Shown here piece by piece: positions 1 through 51,896 of a stretch of 51,896 nt of DNA. The stretch's first letter is position 1. Every line of letters begins with the position of its first letter. The stretch spans positions 1 through 51,896 of the forward strand of contig CABYSP010000010.1 in NCBI GenBank assembly GCA_902521675.1. Direction: 5' to 3'. The position numbers and the translations under genes are program-made. The notes under the pieces were generated by a model that saw nothing but the letters and a program-made list of their open reading frames with translations, was not told the origin of the DNA and searched no databases. This DNA is from an uncultured Pelagibacteraceae bacterium. GTDB taxonomy: Bacteria > Pseudomonadota > Alphaproteobacteria > Pelagibacterales > Pelagibacteraceae.

Positions 1-102
1 TCCAAAATCAAAATTTCTTAATTTTGAATATTCTCCAAGATTATTCCCAACAAAATTATTTAATTGATTTAAGGCCTTAGACCTTGAAGCTTCAAATATC
101 AT
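1..102 (-). CDS. Photolyase/cryptochrome-like FAD-binding protein, N-terminus only
   Basis: Only the first 34 codons are inside the window; the gene continues past base 1. The minus strand reads from an ATG at 102 without a stop. The residues include SRSKALNQLNNFV followed by EYSKLRNFDFG, which resembles the start of the FAD-binding photolyase/cryptochrome proteins (a serine-arginine-rich start, a leucine-rich helix, then an RN-D-G turn). That family repairs UV-damaged DNA or senses blue light. It is followed downstream, on the same strand, by nothing in this window; upstream lies the PsiE-family gene, 6 bases away, so the two are probably co-transcribed. The fragment is short, so the call is tentative. 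Confidence 0.45.
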   Translation of the reverse strand, partial: MIFEASRSKALNQLNNFVGNNLGEYSKLRNFDFG

Positions 103-108
103 TTTAAA

Positions 109-489
109 TTATTTTGTTTTTTTTTTCTTAAGACCTAATTTGTCACTATGTCTTAATCTTAAAACAACAATTGCTCCAGCTATTAACAAAATAGCTACTG
201 CTTCATAAACAAGTGCAGTAGGATCCATTTCTTTGCCTTGTAGAATAATAAATCGTGCAAGGGCGGTAATCGCAATAAGAAGTGGTAGGGTAATACTAAT
301 AGATTGTTGGTTCCAAAAAACCCTAACCATTGCTAGTACCTCTAAATAAAGAAACATTAAAAGCAAATCTGCTAGTGTAACAGATTGATTTAAAAACATG
401 TTTTTCATTTCAATCCCAACAGCAATAACAGTACTGATTAAGATAATAACCATTAATGCTAACTGTAGGTTTTTTGCTATCTTATCCAT
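109..489 (-). CDS. PsiE-family small integral membrane protein
   Basis: A 126-residue protein with four predicted membrane segments at about 8-25, 40-56, 66-82 and 93-111 and a lysine-rich C-terminal tail (KKKKTK). The pattern DLLLMFLYLEVLAMV, then a conserved ALARFIIL segment, matches the phosphate-starvation-inducible PsiE family, whose biochemical function is not known. Its start codon shares one base with the stop of the upstream membrane-protein gene at 489, which implies translational coupling. No phosphate-regulated (Pho box) sequence was evident next to it, so the family name should not be taken as proof of phosphate control. Confidence 0.7.
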   Translation of the reverse strand: MDKIAKNLQLALMVIILISTVIAVGIEMKNMFLNQSVTLADLLLMFLYLEVLAMVRVFWNQQSISITLPLLIAITALARFIILQGKEMDPTALVYEAVAILLIAGAIVVLRLRHSDKLGLKKKKTK

Positions 490-947
490 TATTTATCTTT
501 ACTAAAAGGTAACCATTTTTCAATTGCAGATTTTAAGGGACCATCATAAGGGATTGAATAAGAGTTCGGGTTTGGACTTGTCAAAACCTCAATTCCTTTT
601 GAAAATACGAATATAAATACTATTACAAAAACTATGACCATGATTTTAAAAGGATCAAAATTTTTTGTTTGAAAGACACTTGTAGACTTCTCTTCTGCTC
701 TATGGAACTGTTTAAAAGTCATATAGACGGCAAATATTAAACCTATATGAGCTAAAAAAAGTCCAGCCCATCCAAATGCGAAAGTTGTGTAAGAAAAAAC
801 ATATAAACTAAAAACAGTAGTCCAAATAAAACTTAAAACTAAAAGAATTTGTAATCTTACTGTTTTAGGAAGTGCGCGTAGATCATTCTTACTATCATCA
901 AATAAAATATTTGCAGCATCTCTCATCCAATTCTTTATTGATTCCAT
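489..947 (-). CDS. Uncharacterised membrane protein
   Basis: A 152-residue protein I do not recognise. It has a charged amphipathic N-terminus (about 1-30), three hydrophobic segments at about 32-52, 57-77 and 102-118, and a C-terminal segment of about 30 residues that is probably soluble (SPNPNSYSIPYDGPL). It contains no catalytic motif that I can name. It overlaps the PsiE-family gene by one base and is probably its partner in a two-gene membrane operon. A 57-base gap separates it from the end of argG. Confidence 0.6.
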   Translation of the reverse strand: MESIKNWMRDAANILFDDSKNDLRALPKTVRLQILLVLSFIWTTVFSLYVFSYTTFAFGWAGLFLAHIGLIFAVYMTFKQFHRAEEKSTSVFQTKNFDPFKIMVIVFVIVFIFVFSKGIEVLTSPNPNSYSIPYDGPLKSAIEKWLPFSKDK

Positions 948-1004
948 GATCTAAGGATATAATTTTTAGTGATTTAAACAAATGTTAATTTGTCCTAAAC
1001 GTAA

Positions 1005-2192
1005 CTAAGAACGAAGCTTTTTTTTGTGAAAATTGATAAATCTTTCAACGTTAGATTTATTAAATGACTTATTTTCTTCAAATGAGACTTTTTTCATCGA
1101 GTAAGCGCTGCTGTTAGTAACTCTAGATTGAATTGTAATATTTCCTTTATACAATTTAAGTTTAACTGAGCCATTAACTTTGCTTCTTTTCAAATCTACA
1201 ATTTTTTGAAGTTTTAATCTTTCTTTTGAATACCAATAACCATTATAAATTAACTCTGCATATCTAGACATTATCTGATCTTTTTTATGCATAGTGTCTT
1301 TGTCTAAGGTAACAGACTCAATTGCTCTATGAGCATTTATTAAAAGAGTTCCACCAGGTGTTTCATACACTCCTCTAGATTTTATACCTAAAAATCTATT
1401 CTCTACTAAGTCAACTCTTCCAATTCCATTTTTGCCTGCTAGATCATTTAACTTTGTTAATAATTTAGCTGGAGATAATTTTTTTCCATTAATTCCAAAA
1501 GGATCACCATTTTTAAAATTAATAGTAACAAAAGATGGTTTGTTAGGTGCTTTTTCAGGAGAAACTGTTCGTTGAAAAATAAATTCTGGAGCAGAATTTT
1601 TTGGATTTTCTAAAACCTTACCTTCAGTTGATGTATGAAATAAATTATCATCCACTGAAAAAGGAGGTGCACCTTTTTTATCTTTAGGAATAGCTATGCT
1701 ATGTTTTTTTGCATAATTAATTAAGTCTGTTCTAGATTTTAGTTTCCAAATTCTCCACGGAGCTATAATTTTAATTTTAGGTCCAAAATAATGATAGCCT
1801 AATTCAAATCTAACTTGATCATTGCCTTTACCAGTTGCTCCATGTGAAACTGCATAGGCTTTAAATTTTTTAGCTACTCTTATTTGATCTTTTGCAATAA
1901 GAGGTCTTGCTATTGATGTCCCTAATAAATAAACACCCTCATAGATCGCGTGTCCTCTGATCATGGGATAAACATAATCCTTAACAAAAATATCTTTTAG
2001 ATCTTTAATAATTACATTTTTAACACCAAATTTTTTTGCATTTGTTATAATTTTTTTTCTATTAATTTCTTGTCCAACATCTGCAGTATAACAAATTACA
2101 TCTGCATCATAATTTTCTTGAAGCCATTTTAAAATTATAGAAGTATCAAGACCTCCAGAATAAGCTAGAACAATTTTCTTTTTTGATTTCAT
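1005..2192 (-). CDS. argG: Argininosuccinate synthase
   Basis: ArgG joins citrulline and aspartate with ATP to give argininosuccinate, the penultimate step of arginine synthesis, in the cytoplasm. The N-terminus carries the ATP pyrophosphatase PP-loop (AYSGGLDTS, residues 10-18), and later blocks include SHGATGKGNDQVRFE, which is characteristic of the family. The 395-residue length is normal. It lies 4 bases downstream of the IalB-like gene on the same strand, a spacing that suggests co-transcription although no functional link is known. No other arginine gene is in the window. Confidence 0.97.
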   Translation of the reverse strand: MKSKKKIVLAYSGGLDTSIILKWLQENYDADVICYTADVGQEINRKKIITNAKKFGVKNVIIKDLKDIFVKDYVYPMIRGHAIYEGVYLLGTSIARPLIAKDQIRVAKKFKAYAVSHGATGKGNDQVRFELGYHYFGPKIKIIAPWRIWKLKSRTDLINYAKKHSIAIPKDKKGAPPFSVDDNLFHTSTEGKVLENPKNSAPEFIFQRTVSPEKAPNKPSFVTINFKNGDPFGINGKKLSPAKLLTKLNDLAGKNGIGRVDLVENRFLGIKSRGVYETPGGTLLINAHRAIESVTLDKDTMHKKDQIMSRYAELIYNGYWYSKERLKLQKIVDLKRSKVNGSVKLKLYKGNITIQSRVTNSSAYSMKKVSFEENKSFNKSNVERFINFHKKKLRS

Positions 2193-2196
2193 TGAA

Positions 2197-2709
2197 TTAA
2201 CTACAAGCTTTTCTTGAAGCGTTATAAGCTTTAGTAAATCCTAATAATGAGTAATGATCAATTGTTTGAGAACCTTGTTGATTGTATCCAGTGATCATAA
2301 TTCTAGATCCTTTTCTCATTTGTTTGATCATTTTTAATTCGATTTTGTTGTCTGCAATCCACGCAAAACCTTGTTCTTTAATATCAAATTTAAATTTATT
2401 CTTACCTGAAGCAGCTGTTACAGAATTATTTTTGTTGAATTCATAACCCGGGGTAACACTTACTTCATTTTTTATATTGTCGTTTGGTCTAAATGCTACA
2501 AACAATTTTGCATCTCTTTTATTAGTTTTGGGTGCTTGCAAAATAGGTAAAGATTGCGCAAAGCATACTTTACCGTCAGTATCCATAACGACCATTGCCT
2601 CCCAATCTTTATATTTACCAATTTTTTTAATTTCCTGAGCTGAAACTTGTACAACACCACTTATAAAAAATATTCCTAATAATATTGTAATTTTTTTAAT
2701 TATGGACAT
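2197..2709 (-). CDS. Invasion-associated locus B (IalB)-like secreted protein
   Basis: A 170-residue protein with a Sec-type signal peptide (hydrophobic residues about 7-22, likely cut after VSA at 24). The mature part begins with a GKYKDWEAMV block and contains a KVCFAQS motif (Cys49) and a second Cys at 169 near the end, which may form a disulfide in the periplasm. This pattern (K-x2-DW then a C-x-A segment) fits the IalB family common in Alphaproteobacteria; the free-living role is unknown. The start overlaps the aldo/keto reductase stop by 10 bases. Confidence 0.75.
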   Translation of the reverse strand: MSIIKKITILLGIFFISGVVQVSAQEIKKIGKYKDWEAMVVMDTDGKVCFAQSLPILQAPKTNKRDAKLFVAFRPNDNIKNEVSVTPGYEFNKNNSVTAASGKNKFKFDIKEQGFAWIADNKIELKMIKQMRKGSRIMITGYNQQGSQTIDHYSLLGFTKAYNASRKACS

Positions 2710-3734
2710 GGATTTGGATAAATTGTTTGCACGTGGTTAATTTCTTTAATGACATCATCAGATAAGTTTACATTTACACTTTCTATATTTGTTTTCAACT
2801 GCTCCATTGTAGTTGCTCCAATTATTACACTAGTCATAAAGTCTTGGATTTCACAAAATTTTATCGCCATCTGACTCATATCTAGACCAAACTTTTCACT
2901 AATTTTATAATAATGTTCAACGGCATCCTCAGTATTTGGCTTTCTATACCTTGTCCAGAAATCGAAATCTCTCTCCATTCTTGATCCTTTGGGGAAATTC
3001 TTATTTCTATACTTTCCACTTAAATATCCACTTGCTAATGGTGAGTAAGCTAAGCAGCCAATGTTTTCTCTTATAGAAACTTCAGCTAGTCCAACTTCGT
3101 AAGATCTGTTTAATAAACTATAAGGATTTTGGATTGACATCATTCTTGGCAACTTTTTATCTTTGGATAACTGAAGATAATTTAAAACTCCCCAAGGGGT
3201 CTCATTTGATAAACCAACGTATCTAATTTTTCCTTGATCAATATATTTATTTAACTCTGCAAGAACATCTTCAAATTTATTCCATTCATTTTCCTTATGA
3301 ATATAACCGAGTCTTCCAAAATTATTTACATTTCTTTCTGGCCAATGAAGTTGATATAAATCTATATAATCAGTTTTAAGTCTTCTAAGACTGTCATTTA
3401 AAGCAGATTCTAAGTTTGGACCTGTAAAACTATTTTCTCCACTTCTTAAATAAGCTCTTGCTGGACCAGCAACTTTTGTTGCAAGAATGACTTTGTCTCT
3501 TTTTTTTGTTTTTTCAAACCAGTTTCCAATAATTTCTTCTGTATCACCGTAGGTTTCTTTTTTAGGAGGTACTGCATATAATTCAGCAGTGTCCCAAAAG
3601 TTTACTCCTTGATCTAATGAAAAATTCATTTGTTCAAATGCCTCAAGTTCAGTATTTTGTTCTCCCCAAGTCATAGTACCGAGACAAATTGTACTTACTT
3701 TAATATTAGTATTACCTAAATTTTTGTAATTCAT
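2700..3734 (-). CDS. Aldo/keto reductase (Tas/YajO type)
   Basis: A 344-residue TIM-barrel NADPH oxidoreductase. The four catalytic positions of the superfamily are visible: Asp48 and Tyr53 (WDTAELY), Lys87 (LATKVAG) and His130 (YQLHWP). The length and the long loop between the catalytic Lys and His match the Tas/protein-tyrosine-auxotrophy suppressor type rather than the shorter 280-residue enzymes. It reduces aldehydes or ketones; the natural substrate cannot be read from sequence. It is the first gene of a minus-strand run with the IalB-like gene and argG, and is divergent from the Bax-inhibitor-1 gene across 79 bases. Confidence 0.9.
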   Translation of the reverse strand: MNYKNLGNTNIKVSTICLGTMTWGEQNTELEAFEQMNFSLDQGVNFWDTAELYAVPPKKETYGDTEEIIGNWFEKTKKRDKVILATKVAGPARAYLRSGENSFTGPNLESALNDSLRRLKTDYIDLYQLHWPERNVNNFGRLGYIHKENEWNKFEDVLAELNKYIDQGKIRYVGLSNETPWGVLNYLQLSKDKKLPRMMSIQNPYSLLNRSYEVGLAEVSIRENIGCLAYSPLASGYLSGKYRNKNFPKGSRMERDFDFWTRYRKPNTEDAVEHYYKISEKFGLDMSQMAIKFCEIQDFMTSVIIGATTMEQLKTNIESVNVNLSDDVIKEINHVQTIYPNPCP

Positions 3735-3813
3735 TAGAAATATTAAGTTAAATTTTTGTTAATCTTTTAAGGTATCTTGAATAATTAGTAAAAGAATATA
3801 TATATTACTTATT

Positions 3814-4575
3814 ATGGAATTTGATAAAAACGGAATACTAAATAGAGCTAAAGCAGCACAACAATCGGCCGCTGTAATGGATGAAGGCTTAAGAGCCTAC
3901 ATGCTAAAAGTTTATAACTACATGGCAACAGGTATATTGCTAACTGGAATAGTAGCACTATTAACATTTAAAATGTCTGTTGTTACTAATGATGCAGGTT
4001 CGATCGTTGGTCTAACACAGATGGGGAATGCAATTTATTTATCAGGTCTAAAATGGCTTGTAATGTTAGCGCCTCTAGGTATCGTTTTTTACATGAGTTT
4101 TGGAATTAATAAGATGAGTGCATCAAAAGCACAAACTACGTTTTGGGTTTTTGCAGCTTTGATGGGTCTATCATTATCTTCAATATTATTAGTTTACACT
4201 GGAATGAGTGTAACTAGAGTATTCTTCATTACATCTGCAACATTTGGAGCGATGAGTATTTATGGATACACAACTAAAAGAGATCTTACAAAGTTTGGAT
4301 CTTTTTTAATGATGGGTCTAATTGGAATAATTATAGCTTCAATTGTTAATATCTTTATGAAATCTTCTATGATGTATTTTGTGATTTCAATTTTAGGTGT
4401 TTTAATATTTGTTGGTTTAACAGCGTATGACACCCAGAAAATCAAAAATATGTATGTTGCGTCGGACTCAGGTGAGTTAATGGGCAAGAAAGCTGTGATG
4501 GGCGCTTTAACTTTATATCTTGATTTTATCAATCTATTTATAATGTTGCTAAGACTATTTGGTCAAAGAAGATAG
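3814..4575 (+). CDS. Bax inhibitor-1 / YccA family membrane protein
   Basis: A 253-residue protein with a soluble N-terminus of about 30 residues and seven hydrophobic segments. The C-terminal block (GLTAYDTQKIK, then ALTLYLDFINLFIMLLRLFG) is the signature of the BI-1/YccA/YbhL family, whose aspartates are linked to pH-sensitive calcium leak in homologues; in E. coli YccA binds the FtsH protease. Its stop lies 2 bases from the stop of the convergent DUF2794 gene, so there is no room for a conventional terminator between them. Confidence 0.93.
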   Translation: MEFDKNGILNRAKAAQQSAAVMDEGLRAYMLKVYNYMATGILLTGIVALLTFKMSVVTNDAGSIVGLTQMGNAIYLSGLKWLVMLAPLGIVFYMSFGINKMSASKAQTTFWVFAALMGLSLSSILLVYTGMSVTRVFFITSATFGAMSIYGYTTKRDLTKFGSFLMMGLIGIIIASIVNIFMKSSMMYFVISILGVLIFVGLTAYDTQKIKNMYVASDSGELMGKKAVMGALTLYLDFINLFIMLLRLFGQRR

Positions 4576-4577
4576 AT

Positions 4578-4925
4578 TTATTTTTTAAGTTTCTTCCAAT
4601 TGGTATTTTTTAATAAAATTTTAAGGTCGTAAGAATTTTTTAGTATTTGACCGCTTGTGTCAGTAATTAAATATTTAAGATTTTTATTTTTAGGCTTAAA
4701 ATTTTTACAAATTTTATAAAGGGCATTTTCAGTAGCATTTCTGAAAACACTAAACCCCACTTGTTTGCTTGAAATACTTAAACCGTAATCTTTCCAAGAA
4801 CCTTCTGAAACCATTTTAGCATATAAGTCTAATATAATTTTTAGCTCATCTTTTTCAAAAAAATGTTTTTCATCTATTTTATTATCAGGATTATTTACTA
4901 CTAATTTTAAATTACTGCGCATCAA
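4578..4925 (-). CDS. DUF2794 family protein
   Basis: A 115-residue soluble protein. The core (EKDELKIILDLYAKMVSEGSW, split here as a helix followed by DYGLSI, FSVFRNATE and LYKICK) matches DUF2794, a short family of unknown function largely restricted to Alphaproteobacteria. It overlaps the 3' end of yciB by 14 bases and so is probably translated with it. No signal peptide or membrane segment is seen. Confidence 0.75.
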   Translation of the reverse strand: MMRSNLKLVVNNPDNKIDEKHFFEKDELKIILDLYAKMVSEGSWKDYGLSISSKQVGFSVFRNATENALYKICKNFKPKNKNLKYLITDTSGQILKNSYDLKILLKNTNWKKLKK

Positions 4926-5466
4926 TCTTATGTTTATTTATTAATGGTATCTGAAACCCTGTAAATATTATTGTTATTGGAAGCATTCCCCATACTTTAA
5001 AATTGACCCAAAACTCTTCTGTTTGAGTTCTCCATACAATTTCATTTAATAAAGCAAGACCAAAGAAAAAATACATCCACCGTTTATTGAGAATTTCCCA
5101 TCCAATATCAGTTAAAGGAATAGATTTACCCATAATTTTTTTAAGAATAGGTTCATTTGTAAAATATTTCCCAAAAAATAATGCAAGAGCAAACATAATA
5201 TTGATAATGGTTGGCTTTACATAAATAAATATAGGATCATTAAAGTAGATAGTTAATCCACCAAAAAAAGTAATTAAAATTCCGCTCACTAAAGGCATCG
5301 GAGGAATTTTTTTTTCAAAAAACCAAACAACTGCTAATGCAACTAAAGTTGCAACTATCAGTGGTGGTATTGCAACTGATAAATTTTTACCACTATTATA
5401 ATAATAGAAAAAAAATATTGCTAAAGGACCGAAATCAGTAACAAATTTTAAAAAGGATTTATTCAC
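4912..5466 (-). CDS. yciB: Inner membrane protein YciB (intracellular septation protein A)
   Basis: A 184-residue protein made almost entirely of hydrophobic segments (five or six). It begins with FLKFVTDFGPLAIFFFYYY and contains the family blocks GKYFTNEPILKKIMG and LNEIVWRTQTEEFWVNFKVW. YciB/IspZ proteins act in cell-envelope synthesis and normal septation. The length is usual. It is divergent from hspQ over 87 bases and overlaps the DUF2794 gene. Confidence 0.9.
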   Translation of the reverse strand: MNKSFLKFVTDFGPLAIFFFYYYNSGKNLSVAIPPLIVATLVALAVVWFFEKKIPPMPLVSGILITFFGGLTIYFNDPIFIYVKPTIINIMFALALFFGKYFTNEPILKKIMGKSIPLTDIGWEILNKRWMYFFFGLALLNEIVWRTQTEEFWVNFKVWGMLPITIIFTGFQIPLINKHKIDAQ

Positions 5467-5553
5467 TTAAAAGATATTAACATATTTGCCACATCACAAA
5501 ACATTTATATTTTAAGCATTGATTTTTATTTCTAAATACCCATACTAAGATCA

Positions 5554-5874
5554 ATGCCAGTTCAAAAAGCCAAATTTTCAATTGGAGATATCGTAAAGCA
5601 TAAACACTTTGAATTTAGAGGTGTAATTTATGATGTTGATTTTGAATTTAATAATTCTGAAGAGTGGTATCAATCTATTCCAAAAAATGTGAGACCAAGA
5701 AAAGATCAACCATTTTATCACTTATTAGCAGAAAATGATGAGATAACTTATGAAGCTTATGTTTCAGAGCAAAACTTGCTGATGGATGACTCTGATGAAC
5801 CAATAAAACACCCTTTAATTGAAGAGATATTTTCAGGAAAAAAAGGCTCTAGTTATTTCAAGCTTTCTAATTAA
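5554..5874 (+). CDS. hspQ: Heat shock protein HspQ
   Basis: A 106-residue protein. The N-terminal FSIGDIVKHKHFEFRGVIYDVD and the central YHLLAENDE block are the YccV/HspQ (hemimethylated-DNA-binding-like) domain. In E. coli HspQ is a specificity factor for Lon protease and affects DnaA stability. It is monocistronic here: the stop codon lies inside the first copy of a 17-base tandem duplication, and the next gene starts 195 bases away. Confidence 0.9.
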   Translation: MPVQKAKFSIGDIVKHKHFEFRGVIYDVDFEFNNSEEWYQSIPKNVRPRKDQPFYHLLAENDEITYEAYVSEQNLLMDDSDEPIKHPLIEEIFSGKKGSSYFKLSN

Positions 5875-5904
5875 AGCAACCATCATTTTAAAGCAACCAT
5901 CATT
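5871..5904. repeat. Perfect 17-base tandem duplication at the hspQ 3' end
   Basis: The unit TTAAAGCAACCATCATT occurs at 5871-5887 and again, immediately adjacent and identical, at 5888-5904. The TAA stop of hspQ is inside the first copy. This is most simply a recent slippage event. Confidence 0.9.
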
Positions 5905-6069
5905 CGACCACATTTAGCTCAAATCTAAGCCATACAAATTAGCTATATTTAGGTAATATTCTGGTCAAGAGTGTTAAACGTTAATTTCAATCTTATTACC
6001 TCCCCTCTGCATTCTTGATCAGAAAACTGATTCATATTAGAAATCAAAAAAAAAAATTCTAATTTAAAT
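5875..6069. other. 195-base spacer upstream of ccmC
   Basis: The longest gene-free stretch of the window. It holds the second copy of the tandem duplication, an AT-rich middle part, and a 12-base-pair inverted repeat (described separately) that ends about 45 bases before the ccmC start. No good open reading frame, tRNA or rho-independent terminator was seen in it. Confidence 0.6.
5959..6024 (+). promoter_or_regulatory. Long inverted repeat in the ccm leader
   Basis: The arm TTCTGGTCAAGA (5959-5970) pairs with TCTTGATCAGAA (6013-6024) over 12 positions with one G-U wobble, enclosing 42 bases. The enclosed part contains TTAAACGTTAA (a short dyad) and the pyrimidine-rich CCTCCCCTCT, which is complementary to purine-rich ribosome binding sites. 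No U-tract follows the right arm, so it is not a standard terminator. It could be an mRNA leader structure controlling the ccm operon; this is inference. Confidence 0.45.
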
Positions 6070-6777
6070 ATGTTTAAACTTTTTGAACCTAATAAGATTT
6101 TCAAAATCACGTCAAGAGCACCTAGGTACGTGTTATTTTTGTTTGTTGTCGTATTAACTGTTGGCTTAGTCGAAGCATTAGTCATTTCTCCTGAGGATTA
6201 TAAACAAAGTGATGCAGTTAGGATTATGTATGTTCATGTTCCTGCTGCCTGGATTTCACTTGGAATATTTTCTTCTATGACTTTGTTATCTATTTGTGGT
6301 TTTGTATTTAAAAATAAAAACTTTTTTTTAATTTCTAAAAGTTTAGCTCCCTCGGGATTTGTTTTTAATATTATTGCTTTAGTTACAGGATCAATATGGG
6401 GAAAACCAACTTGGGGAACATGGTGGGCCTGGGATGCAAGAATAACTTCAATGTTAATTTTAGCATTGTTTTATGCAATGTATTTAATCGTATGGAGAAT
6501 TTATGATAAGGAAGAAAAAGTCTACAAGATCTCAACTTTTATAACTATTTTAGGAATTATTAATGTTCCAATAATAAAATACTCAGTTGACTGGTGGAAT
6601 ACACTCCATCAACCAGCATCCATTAATATTTTGTCAAAAAGCTCAATTCATTCATCAATGCTTTACCCACTATTGATAATGACTGCGGCATTTGCTCTTT
6701 TTTCATTGTTAATTTTCTTAATGAAATATAATACAGAACTGATAAAAATTAAAAATAAAGGCTTAGATAGATTATGA
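6070..6777 (+). CDS. ccmC: Heme exporter/translocation protein CcmC
   Basis: A 235-residue inner-membrane protein of six hydrophobic segments that delivers heme to the chaperone CcmE in System I cytochrome c maturation. The tryptophan-rich WWD domain (WGKPTWGTWWAWDAR, about 110-124) is intact, as are the two heme-ligand histidines flanking it, His56 (YVHVPAAW) and His180 (TLHQPAS). It is the first gene of a six-gene ccm run and overlaps ccmD by 4 bases (ATGA). No strong Shine-Dalgarno sequence precedes its ATG. Confidence 0.97.
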   Translation: MFKLFEPNKIFKITSRAPRYVLFLFVVVLTVGLVEALVISPEDYKQSDAVRIMYVHVPAAWISLGIFSSMTLLSICGFVFKNKNFFLISKSLAPSGFVFNIIALVTGSIWGKPTWGTWWAWDARITSMLILALFYAMYLIVWRIYDKEEKVYKISTFITILGIINVPIIKYSVDWWNTLHQPASINILSKSSIHSSMLYPLLIMTAAFALFSLLIFLMKYNTELIKIKNKGLDRL

Positions 6778-7001
6778 TAAATGAATTACTCTTTATGAAT
6801 GGATATGCAGCGTATGTCTTATCTGCTTTCAGCTTTACCTTATTTAGTTTCCTAGGTTTATATTTAGTAACTAAAATGCAATTTGTTAAAGAACAAAAAA
6901 AATTTGTTGCTAAATTTGGATCACTAACTTCTGAGCAAGCTAATTCTGCAAAATCACAAAGAATTAATAAAGAAATATTATCAAGCGCAACAAATAATTA
7001 A
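6774..7001 (+). CDS. ccmD: Heme exporter protein CcmD
   Basis: A 75-residue protein with one membrane segment (about 11-34, GYAAYVLSAFSFTLFSFLGLY) followed by a basic, soluble tail. This topology, and its position between ccmC and ccmE, identify CcmD, which helps release holo-CcmE from CcmABC. The family is weakly conserved, so position is the main evidence. The tail (about 40 residues) is on the long side for the family. Confidence 0.88.
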   Translation: MINELLFMNGYAAYVLSAFSFTLFSFLGLYLVTKMQFVKEQKKFVAKFGSLTSEQANSAKSQRINKEILSSATNN

Positions 7002-7011
7002 CTTTTAAACC

Positions 7012-7431
7012 ATGTATGGTCGAAAAGTTAAGTTAAGATTTTTGTTAGTAGTAATAATCTTAATTACCTTAATTTTAACAACATTTATGGTTTTAAAATC
7101 TTTAGAGGAAAACGTTGTATATTTTCAATCACCTTCTGAAATAAAATCACTCTCTGAAATAGACAAAAGTAAGATTAGAGTTGGAGGAATGGTTAAAAAA
7201 AACTCTATTTCCATAAATTCAAATGAAGTTATCTTTATAATTACAGACTTTAAAAATGAAATAAATGTTACTTACACGGGAGCAGTACCAAATTTATTTG
7301 CTGAGGGAAAAGGGGTTGTTGCAGAAGGTTTTTTAAAAGATAGAAACTTTTTCTCGGCAACAAAAATTTTAGCAAAGCATGATGAAAATTATATGCCTCC
7401 TGAAGTAAAAGAAGCATTAGGAGATAAATAA
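7012..7431 (+). CDS. ccmE: Cytochrome c-type biogenesis heme chaperone CcmE
   Basis: A 139-residue periplasmic heme chaperone with one N-terminal membrane anchor (about 8-27) and an OB-fold. The heme-binding motif is HDENY at 123-127, in which His123 is the covalent heme ligand and Tyr127 the axial ligand by homology. It passes heme from CcmC to CcmF/CcmH. It starts 10 bases after ccmD and its stop is followed one base later by the ccmF start. Confidence 0.97.
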
Positions 7432-7432
7432 A

Positions 7433-9307
7433 TTGATCTATAGTCTTGTTGGATATTATTCATTAATAATAGGATTAATTATTGGATTATCGTTATTTTA
7501 TTTTTCATATAAAAATTTTAATAACTCAAACATATTAGATATCAAAATATTATCATTTACATTTCTACAATTATTTTTTGTTTTCATTAGTTTTTTATGT
7601 TTGATTTTTTCTTTTGTTGTTTCAGATTTTAGTAATGAAACAGTATTTAATAATTCGCACACTACCAAACCATTATTTTACAAAGTAAGTGGAACCTGGG
7701 GGAATCATGAAGGTAGTTTATTATTATGGTTACTCGTTTTAACTTTATTTATTTTCTTATTTTTATTAAGGACCAAAAATCAACCAATAAAATATAAAAT
7801 TTTAACTTTAGTTTTTCAACAAATAATAATAATTGGATTCTTTTTATTTTTAATCAAAACATCAAATCCATTTAATTATATTTTTCCAATACCTACTGAA
7901 GGTCTTGGATTGAACCCAATTTTACAAGATCCGGCTTTAGCAATTCACCCACCTATTTTATACTTAGGCTATGTTGGGTCCTCAATTATTTTTTCATCTG
8001 TTTTGGCAGCAACAAGTTTAAAAATTATTTCTACTAGTTGGGCATCACACATAAAAGAATGGATATTAATCTCTTGGATATTTTTAACTTTAGGAATATT
8101 GCTTGGATCAATTTGGGCCTATTACGAATTAGGTTGGGGAGGTTTTTGGTTTTGGGATCCAGTTGAGAATGTTTCCCTAATGCCGTGGCTCGCATTAACC
8201 ACTCTTTTACATTGTATTTTAGTATTAGAGAAAAAATCTATTTTAACTTCATGGGTAATAATTCTTTCTATTGCAACATTTACATTAAGTATGTGTGGAA
8301 CATTTTTAGTAAGATCAGGAATATTAAACTCAGTTCATACATTTGCTAATGATCCTGAAAGGGGTCTATTTATTCTTGTTTTTTTATTCATTTTAATTTT
8401 TTTATCTATTTTAATTTTTTTCTTTTTTCATAAAGATAATGACAGAAAATCTTATAGTTTTTTTTGGCTTAGCAAAGAAACCTCAATATTAATTAATAAT
8501 TGGTTTATGATGTATTTTTTATCAGTTGTATTAATAGGTACTGTTTATCCAATTTTTTTAGATGTAATTTCTTCTCAAAAAATATCTGTAGGACCACCAT
8601 TTTATCATAAATTAATTATTCCATTTTTAATTCCATTTTTATTTATGATGGCGATTGGTCCAAAATTAAAATGGATCAAATCTCAACTAGAAGACAAAAT
8701 ATATTTAATTTCTTTTTTGATTATCTCAATTTCATTAGCATTTTTAGTAATAAAAAATTTTAATCAAAATATTTTAATAAATACAATTTTGATATCGAGC
8801 GCGCTGTATTTATTTTTTATTACCTTGAGAGATTTTTTTGCAAAAAAATATAAAAATATTTCACAAAATATTGCTCATTTTGGATTTAGTTTATTAATTT
8901 TAAGTATTTTGTTTAACAATTTATTTGCTACTGAAATTATAACGAATCTTAAGGTTGGTGAAACTTTTGAAAATTCAAAAACCAAGATAGTTTTTGAGAG
9001 TGTTGTTCAGAAAAAAGAACAAAATTATAATGCTATTGTTGCGAATTTTTCTATAAGTAATTTAAATGGTGAAGAGGATAGATTTTCTCCAGAGCTGAGA
9101 ATTTATAATCAACCCGTCATTGCCACAAGTGAAGCTGATATTAAAACAACACTTATGTCAGATAAATTTATTGTAATTAATCTGGTTCAAAATCAAGATT
9201 TTTTTAACGTAAGATATCAAGTTAAACCACTTATGTTATGGATCTGGTTATCAGTAATTCTAGTATCTTTTGGAGGTATTGTTAGCTTTTTACAAAAAAG
9301 ATCATGA
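7433..9307 (+). CDS. ccmF: Cytochrome c heme lyase subunit CcmF
   Basis: A 624-residue protein with about 14 membrane segments; it is the core of the heme lyase that attaches heme to apocytochrome c. The WWD domain WGGFWFWDPVENVSLMPW starts at residue 235. The chosen start is a TTG one base after the ccmE stop: the second codon onwards (IYSLVGYYSLIIG) fits the normal CcmF beginning, and no in-frame ATG lies near. The C-terminal part (about 480-595) is the periplasmic domain. It overlaps ccmG by 4 bases. Confidence 0.96.
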   Translation: MIYSLVGYYSLIIGLIIGLSLFYFSYKNFNNSNILDIKILSFTFLQLFFVFISFLCLIFSFVVSDFSNETVFNNSHTTKPLFYKVSGTWGNHEGSLLLWLLVLTLFIFLFLLRTKNQPIKYKILTLVFQQIIIIGFFLFLIKTSNPFNYIFPIPTEGLGLNPILQDPALAIHPPILYLGYVGSSIIFSSVLAATSLKIISTSWASHIKEWILISWIFLTLGILLGSIWAYYELGWGGFWFWDPVENVSLMPWLALTTLLHCILVLEKKSILTSWVIILSIATFTLSMCGTFLVRSGILNSVHTFANDPERGLFILVFLFILIFLSILIFFFFHKDNDRKSYSFFWLSKETSILINNWFMMYFLSVVLIGTVYPIFLDVISSQKISVGPPFYHKLIIPFLIPFLFMMAIGPKLKWIKSQLEDKIYLISFLIISISLAFLVIKNFNQNILINTILISSALYLFFITLRDFFAKKYKNISQNIAHFGFSLLILSILFNNLFATEIITNLKVGETFENSKTKIVFESVVQKKEQNYNAIVANFSISNLNGEEDRFSPELRIYNQPVIATSEADIKTTLMSDKFIVINLVQNQDFFNVRYQVKPLMLWIWLSVILVSFGGIVSFLQKRS

Positions 9308-9822
9308 AAAATAAAATATTACCTTTTTCAGTTATTATTATTTTTGGAATAATATTTTTTATTTTTTACAAAGGTTTAGAAGACTCAAAAATATACACTC
9401 CAGATGTAAATACAAAAAAAAAGATACCAGTGTTTAATACTAAAGAATTTTTTTCTGGAGAAAATGTAAAATCATCAAGTATTTTTGAGTTAGATAAGGT
9501 TTATTTATTAAATATTTGGTCATCTTGGTGTGTACCATGTCGACAAGAGCATGCTTTTTTGATGAATTTAAATTTAGATAATAAATTAAATATTATTGGG
9601 ATGAATTATAAAGATAATTTTAAAAATGCGGAAAATTTTTTAAAAGAACTAGGAAACCCATATAAAGAAATTTTTATTGATTTAGATGGTACAATTTCAA
9701 TTGAGTGGGGAGCTTATGGTGTTCCGGAGTCATTTTTAATTTATAATGATGAAATTATTAAAAAATATATTGGACCTCTTAACCAAGAATTAGTTGATGA
9801 AATCAAATTATTTATAAAATGA
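9304..9822 (+). CDS. ccmG: Thiol:disulfide interchange protein CcmG (DsbE)
   Basis: A 172-residue membrane-anchored periplasmic thioredoxin-fold protein. One N-terminal anchor (about 5-22) precedes the domain, and the redox site is WCVPC (Cys76, Cys79). The cis-proline region is GVPESFLI near the C-terminus. It keeps the CxxCH heme-binding cysteines of apocytochromes reduced. Four-base overlaps with both ccmF and ccmH indicate tight coupling. Confidence 0.95.
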   Translation: MKNKILPFSVIIIFGIIFFIFYKGLEDSKIYTPDVNTKKKIPVFNTKEFFSGENVKSSSIFELDKVYLLNIWSSWCVPCRQEHAFLMNLNLDNKLNIIGMNYKDNFKNAENFLKELGNPYKEIFIDLDGTISIEWGAYGVPESFLIYNDEIIKKYIGPLNQELVDEIKLFIK

Positions 9823-10181
9823 AATTTCTAAGATTTGTTTTAATTTTTATATTATCAATTTCATCTATTAGTGTTAATGCTGAGGAAAACGATAAAAGAA
9901 ATCAAATAACAAAAAATTTACGGTGTCTTATATGTCAAGGTCAATCGGTTTATGATTCAGACTCAGAATTTGCAAACAGTTTAAAAATTGTAGTTGATAA
10001 AAAGCTTCAAGAAGGTCTTTCCGAAGATCAAATTTATGAATATTTTAAAAATAAATATGGAGAATGGATACTTTACGATCCCGGTTTAAACAAAAACACA
10101 TATATTCTTTGGTTATTGCCAATATTGATATTTTTAATCGGAGGTGCAATAATCTATAAAAGCTTTATAGTTAAAAAATAA
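9819..10181 (+). CDS. ccmH: Cytochrome c-type biogenesis protein CcmH
   Basis: A 120-residue protein with a signal peptide (about 1-21), the redox motif RCLICQGQS (Cys36, Cys39) and a C-terminal membrane anchor (about 91-113). It is the short, N-terminal type of CcmH (CcmL/Ccl2-like) without the TPR domain, which in many Alphaproteobacteria is the separate protein CcmI. No ccmI follows here. It hands reduced apocytochrome to CcmF. Confidence 0.95.
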   Translation: MKFLRFVLIFILSISSISVNAEENDKRNQITKNLRCLICQGQSVYDSDSEFANSLKIVVDKKLQEGLSEDQIYEYFKNKYGEWILYDPGLNKNTYILWLLPILIFLIGGAIIYKSFIVKK

Positions 10182-10189
10182 ATTAATTA

Positions 10190-10705
10190 GTGATGAATTT
10201 AAAAAAACTTTTAATTAATCTGTTAATGATTATATTTTCATTTTCTTCGATTGCAGATGAAAAAGTTCTAAAAAATCAAAATACAGAATTTAGTGTTTAC
10301 ACAGGAATGTTTGATTTTAGTGATGATGGAAAAAGATCAACCTTAATTGGTTTTCAACATCAAAATGAAAATTTAAATAGAGATACCTTTCTAGGAAATA
10401 TTTCTCCTATAACTGGATTTTTATTTACAGCTGATAATGCAGGATATTTTTATACAGGTGTTCAAGCACAATATAAATTAGGCCCATTAAATTTAACACC
10501 CAGCTTTACTCCAGGAATTTATCATGAGGGAGATGGTAAAGATTTAGGCCATTTAATTGAATTTAAAAGTGAACTGCAAATTTCACTTGATCTTTCAAAA
10601 ACAAGTGAATTAGGTTTTTCCTATAATCATATATCTAACGCAAGTCTAGGAGATAAAAATCCTGGGGCAAATAGTTATATGTTTAATTTCTTTAAAAACT
10701 TTTAA
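10190..10705 (+). CDS. PagL-like lipid A deacylase / acyloxyacyl hydrolase family protein
   Basis: A 171-residue outer-membrane beta-barrel candidate with a signal peptide (about 1-22) and a C-terminal Phe. The segment YNHISNASLGDKNPGANSY aligns with the PagL active site: His147 and Ser149 occupy the catalytic His and Ser positions. The third catalytic position, Glu in Pseudomonas PagL fourteen residues after the His, is Asn161 here. PagL removes the 3-O acyl chain from lipid A. The gene follows ccmH by 8 bases but has no obvious link to cytochrome maturation. Activity is uncertain because of the Glu position. Confidence 0.75.
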   Translation: MMNLKKLLINLLMIIFSFSSIADEKVLKNQNTEFSVYTGMFDFSDDGKRSTLIGFQHQNENLNRDTFLGNISPITGFLFTADNAGYFYTGVQAQYKLGPLNLTPSFTPGIYHEGDGKDLGHLIEFKSELQISLDLSKTSELGFSYNHISNASLGDKNPGANSYMFNFFKNF

Positions 10706-10717
10706 TAAATACAACCC

Positions 10718-11869
10718 ATGAATATTAGTGATTGTTATAATTTTGATGATTTTCGAAAGTTAGCTAAAAAGAAATTACCAGCTCCTATTTTTCATTATAT
10801 AGATGGTGGAGCAGATGATGAAGTTACATTAAATAGAAATACAGATGCTTTTAATGATTGTGATTTAATTCCCAATATTCTCAATAGTGTTGGTGAGCCA
10901 GATTTATCTACCACTGTCTTTGGTAGAAAAATTAGTATGCCATTATTTTTATCTCCTACCGCGATGCAAAGTTTGTATGACCCAGAAGGGGACAAAGCTT
11001 CTGCTAGAGCTGCAGATAAGTTTGATACAATTTATAGCATGTCCACAATGGCATCTTTTTCAATTGAAGAGGTTGCTAATGTTTCAAGTGGGCCAAAACT
11101 TTTTCAACTCTATATTCACAAAGACAAATCAATTACTGATGATTTGATTGAAAGATGCAGTAGAGCTAATTTTGACGGAATGTGTATTACTGTTGATACA
11201 CTTGTTGCTGGAAATAGAGAAAGAGATCATAGAACTGGATTTACGACACCACCTAAATTTACTTTGGATAGTTTATTGAGTTTTGCAATGAGACCAGGAT
11301 GGGTTTTCAAATACTTTACAAATAAAAAATTTGAATTAGCAAACATTAAAAATAAAACTGATAAAGGTACCAATATTGCAAAATCAGTTATGGATTATAT
11401 TAATGAACAGTATGACCCAGCAATGAATTGGAAAGATGCAGAATACTGTATAAAAAAATGGAACAAGCCTATGGCTTTAAAAGGTGTAATGTCAGTTGAA
11501 GATGCTAAAAGAGCAATTGATATTGGTTGCACAGCAATTATGATTTCAAACCATGGAGGAAGACAACTTGATGGATCAAGATCTCCATTTGATCAAGTTA
11601 AAGCAATTTCAGATGCAGTTGGTGATAAATTAGAAATTATTCTTGATGGTGGTGTAAGAAGAGGAACACATGTCCTTAAAGCTTTAGCAGCAGGAGCAAC
11701 AGCATGTAGTTTTGGAAAGGCATTTCTTTTTAGTTTAGGCGCAGGCGGACAAAAAGGTGTTGAAAGACTTTTAGAAAACATGCAAAAAGAAATTAGAAGA
11801 AATATGATTTTAATGGGTTGTAAGTCTGTTAAAGACCTTGATGCGTCAAAAATAATATATAGAGACTAA
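10718..11869 (+). CDS. lldD: FMN-dependent alpha-hydroxyacid dehydrogenase/oxidase (L-lactate dehydrogenase type)
   Basis: A 383-residue TIM-barrel flavoprotein that oxidises L-2-hydroxyacids such as L-lactate or glycolate to the oxo acid. Catalytic and FMN-binding residues are present: HYIDGGADDE (Tyr27), QLYIHKD (Tyr132), the active-site base His279 and substrate-binding Arg282 in NHGGRQLDGS, and the phosphate-binding DGGVRRG (310-316). It stands 12 bases after the PagL-like gene and just upstream of the aminotransferase and glcDEF, so a hydroxyacid of the glycolate/lactate group is likely. Sequence alone does not separate lactate from glycolate; the electron acceptor is also unknown. Confidence 0.88.
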   Translation: MNISDCYNFDDFRKLAKKKLPAPIFHYIDGGADDEVTLNRNTDAFNDCDLIPNILNSVGEPDLSTTVFGRKISMPLFLSPTAMQSLYDPEGDKASARAADKFDTIYSMSTMASFSIEEVANVSSGPKLFQLYIHKDKSITDDLIERCSRANFDGMCITVDTLVAGNRERDHRTGFTTPPKFTLDSLLSFAMRPGWVFKYFTNKKFELANIKNKTDKGTNIAKSVMDYINEQYDPAMNWKDAEYCIKKWNKPMALKGVMSVEDAKRAIDIGCTAIMISNHGGRQLDGSRSPFDQVKAISDAVGDKLEIILDGGVRRGTHVLKALAAGATACSFGKAFLFSLGAGGQKGVERLLENMQKEIRRNMILMGCKSVKDLDASKIIYRD

Positions 11870-11972
11870 AAGATAAGAATTTTTACCATTTATTTGAATA
11901 ATTAAATTTTTAAACTAAATAGACAAAAAACTAATTTTCGTTTAGTTTGGCGACTTTAAATTTAAATTTATT

Positions 11973-13136
11973 ATGGAACTTGCAAAATCATTAAATAGGC
12001 TTGGTACTGAAAGTGCTTTTTCTGTTTTAGCTGAAGCAAAAAAACTTGAAGCCCAAGGTAAACCTATGATCCACTTAGGATTGGGTCAACCTGATTTCAA
12101 AACTCCAAAGCACGTTGTTGAAGCAGCAAAAAAAGCTTTAGATGATGGTCATCACGGATATGTGCTTTCAAACGGAATTTTAGAATGTAGACAGTCAGTT
12201 ACTAGATGGATAAAGAAAAGATATAGTGCAGATGTAGATCCTGAAAGAATTATTATTATGCCAGGTGGTAAACCAACAATGCATTATGCAATTCAGTGTT
12301 TTGGTGAGCCAGGAGCAGAGATAATTCATCCAACTCCAGCTTTCCCTATTTATGAATCAATGATTAATTATACTGGTTCTACTGCAGTACCTTACGATCT
12401 AACTGAAGATAAAGATTTAAAGTTTAGCGCAGATAAAATTTTATCTCTGATTACTGATAAAACTAGATTATTAATTTTAATAAATCCAAATAACCCTACT
12501 GGAAGTTTTGTAGAAAAATCAGAAATAGACAAATTGGCTGAAGGTTTAAAAAAACATTCTCATGTGACTATTTTAAGTGATGAAATTTATAGTAGACAAA
12601 TTTTCGACGATAAGGAAATGCCAACATTCTTTAATTATCCTGAATTAAGAGAAAGATTAATTGTTTTAGAGGGTTGGAGTAAAGCTTACTCAATGACAGG
12701 TTGGAGACTTGGTTGGAGTTTTTGGCCAGAAAATTTAGTTGAGCATGTTAATAAATTATTAATCAATAGTGTCTCATGTGTAAATGCTGCCGCTCAATTC
12801 GCAGGCATTGCTGCTTTGGATGGACCTGATGACTCAATTGACGAGATGATGGAAAAATTTACTTTGAGAAGAAAATTAATTCATGAAGGCTTAAATAGTT
12901 TACCAGGTGTAGAGTGTAGTTTACCTGGTGGAGCGTTTTATGCATTCCCTAAAGTTATTGGGACGGGTATGGACGGATCAGAATTTTGTAAAAGAGCAAT
13001 GCATGAAGCCGGTGTTGCAATTGTTCCGGGAACAGCTTTTGGAAAAACATGCAAAGATTATGTTAGATTTAGCTTTGCTGCTTCAAGAGATAACATTTCT
13101 AACGCATTGGAAAATATCAAAAAAATGTTAGGTTAA
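11973..13136 (+). CDS. PLP-dependent aminotransferase, class I/II
   Basis: A 387-residue fold-type I aminotransferase. PLP contacts are visible: NPNNPTG (Asn174), SDEIY (Asp203, Tyr206), the Schiff-base lysine Lys237 in SKAYSMTGWRLGW, and the C-terminal carboxylate-binding Arg366 (YVRFSFA). It belongs to the aspartate/alanine aminotransferase group. Lying 3 bases before glcD, it could transaminate glyoxylate to glycine, the usual fate of glycolate carbon in these bacteria, but that is inferred from context only. A 103-base gap with a weak 8-base-pair dyad (11912-11919 with 11941-11948) precedes it. Confidence 0.9.
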   Translation: MELAKSLNRLGTESAFSVLAEAKKLEAQGKPMIHLGLGQPDFKTPKHVVEAAKKALDDGHHGYVLSNGILECRQSVTRWIKKRYSADVDPERIIIMPGGKPTMHYAIQCFGEPGAEIIHPTPAFPIYESMINYTGSTAVPYDLTEDKDLKFSADKILSLITDKTRLLILINPNNPTGSFVEKSEIDKLAEGLKKHSHVTILSDEIYSRQIFDDKEMPTFFNYPELRERLIVLEGWSKAYSMTGWRLGWSFWPENLVEHVNKLLINSVSCVNAAAQFAGIAALDGPDDSIDEMMEKFTLRRKLIHEGLNSLPGVECSLPGGAFYAFPKVIGTGMDGSEFCKRAMHEAGVAIVPGTAFGKTCKDYVRFSFAASRDNISNALENIKKMLG

Positions 13137-13139
13137 GCT

Positions 13140-14636
13140 ATGTCTGAATTAGCTTTACCAAAAATTGATAACTCTATTTTAAATAGAAAAAGTGAGATAG
13201 TAAAAAATCTTTCAAAGTTAACAGATAAAGAAAATGTTCTAAGTGAAGCTGACGAATTGAGACCTTATGAAACTGATGCTCTGTCAGTTTATACACAAAC
13301 ACCTTTAGCAGTAGTACTTCCAGAAAATACTGATGAGGTAAGTGAGATATTAAAATATTGTTATAGTCAGAACATAAAAGTAGTTCCAAGAGGCGCAGGT
13401 ACAGGTTTATCTGGAGGTGCATTACCCCTTCAAGATGCTATTCTTCTTGGTTTAGGAAAATTTAATAAAATACTTGAAATTGATTATAAAAATAAATGTG
13501 TAGTAACACAGCCTGGAGTAACAAATCTTGGAATTACTCATGCTGTCCAACAAAAAGGGTTTTATTATGCGCCAGATCCTTCTAGCCAATTAGCATGTTC
13601 TATAGGAGGGAATGTTGCTGAAAATTCTGGTGGAGTTCATTCACTAAAGTATGGAACGACTACAAATAATATTCTTGGTGTACAGATGGTAATGATGGAT
13701 GGAACCATTTGTAGATTTGGAGGAAAGTCTTTTGATCAAGAGGGATATGATCTTATGGGTTTAATTTGTGGTTCAGAAGGTTTATTGGGAGTTGTCACCG
13801 AAGTCACAGTTAAAATTTTGAAAACACCTGATGTGGTCAGAGCAGCTTTAATAGGCTTTCCATCTATAAAAGAAGGAGGAGATGCTGCTTCAGAAATTAT
13901 TTCAAGTGGGATAGTGCCAGCAGGAATGGAAATAATGGATAAAGCTTTAATTGAGGCAACAGATAATTTTAGTAAAGCAGGATATCCAAGAGATGCGGAA
14001 TTATTATTAATAGTAGAACTTGATGGAACAGAGTCAGAGGTTAATGAATTAATTAGAAAAGTAGAGGCTATCTGTAAAAAAAATAATTGTTCTAGTCTTA
14101 AACTTAGTAATAGTGAGAAAGAAAGACTTTCTTTCTGGGCCGGAAGAAAAGCTGCTTTCCCAGCCTGTGGAGCTATGGCCCCTGATTATTATTGTATGGA
14201 TGGATCTATTCCAAGAGGTAAGCTCGCTGAAGCATTATTAGAAATTAAAAAATTATCAGAAAAATATGGATTACCGGTTGCAAATTGTTTTCATGCAGGT
14301 GATGGCAATTTACATCCACTTATTATGTTTGATGGAAATGATAAAGAACAACTTAGAAAAACTGAGGAATTTGGTTCTGAGATATTAAAAACATGTGTAA
14401 GACTTGGTGGAGTGATTACAGGTGAGCATGGTGTTGGTATAGAAAAAAGAGAACTTATGTGTGAAATGTTTAATGATAACGACATACAACAACAACTGAG
14501 TATTAAAAAATCATTAGACGAAAAAAATCTATTAAATCCTGGAAAAGTTTATCCTATACTTAGAAAATGTGCAGAGGAAGGAAGGGTTCATGTCCACAAA
14601 AATAAAGATAAATTCCCAGATCTTCCAAGATTCTAA
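13140..14636 (+). CDS. glcD: Glycolate oxidase FAD-linked subunit GlcD
   Basis: A 498-residue FAD-binding subunit of the three-part membrane-associated glycolate dehydrogenase, which oxidises glycolate to glyoxylate. The FAD-binding block PRGAGTGLSGGALPL is at about 83-97 and SIGGNVAENSGG at about 154-165; the C-terminal oxidase half carries CFHAGDGNLHPL and ITGEHGVGIEKRELM and ends in the family-typical FPDLPRF. Because this natural end is conserved, the 47-base overlap with glcE is real rather than a frameshift. Glycolate is a major phytoplankton exudate. Confidence 0.96.
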   Translation: MSELALPKIDNSILNRKSEIVKNLSKLTDKENVLSEADELRPYETDALSVYTQTPLAVVLPENTDEVSEILKYCYSQNIKVVPRGAGTGLSGGALPLQDAILLGLGKFNKILEIDYKNKCVVTQPGVTNLGITHAVQQKGFYYAPDPSSQLACSIGGNVAENSGGVHSLKYGTTTNNILGVQMVMMDGTICRFGGKSFDQEGYDLMGLICGSEGLLGVVTEVTVKILKTPDVVRAALIGFPSIKEGGDAASEIISSGIVPAGMEIMDKALIEATDNFSKAGYPRDAELLLIVELDGTESEVNELIRKVEAICKKNNCSSLKLSNSEKERLSFWAGRKAAFPACGAMAPDYYCMDGSIPRGKLAEALLEIKKLSEKYGLPVANCFHAGDGNLHPLIMFDGNDKEQLRKTEEFGSEILKTCVRLGGVITGEHGVGIEKRELMCEMFNDNDIQQQLSIKKSLDEKNLLNPGKVYPILRKCAEEGRVHVHKNKDKFPDLPRF

Positions 14637-15870
14637 TAACGTCTATTACCCCAAGGATGAGGTTGAAGTTTCAGATTTAATTCGGGAACTATATAAACAA
14701 GATTCTCCAACGGAAATTATCGGTAACAATTCAAAAAGTTTTATTGGAAACAAAACTCAATCGGCTAACACTACTTCTTTGTCTAAAATTTCAGGTATCA
14801 TCGACTATAGACCTGAAGAATTGTATATTAAAATAAAAGCCTGCACACCAATTAATGAAATCGAGAAGGTTTTAAGTGAAAATAGTCAGGAGCTAGCTTT
14901 TGAACCAATAGACTTCGGGTATATTAAAGATGGCAAATCAAATAAAGGAACAATAGCAGGATACTTATCATGTAATTATGCAGGCTCACGAAGATTTAAA
15001 GTTGGAAGTGTTCGAGATCATGTTCTAGGTTTTAAGGGAGTGAATGGAAAAGGAGATATAATTAAATCAGGAGGCACTGTCGTTAAAAATGTTACGGGTT
15101 ATGATTTATCAAAACTTATAGCTGGTTCGTTTGGTACACTTGTTGCTTTGACTGAAATTACATTAAAGGTTTTACCTAAAAAAGACTCTTCGAAAACTGT
15201 AATAATTTATCCTAATAATTTTGAACAAATTTATGATTTGTTTAATAAATTATCTAGTTCAAGTAGTGAAATTTCTGGTGCTGTCTTTATTCCAGAGCAA
15301 TCAAATGATAAAGAATTTTCAGCTAAAAGAAATAATGTTTTTAAGTTTAATGATCTTAAATCAAAAGTTTCGTTTGTAGCGTTTAGAGTTGAGGGGGATA
15401 AAATTTCAATTGAGGAAAAAATTAATAACTTAAAGAAAGAACTTGAATTAAACAATTCAGATATTTCTACCCTTGATGTTTATCAATCAGAACCATTTTG
15501 GAAAAAAATAAATAATTTAGAGGTCTTCGAAAAGACCGAACACAATTTAATACGAATGGTGATACCGCCAGCGAATGGTTCAAAATTATCCAAATATTTG
15601 GAAAATAACCATAATTATTTTATTGACTGGTGTGGGTCGTTATTCTGGATTGAAGTTAATAGTAAAAAAGAGGAAAAGATTAAAGATTTAAAAAAAATGG
15701 CAAACGATTTTGGAGGTTATTTGACAGTAATTAAAACTTCATCCGAATATGATTATGGTGAATCTATTTTTACCGTTGATAAAGTACGTTTGATGATTTC
15801 TGAAAAAGTAAAACAAAGTTTTGATCCAAAAAGAATTTTAAACCCAGGTAAAATGTATAGAGGTGTTTAA
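14590..15870 (+). CDS. glcE: Glycolate oxidase FAD-binding subunit GlcE
   Basis: A 426-residue protein from the chosen ATG at 14590 (an earlier in-frame ATG at 14569 would lengthen the overlap with glcD and adds residues without family similarity). The FAD domain shows the GlcE blocks IIGNNSKSFIG and VGSVRDHVLGFKGVNG, followed by GGTVVKNVTGYDLSKL. It forms the second flavoprotein subunit with GlcD and GlcF. The first 47 bases are within glcD in another frame, and its stop overlaps the glcF start by one base (TAATG), consistent with fully coupled translation. Confidence 0.93.
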   Translation: MSTKIKINSQIFQDSNNVYYPKDEVEVSDLIRELYKQDSPTEIIGNNSKSFIGNKTQSANTTSLSKISGIIDYRPEELYIKIKACTPINEIEKVLSENSQELAFEPIDFGYIKDGKSNKGTIAGYLSCNYAGSRRFKVGSVRDHVLGFKGVNGKGDIIKSGGTVVKNVTGYDLSKLIAGSFGTLVALTEITLKVLPKKDSSKTVIIYPNNFEQIYDLFNKLSSSSSEISGAVFIPEQSNDKEFSAKRNNVFKFNDLKSKVSFVAFRVEGDKISIEEKINNLKKELELNNSDISTLDVYQSEPFWKKINNLEVFEKTEHNLIRMVIPPANGSKLSKYLENNHNYFIDWCGSLFWIEVNSKKEEKIKDLKKMANDFGGYLTVIKTSSEYDYGESIFTVDKVRLMISEKVKQSFDPKRILNPGKMYRGV

Positions 15871-17159
15871 TGCAAACAAAATTTACTAAAGAACAGCTTA
15901 GAGATCCAGATAATTTTGCTAACGAAAAAGTTTTTAAAAAGTGTGTGCATTGTGGAATGTGTAATGCTACATGTCCTACTCATCAACTTTTGGGTGATGA
16001 GCTAGATGGACCTAGAGGACGTATCTATCTCATTAAAGATATGTTAGAAAATAATCGGAAGCCAACTGAAAAAGTTGTAAAGCATATCGATCGATGTCTC
16101 TCATGTTATAGTTGTATGACGACTTGCCCAGCGGGTGTAAATTATATGCACATAATTGACCATGGAAAAAAATATATCGAAAAAAATTATCAAAGATCTC
16201 TCTTTGATAAGCTAATAAGGTATTTTTTATCTATTACTCTTCCAAATACAAAAATTTTTAGATTATCAAGTTTATTAGTAAAATTATCGAAGCCATTTAA
16301 ATTCTTAATGCCTTCAAAAATTAAGGACATGATTGAGTTAATGCCTACAAAATTTCCTAAAAAAAGCTTATCAATTAAAGAAGTTTACAAATCCTCTACT
16401 AAAAAAAGAATTGCTAGAGTTGCTCTTTTAACAGGATGTGTACAAAAAGAAATATCTCCTCAAATTAATGAAGCAACAATTAGGTTATTAAACAGACATG
16501 GCGTAGAAGTAGTTGTTCCAAAAAAAATTCGTTGTTGCGGATCTTTAAATCATCATCTTGGAAAAGAGGAGGATGCACATCAAGATTTTAAGAACAATAT
16601 AAACACTTGGTATGAGGAGCATCAAAAGGGAAATTTAGATGCAATTTTATCAAATACATCAGGTTGCGGAACAACAATGAAAGATTATGGATTTATTTTT
16701 CGTGAGGACAAAGAACTGAGTAAAAAAGCAAAAGTAATATCAGAGCTTACAAAAGACATATCGGAATATATATTTGAAAGTTTAAAACTTGATATTAAAG
16801 ATAAAGGAAAAAAATATAAAGTAGCATATCACTCTGCGTGTTCAATGCAGCATGGCCAAAAAGTTCATTCTCAGCCTGTTTCGTTACTTGAGAAAACTAA
16901 TAATGAAATTATGGAAATTCCTGAAGGACATATATGTTGTGGATCAGCTGGTACTTACAACATATTGCAATCAAAAATTGCAAAACAATTATTGAAGAAA
17001 AAAGTCAATAATATTGAAAGTTTAAATCCAGATTTTATTTCTACTGGAAATATTGGTTGTATTACCCAAATCGCTCATGGTACTAAAGTTCCAATATTAC
17101 ATACAATTGAAGTTTTAGATTGGTACACAGGTGGACCAAAACCTGAAATATTAAAATAA
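15870..17159 (+). CDS. glcF: Glycolate oxidase iron-sulfur subunit GlcF
   Basis: A 429-residue protein with two N-terminal [4Fe-4S] ferredoxin motifs, Cys25/28/31/35 followed by Pro (CVHCGMCNATCP) and Cys76/79/82/86 (CLSCYSCMTTCP), and two C-terminal cysteine-rich CCG domains (IRCCGSLNHH and HICCGSAGTY). It passes electrons from the GlcD/GlcE flavins to the quinone pool. All cluster cysteines appear intact. The last gene of the glcDEF set, 5 bases before the hydroxyacid dehydrogenase gene. Confidence 0.96.
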   Translation: MQTKFTKEQLRDPDNFANEKVFKKCVHCGMCNATCPTHQLLGDELDGPRGRIYLIKDMLENNRKPTEKVVKHIDRCLSCYSCMTTCPAGVNYMHIIDHGKKYIEKNYQRSLFDKLIRYFLSITLPNTKIFRLSSLLVKLSKPFKFLMPSKIKDMIELMPTKFPKKSLSIKEVYKSSTKKRIARVALLTGCVQKEISPQINEATIRLLNRHGVEVVVPKKIRCCGSLNHHLGKEEDAHQDFKNNINTWYEEHQKGNLDAILSNTSGCGTTMKDYGFIFREDKELSKKAKVISELTKDISEYIFESLKLDIKDKGKKYKVAYHSACSMQHGQKVHSQPVSLLEKTNNEIMEIPEGHICCGSAGTYNILQSKIAKQLLKKKVNNIESLNPDFISTGNIGCITQIAHGTKVPILHTIEVLDWYTGGPKPEILK

Positions 17160-17164
17160 CAATT

Positions 17165-18118
17165 ATGAAAAAGGTTTTAATTACAAGACGTTTAATTAGA
17201 GAAAGTGAAGATAAAGCATCTAAATTATTTGATGCTAAATTTAATACTAATGATGAACTTTATTCACAAAAAAAAATAATTGAAATGAGTGAAGGATTTG
17301 ATGGTATATTATCATCACTAACTGAAAAATTAGATGCAGAAACAATTAATCAATTACCAGACTCTGTAAAAATTATTTCAAATTTTGCAGTTGGATTTGG
17401 AAACATTGATTTAGAAGCAGCAAAAAATAAAGGTATAGCAGTAACAAATACACCAGAAGTTTTATCAGATGCTACAGCAGAAATCGGAATTTTACTAATT
17501 TTAGGAGCGTGTAGAAGAGCTTCCGAAGGAATAGAGTCTGCAAAAGAAGGTGGATGGAAGTGGTCTGCTGATTATTTAATTGGGAAACAATTAACAGGAA
17601 CAAGATTAGGAATTTTAGGTATGGGTCGTATTGGCCAAAAAATTGCAAAAATTGCAAAGTCTTTAGGTATGGTTATTCATTACCATAATCGTTCAAAATT
17701 AAGTGAAGATAAAGAACAAGGTGCAACATATCATGATAGTATAAAAAGTCTTTTTTCAGTCTCAGATGTTTTATCAATTTGTTGTCCAGCCACAAAAGAA
17801 ACAGAGAACTTAATAAATAAAGAGACTGTTGAGTATTTTCCTAAAGGTGCCGTGATAACTAATGTTGCAAGAGGTGATATAGTTGATGATGAAGCTTTAA
17901 TTGATGCATTGAATAGAAGAAAAATTTATGCGGCAGGATTAGATGTCTATAAAAATGAACCAAATTTAAATCCTGGTTATTTAAAAATCCCAAGTGCTTT
18001 TGTTTTACCTCATCTTGGGAGTGCAACGAAAGATACAAGAATTGCAATGGGAAATTTAGCTATTGATAATCTAGATGAGTTTTTTAGAACAGGAAACTGT
18101 ATTAATAAAGTAAATTAA
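17165..18118 (+). CDS. D-2-hydroxyacid dehydrogenase (glyoxylate/hydroxypyruvate reductase type)
   Basis: A 317-residue NAD(P)-dependent enzyme of the D-isomer hydroxyacid family. The Rossmann motif GMGRIG is at 152-157, and the catalytic triad is Arg236 (NVARGDI), Glu265 (NEPN) and His283 (LPHLGS). Basic residues after the nucleotide fold (HNRSKL, Arg176) suggest a preference for NADPH. Next to glcDEF it is a good candidate for interconverting glyoxylate and glycolate, or hydroxypyruvate and D-glycerate. It ends one base before the next gene. Confidence 0.88.
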   Translation: MKKVLITRRLIRESEDKASKLFDAKFNTNDELYSQKKIIEMSEGFDGILSSLTEKLDAETINQLPDSVKIISNFAVGFGNIDLEAAKNKGIAVTNTPEVLSDATAEIGILLILGACRRASEGIESAKEGGWKWSADYLIGKQLTGTRLGILGMGRIGQKIAKIAKSLGMVIHYHNRSKLSEDKEQGATYHDSIKSLFSVSDVLSICCPATKETENLINKETVEYFPKGAVITNVARGDIVDDEALIDALNRRKIYAAGLDVYKNEPNLNPGYLKIPSAFVLPHLGSATKDTRIAMGNLAIDNLDEFFRTGNCINKVN

Positions 18119-18119
18119 A

Positions 18120-19034
18120 ATGTCTCAATCGATAGCTTTCATTGGCGTTGGCAACATGGGTTGTCCAATGGCTGAAAATTTAATGAAGGCAGGTAAATCT
18201 GTAAAAGTTTTTGATGTCTCAAAAAAAATGCTTGGGATTGCAAAAGATAAAAATCTTGAAACAGCGGAAAGTTTAGATGATCTAATTACAGATCATGTTG
18301 AGACGGTTATCACTATGCTTCCAGAGGGTAAGCATTCCAAGGAAGTTTATTTAGGTGATTATGGAATAATAAGTAAAGTTTCAAAAAATTGTTTGCTAAT
18401 TGATTGTTCTACAATTGATATTCAAACTTCTATCAAGATTGGAAAAAAAGCCTCAGAAAAAGGAATAGAAATGATTGATGCGCCAGTTAGTGGTGGAGTA
18501 ATGGGAGCACAAAAAGCAACTTTAAATATAATGGTTGGTGGATCAAAAGAAGCTTTTGAAAAAGCACTTCCTTTATTAAAAATCATGGGAAAAAATATAT
18601 TTCATGCAGGTAATTTAGGTAGTGGGAACGGTGCTAAGATTTGTAACAACATGGCTCTAGGCATTGCAATGATTGCTGCTTCAGAGTCATTAATGTTAGC
18701 AAAAAGATTAAATATAGATATTAAAAAAGTTCATGAAATTATGAAAAATGCATCAGGTAATAGTTGGCCAATTTCTGTTTATCCACCTTTGCCTGGTTTA
18801 ATTGATGGCACGCCTTCAAATAATAATTATCGTCCGGGTTTCTCTGCAGGAATGATGAATAAAGATCTTAAACTTGCAAATGATTGTGCAAAGAGTGTGA
18901 ATGCAGAAACACCATTAGGAAAAATGGCTTTAGAAATTTATGACCAATTTTGTAAAGATGGAAATGATACTAAAGATTTTTCAGCTATTTCCAAAGTTAT
19001 AGGTGGTAATGCTTGGGACTACCCAATTGATTGA
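18120..19034 (+). CDS. mmsB: 3-hydroxyisobutyrate dehydrogenase / beta-hydroxyacid dehydrogenase
   Basis: A 304-residue NAD(P)-dependent beta-hydroxyacid dehydrogenase. It has the Rossmann motif GVGNMG (9-14), the substrate-binding DAPVSGG (120-126, Ser124) and the catalytic Lys173 with Asn177 in GAKICNNM. The C-terminal region (NSWPISVYPPLPGL) fits 3-hydroxyisobutyrate dehydrogenase of valine breakdown better than tartronate-semialdehyde reductase, but the glycolate/glyoxylate neighbourhood makes the latter possible. It ends 6 bases from the convergent regulator gene. Confidence 0.82.
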   Translation: MSQSIAFIGVGNMGCPMAENLMKAGKSVKVFDVSKKMLGIAKDKNLETAESLDDLITDHVETVITMLPEGKHSKEVYLGDYGIISKVSKNCLLIDCSTIDIQTSIKIGKKASEKGIEMIDAPVSGGVMGAQKATLNIMVGGSKEAFEKALPLLKIMGKNIFHAGNLGSGNGAKICNNMALGIAMIAASESLMLAKRLNIDIKKVHEIMKNASGNSWPISVYPPLPGLIDGTPSNNNYRPGFSAGMMNKDLKLANDCAKSVNAETPLGKMALEIYDQFCKDGNDTKDFSAISKVIGGNAWDYPID

Positions 19035-19040
19035 ATAAAT

Positions 19041-20129
19041 TTATTGTAAGTGTTTGTAAATTGTTGTTCTAGAAATACCTAATTTTCTAGAAGTTGCAGA
19101 AATATTATTTGTTTCATCAAAAGTTGATCTAATTAAAGTACATTTCTCTCTTTTGATTTTTGTATCTTCACAATTTTTACAAGTACTCACTTTTTTTCCT
19201 TTTTTTGTTTCAACAAATATATTTTCCTTAAAAATTTGACTTTTGACAACAAAAACAGATGAGCCTAAATGATCAGTAATTTTTAATATTTTATTATTTA
19301 ATAAATTTGATGCGATAGATGAAAATGAATTAGTAAAAATTTTATTAAAATTTTCATTTTTAAGATCTACTAATCCATTAAGCATAATTTTTGCATTACT
19401 ATTAGCACCTACAATTAGTCCATCTCCATTGACAGCCAATAAACCAACACTTGTGGTTGATAAGTATTCTTGTCGAGGATGAAAGGATAAAATTAATTCA
19501 TGCTCAAACTTTTTTAAAAATAATTTTGTTTCAATACTTCTGGTTGCTAGTTTCACTAAAGCTAGAGTATGTTGCTCTCTAGACATATAGTCAGTTGAAG
19601 CGTCTATAATTCCAATAGTCTTACCGTCATAGTTAATTATTGGACTTGCGAAACAAGATATATTTTCATGCGCTGTAAAAAAATGTTCTTTACCAGAAAC
19701 TATTGTTGGTTTTTTTAATTCTACAGATAATCCCAAACCGTTAGTGCCACAGACTTTTTCAGCCCAAATTGATCCAGGTATAACAGTCTTACCTACATCG
19801 GTTTGAAGACAAGTTTTATCATATATTGTATCAAGCACTAACCCATTCTCATCTGAATATGCGACCATAAAATTAGTTCCAGCAATTTGTGAGTATAAAA
19901 GCTCCAATTCTGGGAGAACTATTTTTCTAAGAGATTCATTTTTTTCTTTGATCTCTTTTAATTGAATAGAGGATACCACGCTTTGTCTTGGATCTTTAAA
20001 TGGATTAAGTCCTTTAGTGATACATCTAGACCAACTATCAGAAATATCTTTGCTCATTTTATAGGACATCATTCCTCTTTTTTTTAAAATATTTTTAAAC
20101 TTATTGTTTATTGCTGATAAATTGCTCAT
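19041..20129 (-). CDS. AcoR-like GAF/Fis-HTH transcriptional regulator lacking the AAA+ domain
   Basis: A 362-residue regulator. Residues about 30-200 match the N-terminal sensing region of AcoR-type activators: SWSRC near 33, then the GAF block with CGTNGLGLSV (127-136), EHFFTAHENISCFASPI (148-164) and IGIIDAST. A PAS-like region (about 222-300) follows. The last 35 residues are a Fis/NtrC-type helix-turn-helix (NISATSRKLGISRTTIYKHL). Between them, where AcoR proteins carry the roughly 240-residue sigma-54-interacting AAA+ ATPase, there are only about 30 residues with Cys317, Cys320 and Cys330. No GAFTGA or Walker motif exists. It is divergent from the alcohol dehydrogenase/ABC operon and probably controls it. 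Confidence 0.85.
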   Translation of the reverse strand: MSNLSAINNKFKNILKKRGMMSYKMSKDISDSWSRCITKGLNPFKDPRQSVVSSIQLKEIKEKNESLRKIVLPELELLYSQIAGTNFMVAYSDENGLVLDTIYDKTCLQTDVGKTVIPGSIWAEKVCGTNGLGLSVELKKPTIVSGKEHFFTAHENISCFASPIINYDGKTIGIIDASTDYMSREQHTLALVKLATRSIETKLFLKKFEHELILSFHPRQEYLSTTSVGLLAVNGDGLIVGANSNAKIMLNGLVDLKNENFNKIFTNSFSSIASNLLNNKILKITDHLGSSVFVVKSQIFKENIFVETKKGKKVSTCKNCEDTKIKREKCTLIRSTFDETNNISATSRKLGISRTTIYKHLQ

Positions 20130-20160
20130 TTCTGAAAGATAATTAAAAATATGATATTCA

Positions 20161-20241
20161 ACAACTAACCACAGGTTGTATTTGTAAACTTATTGAACAC
20201 TTAAAAGCACCATTGACTCCAGTGGACTTCGATTTTTTAAT
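20161..20241 (+). promoter_or_regulatory. Promoter and dyad operators of the alcohol dehydrogenase/ABC operon
   Basis: In the 145-base divergent spacer, TTGACT (20213-20218), a 17-base gap and TTTAAT (20236-20241) form a plausible housekeeping sigma-70 promoter. Around the -35, CCATTG and CAGTGG form a dyad. Further upstream ACAAC (20161-20165) and GTTGT (20175-20179) form a second dyad with AACC/GGTT inside. No sigma-54 (GG-N10-GC) element was seen. These dyads are candidate binding sites of the divergent regulator; that is inference. A strong ribosome binding site (AGGGAG) follows, 10 bases or so before the ATG. Confidence 0.4.
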
Positions 20242-20274
20242 AGGGTTTTAAAAAAAAAATAGGGAGAAAAAGAA

Positions 20275-21336
20275 ATGAAAGCACAGGTTTTGCACAAGTA
20301 TGATCCAGATATGAAAGAAAAGGTTTGGGTCACAGGTGAAGAGTTACCAAATCCAAAAATAGAGAAAGCCAGTGATGTAATAGTAAAAATTGGTGCAGCT
20401 GGGGTTTGCAGAACAGATTTACATATTATTGAAGGTGTGTGGAAACATATTCAAGACCCGGATGGAAAATTACTTCCTTGCGTTATGGGTCATGAAAATG
20501 CAGGCTGGATAGAAGATGTCGGAAAAGATGTAACAGAATTTAAAAAAGGGGATCCAGTAATTTTGCACCCTTTAATTTCAGGAACAGATGGAACCTGTTT
20601 AGATTGTAGAAGAGGCAATGATATGCATGCAGCAGCAGGTGCATTTCCGGGATTAAGTATTAAAGAAGGTGGATATTCAGAACTTTTAAAAACAAGTGTT
20701 AGAAACTTGATTAAATTGCCAAAAGTCTTAGCTCCCAAAGACGTGGCTCCTTTTTCTGATGCGGGCTTAACAGCTTATAGAGTTGTTAAAAAAGCGACAA
20801 GACACTTACTTCCTGGTCAAAGTTGTGTGGTGATAGGTGCTGGAGGTTTAGGGCATATCGCAATTCAATGTTTAAAAGCAATGTGTGCAGCAGATATTAT
20901 TATCGTTGAAAAATCTGAAAAAGCTTTAAAACACGCAATGGAACTCGGAGGAGATCATGGCGTAATTATTGATGGAAACGAGGTTGAAAAAGTTAAGGAA
21001 ATAACAAAAGGTGTTGGTGCTGAAGCAGTTATAGATTTTGTAGGAGAAAAAGGTTCAACATCAATGGGTCTTAATATGACCGCTAACGGTGGTTTCTTTT
21101 ACATAGTTGGTTATGGTGAGGAAATAAAAATACTCGCTGTTGATGTAATCATATCTGAAAGAAACATAATTGGAAATTTAGTAGGAACGTGGTCTGAATT
21201 ATATGAATTAATGGAGTTAGCTGACAGAGGAAAGGTTAAGTTGTCCATGCAAGAATATAAATTAGACGATGCTAACAAAGCGCTACATGATCTTAATGAT
21301 GGAAAAGTCAAAGGTCGTGCAGTGTTAGTTCCATAA
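20275..21336 (+). CDS. Zinc-dependent alcohol dehydrogenase (MDR family)
   Basis: A 353-residue medium-chain dehydrogenase. Catalytic zinc ligands Cys45 (CRTD), His73-Glu74 (GHEN) and probably Asp162 (SDAGLTAY) are present, as is the NAD(P) motif GAGGLG (188-193). The structural-zinc loop normally has four cysteines in the order C-x2-C-x2-C-x7-C; here only Cys108 and Cys111 remain, with Asp105 and Ala119 at the other two positions, so the structural zinc is probably absent. As first gene of an operon with an ABC importer it likely oxidises the imported alcohol or polyol, or a product of it. Confidence 0.9.
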   Translation: MKAQVLHKYDPDMKEKVWVTGEELPNPKIEKASDVIVKIGAAGVCRTDLHIIEGVWKHIQDPDGKLLPCVMGHENAGWIEDVGKDVTEFKKGDPVILHPLISGTDGTCLDCRRGNDMHAAAGAFPGLSIKEGGYSELLKTSVRNLIKLPKVLAPKDVAPFSDAGLTAYRVVKKATRHLLPGQSCVVIGAGGLGHIAIQCLKAMCAADIIIVEKSEKALKHAMELGGDHGVIIDGNEVEKVKEITKGVGAEAVIDFVGEKGSTSMGLNMTANGGFFYIVGYGEEIKILAVDVIISERNIIGNLVGTWSELYELMELADRGKVKLSMQEYKLDDANKALHDLNDGKVKGRAVLVP

Positions 21337-21359
21337 ATAACAAAAGAGAGGAAAGGAAG

Positions 21360-22895
21360 ATGAAGACAATAAAAACTTGCGCAACTGCTCTTATATCAGC
21401 TTTGTTGGTATTTAGTCCAGTCGCGTATGCAGATAAGTGGAGCGATCAGTTTCCACATATCAAGGCTACTGGAGATATTCCAGGCGAGTGTTCTTACGAG
21501 TCTATGTCTAAGAAAAATTACAAAGGTAAGACACTTAAAATAAATACACATGCTGTTCCAGTTATGGGAGAACCAACAGCTTTACATGCTGAGCAATTTG
21601 CTAAACTTACAGGAGCAAAAGTTGATGTAACACATACACCTGCTGGTGATTTGTATGCAAAAGCTATGGTTCCATTTCAAGCAGGTCAAGCTCCATATGA
21701 TATAGTTTTTGGATTTTCAAACTTTATTAATGATTGGAAAAGATACTTAGAACCAGTTCCAAAAAAATATGTTGAGATGAAACAAATGCAAGACGTTACT
21801 CCATCTCACATTGGTATAGCATCTTGGGATGGTGTTATGTATCAGTTTCCAGTTGATGGTGACAGACATTATTTAAAATATAGAAAAGACGTAATTGACA
21901 ATCCTAAGTATCAAAAAAAATATAAAGCTGATACTGGTAAAGAGTTAAGAGTTCCACAAACATGGAAAGAGTATGGAGAAATGGCTGCGTACTTTAATGG
22001 TTGGGACTGGGATGGTGATGGCGAGAAAGAATATGGATCTGCAGAAGTTATGAAAAAAGATGACTTGATGTATGCAGCTTTTTATTCAAGATCTGCCGCT
22101 TACTCAAAAAATCCTAAAACTCCAGGTGGTTTTTTCTTTGATTTAAAAACTATGAAACCATTGATTAACAATCCAGGTTTTGTGGAAGCTTTAACCGACT
22201 GGGTTGCAGCAACTAAATATGTTCCTCCAGGAGGAATAAACTTTGGTCTTGGTGATGAAATTGGATCATTTGGTGGAGGACAAACTTTGTTTAGTTTCTC
22301 ATGGGATGATGCATTTGTTGCTGCTATGCAACCTGATAGCCCAATCAACAATAAAGTTGGTGCCGCTCAATTACCAGGCGCAATGAAAGTTTGGAATAGA
22401 ACAACTAACTCTTGGGATGAAGGATTTAACCAAGCTCCTTTCTTCGTGTGGGGATGGGCAGTTGGTGTTGCTAAGAAAAGTAAAGAAAAAGAAATGGCTT
22501 TTGATTACTTATGTTTCTTTGCAAACGAAGCAAATCACCAAGCCGATATAGGTATTGGTCGTTTCGGAGTTAACCCATTTAGAAATGATGACTTTAAAGC
22601 GGATGTTTGGACTCAAATTGGTTGGGATAAAGATATTGCTCAATCATATGTTGATACCTTAGCTCAAATGGAGGAAAGTAAAAATAGAGTTTTCCCTTTG
22701 AGAGTTCCGGGTACATTTGAGTTTAACGCTGCATTAGCTACAGCTGCAGCAAAAGCTTTAGCTGGACAGTTATCACCACAAGCTGCTTTGGACGAGGCTG
22801 CTAAGCAGTGGGAAGATATACTTAATAGAGTAGGAAAAGATAATGTAAGAGCAGCTTACTCTGTTGGTGTAGCAATGGAAGATAACAAGCTTTAA
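21360..22895 (+). CDS. ABC transporter solute-binding protein (family 1, carbohydrate/polyol type)
   Basis: A 511-residue periplasmic binding protein with a Sec signal peptide (about 1-24, cleaved near VAYA-DK). The fold and length match family 1 (maltose/glycerol-3-phosphate-like) binding proteins at the long end of the range. A DWDGDGEKEYG segment (about residue 217) resembles a calcium-binding EF-hand loop inserted in the protein. It is 23 bases downstream of the alcohol dehydrogenase gene and is followed by a strong hairpin before the permease genes. The substrate cannot be read directly; a sugar or polyol is most likely. Confidence 0.88.
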   Translation: MKTIKTCATALISALLVFSPVAYADKWSDQFPHIKATGDIPGECSYESMSKKNYKGKTLKINTHAVPVMGEPTALHAEQFAKLTGAKVDVTHTPAGDLYAKAMVPFQAGQAPYDIVFGFSNFINDWKRYLEPVPKKYVEMKQMQDVTPSHIGIASWDGVMYQFPVDGDRHYLKYRKDVIDNPKYQKKYKADTGKELRVPQTWKEYGEMAAYFNGWDWDGDGEKEYGSAEVMKKDDLMYAAFYSRSAAYSKNPKTPGGFFFDLKTMKPLINNPGFVEALTDWVAATKYVPPGGINFGLGDEIGSFGGGQTLFSFSWDDAFVAAMQPDSPINNKVGAAQLPGAMKVWNRTTNSWDEGFNQAPFFVWGWAVGVAKKSKEKEMAFDYLCFFANEANHQADIGIGRFGVNPFRNDDFKADVWTQIGWDKDIAQSYVDTLAQMEESKNRVFPLRVPGTFEFNAALATAAAKALAGQLSPQAALDEAAKQWEDILNRVGKDNVRAAYSVGVAMEDNKL

Positions 22896-22903
22896 AAAAT
22901 ACT

Positions 22904-22930
22904 TTGTGGCCGTCATAACGACGGCCACAA
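22904..22930 (+). promoter_or_regulatory. Strong intercistronic hairpin between binding-protein and permease genes
   Basis: TTGTGGCCGTC (22904-22914) and GACGGCCACAA (22920-22930) form a perfect 11-base-pair stem with the loop ATAAC. It is far more GC-rich than its surroundings. No run of T follows, so it is more likely an mRNA-stabilising or partial-termination element that protects the upstream binding-protein message than a complete terminator. Confidence 0.8.
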
Positions 22931-22955
22931 CTAACAAAATCCAAAAATTGCAATT

Positions 22956-23822
22956 ATGAATTTTAAGCACAAGTATGTTTTTTTATTTCCTGGCTTATTT
23001 GTGCTTATAGGAATACTTATTTTTCCTATTATTTTTACTATCAGATTAAGTTTATCAGGCTGGAATAGTTATACACCTGAAATGAATTTTATAGGAATTA
23101 CAAATTATTTAAGACTTTTTACTGATGACCCTAGATTTTGGGAGTCTTTTTTCAGACTTAGTTTTTTATCAGTTACCACAGTTATTCTTCAATACATTAT
23201 TGGTTTTGCATTAGCACTTATAGTGTGGAGAGAAATTAAATTTAAAAGATTCTTCAGAGTCATATTTTTGATTCCTATGATGACTACTCCTGTAATTATG
23301 ACAGTAATTTGGAGAACTTTTTTTCATGAGTCTCTAGGTCCTGTAAATGATCTTTTGGGAAACTTAGGAGTAAAGCCTATTTTATGGCTCAGTGATCCAG
23401 TTATTGCTAAATTTACTGTAATTATTGTTGAAGTATGGCAGTGGACTCCATTTATGTTTTTATTGTTACTTGCAGGTTTATTGTCTTTACCAAAAGAACC
23501 TTTTTTAGCCGCTGCAATAGATGGCGCAAGTCCTTTTAGAAAGTTTGTATATGTTACCTTTCCACTTATGGCACCAATATCAATAGGGGCAATTATTATT
23601 AGATTAATTGAAGCTTCAAAGATAATGGATACAGTTTTTGTATTAACTTCTGGAGGACCAGGTACAGCAACAGAAACTTCAAGTTTTTATATTTATATAA
23701 AAGGCTTAAGGGAGTTTCAAATGGGTTATGCTGCAACTCTTTCTTTTACGTATTTAGTTATAATGATCATTAGTTTAACGATCATTGCAAAGGTTTTAAC
23801 AAAATTAATGATTAAAGAATAA
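22956..23822 (+). CDS. ABC transporter permease (MalF/UgpA type)
   Basis: A 288-residue inner-membrane permease with six membrane segments. The EAA loop, which contacts the ATPases, is AAAIDGASPFRKFVYVTFPLM (about 187-207), typical of CUT1 carbohydrate permeases. The protein begins LFPGLFVLIGILIFPIIF. It forms a heterodimeric channel with the next gene, whose start overlaps its stop by one base. Confidence 0.93.
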   Translation: MNFKHKYVFLFPGLFVLIGILIFPIIFTIRLSLSGWNSYTPEMNFIGITNYLRLFTDDPRFWESFFRLSFLSVTTVILQYIIGFALALIVWREIKFKRFFRVIFLIPMMTTPVIMTVIWRTFFHESLGPVNDLLGNLGVKPILWLSDPVIAKFTVIIVEVWQWTPFMFLLLLAGLLSLPKEPFLAAAIDGASPFRKFVYVTFPLMAPISIGAIIIRLIEASKIMDTVFVLTSGGPGTATETSSFYIYIKGLREFQMGYAATLSFTYLVIMIISLTIIAKVLTKLMIKE

Positions 23823-24670
23823 TGGAAAAACTATACAAATTTTTAAAATACACTTTTATTATTCTCTGGACAGTTTTTATTGTAGCTCCTTTTCTGTGGG
23901 CTATCTCCACTTCTTTTAAAGATTTCCAGTCAGTAAATAGTAAGGTTACTTACATTCCCTGGTTAGATTTTGAACCAACACTTGAAGGATGGCGTGTATT
24001 AATTAAATCACCTGCAAGAGGTGGGGTGGATATTGTTGAACCTTACTTTAATAGTCTTTTTGTAACCTGTACAGCAAGTTTAATAAGTATAGTTTTAGGA
24101 ACTTTGGCAGCTTATGCCTTATCAAGATTTACTTTTAAAGCTGGTTTTGTCAGAAATAACGATATTACATTCTTCTTTATATCACAAAGAATAATGCCGC
24201 CCATTGTTTTATCAATTCCCTTCTTTATATTTTTAAGCACATTAGGATTATTAGATAGTTTGATAGGACTAGTAGTAGTTTATATAGTTCTTTTAATGCC
24301 CATTGCAGTTTGGATTATGGTAGATTTTTTTAACCGAGTTCCAAAAGAGTTAGATGAAACTGCACTTATTGATGGATGTAATCCCTATCAAGCCTTTTAT
24401 AAAGTAGTTTTACCAAACTCTATCCCTGGATTAATTGTTGCTGGTATGTTTTGTATAATATTTGGTTGGATTGACTTCTTTTTTGCTTTTATTTTAACTT
24501 TTACTGAAGTGCAATTATTACCAGTTAAAGTGGTAGCTTTAAATTCTTCTATTACGCCTTGGTGGAGTCTATCCGCATCTGCTTTAATATCTGTGGCTCC
24601 ACTTATAATAGTCGCTTTTGTGGTTGAAAGATATTTGTCTAAAGGAAATTTATCAGGAGCCTTAAAATAA
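23822..24670 (+). CDS. ABC transporter permease (MalG/UgpE type)
   Basis: A 282-residue permease with six membrane segments, the partner of the preceding one. Its EAA loop is ETALIDGCNPYQAFYKVVLP (about 179-198). The N-terminus (WTVFIVAPFLWAISTSFK) is typical of the MalG class. It overlaps both neighbours by one base (TAATG), so all four membrane and ATPase genes are translated as one coupled unit. Confidence 0.93.
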   Translation: MEKLYKFLKYTFIILWTVFIVAPFLWAISTSFKDFQSVNSKVTYIPWLDFEPTLEGWRVLIKSPARGGVDIVEPYFNSLFVTCTASLISIVLGTLAAYALSRFTFKAGFVRNNDITFFFISQRIMPPIVLSIPFFIFLSTLGLLDSLIGLVVVYIVLLMPIAVWIMVDFFNRVPKELDETALIDGCNPYQAFYKVVLPNSIPGLIVAGMFCIIFGWIDFFFAFILTFTEVQLLPVKVVALNSSITPWWSLSASALISVAPLIIVAFVVERYLSKGNLSGALK

Positions 24671-25749
24671 TGAACCTGGTTGCAAAACATTTAACTTATA
24701 AACCTGATGATCAGTATCATCTTAATGATGTTTCTTTTAATTTTGAAAAAGGTAGACTTTATACTATTCTTGGACGTACATTGTCTGGCAAAACAACACT
24801 TTTAAAGACAATAGCTGGTTTATTAAATCCGGATAGTGGAAATATAAATTTTGAAGATAAAAATTTTAGCAAAGTGCCAGTATGGGAAAGAAATGTTGCT
24901 ATGGTTTATCAGCAATTTATCAATTACCCCCATTTGAGTGTTTATGAAAATATTTCATTTCCACTAAAACAGAGAAAATTAAATGAGGAAAATATAAAAA
25001 AGAACGTTGAGGATGCTTTAAAAACGGTTGGTTTAGTAGGTTTTGAAAATAGAAAAATCCAAGAATTGTCTGGAGGACAGCAACAAAGGGTAGCATTAGC
25101 AAGATCACTCGCGAAAAAAGCAAAAATCTTATTATTAGATGAACCTCTTGTTAACCTTGATTATAAACTTCGTGAACAACTTAGAGAGGAATTTAAAACC
25201 ATATTTAATGAGGGATTGGCTAATGAGACTATTTTAATTTACTCAACCACTGACCCACAAGAAGTTATGGAATTAAATGGAGAGGTAATTGTACTTGATG
25301 AGGGTAAAGTTTTACAAACAGGTCCAGCTAAAGATATTTTTGAAAATCCAATTAACCTCAAAGTTGCTGAAATTTCAAATGATCCTCCGATGAATATTAT
25401 AAATGGCTTAAAAATTGATGGTAAAATTACTTTCGAAAATATCAACATCAAACTACCAAAACATTTATCTCAATTAGATAATAAAAATTATAATTTTGGA
25501 ATTAGATCTTCAGAAATTAAGCTTAGTAATAGCGGTGAGGAATTTGAAATAGAGTTAGCAGAAATTAGTGGGTCAGAAACATTATTACATTTAAAAAGAG
25601 GAAGTACAAAAGTTATTGCATTGATTGAAGAAGTTATGAATTTTAAAATTCATGAAAAAGTAAAAGTTGTGTTCAATTCTCATAAATTTTATGTTTTTGC
25701 AGAAGATGGAAAATTAATTTCATCACCATACAGGATTAAGAATGGCTAA
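24670..25749 (+). CDS. ABC transporter ATP-binding protein with altered H-loop
   Basis: A 359-residue MalK-type ATPase with a C-terminal regulatory domain (about 235-359). Walker A is GRTLSGKT (35-42), Q-loop Gln81, the ABC signature LSGGQ is intact (133-137), and Walker B with catalytic Glu158 is ILLLDEP. The switch histidine is replaced: the usual Y-x-T-H-D reads YSTTD, with Thr194 in the His position. Together with the neighbour, which has a degraded signature, it can form one complete and one defective ATP site. It overlaps the next gene by 8 bases. Two-ATPase polyol importers of rhizobia (GlpS/GlpT) have a similar make-up. Confidence 0.93.
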   Translation: MNLVAKHLTYKPDDQYHLNDVSFNFEKGRLYTILGRTLSGKTTLLKTIAGLLNPDSGNINFEDKNFSKVPVWERNVAMVYQQFINYPHLSVYENISFPLKQRKLNEENIKKNVEDALKTVGLVGFENRKIQELSGGQQQRVALARSLAKKAKILLLDEPLVNLDYKLREQLREEFKTIFNEGLANETILIYSTTDPQEVMELNGEVIVLDEGKVLQTGPAKDIFENPINLKVAEISNDPPMNIINGLKIDGKITFENINIKLPKHLSQLDNKNYNFGIRSSEIKLSNSGEEFEIELAEISGSETLLHLKRGSTKVIALIEEVMNFKIHEKVKVVFNSHKFYVFAEDGKLISSPYRIKNG

Positions 25750-26815
25750 AATAGATCTATCAAATATCTCACATACTTATAATCCAAAAGATTTAGAACC
25801 TACTTATGCTCTAAATCCATTTTCGATGACATGGGAAAATGGTAAACGTTACGCAATACTTGGACCATCTGGTTGTGGAAAAACAACTATGTTAAATATT
25901 GTATCAGGCTTAATAAAACCTACTCAAGGCAGGATACTGTTTGATAATGAAGATGTAACTAGCCAAAAAACTGAAACTAGAAATATTTCGCAAGTATTTC
26001 AGTTTCCAGTAATTTACAATACGATGTCAGTATATGATAATTTAGCGTTTCCACTAAAATGTCGAGATTTTGAAAAGAATAAAATTGAAGAGAGAGTTCA
26101 ATCTGTATCTGAAACATTAAATCTTTCTTCATTTCTCAACATGCCCGCAAGGAAACTCACAGCAGATCAAAAACAACTCATTTCATTAGGAAGAGGATTA
26201 GTGAGAGAAGATGTAGCTGCTGTATTAATGGATGAACCATTAACAGTAATTGATCCAGACTTAAAATTTAGATTGAGAAGAAATTTAAAAGAAATTAATG
26301 AAGAATATAAAACAACATTAGTATATGTTACTCATGATCAAAATGAAGCGATGACATTTGCTGACAATATTATTGTAATGGACCAAGGTGAAATAGTTCA
26401 GGTTGGGCTTCCCAAAGATTTATTTGAAAGACCTAAAACTACTTTTGTTGGCTATTTTATTGGTTCTCCTGCAATGAATTTATTTGAAACCCAATTACAT
26501 ACAGACAATAGTGTAAAAATTAACGATACAATAATAAAAACAAATACAAATTTATCAAAATTGAAAAATAATAATATAAAACTAGGAATTAGATCAGAAT
26601 TTGTAAAGGTAGCAAAAGATGAAAGTGAGAATTTGGTAGAAGTTAATATTCAAAAAATAGAAGACTTTGGAAACTTCAAACTATTAACAACAAAAATGGG
26701 TCAACTAACAATAAAGTCAAAAATCAATAGAGAGATTGAAATTGCTAATGATAAGGTAAAATTACATTTTCCTCCCGAAAAATGTTGTGTATACCAAAAT
26801 AACAAATTGATTTAA
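25742..26815 (+). CDS. ABC transporter ATP-binding protein with altered signature motif
   Basis: A 357-residue MalK-type ATPase. Walker A GPSGCGKT (41-48), Q-loop Gln87, Walker B VLMDEP with Glu165 and the switch His198 (YVTHDQ) are intact. The ABC signature is not: in place of LSGGQ it has LTADQ (139-143). Its defects are complementary to those of the preceding ATPase. It is the last gene of the alcohol dehydrogenase/ABC operon; 132 bases with no clear terminator separate it from the first TRAP operon. Confidence 0.93.
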   Translation: MAKIDLSNISHTYNPKDLEPTYALNPFSMTWENGKRYAILGPSGCGKTTMLNIVSGLIKPTQGRILFDNEDVTSQKTETRNISQVFQFPVIYNTMSVYDNLAFPLKCRDFEKNKIEERVQSVSETLNLSSFLNMPARKLTADQKQLISLGRGLVREDVAAVLMDEPLTVIDPDLKFRLRRNLKEINEEYKTTLVYVTHDQNEAMTFADNIIVMDQGEIVQVGLPKDLFERPKTTFVGYFIGSPAMNLFETQLHTDNSVKINDTIIKTNTNLSKLKNNNIKLGIRSEFVKVAKDESENLVEVNIQKIEDFGNFKLLTTKMGQLTIKSKINREIEIANDKVKLHFPPEKCCVYQNNKLI

Positions 26816-26826
26816 GTCAATTTCTA

Positions 26827-26947
26827 CTCAGGATTGTAAAAAAATTTAATTAGCTTTAAATAGTGACAATCTGTGCCTCTTTTTAGAAAGACTCTAATGT
26901 GAATCTATGTTTTACTTTAACTCAGTTAATTAACTAGAGGAGAAGAA
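26827..26947 (+). promoter_or_regulatory. Leader of TRAP operon 1, similar to that of TRAP operon 2
   Basis: Contains CTCAGGATTGTAA (from 26827), the perfect palindrome GTTAATTAAC (26925-26934) and an AGAGGAGAA ribosome binding site before the ATG at 26948. The leader of the second TRAP operon carries the same elements in the same order at 31667, 31741 and 31755. They may be shared regulator-binding or RNA elements. Confidence 0.5.
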
Positions 26948-28105
26948 ATGATTAAAAATAAAAAATCATTGAAGGGTTCTAAAACTCCTTCAAGAAGAAA
27001 GTTCTTCAAAGCCGCAGCAGCAACTGGTGCAGCCGCAGCGACAGCTGTAGCAATGCCGAATGTTGCTTTTGGTGCTCCACAAACATTAAAGATGCAAGCA
27101 GCATGGCCATCAGGTGCTAACATCTTTTTTGAAATGGCCGGAGACTATGCCAAAATGGTCGGAGACATGTCAGGTGGAAGTTTAAAAATTGATCTTCAAC
27201 CTGTTGGAGCAGTTGTAAAAACTGGAGAAATTGGACAAGCTGTAAGTGACGGTGTTCTTGATATGGGACACTGGGTTACTGCTTATTGGTATGGAAAAAA
27301 TCCTGCCGCGTCTCTTTTCGGAACTGGCCCATCCTACGGTCTATCATCTCAAGAAGTAATGGCTTGGATGGAAGAAGGTGGTGGAAGAGCATTGTATGAA
27401 GAAACATTAGCAAAAGTTGGATATGACTATGTTGGTGTTTTTGCGATGCCTATGCCAGCTCAACCATTTGGTTGGTTCAAAAAGAACGTAACTAAAGTAA
27501 GTGACGTTAAAGGTATGAAGTATAGAACAGTTGGTCTTGCAACTAACGTTCTTACTGCAATGGGTATGGTAGTTAGACAATTACCAGGTGGTGAAATTCA
27601 GCCAGCTATGAAAACTGGTTTGATTGAAGCTGCAGAGTTTAATAACCCAACTTCAGACTCTCAATTTGGTATGCAAGATGTTTCTAAGCATTATCACTTA
27701 GGATCTTTCCACCAATCTCAGGAGATGTTTGAAATACCTATTAACAAAAAAACATTTAATAGCTTATCTCCTGCAAACCAAGCAATATTAAAAAATGCTT
27801 CGTATGCAGCAAATACCGCTAACTACTTTAAAGCTTTGGTAAGATACTCAGCTGATTTATCTAAATTGATGAATGAGCATAAAGTAAACGTTTACCAAAC
27901 TTCAGATGCAATTTTAGCAGAGCAGTTAAAAGGTTGGGATAAAGTTGTAGGTGATTTCTCTTCTAAAGATCCATTCTTTAAGAAGATTGTTGATTCTCAA
28001 AAAGCTTACGCGAAAAGAGTAATGAAATACTTACTAATGAATCAACCTAACTACAGACTTGCTTACGAAAACGAGTTTGGTCCGTTAGCGAAAGTTAAAA
28101 TCTAA
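26948..28105 (+). CDS. TRAP transporter solute-binding protein (DctP family, FcbT1/mannitol-chloroaromatic type), Tat-exported
   Basis: A 385-residue periplasmic binding protein. It has a twin-arginine signal, SRRKFFK at 15-21, then an alanine-rich core and a likely cut after AFGA near residue 43. The mature part matches the TRAP DctP superfamily, group COG4663, including KGMKYRTVGLATNVLTAMG, which carries the conserved Arg that binds a substrate carboxylate. Substrate is probably an organic acid; the specific compound is unknown. It shares its first 27 residues almost exactly with the binding protein at 31769. A terminator-like hairpin follows. Confidence 0.92.
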   Translation: MIKNKKSLKGSKTPSRRKFFKAAAATGAAAATAVAMPNVAFGAPQTLKMQAAWPSGANIFFEMAGDYAKMVGDMSGGSLKIDLQPVGAVVKTGEIGQAVSDGVLDMGHWVTAYWYGKNPAASLFGTGPSYGLSSQEVMAWMEEGGGRALYEETLAKVGYDYVGVFAMPMPAQPFGWFKKNVTKVSDVKGMKYRTVGLATNVLTAMGMVVRQLPGGEIQPAMKTGLIEAAEFNNPTSDSQFGMQDVSKHYHLGSFHQSQEMFEIPINKKTFNSLSPANQAILKNASYAANTANYFKALVRYSADLSKLMNEHKVNVYQTSDAILAEQLKGWDKVVGDFSSKDPFFKKIVDSQKAYAKRVMKYLLMNQPNYRLAYENEFGPLAKVKI

Positions 28106-28128
28106 GGTTTAAATATATAAAAAATTAA

Positions 28129-28154
28129 GGGGGCTTTTAAGCCCCCTTTTTTTT
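28129..28154 (+). terminator. Rho-independent terminator/attenuator after TRAP binding protein 1
   Basis: GGGGGCTT (28129-28136) pairs with AAGCCCCC (28139-28146), followed by eight T. It is a textbook intrinsic terminator lying between the binding-protein gene and its permease genes, so partial read-through probably sets a high binding-protein to permease ratio. Confidence 0.9.
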
Positions 28155-28194
28155 AATTGAATTTATTAAGAAAATTAAGATAAGCTAGTTAAAT

Positions 28195-28779
28195 ATGTAC
28201 TCTTATATAAAATTTGCAGACACTCTTAGCTCATCAATGGGTAAAGCCTTTTCATGGTGCATAGTAATTTTAATGGGTGGAACATGCTATGAGGTCGTCA
28301 TGGCTTACGCATTTAATGCTCCTACTTTATGGAATTTTGATTTTAGTTTACAAATGTACGGAGCGATATTTATGATGGCTGGAGCTTACACTTTAGCAAC
28401 AGAGGCTCACGTTAGAGGGGATGTTATTTACAGGTTGTTCCCAACTAAAGCTCAAGGATGGATTGATTTAATATTATATTTCATCTTCTTTTTTCCAGGG
28501 GTGATTGCACTTGCATTTTATGGATATGAATATGCAGCTAAGGCATGGATGGTGAAAGAAACAAGTTGGAATAGTCCAGCACAAATTCAAATTTATATGG
28601 CAAAATCATTAATACCTTTATCAGGGATACTTCTTACTCTCCAAGGAATTAGTGAAGTTTTTAGAGCAATTATTTGCATTAGAACAGGACATTGGCCAGA
28701 GAGAGATGCTGGTGCAGAAGAAACAGAGAAAATTTTAATGAGAAAATCTAAAGAGGAAGAAAAAATAGATGTTGTTTAG
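28195..28779 (+). CDS. TRAP transporter small permease (DctQ family)
   Basis: A 194-residue membrane protein with four membrane segments and a charged C-terminal tail (EETEKILMRKSKEEEK). The family block TEAHVRGDVIYRLF is at about 75-88. It pairs with the large permease, which starts 11 bases before this gene ends. Normal length for the family. Confidence 0.92.
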   Translation: MYSYIKFADTLSSSMGKAFSWCIVILMGGTCYEVVMAYAFNAPTLWNFDFSLQMYGAIFMMAGAYTLATEAHVRGDVIYRLFPTKAQGWIDLILYFIFFFPGVIALAFYGYEYAAKAWMVKETSWNSPAQIQIYMAKSLIPLSGILLTLQGISEVFRAIICIRTGHWPERDAGAEETEKILMRKSKEEEKIDVV

Positions 28780-30130
28780 TCTAACAAATCCAGAAATTGC
28801 AATTTTAATGATGGTGATATTTCTGTTTGCTGTATTACTAGGATTTCCTATTGCATTTACTTTAATGGCAATGGGTCTAGGATTTGGGTATTACGCATAT
28901 TTTGATCCGTCAAGAATGGATCATCTATTAGATAATAGGATATTTAATTTATTTGTTTCAAATACCTATTCTGTCATGGATAACCATGTCCTCACCGCCG
29001 TGCCTTTATTTTTATTTATGGGCTATTTAGTTGAAAGAGCAGGTATAGTTGCAAGATTGTTTTATGCCATAAGACTTGCATCTCATTCGCTACCAGCTTC
29101 GATGGCTGTTGCTGCCCTTGTTACTTGTACTTTATTTTCTACAGCAACGGGTATAATAGGAGCAGTAGTAACCTTAATGGGTTTGCTTGCTTGGCCTGCA
29201 ATGGTGAAGGCTGGTTATGATAAAAAATTTGCATCAGGAGTAATATGTGCTGGAGGTTGCTTAGGAATTTTAATTCCCCCTAGTATTATGCTTATTGTTT
29301 ATGCAGTAATTGCTCAGTTATCCCCATTAAGATTATTTGCTGCAGCAATATTTCCTGGATTGATGTTAGCGGGTTTATATATTTTATATGCAATTATTTT
29401 GGCTTATTTTAATCCATCAGTTGCACCTAAGCCTCCTAAAGAAGAAATCCCTCCAAGATCAGTGATCTTAAAAGAAGTTTTGGTTTCATTCTTACCATTA
29501 TTTTCATTAATTATTTTAGTATTAGGAAGTATTCTTGCTGGTTTAGCTACTCCTGCGGAAGCAGCCGGTGTTGGAGCTTTTGGAGCATTAGTTTTATCTT
29601 TCTTTTATAAATCTCTAAAATGGAAAAACTTTAAAGAGTCTGTCTTTCTAACCGCAAAAACTACTGCAATGATTATGTGGTTGTTTATTGGATCTTGGAC
29701 GTTTGCGTCAGTATTTTCATATTTAGGAGGACATGAAGTATTTGAGCATTTTTTTAAATCAATGGATATACAGCCTTGGCAATTTTTAGTAATTACACAA
29801 ATTATAATTTTCTTATTAGGCTGGCCATTAGAGTGGACTGAAATATTAATTATATTTGTTCCAATATTTTTACCTTTAGTAGAATTTTTTGGAGTAAACC
29901 CTTATTTTTTTGCTATGTTAATTGCGTTAAATTTACAAACATCATTTTTAACCCCCCCCATGGCCATGTCGGCTTATTATTTAAAAGGTGTGCAATCTAA
30001 AAATGTTGAATTAATTGAGGTATTCAAAGGCATCATGCCATTCTTGGCGATAGTTATTTTTGGAATGGTTTTGATGTATTTATTTCCAGGTATAGCTCTG
30101 TGGTTACCTGATCAATTATTTGCAAACTAA
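28769..30130 (+). CDS. TRAP transporter large permease (DctM family)
   Basis: A 453-residue protein with about 12 membrane segments, the sodium-coupled transport subunit. Conserved blocks include AVPLFLFMGYLVERAG, GCLGILIPPSIMLIVYA and LNLQTSFLTPPMAMSAYYLKG. The length is close to the 430-residue norm, in contrast to the large permease of the second TRAP operon. The amidase gene follows 4 bases after the stop. Confidence 0.94.
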   Translation: MLFSLTNPEIAILMMVIFLFAVLLGFPIAFTLMAMGLGFGYYAYFDPSRMDHLLDNRIFNLFVSNTYSVMDNHVLTAVPLFLFMGYLVERAGIVARLFYAIRLASHSLPASMAVAALVTCTLFSTATGIIGAVVTLMGLLAWPAMVKAGYDKKFASGVICAGGCLGILIPPSIMLIVYAVIAQLSPLRLFAAAIFPGLMLAGLYILYAIILAYFNPSVAPKPPKEEIPPRSVILKEVLVSFLPLFSLIILVLGSILAGLATPAEAAGVGAFGALVLSFFYKSLKWKNFKESVFLTAKTTAMIMWLFIGSWTFASVFSYLGGHEVFEHFFKSMDIQPWQFLVITQIIIFLLGWPLEWTEILIIFVPIFLPLVEFFGVNPYFFAMLIALNLQTSFLTPPMAMSAYYLKGVQSKNVELIEVFKGIMPFLAIVIFGMVLMYLFPGIALWLPDQLFAN

Positions 30131-30134
30131 TTTA

Positions 30135-31472
30135 ATGAATGAAATTGTAAATTATTCTGTTGAAGAATTAATAAATAAAATTTCAAATTCTCAAATTACT
30201 TCTGTCGAAATATGTGAAGCTTACATTGAGAGAGTTAATAAGTTTGAAAAAGATATAAATGCTTGGGCTTTTTTTGACAAAGAATTGTTATTGGAAAAAG
30301 CCAAAGAGTCAGATGCTTACAAAAAATCTGGAAAACCAACTGGACCGTTACATGGTATTCCTGTAGCTGTTAAGGATATTGTTGGTACTTTAGATATGCC
30401 AACAGAATGTGGAACGCCAATAAGAAAAGGAAAATCTTATTCACAAAATGCAGAAATAATTGATTTATTAACATCTTCAGGGGCTATTGTGATGGGTAAA
30501 ACAGTTACTACAGAATTAGCATATTTAAATCCCTCTAAAACAAAAAACCCACATGATTATTCACGAACACCAGGAGGATCATCAAGTGGATCTGCTGCAG
30601 TAATTGCATCTTATATGGCTCCACTTTCAATTGGATCACAAACAGGTGGCTCAATAATCAGACCAGCATCTTATTGTGGTGTTGTTGGATACAAACCTTC
30701 ATTTGGCTTAATTTCTAGAAACGGAGTATTAAAGACTTCCGAAAAACTTGATCATTTAGGAGTTTTTGGAAAAACAGTCGAGGACATAGCTTATTTAGTT
30801 AAAGAGTTAATTAAAAAAGATTCCCATGACCCTGCCACTGTTTATTATTCCTCGAATAATATGGTTGATGCTGTAAAAAAAGGTCCTTTATATGAACCTA
30901 AGTTCATATTTTATAAAACTGAATTTTGGAAATCAATTGACAAAAAATCTAAGGAGGCTTTTGAATATTTTATAAAGTCGTTTAAAAAAAATATAGAAGT
31001 TCATGATACTCCTTCTTATTTTAAAGATATCCATAAATATCATCAAATAATTTATGAAAGTGATCTAGCTAATAATTTTAGTGATTATTATAAAAATTAT
31101 AAATCGAAACTTTCAAAAATTATGCAAAATGCAATTGCAAATGGAAGAAAACATACTGCAAAAGAATATGCTGAAGCAATAGATTTTATGAAAAGAAGCT
31201 ACGATTCTTATAAAGAAGTATTTGAGGACTATCACGGGGTTTTATCCCCATCCAGTCCAGGCGTTGCTCTAAAGGGTCTTAAGAGCACTGGATCAGCTGA
31301 TTTCAATAAAGTTTGGTCTTATTTAGGAACTCCTTGTATTTCACTTCCTTTACTTCAGGGTGAAAATAATTTACCATTAGGAATTCAAGTTATTGGAGAG
31401 AGATATGATGATAATCGTTTCTTAGGAGTTTCCAGTTGGCTTGAAAAGGAAAGTGAGAAATTTAATGAATAA
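30135..31472 (+). CDS. Amidase (amidase signature family)
   Basis: A 445-residue amidase signature enzyme, taking the ATG at 30135 (a TTG at 30120 would lie inside the permease gene). The Ser-cisSer-Lys triad is visible: Lys in GIPVAVKDIVG, the Gly/Ser-rich GGSSSGSAA, and GSQTGGSIIRPAS containing the nucleophilic Ser. It hydrolyses an amide bond in the cytoplasm. Co-transcription with a TRAP importer suggests that the imported compound is an amide, or releases one during breakdown. The C-terminus overlaps a small membrane-protein gene by 8 bases. Confidence 0.92.
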   Translation: MNEIVNYSVEELINKISNSQITSVEICEAYIERVNKFEKDINAWAFFDKELLLEKAKESDAYKKSGKPTGPLHGIPVAVKDIVGTLDMPTECGTPIRKGKSYSQNAEIIDLLTSSGAIVMGKTVTTELAYLNPSKTKNPHDYSRTPGGSSSGSAAVIASYMAPLSIGSQTGGSIIRPASYCGVVGYKPSFGLISRNGVLKTSEKLDHLGVFGKTVEDIAYLVKELIKKDSHDPATVYYSSNNMVDAVKKGPLYEPKFIFYKTEFWKSIDKKSKEAFEYFIKSFKKNIEVHDTPSYFKDIHKYHQIIYESDLANNFSDYYKNYKSKLSKIMQNAIANGRKHTAKEYAEAIDFMKRSYDSYKEVFEDYHGVLSPSSPGVALKGLKSTGSADFNKVWSYLGTPCISLPLLQGENNLPLGIQVIGERYDDNRFLGVSSWLEKESEKFNE

Positions 31473-31641
31473 ACTTGTAACACTAATAGGACTTTCTTTT
31501 GCAATCTTTTTTCTTGTTGGTTTAGCAACAACACTTACAAGATCTATGATGATAGGTTTCTTTGATGTATTACCAGTTTACATATTGATGATACTTGCGA
31601 TATCGATGATGTTATACGAAGCCTTTTTTGATAAAAAATAA
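31465..31641 (+). CDS. Small two-segment membrane protein, unknown function
   Basis: A 58-residue protein from the ATG at 31465 (an in-frame TTG at 31441 would add eight residues inside the amidase gene). It has two hydrophobic segments, about 5-22 and 34-52, separated by a short basic loop, and ends FFDKK. I do not recognise the family. The 8-base overlap with the amidase gene implies coupled translation, so it may be an accessory part of this TRAP/amidase system. Confidence 0.6.
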   Translation: MNKLVTLIGLSFAIFFLVGLATTLTRSMMIGFFDVLPVYILMILAISMMLYEAFFDKK

Positions 31642-31666
31642 ATTTAATAATTCCTAAATTTACCAC

Positions 31667-31768
31667 CTCAGATTGTAATACAATAGCTTACAGTTATTTT
31701 AATCTAGACTTAAACGCACATTTGTAATTTAATCTTTAAAGTTAATTAACAAAGAAGAGGAGAAAGTA
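31667..31768 (+). promoter_or_regulatory. Leader of TRAP operon 2
   Basis: Contains CTCAGATTGTAA (31667-31678), the palindrome GTTAATTAAC (31741-31750) and an AGAGGAGAA ribosome binding site, all in the same order as in the leader of TRAP operon 1. The spacing between the first two elements differs (74 against 98 bases), so the match is conservation of elements rather than an unbroken copy. Confidence 0.5.
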
Positions 31769-32902
31769 ATGATTAAAGAAAAAAAATCATTGAAGGTTTC
31801 TAGATCACCTTCAAGAAGAAAGTTCTTTAAAACTGCAGCTGCGACGGGTGTTGCTGCTGTTGCAGCATCATCTTTATCTGCTCCAGCTGTTGCCAAAGAG
31901 AGAATAGAAGCTTCTATGGTAGCTACTTGGCCTAGAGATTTTCCAGGCCTAGGAACTGGTGCACAAAGACTTGCTCAAAGATTAAGCGATATGAGTGACG
32001 GTAGAATTCAAGTTACTTATTATGCTGCTAACGAAAGGGTAAAAGCATTTGACTCGTTTGACGAAGTTGCATCAGGTAACTCTCAAATGTATCACGGTGC
32101 TGATTACTACTGGGTTAAAAAACACCCTGCATTTGGATATTTTACTGCCGTTCCATTTGGTTTCACATATGCTGAAATGAATGCGTGGTTAAAATTTGCT
32201 GGTGGACAAGAGTTGTGGGATGAATTGACTGATGATTTTGGAACACAAAGTTTTGCTGCTGGTAACACTGGAGTGCAAATGGGTGGTTGGTTTAACAAAA
32301 AAATTAGATCAGCTAATGATATTAAGGGTTTAAAAATGCGTATGCCTGGTTTAGGTGGACAAGTACTTGGAAAACTTGGTGGTTCTCCAATTTCACTTCC
32401 AGGTGGACAAATATATGAAAACCTTGTGTCTGGTGCAATTGATGCTACCGAATGGGTAGGACCTTGGAATGATGAGGCTTTTAAGTTTTATGAAGCAGCC
32501 AAGTATTATTATTATCCAGGTATGCACGAACCAGGATCAACTCTATGTTGTGGTGTAAATAAATCTTGGTTCACAAGTCTAACTAAGTCAGATCAATTGA
32601 TTATAAAGACTGCTTGTGATTGGGCTGATACAACTACTATGGCGGAATACAATGCAAAAAATGGAGCAGCATTAGATCGTTTAGTAAACGAAAATGGAGT
32701 TAAGCTTGAGAAGTTTAACGATAAAGTTTATGACGCTTTTGCTAAAGGTGCTGCAGAAGTTTTTGACGAAGTTCAGCAACATAGTGCCCTTGCTCAGAAA
32801 GTGCATGCTGCTTTTGTTAAAGGACGAAAAGAAATAGGTGCTTGGACAAACTTGTCTGATTCACCTTACATTTCTCAAAGAAATAGAGCATTAGGAGTAT
32901 AA
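31769..32902 (+). CDS. TRAP transporter solute-binding protein (DctP family, TakP-like), Tat-exported
   Basis: A 377-residue binding protein with a Tat signal (SRRKFFK at 15-21) that is nearly identical in sequence to that of the binding protein at 26948. The mature part differs clearly and has KGLKMRMPGLGGQVLGKLGG (conserved carboxylate-binding Arg) and ATEWVGPWNDE, blocks typical of the TakP alpha-keto-acid binders. A 2-oxo acid or related carboxylate is the likely ligand, by family. It is followed by an intrinsic terminator. Confidence 0.9.
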   Translation: MIKEKKSLKVSRSPSRRKFFKTAAATGVAAVAASSLSAPAVAKERIEASMVATWPRDFPGLGTGAQRLAQRLSDMSDGRIQVTYYAANERVKAFDSFDEVASGNSQMYHGADYYWVKKHPAFGYFTAVPFGFTYAEMNAWLKFAGGQELWDELTDDFGTQSFAAGNTGVQMGGWFNKKIRSANDIKGLKMRMPGLGGQVLGKLGGSPISLPGGQIYENLVSGAIDATEWVGPWNDEAFKFYEAAKYYYYPGMHEPGSTLCCGVNKSWFTSLTKSDQLIIKTACDWADTTTMAEYNAKNGAALDRLVNENGVKLEKFNDKVYDAFAKGAAEVFDEVQQHSALAQKVHAAFVKGRKEIGAWTNLSDSPYISQRNRALGV

Positions 32903-32921
32903 TTTAATTCTAATTAATACT

Positions 32922-32949
32922 AGAGGGCCCTTAAATGGGCCCTCTTTTT
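32922..32949 (+). terminator. Rho-independent terminator/attenuator after TRAP binding protein 2
   Basis: GAGGGCCC (32923-32930) pairs with GGGCCCTC (32937-32944) around the loop TTAAAT, followed by TTTTT. As in TRAP operon 1 it separates the binding-protein gene from the permease genes and probably limits permease expression by partial termination. Confidence 0.88.
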
Positions 32950-32973
32950 ATATACCATTAAAAGTTTTGTCAT

Positions 32974-33957
32974 ATGATTGAGAAAAAAAACTTATCTATT
33001 TTAATAAGAATATTTAGTTATTCTATCTTAACATTAACATTAATTTTTTTAATAAATAATGTTTTAACAGTTTGGTTTGATTGGCCAGGAGTTAAAAAAC
33101 TTTTTTCTCATTATGAAATATTTGGATTTAAAAAATTAAATGAACCTTTAGAGGGACTTGCGTTGAGTCTGTCGTATATTCAATTATTATTTTATTTTTT
33201 ATCTTTTATAGGAGTTATAATGTTTGTTTTAAAATCCTTAAAACAAACATTACAAACAGACTCAGAGATACTAAAAAAAATAACAGCATATATTATTAGA
33301 TCTTCATTCTGGGCAGTGCTTATTGTTGGAGTAGCAGATTTTTTAATCTCATTTATGGTTGTAGAAAAATTGGTTGAGCCAATTTTTGGGGAACAAATTA
33401 AAATTAATTTAGTAATACCCGCATTCAGGATTACATATATACATTTCCCTCTTATTTTAGCTTCTTTTATAATTGGTTATTTCACAAGATCTGTAGGATT
33501 TATTTGGTTAGCAGTTTTAGTAGTTGGAAGTGAATTCTTGATAGTTGTATCAAGATTTATATTCCAATATGAACAAGCTTTTCAAGGAGATCTTGTTCGT
33601 TTTTGGTATGCTGCACTTTATCTTTTTGCAAGTGCATATGCATTAATTCACGAAGGTCATGTAAGAGTTGATGTTTTGTATGCTAATTTTAGTGAGAGAA
33701 AGAAGGCATGGACGAATGCAATTGGATCTCTCATTTTAGGCATTCCTTTATGTTTGATAGTTATATTTTTGGGTATGGGTGGTAAAGCTAGTATCATTAA
33801 TGGTCCGGTAATTTCATTTGAAATTACTCAGCAAGGTTCAAATGGATTATATTTACTTTATTTAATGGCAGTTTACTTAGCAGTATTTGCAGTAAGTATG
33901 TTAACTCAATTCACAAGCTACTTTATGAGTAGTAGTCACAAACTTTTAAAGAATTAA
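32974..33957 (+). CDS. TRAP transporter small permease (DctQ family), enlarged
   Basis: A 327-residue membrane protein with roughly eight hydrophobic segments, about 130 residues longer than usual. The DctQ-like part is C-terminal (about 185-320; LIHEGHVRVDVLYANF is the family block), and the first 170 residues form an extra hydrophobic domain with four or so segments. Enlarged small permeases are known in the TakQ/FcbT2-like group, so this is probably family-typical rather than a fusion. It lies 3 bases before the large permease gene. Confidence 0.88.
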   Translation: MIEKKNLSILIRIFSYSILTLTLIFLINNVLTVWFDWPGVKKLFSHYEIFGFKKLNEPLEGLALSLSYIQLLFYFLSFIGVIMFVLKSLKQTLQTDSEILKKITAYIIRSSFWAVLIVGVADFLISFMVVEKLVEPIFGEQIKINLVIPAFRITYIHFPLILASFIIGYFTRSVGFIWLAVLVVGSEFLIVVSRFIFQYEQAFQGDLVRFWYAALYLFASAYALIHEGHVRVDVLYANFSERKKAWTNAIGSLILGIPLCLIVIFLGMGGKASIINGPVISFEITQQGSNGLYLLYLMAVYLAVFAVSMLTQFTSYFMSSSHKLLKN

Positions 33958-33960
33958 ATA

Positions 33961-36612
33961 ATGGAACATTTATTTTTAACTTTACTGGTAATTATAATGA
34001 TTGGAGCTTTGGCATCTGGTTTTCCAGTAGCTTTTGCATTACCTGGATCAGCAATAATTTCAATAGGATTAGCTGCTTTTTTCGGTTATTTATTTGCAGG
34101 AGACCCCAGTGCTTATTTTGCTGTTGATGGGCCTAAAGAATGGTTAACCGCTGGTATTACTAATTTTAGGAGTAATTATTGGGATGTAGAAACTGACACC
34201 TTAATTGCGATCCCATTGTTTATCTTTATGGGGATAATGTTGCAAAAATCAAAAATTGCAGAAGACCTTTTAGTTACTATGGGACAACTATTTGGACCAA
34301 TTCCAGGAGGACTTGGTATTTCTGTTATCTTTGTTGGTGCATTACTTGCAGCAACAACTGGAATTGTTGGAGCAACAGTAATAGCAATGGGACTAATTTC
34401 TTTGCCCACAATGCTAAATAATAAATACGATAAAAGACTAGCAAGTGGAATTGTTTGTTCCTCTGGAACACTTGGTCAAATTATACCTCCTTCAATTGTC
34501 TTAATTATAATTGCCGATCAATTGGCAAGTGCCGCTGACGTTGCAAATACTATGCGTCAGACTGATTATAAAATTTTAACTGGCGAATTTAATATGCCTG
34601 GAGAATTTAGAGTAGGGTCTACTTCAGCTGGAGATATGTTTTTAGGTGCATTATTACCTGGATTAGTTTTGGTTGGTTTGTATATGCTTTACATATTTGT
34701 GTATGCAAGATTAAACCCAAAAGCAGCTCCTCCTGTACCGTTCAAAGGAAATTTTGACACTAAATTTTGGATCAAAGTTATATTAGTAATTATTCCACCA
34801 CTTGCCCTAATCTTTGCAGTTTTAGGATCTATACTTATGGGTATTGCTACTGTAAATCAGGCTGGATCAATAGGTGCTATTGGTGCAACAATGATGGCAG
34901 GCTACAGATTACATCAAGGTAAAAAGAATGCTTACTATCCAATAATTATTGCAATTGTATCTTTAATTCCAATTTATTTTTTATCTAAAAATTATAACTT
35001 AAATATTAAAGCTGTTGACACTAGAGATCTAGGCGCAATATTAATTGCATTATTTTTTACAATTACATTTTTAGCTAGTGTTATATGGAGTTTTTGGAGA
35101 GCATTTAAAATAGATGATGTTTTAAAAGAAGTTGTTGTAGAAACTTGTGTAACCACCTCAATGGTATTTATAATTTTACTCGGAGCAGCAATGCTAACCT
35201 CTGGATTTAGAGCATTTGGAGGCGAAGAGTTAGTAAGAGACTTTCTTCAGGATTTACCAGGAGGATTTTGGACCCAATTCGTTGTTGTGATGGTAGTTAT
35301 CTTTTTATTAGGTTTTTTTCTAGATTTTATAGAAATAGCTGTAGTTGTTGTTCCTATTATTGCTCCTATATTATTAGCTGAACCAGGTGCAAATGTAAGT
35401 GCAATTTGGCTTGGTGTTATGATTGGGGTAAATTTACAAACTTCATTTTTAACCCCACCATTTGGATTTGCTTTATTTTATTTGAAAGGAGTAGCTTCAA
35501 AACTTGTTACTACTTTAAATATTTGGAAAGGAGTTGTTCCGTTTATTATTTTACAATTGATAGGACTTGGAATTGTTGGTTTCTATCCTACATTGGTAAA
35601 TTATTTACCAGCAAGAACATATTTAACTTCTAATGTAGCTCCACCACCAATGAATCCAAAACTTCAATATTGCTTACAAGAATATAAATTTGCAATTTAT
35701 AATAATGAAGAACAAACAATTACAAATGCAATTAAGAATATGCAAAAGTTAACTCCAGCAAATCTTCCAGTAGATAAATTAGATATTTTTGAAGAGCATT
35801 TTGATAATGCTTTAGGAACTTTTGCTATAGTTAAAAAATTGCAAAAAACTGAGCAAGAATACGATTTATTTACAAAAGATTATAAAGATCTTCATTTCGA
35901 TGTAAGAAAAATTCAGAAAAAAGTTAGAAAAATAGACCAGAAAATTAAAAAAACAAAAGCTGAAATTAGAAATTTAGATGATGATGACTTTTCAGATAAA
36001 AATAAATTAGAATTAAAGATCGAGAATTACGAGTTAGAAATTAAAGAACTTCAAAATAAAGTTCCTGAAAGCTGGAAAGCTAAAAATGGAGAGTTTGAAA
36101 TATTGCACAAAGCAAAAAACACAAGAACTAAAAGATATAGAAAAAATGTCGATGAAGCTTATGAAACTCTGGATCAAATAGTGATGTTTATAAATGATAA
36201 TGAAAAGTTAAAAGAACTTTCACCAGAAATAAAAGAATTAAAATATAATATTGATAATAGAAATTACGAAAACGCAATATCAATAATTGATAATCTTTTT
36301 GAAAAACTAGGAGAAATTTCTGGAACCGAAGAATTTGCAAATAAATTAGATGACCTAATATCTGTAATAGATAATGATGAGGTAGATGAACAAAAATTGT
36401 CTGAAGTAAGTTCAGAGACTTTTGATCTTTTCAATTTAGAAGTTTCATGGAGAGATGATGCTAATAAGAATTTGATGCCTGAATTAATTAAATATAATGA
36501 TGTTATCAAACATAATATTGGTCTTAGACTTCAAAACAGATTAACTAAAGAGCAAGCTAAATTTGTTGCAAGATGTAACTCAGTTCACCGAGATATATCT
36601 TTAAACTTTTAA
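33961..36612 (+). CDS. TRAP transporter large permease (DctM family) with long charged C-terminal extension
   Basis: An 883-residue protein. Residues 1 to about 550 are the DctM transport domain, longer than usual owing to insertions near 190-220 and 320-390; ILGQ-type blocks TLGQIIPPSIVLIIIA and NLQTSFLTPPFGFALFYLKG are intact. Residues about 555-883 are soluble, rich in Lys, Glu, Asp and Asn, with heptad-like coiled-coil character around 643-710 (RKIQKKVRKIDQKIKKTK). The extension has no motif that I recognise and is probably cytoplasmic. No stop or frameshift separates the two parts, and codon use looks alike. It is the last gene of TRAP operon 2. Confidence 0.9.
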   Translation: MEHLFLTLLVIIMIGALASGFPVAFALPGSAIISIGLAAFFGYLFAGDPSAYFAVDGPKEWLTAGITNFRSNYWDVETDTLIAIPLFIFMGIMLQKSKIAEDLLVTMGQLFGPIPGGLGISVIFVGALLAATTGIVGATVIAMGLISLPTMLNNKYDKRLASGIVCSSGTLGQIIPPSIVLIIIADQLASAADVANTMRQTDYKILTGEFNMPGEFRVGSTSAGDMFLGALLPGLVLVGLYMLYIFVYARLNPKAAPPVPFKGNFDTKFWIKVILVIIPPLALIFAVLGSILMGIATVNQAGSIGAIGATMMAGYRLHQGKKNAYYPIIIAIVSLIPIYFLSKNYNLNIKAVDTRDLGAILIALFFTITFLASVIWSFWRAFKIDDVLKEVVVETCVTTSMVFIILLGAAMLTSGFRAFGGEELVRDFLQDLPGGFWTQFVVVMVVIFLLGFFLDFIEIAVVVVPIIAPILLAEPGANVSAIWLGVMIGVNLQTSFLTPPFGFALFYLKGVASKLVTTLNIWKGVVPFIILQLIGLGIVGFYPTLVNYLPARTYLTSNVAPPPMNPKLQYCLQEYKFAIYNNEEQTITNAIKNMQKLTPANLPVDKLDIFEEHFDNALGTFAIVKKLQKTEQEYDLFTKDYKDLHFDVRKIQKKVRKIDQKIKKTKAEIRNLDDDDFSDKNKLELKIENYELEIKELQNKVPESWKAKNGEFEILHKAKNTRTKRYRKNVDEAYETLDQIVMFINDNEKLKELSPEIKELKYNIDNRNYENAISIIDNLFEKLGEISGTEEFANKLDDLISVIDNDEVDEQKLSEVSSETFDLFNLEVSWRDDANKNLMPELIKYNDVIKHNIGLRLQNRLTKEQAKFVARCNSVHRDISLNF

Positions 36613-36651
36613 TTCTTTGGAATTTGTTTTTTTATCATTCTTCGATGAGAA

Positions 36652-38235
36652 TTAATATCCTTTTGCATACCCATCTTTTCTAGGATCTGATCCACCTATG
36701 AGATCACCTTCACTTCTATTTATTTTTATCGCTTGGCCCCCACCATGGGTACCATCAAAATATTCTACATTATGACCTATTTCTTTGAGTCCATTGAAAA
36801 TTTCTTTATCAACCGTTTTTTCTAGTTTGTAAATATTATTAAAATGAAAAGCTCTTGGAAAACTCAAAGCTTCTTGTGGTCCCATTCCAAAATCAATCAT
36901 ATTATTTAAAACATGAACTTGTCCCACTGGTTGATATTGGCCTCCCATAACGCCATAACTTAAAGTTGCTTTGTTGTTTTTATCAATAAGCATACCAGGA
37001 ATAATAGTATGTAACGGTCTTTTTAAGCCTGCTATACAGTTTGGATGTCCATTTTCTACTCTGAAATTTGTACCCCTATTATGTAAAAGTATTCCACTTT
37101 TATTTGTAGTAATACCTGATCCGAATACATAACAAACAGAATTGATTATTGATACACTATTTAAATCTTTATCTACTACTGTTAAATATATTGTTTCTGG
37201 ATGAGCTGGAATATTTAAGTCACCAACATCACTGCATGAATTTAAGTTAATTTTATTAAAAATTTCCTCAATATTTTTATCACTTAAAATTTCTTCTAAA
37301 TTAAAGTTAACAAAATTTGGATCGCCTAAAATAGTTTCTTTAACTTTATAAGCTTGTTTTGTAACTTCTGCTTCAAGATGGAATCTTTCTGTGCTATTAA
37401 ATTTATAATTTTGAATATTTAATTTTTCTAACAATTTCATCATAATCAATACTGTAACACCAGGACCATTGGGAGGGCATTGATGAATAAAATCACCCTT
37501 ATAATTAGATTTAATTGTATCTGATCTTATTGTACTCTGTTTTGAAAAATCCTCAAAAGTATGTACACCACCTAATTCATTTAAAGTTTCAATTATATCT
37601 TTTGCAATTTCTCCTTCATAAAATTCTTTACTTCCTTTTTTGCTAATTGCTTCAAGTGTTTCTCCTAAAGCAATATTTTTCATTAATTCATTTTCTTGAT
37701 AAGTACGACCATCTTTCAAAAAAATTTTTTTTGAATTTTCATTACCATTGATTTTATTCAAACTATTTTTCCAAGCATTTGATACGACTTTTGTAACTCT
37801 ATGGCCATTCTTTGCTATATTAATTGCACCTAAAAATAATTGTTCAAAATCTAGCTTACCAAATTCCTTATGAATTTTTTCCCAAGCATTCAGTGCACCA
37901 GGAATTGTGACTGAATGTGGACTAGTTAATCCAATTTTATCAATATGCTTATCCTTAAAAAAATCATAATTTAATTTTTCAGGCGCTAAACCTGATCCAT
38001 TAAAAGACACAGCATCCTTGTTATCCATTTTAACTATTGCAAAACAGTCGCCACCAATACTCGTTGCATTAGGCTCTACTACAGATAAAACAATCGAGGC
38101 AGCAATTGAAGCATCCACTGCATTTCCTCCCATTTTAAGTATTTTCAATGCTTCTTCTGTAGCTAAAGGATGTGAAGTTGCAGCCATTGCATTTGAAGAA
38201 CGTGCATCTTTGACTTTTGTTGATTGATTATTCAT
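36652..38235 (-). CDS. ggt: Gamma-glutamyltransferase family protein
   Basis: A 527-residue member of the gamma-glutamyltranspeptidase family, which self-cleaves before a catalytic Thr and cuts or transfers gamma-glutamyl groups, for example from glutathione. The autoprocessing Thr is probably Thr348 in HPETIYLTVVDKD; the small-subunit oxyanion/binding region FGSGITTNKSGILLHNRG follows. The first residues (MNNQSTKVKDARSS) show no signal peptide, so unlike the classical periplasmic enzyme it is likely cytoplasmic. It is divergent from an MFS transporter over only 29 bases, and the two may share regulation. Confidence 0.9.
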   Translation of the reverse strand: MNNQSTKVKDARSSNAMAATSHPLATEEALKILKMGGNAVDASIAASIVLSVVEPNATSIGGDCFAIVKMDNKDAVSFNGSGLAPEKLNYDFFKDKHIDKIGLTSPHSVTIPGALNAWEKIHKEFGKLDFEQLFLGAINIAKNGHRVTKVVSNAWKNSLNKINGNENSKKIFLKDGRTYQENELMKNIALGETLEAISKKGSKEFYEGEIAKDIIETLNELGGVHTFEDFSKQSTIRSDTIKSNYKGDFIHQCPPNGPGVTVLIMMKLLEKLNIQNYKFNSTERFHLEAEVTKQAYKVKETILGDPNFVNFNLEEILSDKNIEEIFNKINLNSCSDVGDLNIPAHPETIYLTVVDKDLNSVSIINSVCYVFGSGITTNKSGILLHNRGTNFRVENGHPNCIAGLKRPLHTIIPGMLIDKNNKATLSYGVMGGQYQPVGQVHVLNNMIDFGMGPQEALSFPRAFHFNNIYKLEKTVDKEIFNGLKEIGHNVEYFDGTHGGGQAIKINRSEGDLIGGSDPRKDGYAKGY

Positions 38236-38264
38236 AATAATGATTAATTCTCAAAAATTTATAA

Positions 38265-39488
38265 ATGATTACTAAAGTAAATAAAAGCATTATCATATTT
38301 TGTGTTTTCGCCTTTGGATTTTTACTGTCTAATCTGGTTAGATCTATAACTGCAACTTTAACTCCCGTTCTTACTTCTGAGTTTGATCTAACTGCAGGAA
38401 ATCTGGGATTATTGGCAGGAGGATATTTTATTGGTTTTTCGATAATGCAAATCCCTGTAGGGCTTTTATTAGATAAAATTGGACCAAAAAAGGTAATTGG
38501 TTATTTTTTAATAATAGCATTGATTGGAACAATATCATTTGCACTTGCAAAAAGTTTTACTGGATTATTTGTATCTAGAATATTTATTGGTATTGGTGTC
38601 AGTGCTTGCATGATGGGACCTCTTACTGGATATAGAGTATGGTTTGCAGAAAAATATCAACAGAGAGCAAATTCTTGGATGTTGATGGTAGCAAATTTTG
38701 GATTTGTGTCGTCAACTTTACCGGTTCAAATACTATTACCGTATATTGGATGGAGATGGATTTTTATTTTAATAGCTATACTTATTTTATTTAGCATAAT
38801 TTTAATTTTCTTATTAATCCCTAATTGGGAGAAAAAAGAGAGCACATCAACAAAATCTGAAAAAGAGTCATTAAGACAAATATGGAAAAATAAATTTTTT
38901 ATAAGCATGATTCCTCTTGCATTCATTAATTATGGAGGAATTCAAGCAATTCAAACTCTATGGGCTGGTCCATGGATGTTAAATATTACCGGATATACAC
39001 CTCTTCAAAGTGCCACAGGTTTATTTTGGATAAATATTACTATGTTGATTTCATATTTTATTTGGGGATATGTTTTACCAAAAATTTCAGAATACGGTAT
39101 TAGCAGTATTAAAATAATTAAATTGGGCCTGCCAATTAGTTACTTTTCGTTATTCCTTATTATTTATTTTGGTAATAATGCAGGAGCATTTTTATTTACT
39201 TTATACATAATGACATCAATTGTAATTTCATTAACTCAGCCAGCAATTGCGCTAAACTTTTCAAAAAATCTAGCTGGCAAATCTCTTACTTCATTTAATG
39301 TATTTCTTTTTTCTGGAACTTTTTTTATCCAGTGGGGGATAGGATTGGTAATTGATATATGTAGTAATAAAGGATTTGACATTGTAAGTAGTTATAGAAT
39401 TTCATTTTCTGTATTTTTAATTCTTTGTGTATTAAGTTATATTTTTTTTATCTATTTAAATAAAAAAAAATATGAAAATAAAACGTAG
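38265..39488 (+). CDS. MFS transporter
   Basis: A 407-residue protein with 12 hydrophobic segments. The loop after segment 2 reads GLLLDKIGPKKVIG, the major facilitator signature G-x3-D-R/K-x-G-x-R/K-x2. A longer hydrophilic loop (about 187-205, KKESTSTKSEKES) lies between the two six-helix halves. The substrate is unknown. It is divergent from the gamma-glutamyltransferase gene, which suggests a peptide- or amino-acid-related compound, but this is only context. It overlaps the hydrolase gene by 17 bases. Confidence 0.92.
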   Translation: MITKVNKSIIIFCVFAFGFLLSNLVRSITATLTPVLTSEFDLTAGNLGLLAGGYFIGFSIMQIPVGLLLDKIGPKKVIGYFLIIALIGTISFALAKSFTGLFVSRIFIGIGVSACMMGPLTGYRVWFAEKYQQRANSWMLMVANFGFVSSTLPVQILLPYIGWRWIFILIAILILFSIILIFLLIPNWEKKESTSTKSEKESLRQIWKNKFFISMIPLAFINYGGIQAIQTLWAGPWMLNITGYTPLQSATGLFWINITMLISYFIWGYVLPKISEYGISSIKIIKLGLPISYFSLFLIIYFGNNAGAFLFTLYIMTSIVISLTQPAIALNFSKNLAGKSLTSFNVFLFSGTFFIQWGIGLVIDICSNKGFDIVSSYRISFSVFLILCVLSYIFFIYLNKKKYENKT

Positions 39489-40290
39489 GAATTTTTTTTT
39501 GGAATTATTTATTGGTATTGTAGCTATTTACTTAATCGTTTTAATTTTCTTATTCTTTTTTCAAAGAAATTTAATGTATCATCCTGATGAGAATAATTAT
39601 TCTGGAGATAATTTACAAGTTAACATTGAAAAAGTTACCATCAAAACAACTGATAATATTAATCTTTTAGGCTGGTTTCATAATAAAAATTTAAAAAGTT
39701 ATAAAACAATAGTTTATTTTCACGGAAATGCAGGGACACTTGAAAACAGAATCCATAAGTTAAATCATTTTAAAGACATGGATGTTAATTTTTTAATTAT
39801 TGCATGGAGAGGGTTTAGTGGCAATAAAGGAAAACCAAGTGAGGAGGGTCTTTATACAGATGGTGCTAGTGCAATAAACTGGCTTAAAGAAAAAGGTCTA
39901 AATGAAGAAGATATAATTATTTATGGAGAGTCATTAGGAACTGGCATTGCTACTGAAATTACTCAGAATAAAAATTTTGCAGGATTAATATTAGAAACGC
40001 CCTTCACATCAATGATAGAGGCTGCGAAAAATTTTTATCCATACATTCCAGTAGGTTTAATTTTAAAAGATAAGTATGAAAATAATGAAAAAATTAAAAA
40101 TATTAATATTCCAGTATTAGTAATGCACGGTGAGGCTGACCAAATAGTTCCATTTTGGATGGGTAAAAAAATTTTTAATTTAGCAAGTGAACCTAAATAT
40201 TCATATTTTACAAAATATGACGATCATATGATGGAATATGATGATAAACTTGTATTAGCTCTTAAATCATTTGTTGATAGTTTAAATTAA
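39472..40290 (+). CDS. Alpha/beta hydrolase, membrane-anchored
   Basis: A 272-residue serine hydrolase. One N-terminal membrane segment (about 9-31) is followed by the family block LMYHPDENNY, the oxyanion-hole HGNAGT (84-89), nucleophile Ser154 in GESLG, Asp223 (HGEADQIVP) and His252 (DDHMM), a complete catalytic triad. It resembles the BEM46/YfhR (ABHD13-like) group, for which no bacterial substrate is firmly known. The membrane anchor and length are normal for the group. Confidence 0.9.
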   Translation: MKIKRRNFFLELFIGIVAIYLIVLIFLFFFQRNLMYHPDENNYSGDNLQVNIEKVTIKTTDNINLLGWFHNKNLKSYKTIVYFHGNAGTLENRIHKLNHFKDMDVNFLIIAWRGFSGNKGKPSEEGLYTDGASAINWLKEKGLNEEDIIIYGESLGTGIATEITQNKNFAGLILETPFTSMIEAAKNFYPYIPVGLILKDKYENNEKIKNINIPVLVMHGEADQIVPFWMGKKIFNLASEPKYSYFTKYDDHMMEYDDKLVLALKSFVDSLN

Positions 40291-40338
40291 GCCATAATCT
40301 AAACAAAGATAATTCAAATTTTTTTTTTAAGTTAATTT

Positions 40339-40902
40339 ATGAAAAATTTTTTCTTATTTTTTATTATCTTGTTTTCTTTAAATAATTTATCAAATGCCAA
40401 AGAAAATTTAGCATCTGTAGACAGCCTTTTTCATATTGATCAAATGAATTCACACGATGAAAATTTTGCATTATATTTTAAAACCCGTGAAAAAGCTGTC
40501 TTAGCTCGAGGAGAAAATTCAAATTATATTAATGATTTTCCAAAAGATCTTTATATTTATAACTATAAAACGAAAGAGTCTTTGCCATTGATTTCTTATG
40601 AATGGTTTCCCAAAACTGCAAAATATTATTTACAGGAATATGATTTTCCAGTTTTTCCAGATGATTTTGCATATTATCTTTTAAAAGATAATAAAACTTT
40701 AGTGATGATTAGTGCTGTAAAAAGTTTAAAAGTTAATTTTAAATTTGATATAATTGAGAAAAAACTAGAGCTTTATCCTGTAAATGGAAAATTTGATTTT
40801 ATTATTTCTTCGATAGCCAAAAATTGTGGACATTATGAATTTAAAGAACACTACAAATGTAGTTTTTATAAACCTTTAATTTCAAGTACCTTAATTAATT
40901 AA
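40339..40902 (+). CDS. Secreted protein of unknown function
   Basis: A 187-residue protein with a clear Sec signal peptide (about 1-20, LNNLSNA then KEN). The mature part is rich in aromatic and charged residues and has two cysteines near the end (NCGHYEFKEHYKCSF), likely disulfide-bonded in the periplasm. No family is recognised. It overlaps the 3' end of the convergent ftsY gene by 8 bases. Confidence 0.6.
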   Translation: MKNFFLFFIILFSLNNLSNAKENLASVDSLFHIDQMNSHDENFALYFKTREKAVLARGENSNYINDFPKDLYIYNYKTKESLPLISYEWFPKTAKYYLQEYDFPVFPDDFAYYLLKDNKTLVMISAVKSLKVNFKFDIIEKKLELYPVNGKFDFIISSIAKNCGHYEFKEHYKCSFYKPLISSTLIN

Positions 40903-41812
40903 TTTGAGTAAATGCCTCTGCGAATTTTTCGGCCTCAAAAATTTGTAAATCATCTTCTTTTTCACCTAATCCAAGTGCAATAATTGGTAGTTTATATTTT
41001 TTAGCAACAGCTAAAAGAATACCTCCTTTTGCTGTCCCATCTAATTTTGTCATAATAAGACCAGTTATCGGAATAATTTTGTTAAATTCTTCAACTTGAT
41101 TAATTACATTTTGGCCAGAAGTTGCATCCAAAACTAAAATAACATCATGTGGAGCATCAGGATCAATTTTTTTAGTAACGTTTGCAATTTTTTTATATTC
41201 TTCCATCAAATTTTTTTTATTTTGTAATCTCCCAGCTGTATCGATTAAAACTTGATTGAAATCATTATTTAATGCCTCTTCAACAGCCTTATAAGCGACT
41301 GATGCAGGATCAGAACCTTGAGATGATTTTGTAATTTGAACATCAACTTTCTTTGCCCAATTTTCTAGTTGTTCTATAGCTGCTGCTCTAAAAGTATCTG
41401 ATGCAGCTAGCATTACCTTGTTTCCATTACCCTTTAATATTTTGCTTATTTTGCCAATAGTAGTTGTCTTTCCAACACCATTGACACCTGAAATTAATGT
41501 TGCATTTAATTTTTCTTTTTTTTTGAAGAATTCAATATTTTCTAAAGGCTTCATAATTGAAATAATATAATATTTTAAAATATTATTTATTTCGTCAGTT
41601 AAATCTTTATTGGGATCAATTTTTGTTTGAGAAATTATTTCTCTTATTTCTGAAGCCGAAACAATACCAACATCAGATTGAATTAAGTAATCTTCAATTT
41701 TGCCTAGTGTTTTGTCATCAATCTCTTTTTTTACAACTATATCTCTTAAACCTGTTGTAAAAGCTGAGGCACTTTTTTTAAAACCTGATTTAAATTTTTC
41801 AAAAATTCCCAT
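40895..41812 (-). CDS. ftsY: Signal recognition particle receptor FtsY
   Basis: A 305-residue SRP-receptor GTPase that brings ribosome/SRP complexes to the membrane. The N domain is about 1-95 and the G domain begins with G1 motif GVNGVGKT (109-116), followed by DTFRAAA, DTAGRLQNK and TKLDGTAKGG. The acidic A domain of E. coli FtsY is missing, as in many Alphaproteobacteria and streamlined genomes. A positively charged amphipathic start (MGIFEKFKSGFKKS) is the lipid-binding helix. It shares one base with dapF and is near-adjacent to its partner ffh. Confidence 0.97.
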   Translation of the reverse strand: MGIFEKFKSGFKKSASAFTTGLRDIVVKKEIDDKTLGKIEDYLIQSDVGIVSASEIREIISQTKIDPNKDLTDEINNILKYYIISIMKPLENIEFFKKKEKLNATLISGVNGVGKTTTIGKISKILKGNGNKVMLAASDTFRAAAIEQLENWAKKVDVQITKSSQGSDPASVAYKAVEEALNNDFNQVLIDTAGRLQNKKNLMEEYKKIANVTKKIDPDAPHDVILVLDATSGQNVINQVEEFNKIIPITGLIMTKLDGTAKGGILLAVAKKYKLPIIALGLGEKEDDLQIFEAEKFAEAFTQIN

Positions 41813-42636
41813 TAAATTTTAAAATTTATCTCTTCAATATCTGAAACTGGTCCTTTCATATGAATACTATTGTTTTCATCAATTGAAATTGTCAATCTAC
41901 CTGTAGAAAATTCAATATCCACTTTATCATTTACCAGTCCGTTTTGTTTTGCGGCAAAAGCTGTTGCGCAAGCTGCAGTTCCACAAGCTTTGGTAAGCCC
42001 AGCTCCTCTTTCCCACACTCTAACTTTTATCAATTCTTTGTTAACAAAAGTTGCTAAAGTAACATTACATTTTTCTGGAAATAGTGAGTGGGTTTCAATC
42101 CTTGGTCCAATTTTTTCAATTTCAAAATTTTCGTTATTATCAACAAAAAAAACTACATGTGGGTTTCCAACATTTACAGCAGTTCCGCCAGAAAATTCGT
42201 TATTATTTTTGTCATTAATTTTAATTCCTAAATTATTCGTATTTAATTCTTTAGACAATGGAATCTCATCCCATTTTGTTTTTGCAACACCTATTTCTGT
42301 AGAAACCATTTTTTCTCCAACAATATTTGATTTTAATTTGCCAGATAAAGTTGTTAAGACAATTTCTTTTTTGTTATTTTCTTTGCCTAATAAATCAGCA
42401 ATACATCTTGTACCATTTCCACATGCACCAGACATTCCTCCATCTGAATTATAAAATTCTAGTGAAGCATCTGAAATATCATTTTTTTTAATCACTATTA
42501 GTTGGTCACAACCAATAAAATTTCTGTCACAAATCTTTATTATTTGCTCTTTTGTCAAATTTGTAATTGTTTGCCTATTATCTATGATGACGAAATCATT
42601 ACCTAAACCGTCCATTTTAAAAGCTTTAATATCCAT
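41812..42636 (-). CDS. dapF: Diaminopimelate epimerase DapF
   Basis: A 274-residue enzyme converting LL- to meso-diaminopimelate, for lysine and peptidoglycan synthesis. The two catalytic cysteines are Cys72 (SGACGNGTRC) and Cys218 (TKACGTAAC). Overlaps the ftsY start by one base. A minus-strand TATAAT sits at 42682-42677, about 40 bases upstream of the start, with only a weak -35. Confidence 0.96.
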   Translation of the reverse strand: MDIKAFKMDGLGNDFVIIDNRQTITNLTKEQIIKICDRNFIGCDQLIVIKKNDISDASLEFYNSDGGMSGACGNGTRCIADLLGKENNKKEIVLTTLSGKLKSNIVGEKMVSTEIGVAKTKWDEIPLSKELNTNNLGIKINDKNNNEFSGGTAVNVGNPHVVFFVDNNENFEIEKIGPRIETHSLFPEKCNVTLATFVNKELIKVRVWERGAGLTKACGTAACATAFAAKQNGLVNDKVDIEFSTGRLTISIDENNSIHMKGPVSDIEEINFKI

Positions 42637-42669
42637 ATATAGATATTTAACTTATTTATTGACTTTTTG

Positions 42670-42687
42670 AACCTCTATTATAGGTTG
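42670..42687. promoter_or_regulatory. Candidate bidirectional promoter with dyad, dapF/ffh
   Basis: The 18-base AACCTCTATTATAGGTTG region reads TATAAT on the minus strand (towards dapF) and TATTAT on the plus strand (towards ffh); AACC and GGTT form its flanks. No convincing -35 hexamer stands at the right distance for either direction, so this is a weak call. Confidence 0.3.
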
Positions 42688-42796
42688 ATGCCGTTTCCGC
42701 AAAAACATTAACTTTGTGGTGTCTTTGGAAACAAAGAGATCGACACTAGTCAGCGAGGGTTCGCCCACTAGTGCGTTACTGCTATGCGTAATAAAT
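42684..42796 (+). promoter_or_regulatory. Structured leader RNA upstream of ffh
   Basis: The 113 bases before the ffh ATG fold into distinct hairpins. Hairpin 1: GTGTC TTTG (42719-42727), GAAA tetraloop (42728-42731), CAAA (42732-42735), a one-sided bulge GAGATC, then GACAC (42742-42746). Hairpin 2: CACTAGT (42744-42750), a one-sided bulge CAGCGA, GGG, a TTCG tetraloop (42760-42763), CCC, ACTAGTG (42767-42773). The two share CAC at 42744-42746, so they compete or partly open each other. A third, weaker stem GTTAC/GTAAT (about 42775-42792) lies just before the start codon. The SRP RNA core (GGAAGGAAGCAGC) is absent. Confidence 0.65.
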
Positions 42797-44155
42797 ATGT
42801 TTGAAAATTTAACAAATAAATTTGAAGAAATTTTTTCTTCTCTGAAAAAGGCACCTTCACTTGATGAAGCTCAAGTAGATGAAGGTTTAAGGGGTATTAG
42901 GCAAGCCTTACTTGAAGCAGATGTCTCTTTGGATGTTGCAAAAGATTTTATTGAAAAAGTTAAGCCAAAAGCATTAGGCCAAGAGATAATAAGGTCTACC
43001 TCACCTGGAGATATGGTTGTTAAAATTGTTTATGACGAACTCGTAAATTTACTAGGCTCCACAAATAATGAAATAAACTTAAATGCAGTCCCACCTGTAC
43101 CAATGATGTTAGTTGGATTACAAGGTTCAGGTAAAACGACAACAACAGCAAAATTAGCAAAATTTTTAGAAACTAATAAAAAGAAAAAAGTAATGATGGT
43201 CAGTTTGGACATTTATAGACCAGCTGCACAAGAGCAACTAAGATCTTTAGGTGAACAGAATAATATTTTAACTTTACCTATTATAGATGGCCAACAACCT
43301 GTGGATATTTGTAGAAGAGCAATAAGTGCCGCTAATTTAAATGGAGCTGAAATAATTTTATTTGATACTGCTGGTAGAACTCAAATCGATTTACAAATGA
43401 TGAGTGAGATTAAGCAAATCGAGGCTGTCGTTAATCCAACAGAAACTTTCTTAGTTGCAGACTCTTTAACAGGTCAAGTTGCTGCCTCAGTGGCAAAAGA
43501 ATTTAAAAATACAGTTGATTTATCTGGAATTATCCTAACCAGAGCAGATGGTGATGCAAGAGGTGGAGCTGCAGTGAGTATGAAATATGTTTCAAACGTT
43601 CCAATTAAATTTTTAGGTATAGGAGAAAAAATAGATAATCTTGAAGTATTCCATCCAGATAGAATTGCAAACAGAATACTTGGAATGGGGGATATCGTAT
43701 CCCTTGTAGAAAAGGCGGCTCAAGATTTAGGAGAAGAAAATCTTAAAAAAGCCGAGGAAGATTTAAAAAAAGGTCAATTCTCTATGGAAAATTATTTATC
43801 TCAATTGAGACAAATGAAAAAAATGGGCGGTATTGAGGGAATTATGTCTTTTATGCCAGGAGTTTCTAAAATTAAATCTCAAATGGACTCAGCAGGAATT
43901 GATGAAAGTATAATTACTAAAAATGAAGCTATTATTTTATCAATGACAAAAAAAGAAAGAGAGAACCCAAAAATAATTGATGGTTCTAGAAAAAAAAGAA
44001 TTGCTAATGGCTCTGGCACAGATCCGGCCACTATCAATAAATTGCTTAAGCAATTTAAAATGATGTCTGAAATGATGAAAAAGATGTCAAAAGGAAATCT
44101 GAAAGGTATGTCTGATAAAGGTATACCGCCAGAGCTATTTAACCAATTAAAGTAA
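42797..44155 (+). CDS. ffh: Signal recognition particle protein Ffh
   Basis: A 452-residue SRP GTPase from ATG 42797 ([16 protein letters not shown], the usual Ffh beginning); an in-frame extension back to 42716 would run through the structured leader and is not credible. The G domain has [16 protein letters not shown] and [10 protein letters not shown], and the methionine-rich M domain that binds SRP RNA and signal sequences fills the C-terminus ([29 protein letters not shown]). It heads the rpsP-trmD-rplS run. No Shine-Dalgarno sequence is visible upstream. Confidence 0.96.
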
Positions 44156-44168
44156 AAAAGGAGAAGAA

Positions 44169-44696
44169 ATGTTAAAATTGAGATTATCAAGAGGTGGAAC
44201 AAAAAAACGTCCTGTTTATAAAGTTGTTGTTGCTGACAGTCGTTTTGCAAGAGATGGAAGATTTATAGAAAAGGTTGGTTTCTTTAATCCTCTATTACCA
44301 AAAGAGAAAAAAGAAAGAGTGGGCCTAGAAGCTGAGAGAATTAAATATTGGCTTGGTCAAGGAGCTCAACCAACAACTAGAGTAGCAAGAATTTTAGGTG
44401 AGAACGAACTAATGCCTATGCCTGCAAATGGAAATAATCCAAATAAAGCAGTGCCAAAAAAAGAGAGAAATAAAAAAGAAGAGGATAATAAAGAAGCTCC
44501 TAAAGCAGAAGCAGCTCCAGCAGCAGAAGCTCCAGCAGCAGAAGCTCCTAAGGAAGCAGCTCCTAAAGCAGAAGCAGCTCCAGCAGAAGCAGCTCCAGCA
44601 GAAGCAGCTCCAGCAGCAGAAGCTCCTAAGGAAGCAGCTCCTAAAGCAGAAGCAGCTCCTAAAGCAGAAGCAGCTCCAGCAGAGGAAAAAAAATAA
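44169..44696 (+). CDS. rpsP: 30S ribosomal protein S16 with repetitive C-terminal tail
   Basis: A 175-residue protein; residues 1-80 are a normal S16 ([20 protein letters not shown]), a protein needed for 30S assembly. The remaining 95 residues, of which 110-175 are built almost only of Ala, Pro, Glu and Lys in repeats such as [15 protein letters not shown], are additional to the usual 80-100 residue length. The tail is probably disordered. The gene has a strong ribosome binding site (AAAAGGAGAAG) and is 13 bases after ffh. A similar tail is on L19, encoded two genes downstream. Confidence 0.95.
44497..44691 (+). repeat. GCAGAAGCAGCTCC-type tandem repeats in rpsP
   Basis: Degenerate tandem repeats of units such as GCAGAAGCAGCTCC and GCAGAAGCTCCTAAGGAAGC encode the Ala/Pro/Glu/Lys tail of S16. 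Their base composition (high in G and C) differs sharply from the surrounding AT-rich sequence. Prone to slippage, so copy number probably varies between strains. Confidence 0.85.
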
Positions 44697-44710
44697 TTTA
44701 AAGATTATTT

Positions 44711-45397
44711 ATGTGGCAAGCTCAAGTGTTTACACTGTATCCAGAGATTTTCCCTGGTCCTTTATCTAAAGGACTTTATGGAAAAGCTTTATCAAATAAT
44801 TTATGGAAACTTAAAGTTGTAAACATAAGAGATGCAGCTGACGACAAACATAAAACAGTAGATGATACACCTTATGGGGGTGGTTCAGGGATGTTGTTAA
44901 AAGCAGATGTTCTTGCAAAGTCTTTAGATGAAAACAAAAATGAAAGTGAGAGAATTTTATACTTATCGCCAAAAGGAAAAAAATTTGATCAAAATTTAGC
45001 AAAAGAGCTAGCTAATGAAAAATCTCTGTCTTTAATTTGTGGTCATTTTGAAGGTGTGGACGAAAGAATACTTTCAACAAGAAATATTGAGGAAATTAGT
45101 ATTGGAGATTATGTTTTGTCAGGCGGGGAGTCAGCAGCATATGTAGTTATAGATAGTATTTTAAGATTGCTGCCAGGTGTATTAGGAAATGAAAACTCTA
45201 AATTAGATGAAACCTTTGAAAATGGTCTTCTAGAGTACCCTCAGTATACAAAACCTCAAATTTGGGAGGAAAAAGCTGTGCCAGACGTACTATTATCAGG
45301 TGATCATAATAAAATTAAAGACTGGCGTTTATCTCAATCTGAGGCTATAACACGCGACCGAAGACCAGATTTATGGGAAAAATATAAGAAGAATTAA
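44711..45397 (+). CDS. trmD: tRNA (guanine-N1)-methyltransferase TrmD
   Basis: A 228-residue trefoil-knot SPOUT enzyme that methylates G37 of tRNAs using S-adenosylmethionine, preventing +1 frameshifts. Conserved blocks are [37 protein letters not shown] and [11 protein letters not shown], with the knot and SAM site in the latter two. It follows rpsP after 14 bases; rimM, which normally lies between rpsP and trmD, is not present here. Confidence 0.96.
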
Positions 45398-45413
45398 CTT
45401 GATAAATATTAAC

Positions 45414-45989
45414 ATGAAAACAATTGAAGAAATAAACCAACATAACGTTAACAAAATTCTTTCAGAGAAAAAAATTCCAGAATTTTATCCTGGAGATGTT
45501 GTTAAGGTTGGTGTGAGAATTACCGAGGGTAAAAAAGAGAGAATTCAATATTTTGAGGGAGTATGTATTGCTAAAAAAAGCAGAGACCTAAACTCATCTT
45601 TTACGGTTAGAAAAATTTCCTTTGGAGAGGGTGTTGAGAGAACTTTTCCTTTATTTGGAACTTTAATTGATTCAATTAAGGTTATTAGATCAGGTAAAGT
45701 AAGAAGAGCAAAACTTTATTATCTAAGAGATAGAACTGGTAAATCAGCAAGAATTGCAGAAAAAATTAGAAAAAAAATTGGTATTGATATCGAAGCAAAA
45801 CCAGAAACAGTTACAGAGGAAAATGTAGCTCCTGCAGTAGAAGCACCAAAAGAAGAAGCACCTAAAGCAGAAGCAGCACCTAAAGAAGAAGCTCCTAAAG
45901 CAGAAGCAGCACCTAAAGAAGAGGTGGCTCCAGCAGCAGAGGCTCCTAAAGAAGAACAAAAATCAGAAAGCTTTACAGAAAAAAAATAA
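45414..45989 (+). CDS. rplS: 50S ribosomal protein L19 with repetitive C-terminal tail
   Basis: A 191-residue protein from ATG 45414 (an upstream TTG at 45399 would add five residues not typical of L19). The core ([53 protein letters not shown]) is normal to about 120 and sits at the 30S-50S interface. Residues 138-180 are an Ala/Pro/Glu/Lys-rich repeat ([18 protein letters not shown]) like that of S16 in the same operon. L19 is usually about 115-130 residues long. Confidence 0.94.
45838..45957 (+). repeat. Short tandem repeats in the rplS 3' end
   Basis: Units like GAAGCACCTAAAGCAGAAGCAGCACCTAAAGAA encode the L19 tail. They are related in both sequence and encoded peptide ([11 protein letters not shown]) to the repeats at the 3' end of rpsP about 1.2 kb upstream. 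Confidence 0.8.
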
Positions 45990-46000
45990 TTTTTTTTTCA

Positions 46001-47404
46001 ATGTCTACAACATTATACGATAAAATTTGGAACGATCATCTAGTTGATCAACAAGATGATGGTACATCTTTACTTTTTGTAGATAGACATTTAATTCATG
46101 AGGTGACAAGCCCCCAAGCTTTTGAAGGATTAAGAAATTCTAATAGAAAAGTTAGACACCCAAATTTAACTTTAGCAGTTGCAGATCATAATGTTCCAAC
46201 AACTGACAGATCAAAAGGTATTTCAGATGAAGAGTCAAAAATTCAAGTAGATACTTTAGAGGCAAATTGTAAAGAATTTGGTGTTCAGTTATTTGGTATG
46301 GATGATAAGAGGCAAGGTATCGTTCATATTATAGGACCTGAGCAGGGTTTTACTCAACCAGGTACAGTTATTGTTTGTGGAGACAGTCATACTGCAACGC
46401 ATGGAGCATTTGGTGCTTTAGCATTTGGAATAGGAACTTCAGAAGTTGAACATGTTTTAGCTACCCAAACACTAGTTCAAAAGAAAGCTAAAAATTTTAG
46501 AATTAATGTTAATGGTGAACTTCCCTTAGGAGTTACTTCTAAAGATGTAATACTTCAAATAATTGGAAAAATAGGTACAGCAGGCGGAACAGGATCTGTT
46601 GTGGAATATGCTGGAGAATTAATAAGATCTTTAAGTGTTGAGCAAAGAATGACTATTTGCAATATGACAATTGAAGGTGGTGCAAGAGCAGGATTAATTG
46701 CACCAGATGAAAAAATTTTTGAATATTTAAAAGGAAAACCAATGTCTCCAAAAGGTGAAAATTGGGATAAAGCTTTAAACTATTGGGAAGCTTTAAAAAC
46801 AGACTCTGATGCTAGTTTTGATAAAGAAATTAGCCTTAATGCAAATGAAATTTTACCTATGATTACATGGGGCACGTCACCACAAGACGTAATAACAATT
46901 GATGGAAAAGTTCCAAATCCAAATAATGAGACTGATGAAGATAAAAAAAATTCAATTGAAAGAGCTTTAAAGTATATGGGTTTAAAACCTGACATGGCAG
47001 CCAGAGATATAAAAATAGATAAAGTATTTATTGGTAGTTGTACTAATGGCAGAATAGAAGATTTGAGAGAAGCAGCAAAGATCTTAAAAGATAAAAAAGT
47101 ATCATCGCATGTTAATGCTATAGTAGTTCCGGGCTCAGGCTTAGTTAAAGAACAAGCAGAACAAGAAGGACTAGATAAAATTTTTGTTAGCTCAGGGTTT
47201 GAATGGAGAGAACCAGGTTGCTCTATGTGTTTAGCGATGAATGCTGATAAATTAAAACCAGAAGAAAGATGCGCCTCTACATCAAATAGAAATTTTGAAG
47301 GAAGACAAGGTAGAGGTGGTAGAACCCATCTAGTTAGTCCAGGAATGGCAGCAGCAGCTGCAATTTCAGGTAATTTAGATGATGTCAGAAAGTATCAAAA
47401 TTAA
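46001..47404 (+). CDS. leuC: 3-isopropylmalate dehydratase large subunit LeuC
   Basis: A 467-residue aconitase-family enzyme for leucine synthesis, isomerising 2- to 3-isopropylmalate with LeuD. The three [4Fe-4S] cysteines are Cys347 (GSCTNGR), Cys407 and Cys410 (GCSMC), all intact. Substrate blocks [14 protein letters not shown] and [12 protein letters not shown] are typical. Normal length. It is 11 bases after rplS and directly abuts leuD. Confidence 0.97.
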
Positions 47405-48010
47405 ATGCAAAAATTTAATAAATTAAAAAGTATCCCAGCTTATTTACCAATTGTAAATATTGATACAGACATGATAATTCCAAAACAGTTTTTAAAAACT
47501 ATCAAAAGAACTGGCCTCGGAAAAAATTTGTTTTTTGAAATGAGATATGATGATCAAGGCAAAGAAATAAATGATTTTGTGTTAAACAAAGATCCATTTA
47601 ATCAATCTAAAATTTTAATTGCTGGAAAAAACTTTGGATGTGGCTCGTCAAGAGAACATGCTCCTTGGGCTTTATTAGATTTTGGAATTACTTGTGTAAT
47701 AAGTTCAAGTTATGCAGATATTTTTTTTAGTAATTGTTTTAAAAATGGAATTTTGCCTATAATCCTTGAAGAAGAAAAAATAAAAGAGCTATCTGAATAC
47801 GCAAATAGACTAGAAGAAATTTCTATTGATTTGCAAGAGGAAAAAATAGTTTATGGAAATAATGAGCTAAAATTTGAAGTTGATCCATTTAAGAAAAAAT
47901 GTTTGTTAGAAGGACTTGATGATATCGCTTTATCGTTAAAAAAATTGGAAAAAATAGAAAAGTTTGAAACAAATTTAAAAAACGAAAAGCCTTGGGTATT
48001 TAATGATTAA
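47405..48010 (+). CDS. leuD: 3-isopropylmalate dehydratase small subunit LeuD
   Basis: A 201-residue swivel domain partner of LeuC. Conserved [17 protein letters not shown] (about 74-90) and the N-terminal [14 protein letters not shown] are present. Starts with no gap after leuC and overlaps leuB by 8 bases. Confidence 0.97.
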
Positions 48011-49109
48011 AGTAAAAAAAAGAAAAATACTTTTACTTCCTGGTGATGGTATTGGTCCTGAGGTAATAGCTGAGGTAAAAAAAATTATTAACTGGTTTAA
48101 TGATAAAAAATCTTTAGATTTTGAAATTGATCAGGAGCTAGTTGGTGGTTGTTCTTATGATAAACACGGTACCCCAATCACTGATGAGGTTTTTTACAAA
48201 GCACTAGAAAGTGAAGTAATTATGCTTGGAGCAGTTGGCGGTCCTACATGGGATAACCTAGAATTTTCCAAAAAACCAGAAAGAGCATTATTAAAACTTA
48301 GAAAAGAACTAAAGCTTTTTGCTAACTTAAGGCCTGCAATTTGTTTTAAACAATTAGTAGATGCTTCAACCCTAAAGCCAGAGGTAGTTTCAGGACTAGA
48401 TATAATGATAGTAAGAGAGTTAACGGGTGGAATATATTTTGGTGAACCTAGAGGAATTAAGCCAATTGAAAATGGAGAAAGAAAAGGAATTAATACACAT
48501 ACTTATACGACTAGTGAAATTATAAGAGTAGCTAGAGTGGCTTTTGATTTAGCAAGAAAAAGATCAAACAAAGTTACATCATGTGAAAAGTCAAATGTAA
48601 TGGAAGCTGGACAATTGTGGAAAGAAGAAGTTAAAGAACTTCATGAAAAAGAATACAAAGATGTAGAGTTAAGCCATATGTTAGCAGACAATTGTGCTAT
48701 GCAGCTTTTAAGAAACCCAAAGCAATTTGATGTAATTGTAACCGATAATTTATTTGGGGATATGCTGTCTGATCAAGCTTCGATGTTAACTGGATCTTTA
48801 GGTCTTTTGCCGTCAGCGTCTTTGGGTGCAAAAAATAAAGATGGTGAGATGAGAGCAATGTATGAGCCAATACATGGATCGGCTCCTGATATAGCTGGAC
48901 AAGGTATTGCAAATCCAATTGCTTCTATTTTAAGTTTTGCTATGGCTTTAAGATACTCTTTAGATCTTGATAAAGAAGCAGATGTTTTAGAAGAGGCAGT
49001 TCAAGATGTTCTAAATGATGGTTTAAGAACAAAAGATATAATGTCAGAAGGCATGAAAGAAACGTCTACTTCAGCAATGGGTGATGCGATAATTTCAAAA
49101 TTGCAATAA
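48003..49109 (+). CDS. leuB: 3-isopropylmalate dehydrogenase LeuB
   Basis: A 368-residue NAD-dependent enzyme producing 2-oxoisocaproate (after decarboxylation) in leucine synthesis. [11 protein letters not shown], the substrate-binding [14 protein letters not shown] and the metal-binding [17 protein letters not shown] are present, and the C-terminus has [18 protein letters not shown]. Length is normal. leuA is not in the window. The gap of 26 bases to the acyl-CoA dehydrogenase suggests it may be read through. Confidence 0.97.
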
Positions 49110-49135
49110 AACTAGAATTATTTTAAGGTTTAAAT

Positions 49136-50899
49136 ATGCCAAGTTATACAGCTCCAGTAAAAGACATGATGTTTCTCTTTGAAAAATTAAGAGACAATAA
49201 AAATTATAATGAACTTGAAAAATATAATGAAGTTAGTTCAGATCTAGTGAAAGATATTTTAGAGGAAGCAGCCAAGATAAATCAAAATTTAATTTTACCT
49301 CTTGCTAAATCAGGAGATGAAAATCCAGCAGTTTTAGAAAATGGTGTTGTCAGAACACCCCCAGGCTACAAAGAGGCGTATCAAAAGTATATTGAGGATG
49401 GTTGGACTTCATTGTCTTGTGATCCAAAATATGGAGGTCAGGGAATGCCAAAAACAGTAAGTGCATTTTTTGATGAAATGCTATCTTCAGCAAGCTTATC
49501 ATTTAAATTATATAGTGAACTAAGTATTGGTGCTTATAATTGTATCAATCATCATGCTTCTGATGAAATTAAAAATAAATATTTACCAAAAATTGTAGAA
49601 GGTAAGTGGAGTGGTACAATGTGTTTAACAGAACCAGTCTGTGGTACCGACCTTGGCTTGTTAAAAACTAAAGCAATTAAACAATCAGATAATACTTATA
49701 AAATCAGCGGTCAAAAAATATTTATAACTTCAGGAGACCATGATTTAACCGAAAATATCATTCACTTAGTTTTGGCAAGATCACCAGACTCTCCATCTGG
49801 TACTAAGGGAATAAGTTTATTTTTAGTTCCAAAATATATTGTGAACCAGGATGGTAGTATTGGTCCAAGAAATGGAATTTCAACTGGATCAATTGAGAGT
49901 AAGATGGGTATAAAAGGTTCAGCAACTTGTGTTTTAAATTTTGATGATGCAACTGGTTACATGATTGGTAACAAAGATAAAGGTCTTAGCGCAATGTTCA
50001 CAATGATGAATTTAGAGCGAATAGTTGTAGGCATTCAAGGTTTAGGTATTTCTGAAATTGCTTATCAAAATTCACTTTCTTACGCAAAAGAAAGAAAGCA
50101 AGGAAAAACAAATAATTCAAAATCTAATAATGGTGCAGATTTTATAATTGATCATGCAGACATTAGAAGAACTTTACTTAATATGAAATCAATAATTGAG
50201 GGTGAAAGAGCATTATGTTTTTGGCTTTCTCAACAAACAGAAGTAAGTCTTTATCATCCAGACGAAAAAATTAAACAAGCTGCTTTAGATTACGTTTCAT
50301 TAATGACGCCTGTGGTTAAATCACTTTTTACAGATTTAGCTATGGAAATTACTAGCGATGCAATGCAGATACATGGAGGATACGGATATACTAAAGACCA
50401 AGGTATTGAGCAATTATATCGAGATAATCGTATTACCCCAATTTATGAAGGAACAAATTCCGTACAGGCTGCAGATTTAGTATTTAGAAAATTATCTAAC
50501 AAAAAAGGCGATGTTATAAATAAGTTTTTAGAAATGATTAAATCTGAATGTGAGAGCAAAAATGAAAAAGTAAAAACATTTTCTAAAGAATTAAACCATT
50601 ATTTAGATATTTTATCCAAATTCACAGATTGGATAAATGATAAAAATAAAATTGAAAAGGATGATGTTAGTGCTGCAGCAAATGATTATTTAAAAAGCTT
50701 AGGTTATGTTTCAATTGCTTATGCTTGGATTAAAATTTTAGAAGTTAGTTTTAATGATTTTAACACAAATAAAGAATTTTATAGTGATAAAATAAATACA
50801 GCTAAATTTTATTTCGATAAGGTATTACCTCGGGCTGAGTATCATTACAAATCAGCAATATCAGGAAGCTCAAATATAATGAATTTTAAGTTTAATTAA
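49136..50899 (+). CDS. dmdC: Acyl-CoA dehydrogenase, DmdC-like (3-methylthiopropanoyl-CoA dehydrogenase)
   Basis: A 587-residue flavoprotein, longer than ordinary acyl-CoA dehydrogenases because of an N-terminal extension and a C-terminal domain (about 460-587). FAD-binding MCLTEPVCGTDLG and the catalytic Glu438 in PIYEGTN are intact; the latter is close to the Glu435 reported for DmdC of Ruegeria. The start PSYTAPVKDMMFLFEKL is typical of the DmdC group. It dehydrogenates methylmercaptopropionyl-CoA in DMSP demethylation. The next gene is a DmdB-like ligase, which supports the call. Other long-type acyl-CoA dehydrogenases remain possible. Confidence 0.75.
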   Translation: MPSYTAPVKDMMFLFEKLRDNKNYNELEKYNEVSSDLVKDILEEAAKINQNLILPLAKSGDENPAVLENGVVRTPPGYKEAYQKYIEDGWTSLSCDPKYGGQGMPKTVSAFFDEMLSSASLSFKLYSELSIGAYNCINHHASDEIKNKYLPKIVEGKWSGTMCLTEPVCGTDLGLLKTKAIKQSDNTYKISGQKIFITSGDHDLTENIIHLVLARSPDSPSGTKGISLFLVPKYIVNQDGSIGPRNGISTGSIESKMGIKGSATCVLNFDDATGYMIGNKDKGLSAMFTMMNLERIVVGIQGLGISEIAYQNSLSYAKERKQGKTNNSKSNNGADFIIDHADIRRTLLNMKSIIEGERALCFWLSQQTEVSLYHPDEKIKQAALDYVSLMTPVVKSLFTDLAMEITSDAMQIHGGYGYTKDQGIEQLYRDNRITPIYEGTNSVQAADLVFRKLSNKKGDVINKFLEMIKSECESKNEKVKTFSKELNHYLDILSKFTDWINDKNKIEKDDVSAAANDYLKSLGYVSIAYAWIKILEVSFNDFNTNKEFYSDKINTAKFYFDKVLPRAEYHYKSAISGSSNIMNFKFN

Positions 50900-51896
50900 T
50901 GAGCCATTACGAAACAAATTTAGATAAAAATAAAGCAAATCACGTACCCCTCACTCCCTTAACTTTTTTAAAAAGAGCAAAAGAAATTTACCCAAATTAT
51001 GAGGCTATAATTTATGAGGAAAGAAATTATACCTGGGCTGAAGTTTATAAAAGAGTTGTAAAATTTGCTAGTGCATTGACAAAAATAGGTATTAAAAAAG
51101 GTGACACAGTTTCATTCTTAGCTTTCAATACACCAGAGATTTTTGAAGCACACTACTCTGTACCTATGACTGGTGCAGTTCTAAATACTATAAATATAAG
51201 ATTAGATGCTAAAACAATTTCCTATATTTTAGATCATAGCGAAGCAAAAGTGCTAGTTGTGGATAGACAACTTCATGGAGAAGTAAAAAAAGCATTAAAA
51301 AATCTTAATAAAAAAATAACTATTATTGACATAAACGATAAATATGCTGACCAATCAAAATTGGAAAAAATTGGTGATTTAGAATATGAAAGTTTTTTAA
51401 ATAAAGGTGATGAAAATTACCAATGGCAAATGCCTGAAGATGAGTGGCAAGCTATATCACTAAGTTATACATCAGGTACTACAGGAAATCCCAAAGGTGT
51501 TGTCTATCATCATAGGGGAGCATATTTAATGTCTACAGGAAGCTCAGTTGCTTGGAATATGCCAAATAGATTAAATTTTTTAACAGTTGTTCCAATGTTC
51601 CATTGCAATGGCTGGTGTTATCCATGGACTGTGCCGATGCTAAACGGAAGAACAATATGTTTAAGAAATATAGATATTAAAAAAATTTTTGAACTTATTG
51701 ATAAATATGAAATCACTCATTTTGGTGGTGCTCCAATAGTATTGAATATGATTACCGGAGCGCCAGAAAGTGATAAGAAAAAATTAAAACAAAAAGTTTA
51801 TGTTTTAACTGCTGGTGCTCCTCCACCAAGTATAATTTTTAAAAAAATGAGAGCTCTTGGATTTGAAGTAATGCATGTATATGGTTTAACAGAAAC
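50899..51896 (+). CDS. dmdB: Acyl-CoA ligase, DmdB-like, C-terminus outside window
   Basis: A partial AMP-forming ligase, 332 codons up to the window edge, in frame from the TAATG overlap with dmdC. The ATP/AMP-binding P-loop SYTSGTTGNPKGVVYHHRG lies at about 188-206, preceded by IRLDAKTISYILDHSEAK and followed by VVPMFHCNGWCYPW, both typical of methylmercaptopropionate and medium-chain acyl-CoA ligases (DmdB/AlkK group). It would supply the CoA ester used by DmdC. The C-terminal domain cannot be examined. Specific substrate is inferred from position. Confidence 0.75.
   Translation, partial: MSHYETNLDKNKANHVPLTPLTFLKRAKEIYPNYEAIIYEERNYTWAEVYKRVVKFASALTKIGIKKGDTVSFLAFNTPEIFEAHYSVPMTGAVLNTINIRLDAKTISYILDHSEAKVLVVDRQLHGEVKKALKNLNKKITIIDINDKYADQSKLEKIGDLEYESFLNKGDENYQWQMPEDEWQAISLSYTSGTTGNPKGVVYHHRGAYLMSTGSSVAWNMPNRLNFLTVVPMFHCNGWCYPWTVPMLNGRTICLRNIDIKKIFELIDKYEITHFGGAPIVLNMITGAPESDKKKLKQKVYVLTAGAPPPSIIFKKMRALGFEVMHVYGLTE

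Follow-up and report, generated by a model that had tools for sequence, protein, structure and literature searches.

A conserved leader RNA of the ffh operon in SAR11 and its persistence before rpsP in an alphaproteobacterial family without detectable SRP

The 113-base leader that precedes ffh in the DNA analysed here (the window, a stretch of 51,896 nucleotides from an uncultured member of the Pelagibacteraceae) is an element already known to Rfam, the ffh motif (RF01793). What is new is a redrawn fold, a wider reach through the Alphaproteobacteria and the independence of the leader from SRP. Comparison across genomes shows that the leader can do without SRP components: it persists before rpsP in genomes where SRP is undetected. 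It probably serves the gene cluster as a whole and not Ffh alone.

The match to RF01793 covers positions 42729–42781 on the plus strand and scores 56.9 bits (gathering cut-off 35; E = 2.9e-8 for the whole window); it is the sole Rfam match in the window above the cut-off of its family. In this score, in its site 5' of ffh (the ATG at 42797 lies 16 nt past the match), in its covarying stem with two conserved loop cytosines and in its SAR11 host, the leader is like the published motif. The passages of Meyer et al. (PMC2704228) that deal with the motif, published in 2009 from Candidatus Pelagibacter ubique, place it between ffh and dapF, describe one bulged hairpin with two conserved cytosines and suggest a regulatory role. 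The same passages give its range as every Rhodobacterales, Sphingomonadales and Rhizobiales genome then fully sequenced and report it as absent from Rhodospirillales, Caulobacterales and other Rickettsiales. The element described below departs from that account: two further hairpins covary beside the single published one, a rebuilt model reaches more than twice as many genomes of the class, and one family carries the element before rpsP without detectable SRP. An earlier note on this DNA had mentioned a metagenome RNA motif named after ffh; that motif exists and is RF01793. The note had counted a match to a known element unrelated to ffh as a refutation, and the element matched here is one that bears the name of ffh. 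The note had also placed a structured RNA leader in a 160-base gap between dapF, whose start is at 42636 (minus strand), and ffh. The gap is as stated, and the Rfam match, the covariation and a fold beyond chance (z = −2.1, with 6 of 200 shuffles equally good) all bear out the structured leader. The genes ftsY and dapF (40895–42636, minus strand) stand back to back with ffh, so that one short gap lies between the two SRP protein operons.

Covariation among SAR11 leaders supports a fold of three tandem hairpins, H0, H1 and H2, all on the plus strand. The alignment started from 134 SAR11 loci, of which 133 were used (L087 lies too close to a contig end) and 97 were distinct; dropping rows with N and rows at least 93% alike left 38. 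H0 pairs CCGCAAA (42697–42703) with TTTGTGG (42713–42719) and lies outside the Rfam model; 97.7% of its cells are paired in the 38 leaders, with two pairs showing two-sided and two showing one-sided changes. H1 (42718–42741) consists of GGT/ATC (42718–42720 and 42739–42741), a G·G mismatch (42721 and 42738) and an upper part, TCTTTG/CAAAGA (42722–42727 and 42732–42737), closed by a GAAA loop (42728–42731). Drawn as GGU/AUC plus the six upper pairs, it is 99.7% paired and six of its nine pairs have changed on both sides. H2 (42744–42773), the core of RF01793, is formed by CACTAGT/ACTAGTG, a CA/CC internal loop, GCGA/TCGC and a GGGT loop; it is 100% paired, with two pairs changed on both sides. 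When H0 and H2 are combined with the six upper pairs of H1, 99.2% of 912 cells are paired and ten of the 24 pairs show two-sided changes, compared with 5.4 in shuffles and reached by none of 500. The covariation score of H1 is 0.427 against 0.196 in shuffles (reached by 0 of 500) and its six two-sided pairs are reached by 19 of 500, the pair-count controls here and above ignoring the relatedness of the sequences. H0 and H1 have GG at 42718–42719 in common, so both cannot be complete at once; covariation cannot choose between them for these two bases because both are invariant in the 38 leaders.

This fold keeps part of what the earlier note had drawn, namely two stable adjacent hairpins with a GAAA tetraloop in the first, and replaces its bulges and its TTCG tip. 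The base then given to the first hairpin, GTGTC/GACAC with a GAGATC bulge, is 87.4% paired with no two-sided changes, and two of its five pairs are each broken in 12 of the 38 leaders; the GGU/AUC version is preferred. Similarly, the GGG-TTCG-CCC tip of the second hairpin with its CAGCGA bulge is 75.7% paired and again lacks two-sided changes, where the CA/CC loop and the GCGA-GGGT-TCGC arrangement pair at 100% instead. The proposed competition between the two hairpins for CAC (42744–42746) is unsupported because it depended on the rejected GTGTC/GACAC stem, and the bases truly shared are GG 42718–42719. The weak third stem proposed just before the ATG is rejected less sharply than these two: its pairing (62.3%) barely exceeds that of shuffles (59.8%), and between 9 and 55 of 500 shuffles equal it on the remaining measures, which makes it a weak hint at most. 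H0 and the promoter-like region upstream are features that the note did not contain.

A protein-coding frame, which the note had named as a competing source of the conservation, fails to account for it. In 8 of the 38 leaders no stop codon interrupts the ffh frame between a point 20 nt upstream of H2 and the ATG, and the spacing of H2 and ATG is spread over all three phases (19, 9 and 10 of 38). A GTG start at 42716, as given in the list of open reading frames, was rejected for ffh; the SRP54_N match begins at residue 5 of the protein that starts with MFENL, which we take to be the usual start of Ffh. No Shine–Dalgarno sequence is visible before this ATG, as the note had remarked, and such a word occurs in four of the 38 non-redundant SAR11 leaders.

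The reach of the element was followed through 385 genomes of the class. The RF01793 model matches 106 of them, and 101 of 118 genomes of the family to which the window belongs; R1, a model rebuilt from H2 and the tail of 79 class sequences, matches 240 of the 385, and since searches over more than 40 genomes used stricter filters, misses in these counts are not absences. A finder that demands perfect pairing located H2 in 243 of 245 loci (not in L209 and L218). The 79 sequences were picked from these 243 rows for a perfect 7 + 4 bp H2, which makes their 100% pairing a matter of construction and leaves the two-sided changes as the informative part; these are found at ten of the 11 pairs. Covariation, a check proposed in the note, is present both in the 38 SAR11 leaders and in the 79 class sequences. 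The opposed loop cytosines, which form a C·C mismatch, are nearly invariant (109 and 108 of 110 non-SAR11 loci, the two misses on the 3' side being a register shift of the perfect-pairing finder), while the position beside them ranges over C-G, U-A, G-U, A·C and A·A. Structure is also present upstream of H2, where 55 nt fold with a mean z of −2.51 in the 38 SAR11 leaders, −2.01 in 14 loci of the SRP-less family discussed below (f50) and −1.34 in 96 other loci; beyond the tail, a stretch of equal length folds no better than shuffles (z of −0.35, 0.30 and 0.06, respectively). Four loci appeared leaderless by RF01793. Two of these (G005 and G008) give weak R1 matches and have an H2 visible by eye, a third (G026) shows H2 by eye without a match and the fourth (G023) shows none.

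A draw of 398 genomes across the phylum gave matches in 107, of which 106 belong to the class. Spread beyond the class was considered and set aside: neither ffh nor any other operon gene lies in the 3 kb fetched for the lone outside match (G870, 29.4 bits).

The gene context of the element is almost constant. In the window the operon runs on the plus strand from ffh (42797–44155; PF00448, PF02978 and PF02881) through rpsP (44169–44696; PF00886, ribosomal S16) and trmD (44711–45397; PF01746, tRNA m1G methyltransferase) to rplS (45399–45989; PF01245, ribosomal L19), each an open reading frame. Among class matches with enough sequence, 158 of 162 precede ffh and four precede rpsP. For RF01793 (106 class matches) the next gene is ffh at 99 and rpsP at four, the contig being too short at three. 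For the additional R1 matches, taken best-first, ffh is next at 40 of 40, these being 39 of the 134 R1-only genomes and a second match in G007, and weak matches from the phylum draw precede ffh in 19 of 20 cases, the exception being the single match outside the class. G007, for which 7% contamination is listed, has two R1 matches, one before ffh (C595) and one that runs off its contig (C63). All 16 leader-bearing genomes sampled have the order ffh-rpsP-rimM-trmD. In 15 of them rplS follows, and in the remaining one the fetched stretch stops short of it; in four sampled genomes without an RF01793 match rpsP also directly follows ffh. The window has no rimM between rpsP and trmD, and none was found in four f50 loci (L238–L241), in contrast to the 16 sampled genomes. 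The rpsP and rplS products of the window end in long low-complexity C-terminal tails of Ala, Pro, Glu and Lys, and an f50 rpsP product (L171) is similar.

Upstream of the hairpins lies a promoter-like region (42659–42686, plus strand) with TTGACT at 42659–42664 and, 16 nt further on, TAGGTT at 42681–42686, from which a transcription start near 42692–42694 is inferred. Of 110 non-SAR11 loci, 109 have TTGAC at a distance of 40–125 nt upstream of H2, where 7.9 would be expected by shuffling; it is present in all 133 SAR11 loci tested, where it served as the search anchor. A generic promoter pattern scan of the window listed three other sites (2.1 expected) and not the TTGACT/TAGGTT pair. On the other side of H2, the tail (42774–42796, plus strand) extends to the ffh start and is U-rich in non-SAR11 loci, not in SAR11. 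The U fraction in the first 12 nt after H2, compared with the stretch 20–86 nt further on, is 0.52 versus 0.24 in 96 other non-SAR11 loci, 0.50 versus 0.21 in the 14 f50 loci and 0.40 versus 0.37 in 133 SAR11 loci. The start codon lies 21–31 nt from H2 in SAR11 and 16–292 nt from it in 93 other loci, a wide range that is easier to reconcile with an action on transcription than on the start codon.

The four cases in the class in which the element precedes rpsP all belong to f50, an alphaproteobacterial family with small AT-rich genomes (1.3–1.4 Mb in the six more complete ones; G+C 31–36% over the loci). The family is represented by 18 genomes (G049, G174, G270, G347 and G498–G511), of which 14 carry the element by RF01793 (loci L143, L148, L160, L171 and L238–L247) and four have no leader match, one of these being 96% complete (G498). 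The RF01793 matches in f50 are independent evidence; the R1 matches are not, as f50 sequences are among the 79 from which R1 was built. In all 14 loci rpsP begins 41–48 nt past H2, without an intervening ffh match, and PF00886 was found in both of the f50 rpsP proteins scanned. The SRP54 GTPase domain of Ffh and FtsY (PF00448) scores above its cut-off in none of the 18 genomes, and a candidate divergent SRP54 in G500 was discarded, its weak 20.5-bit match sitting in an APS kinase (PF01583, 219.5 bits). By comparison, PF00448 was detected in all 14 named controls, and above its cut-off in 19 of 20 other class genomes (0.6 to 2.5 Mb), that of the window included. One 0.6 Mb class genome (G017) has a sub-cut-off match of 17.5 bits as its sole SRP54 match. 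SRP RNA (RF00169) was likewise found in none of the 18, an absence weaker than that of SRP54 because RF00169 misses some controls (detected in 11 of 14, and in the window's own genome at just 35.3 of 40 bits). SecY is present in 14 of the 18 and in all six of the more complete genomes. The family has therefore apparently undergone a natural loss of the SRP pathway; no title among the literature matches listed reports such a loss. The place of the element before rpsP may simply be left over from a deletion of ffh. Among nine distinct f50 sequences, however, no pair of H2 is broken and two of 11 have changed on both sides, which suggests continued selection on the hairpin, though the events are few.

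The explanation that we favour, to which we would give about an even chance, is that the element is a 5' leader RNA of the ffh-rpsP-(rimM)-trmD-rplS operon that acts in cis, perhaps as an attenuator, and that outside SAR11 it may be a leaky terminator tuned by a non-SRP factor. The leader RNA would act on its own operon; less surely, H2 and the U-rich tail may form a leaky intrinsic terminator in most of those Alphaproteobacteria examined that lie outside SAR11, with a short leader RNA accumulating and read-through yielding the operon mRNA. Read-through would be tuned by a factor other than SRP, for which bS16 or bL19, both encoded by the operon, would be the first candidates. In SAR11, where the U tract has decayed, a role of the hairpins in stability, processing or translation would be likelier. 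Like transcription attenuators, the non-SAR11 loci have a GC-rich hairpin and a U-rich tail between promoter and gene; unlike attenuators, the leader has no known antiterminator fold. With the tail U-rich in other Alphaproteobacteria and f50 but not in SAR11, and with no terminator-like site listed by the pattern scan of the window, attenuation appears plausible outside SAR11 and doubtful within it. Leaders of ribosomal-protein operons offer a second likeness, as the leader here is conserved and precedes an operon with two ribosomal-protein genes; those leaders bind a ribosomal protein, often by mimicry of rRNA, and for this one such a ligand is a candidate at most.

It is also conceivable, if rather unlikely, that the element is an independent or 5'UTR-derived sRNA that stops at H2 and works in trans, with ffh expressed by read-through. 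Rfam files RF01793 as 'Gene; sRNA', and the element has its own TTGAC box and, outside SAR11, a terminator-like tail. Expression is reported in the passages that mention it, which list an 'ffH leader RNA' among the expressed sRNAs of Bartonella (PMC7717549) and an ffh element, MH_s5, in Mesorhizobium huakuii (PMC5596092); for Sinorhizobium, a transcript of ~120 nt (sm5) was predicted between dapF and ffh (PMC2573895), a prediction that, like the Bartonella RNA, speaks for the operon leader favoured above. None of these passages gives a functional test of the leader. MH_s5, at 352 nt as predicted and 441 nt by RNA-seq, is however longer than a transcript ending at H2, and it lies in an intergenic region coded Pb-19, possibly not before ffh (PMC5596092). 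Moreover, the class matches checked never leave the operon, and the SAR11 tail is not terminator-like.

We consider it unlikely that the leader is simply a constitutive structural element, a stabilizer or transcript insulator with no regulated switch. Such a role would suit tandem stable hairpins near the inferred start of a housekeeping operon, and no alternative fold is known, but the C·C mismatch and nearby core bases are conserved throughout the class beyond what the stability of a stem would need.

An autoregulatory binding site for Ffh, the function suggested in the earlier note, is improbable: ffh leads the operon at nearly all of the class matches checked and Ffh binds RNA, yet the element is kept before rpsP in f50, where no Ffh, FtsY or SRP RNA was detected and the protein that such a site requires is missing above the cut-off. 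The leader and bacterial SRP RNA are both hairpin RNAs tied to SRP by gene neighbourhood, and presumably have a GUCAG on the 5' strand in common. They are nevertheless distinct, as the note had held: a search of 42300–43100 with RF00169 up to E = 10 gave no match, and the genome has a separate SRP RNA gene (G000:C8:16990–17082; RF00169, 35.3 bits). Meyer et al., in the passage on the motif, likewise see no likeness to the Ffh-bound part of 4.5S RNA (PMC2704228).

The corrected three-hairpin fold shows which mutations an experimenter should make. The correction to the function matters as well, since the SRP-less family, as a natural knock-out, speaks against a model of feedback by Ffh and directs attention to an operon for which a 2024 review, in the part that concerns it, has no information on regulation (PMC10931766). 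We suggest, tentatively and from comparison of sequences, that the ffh motif may be misnamed. It may instead be the leader of an rpsP-(rimM)-trmD-rplS operon that senses a signal other than SRP, for example bS16 or bL19; ribosome assembly would then set the output of SRP protein in most Alphaproteobacteria, and the family that lost SRP would have kept the control.
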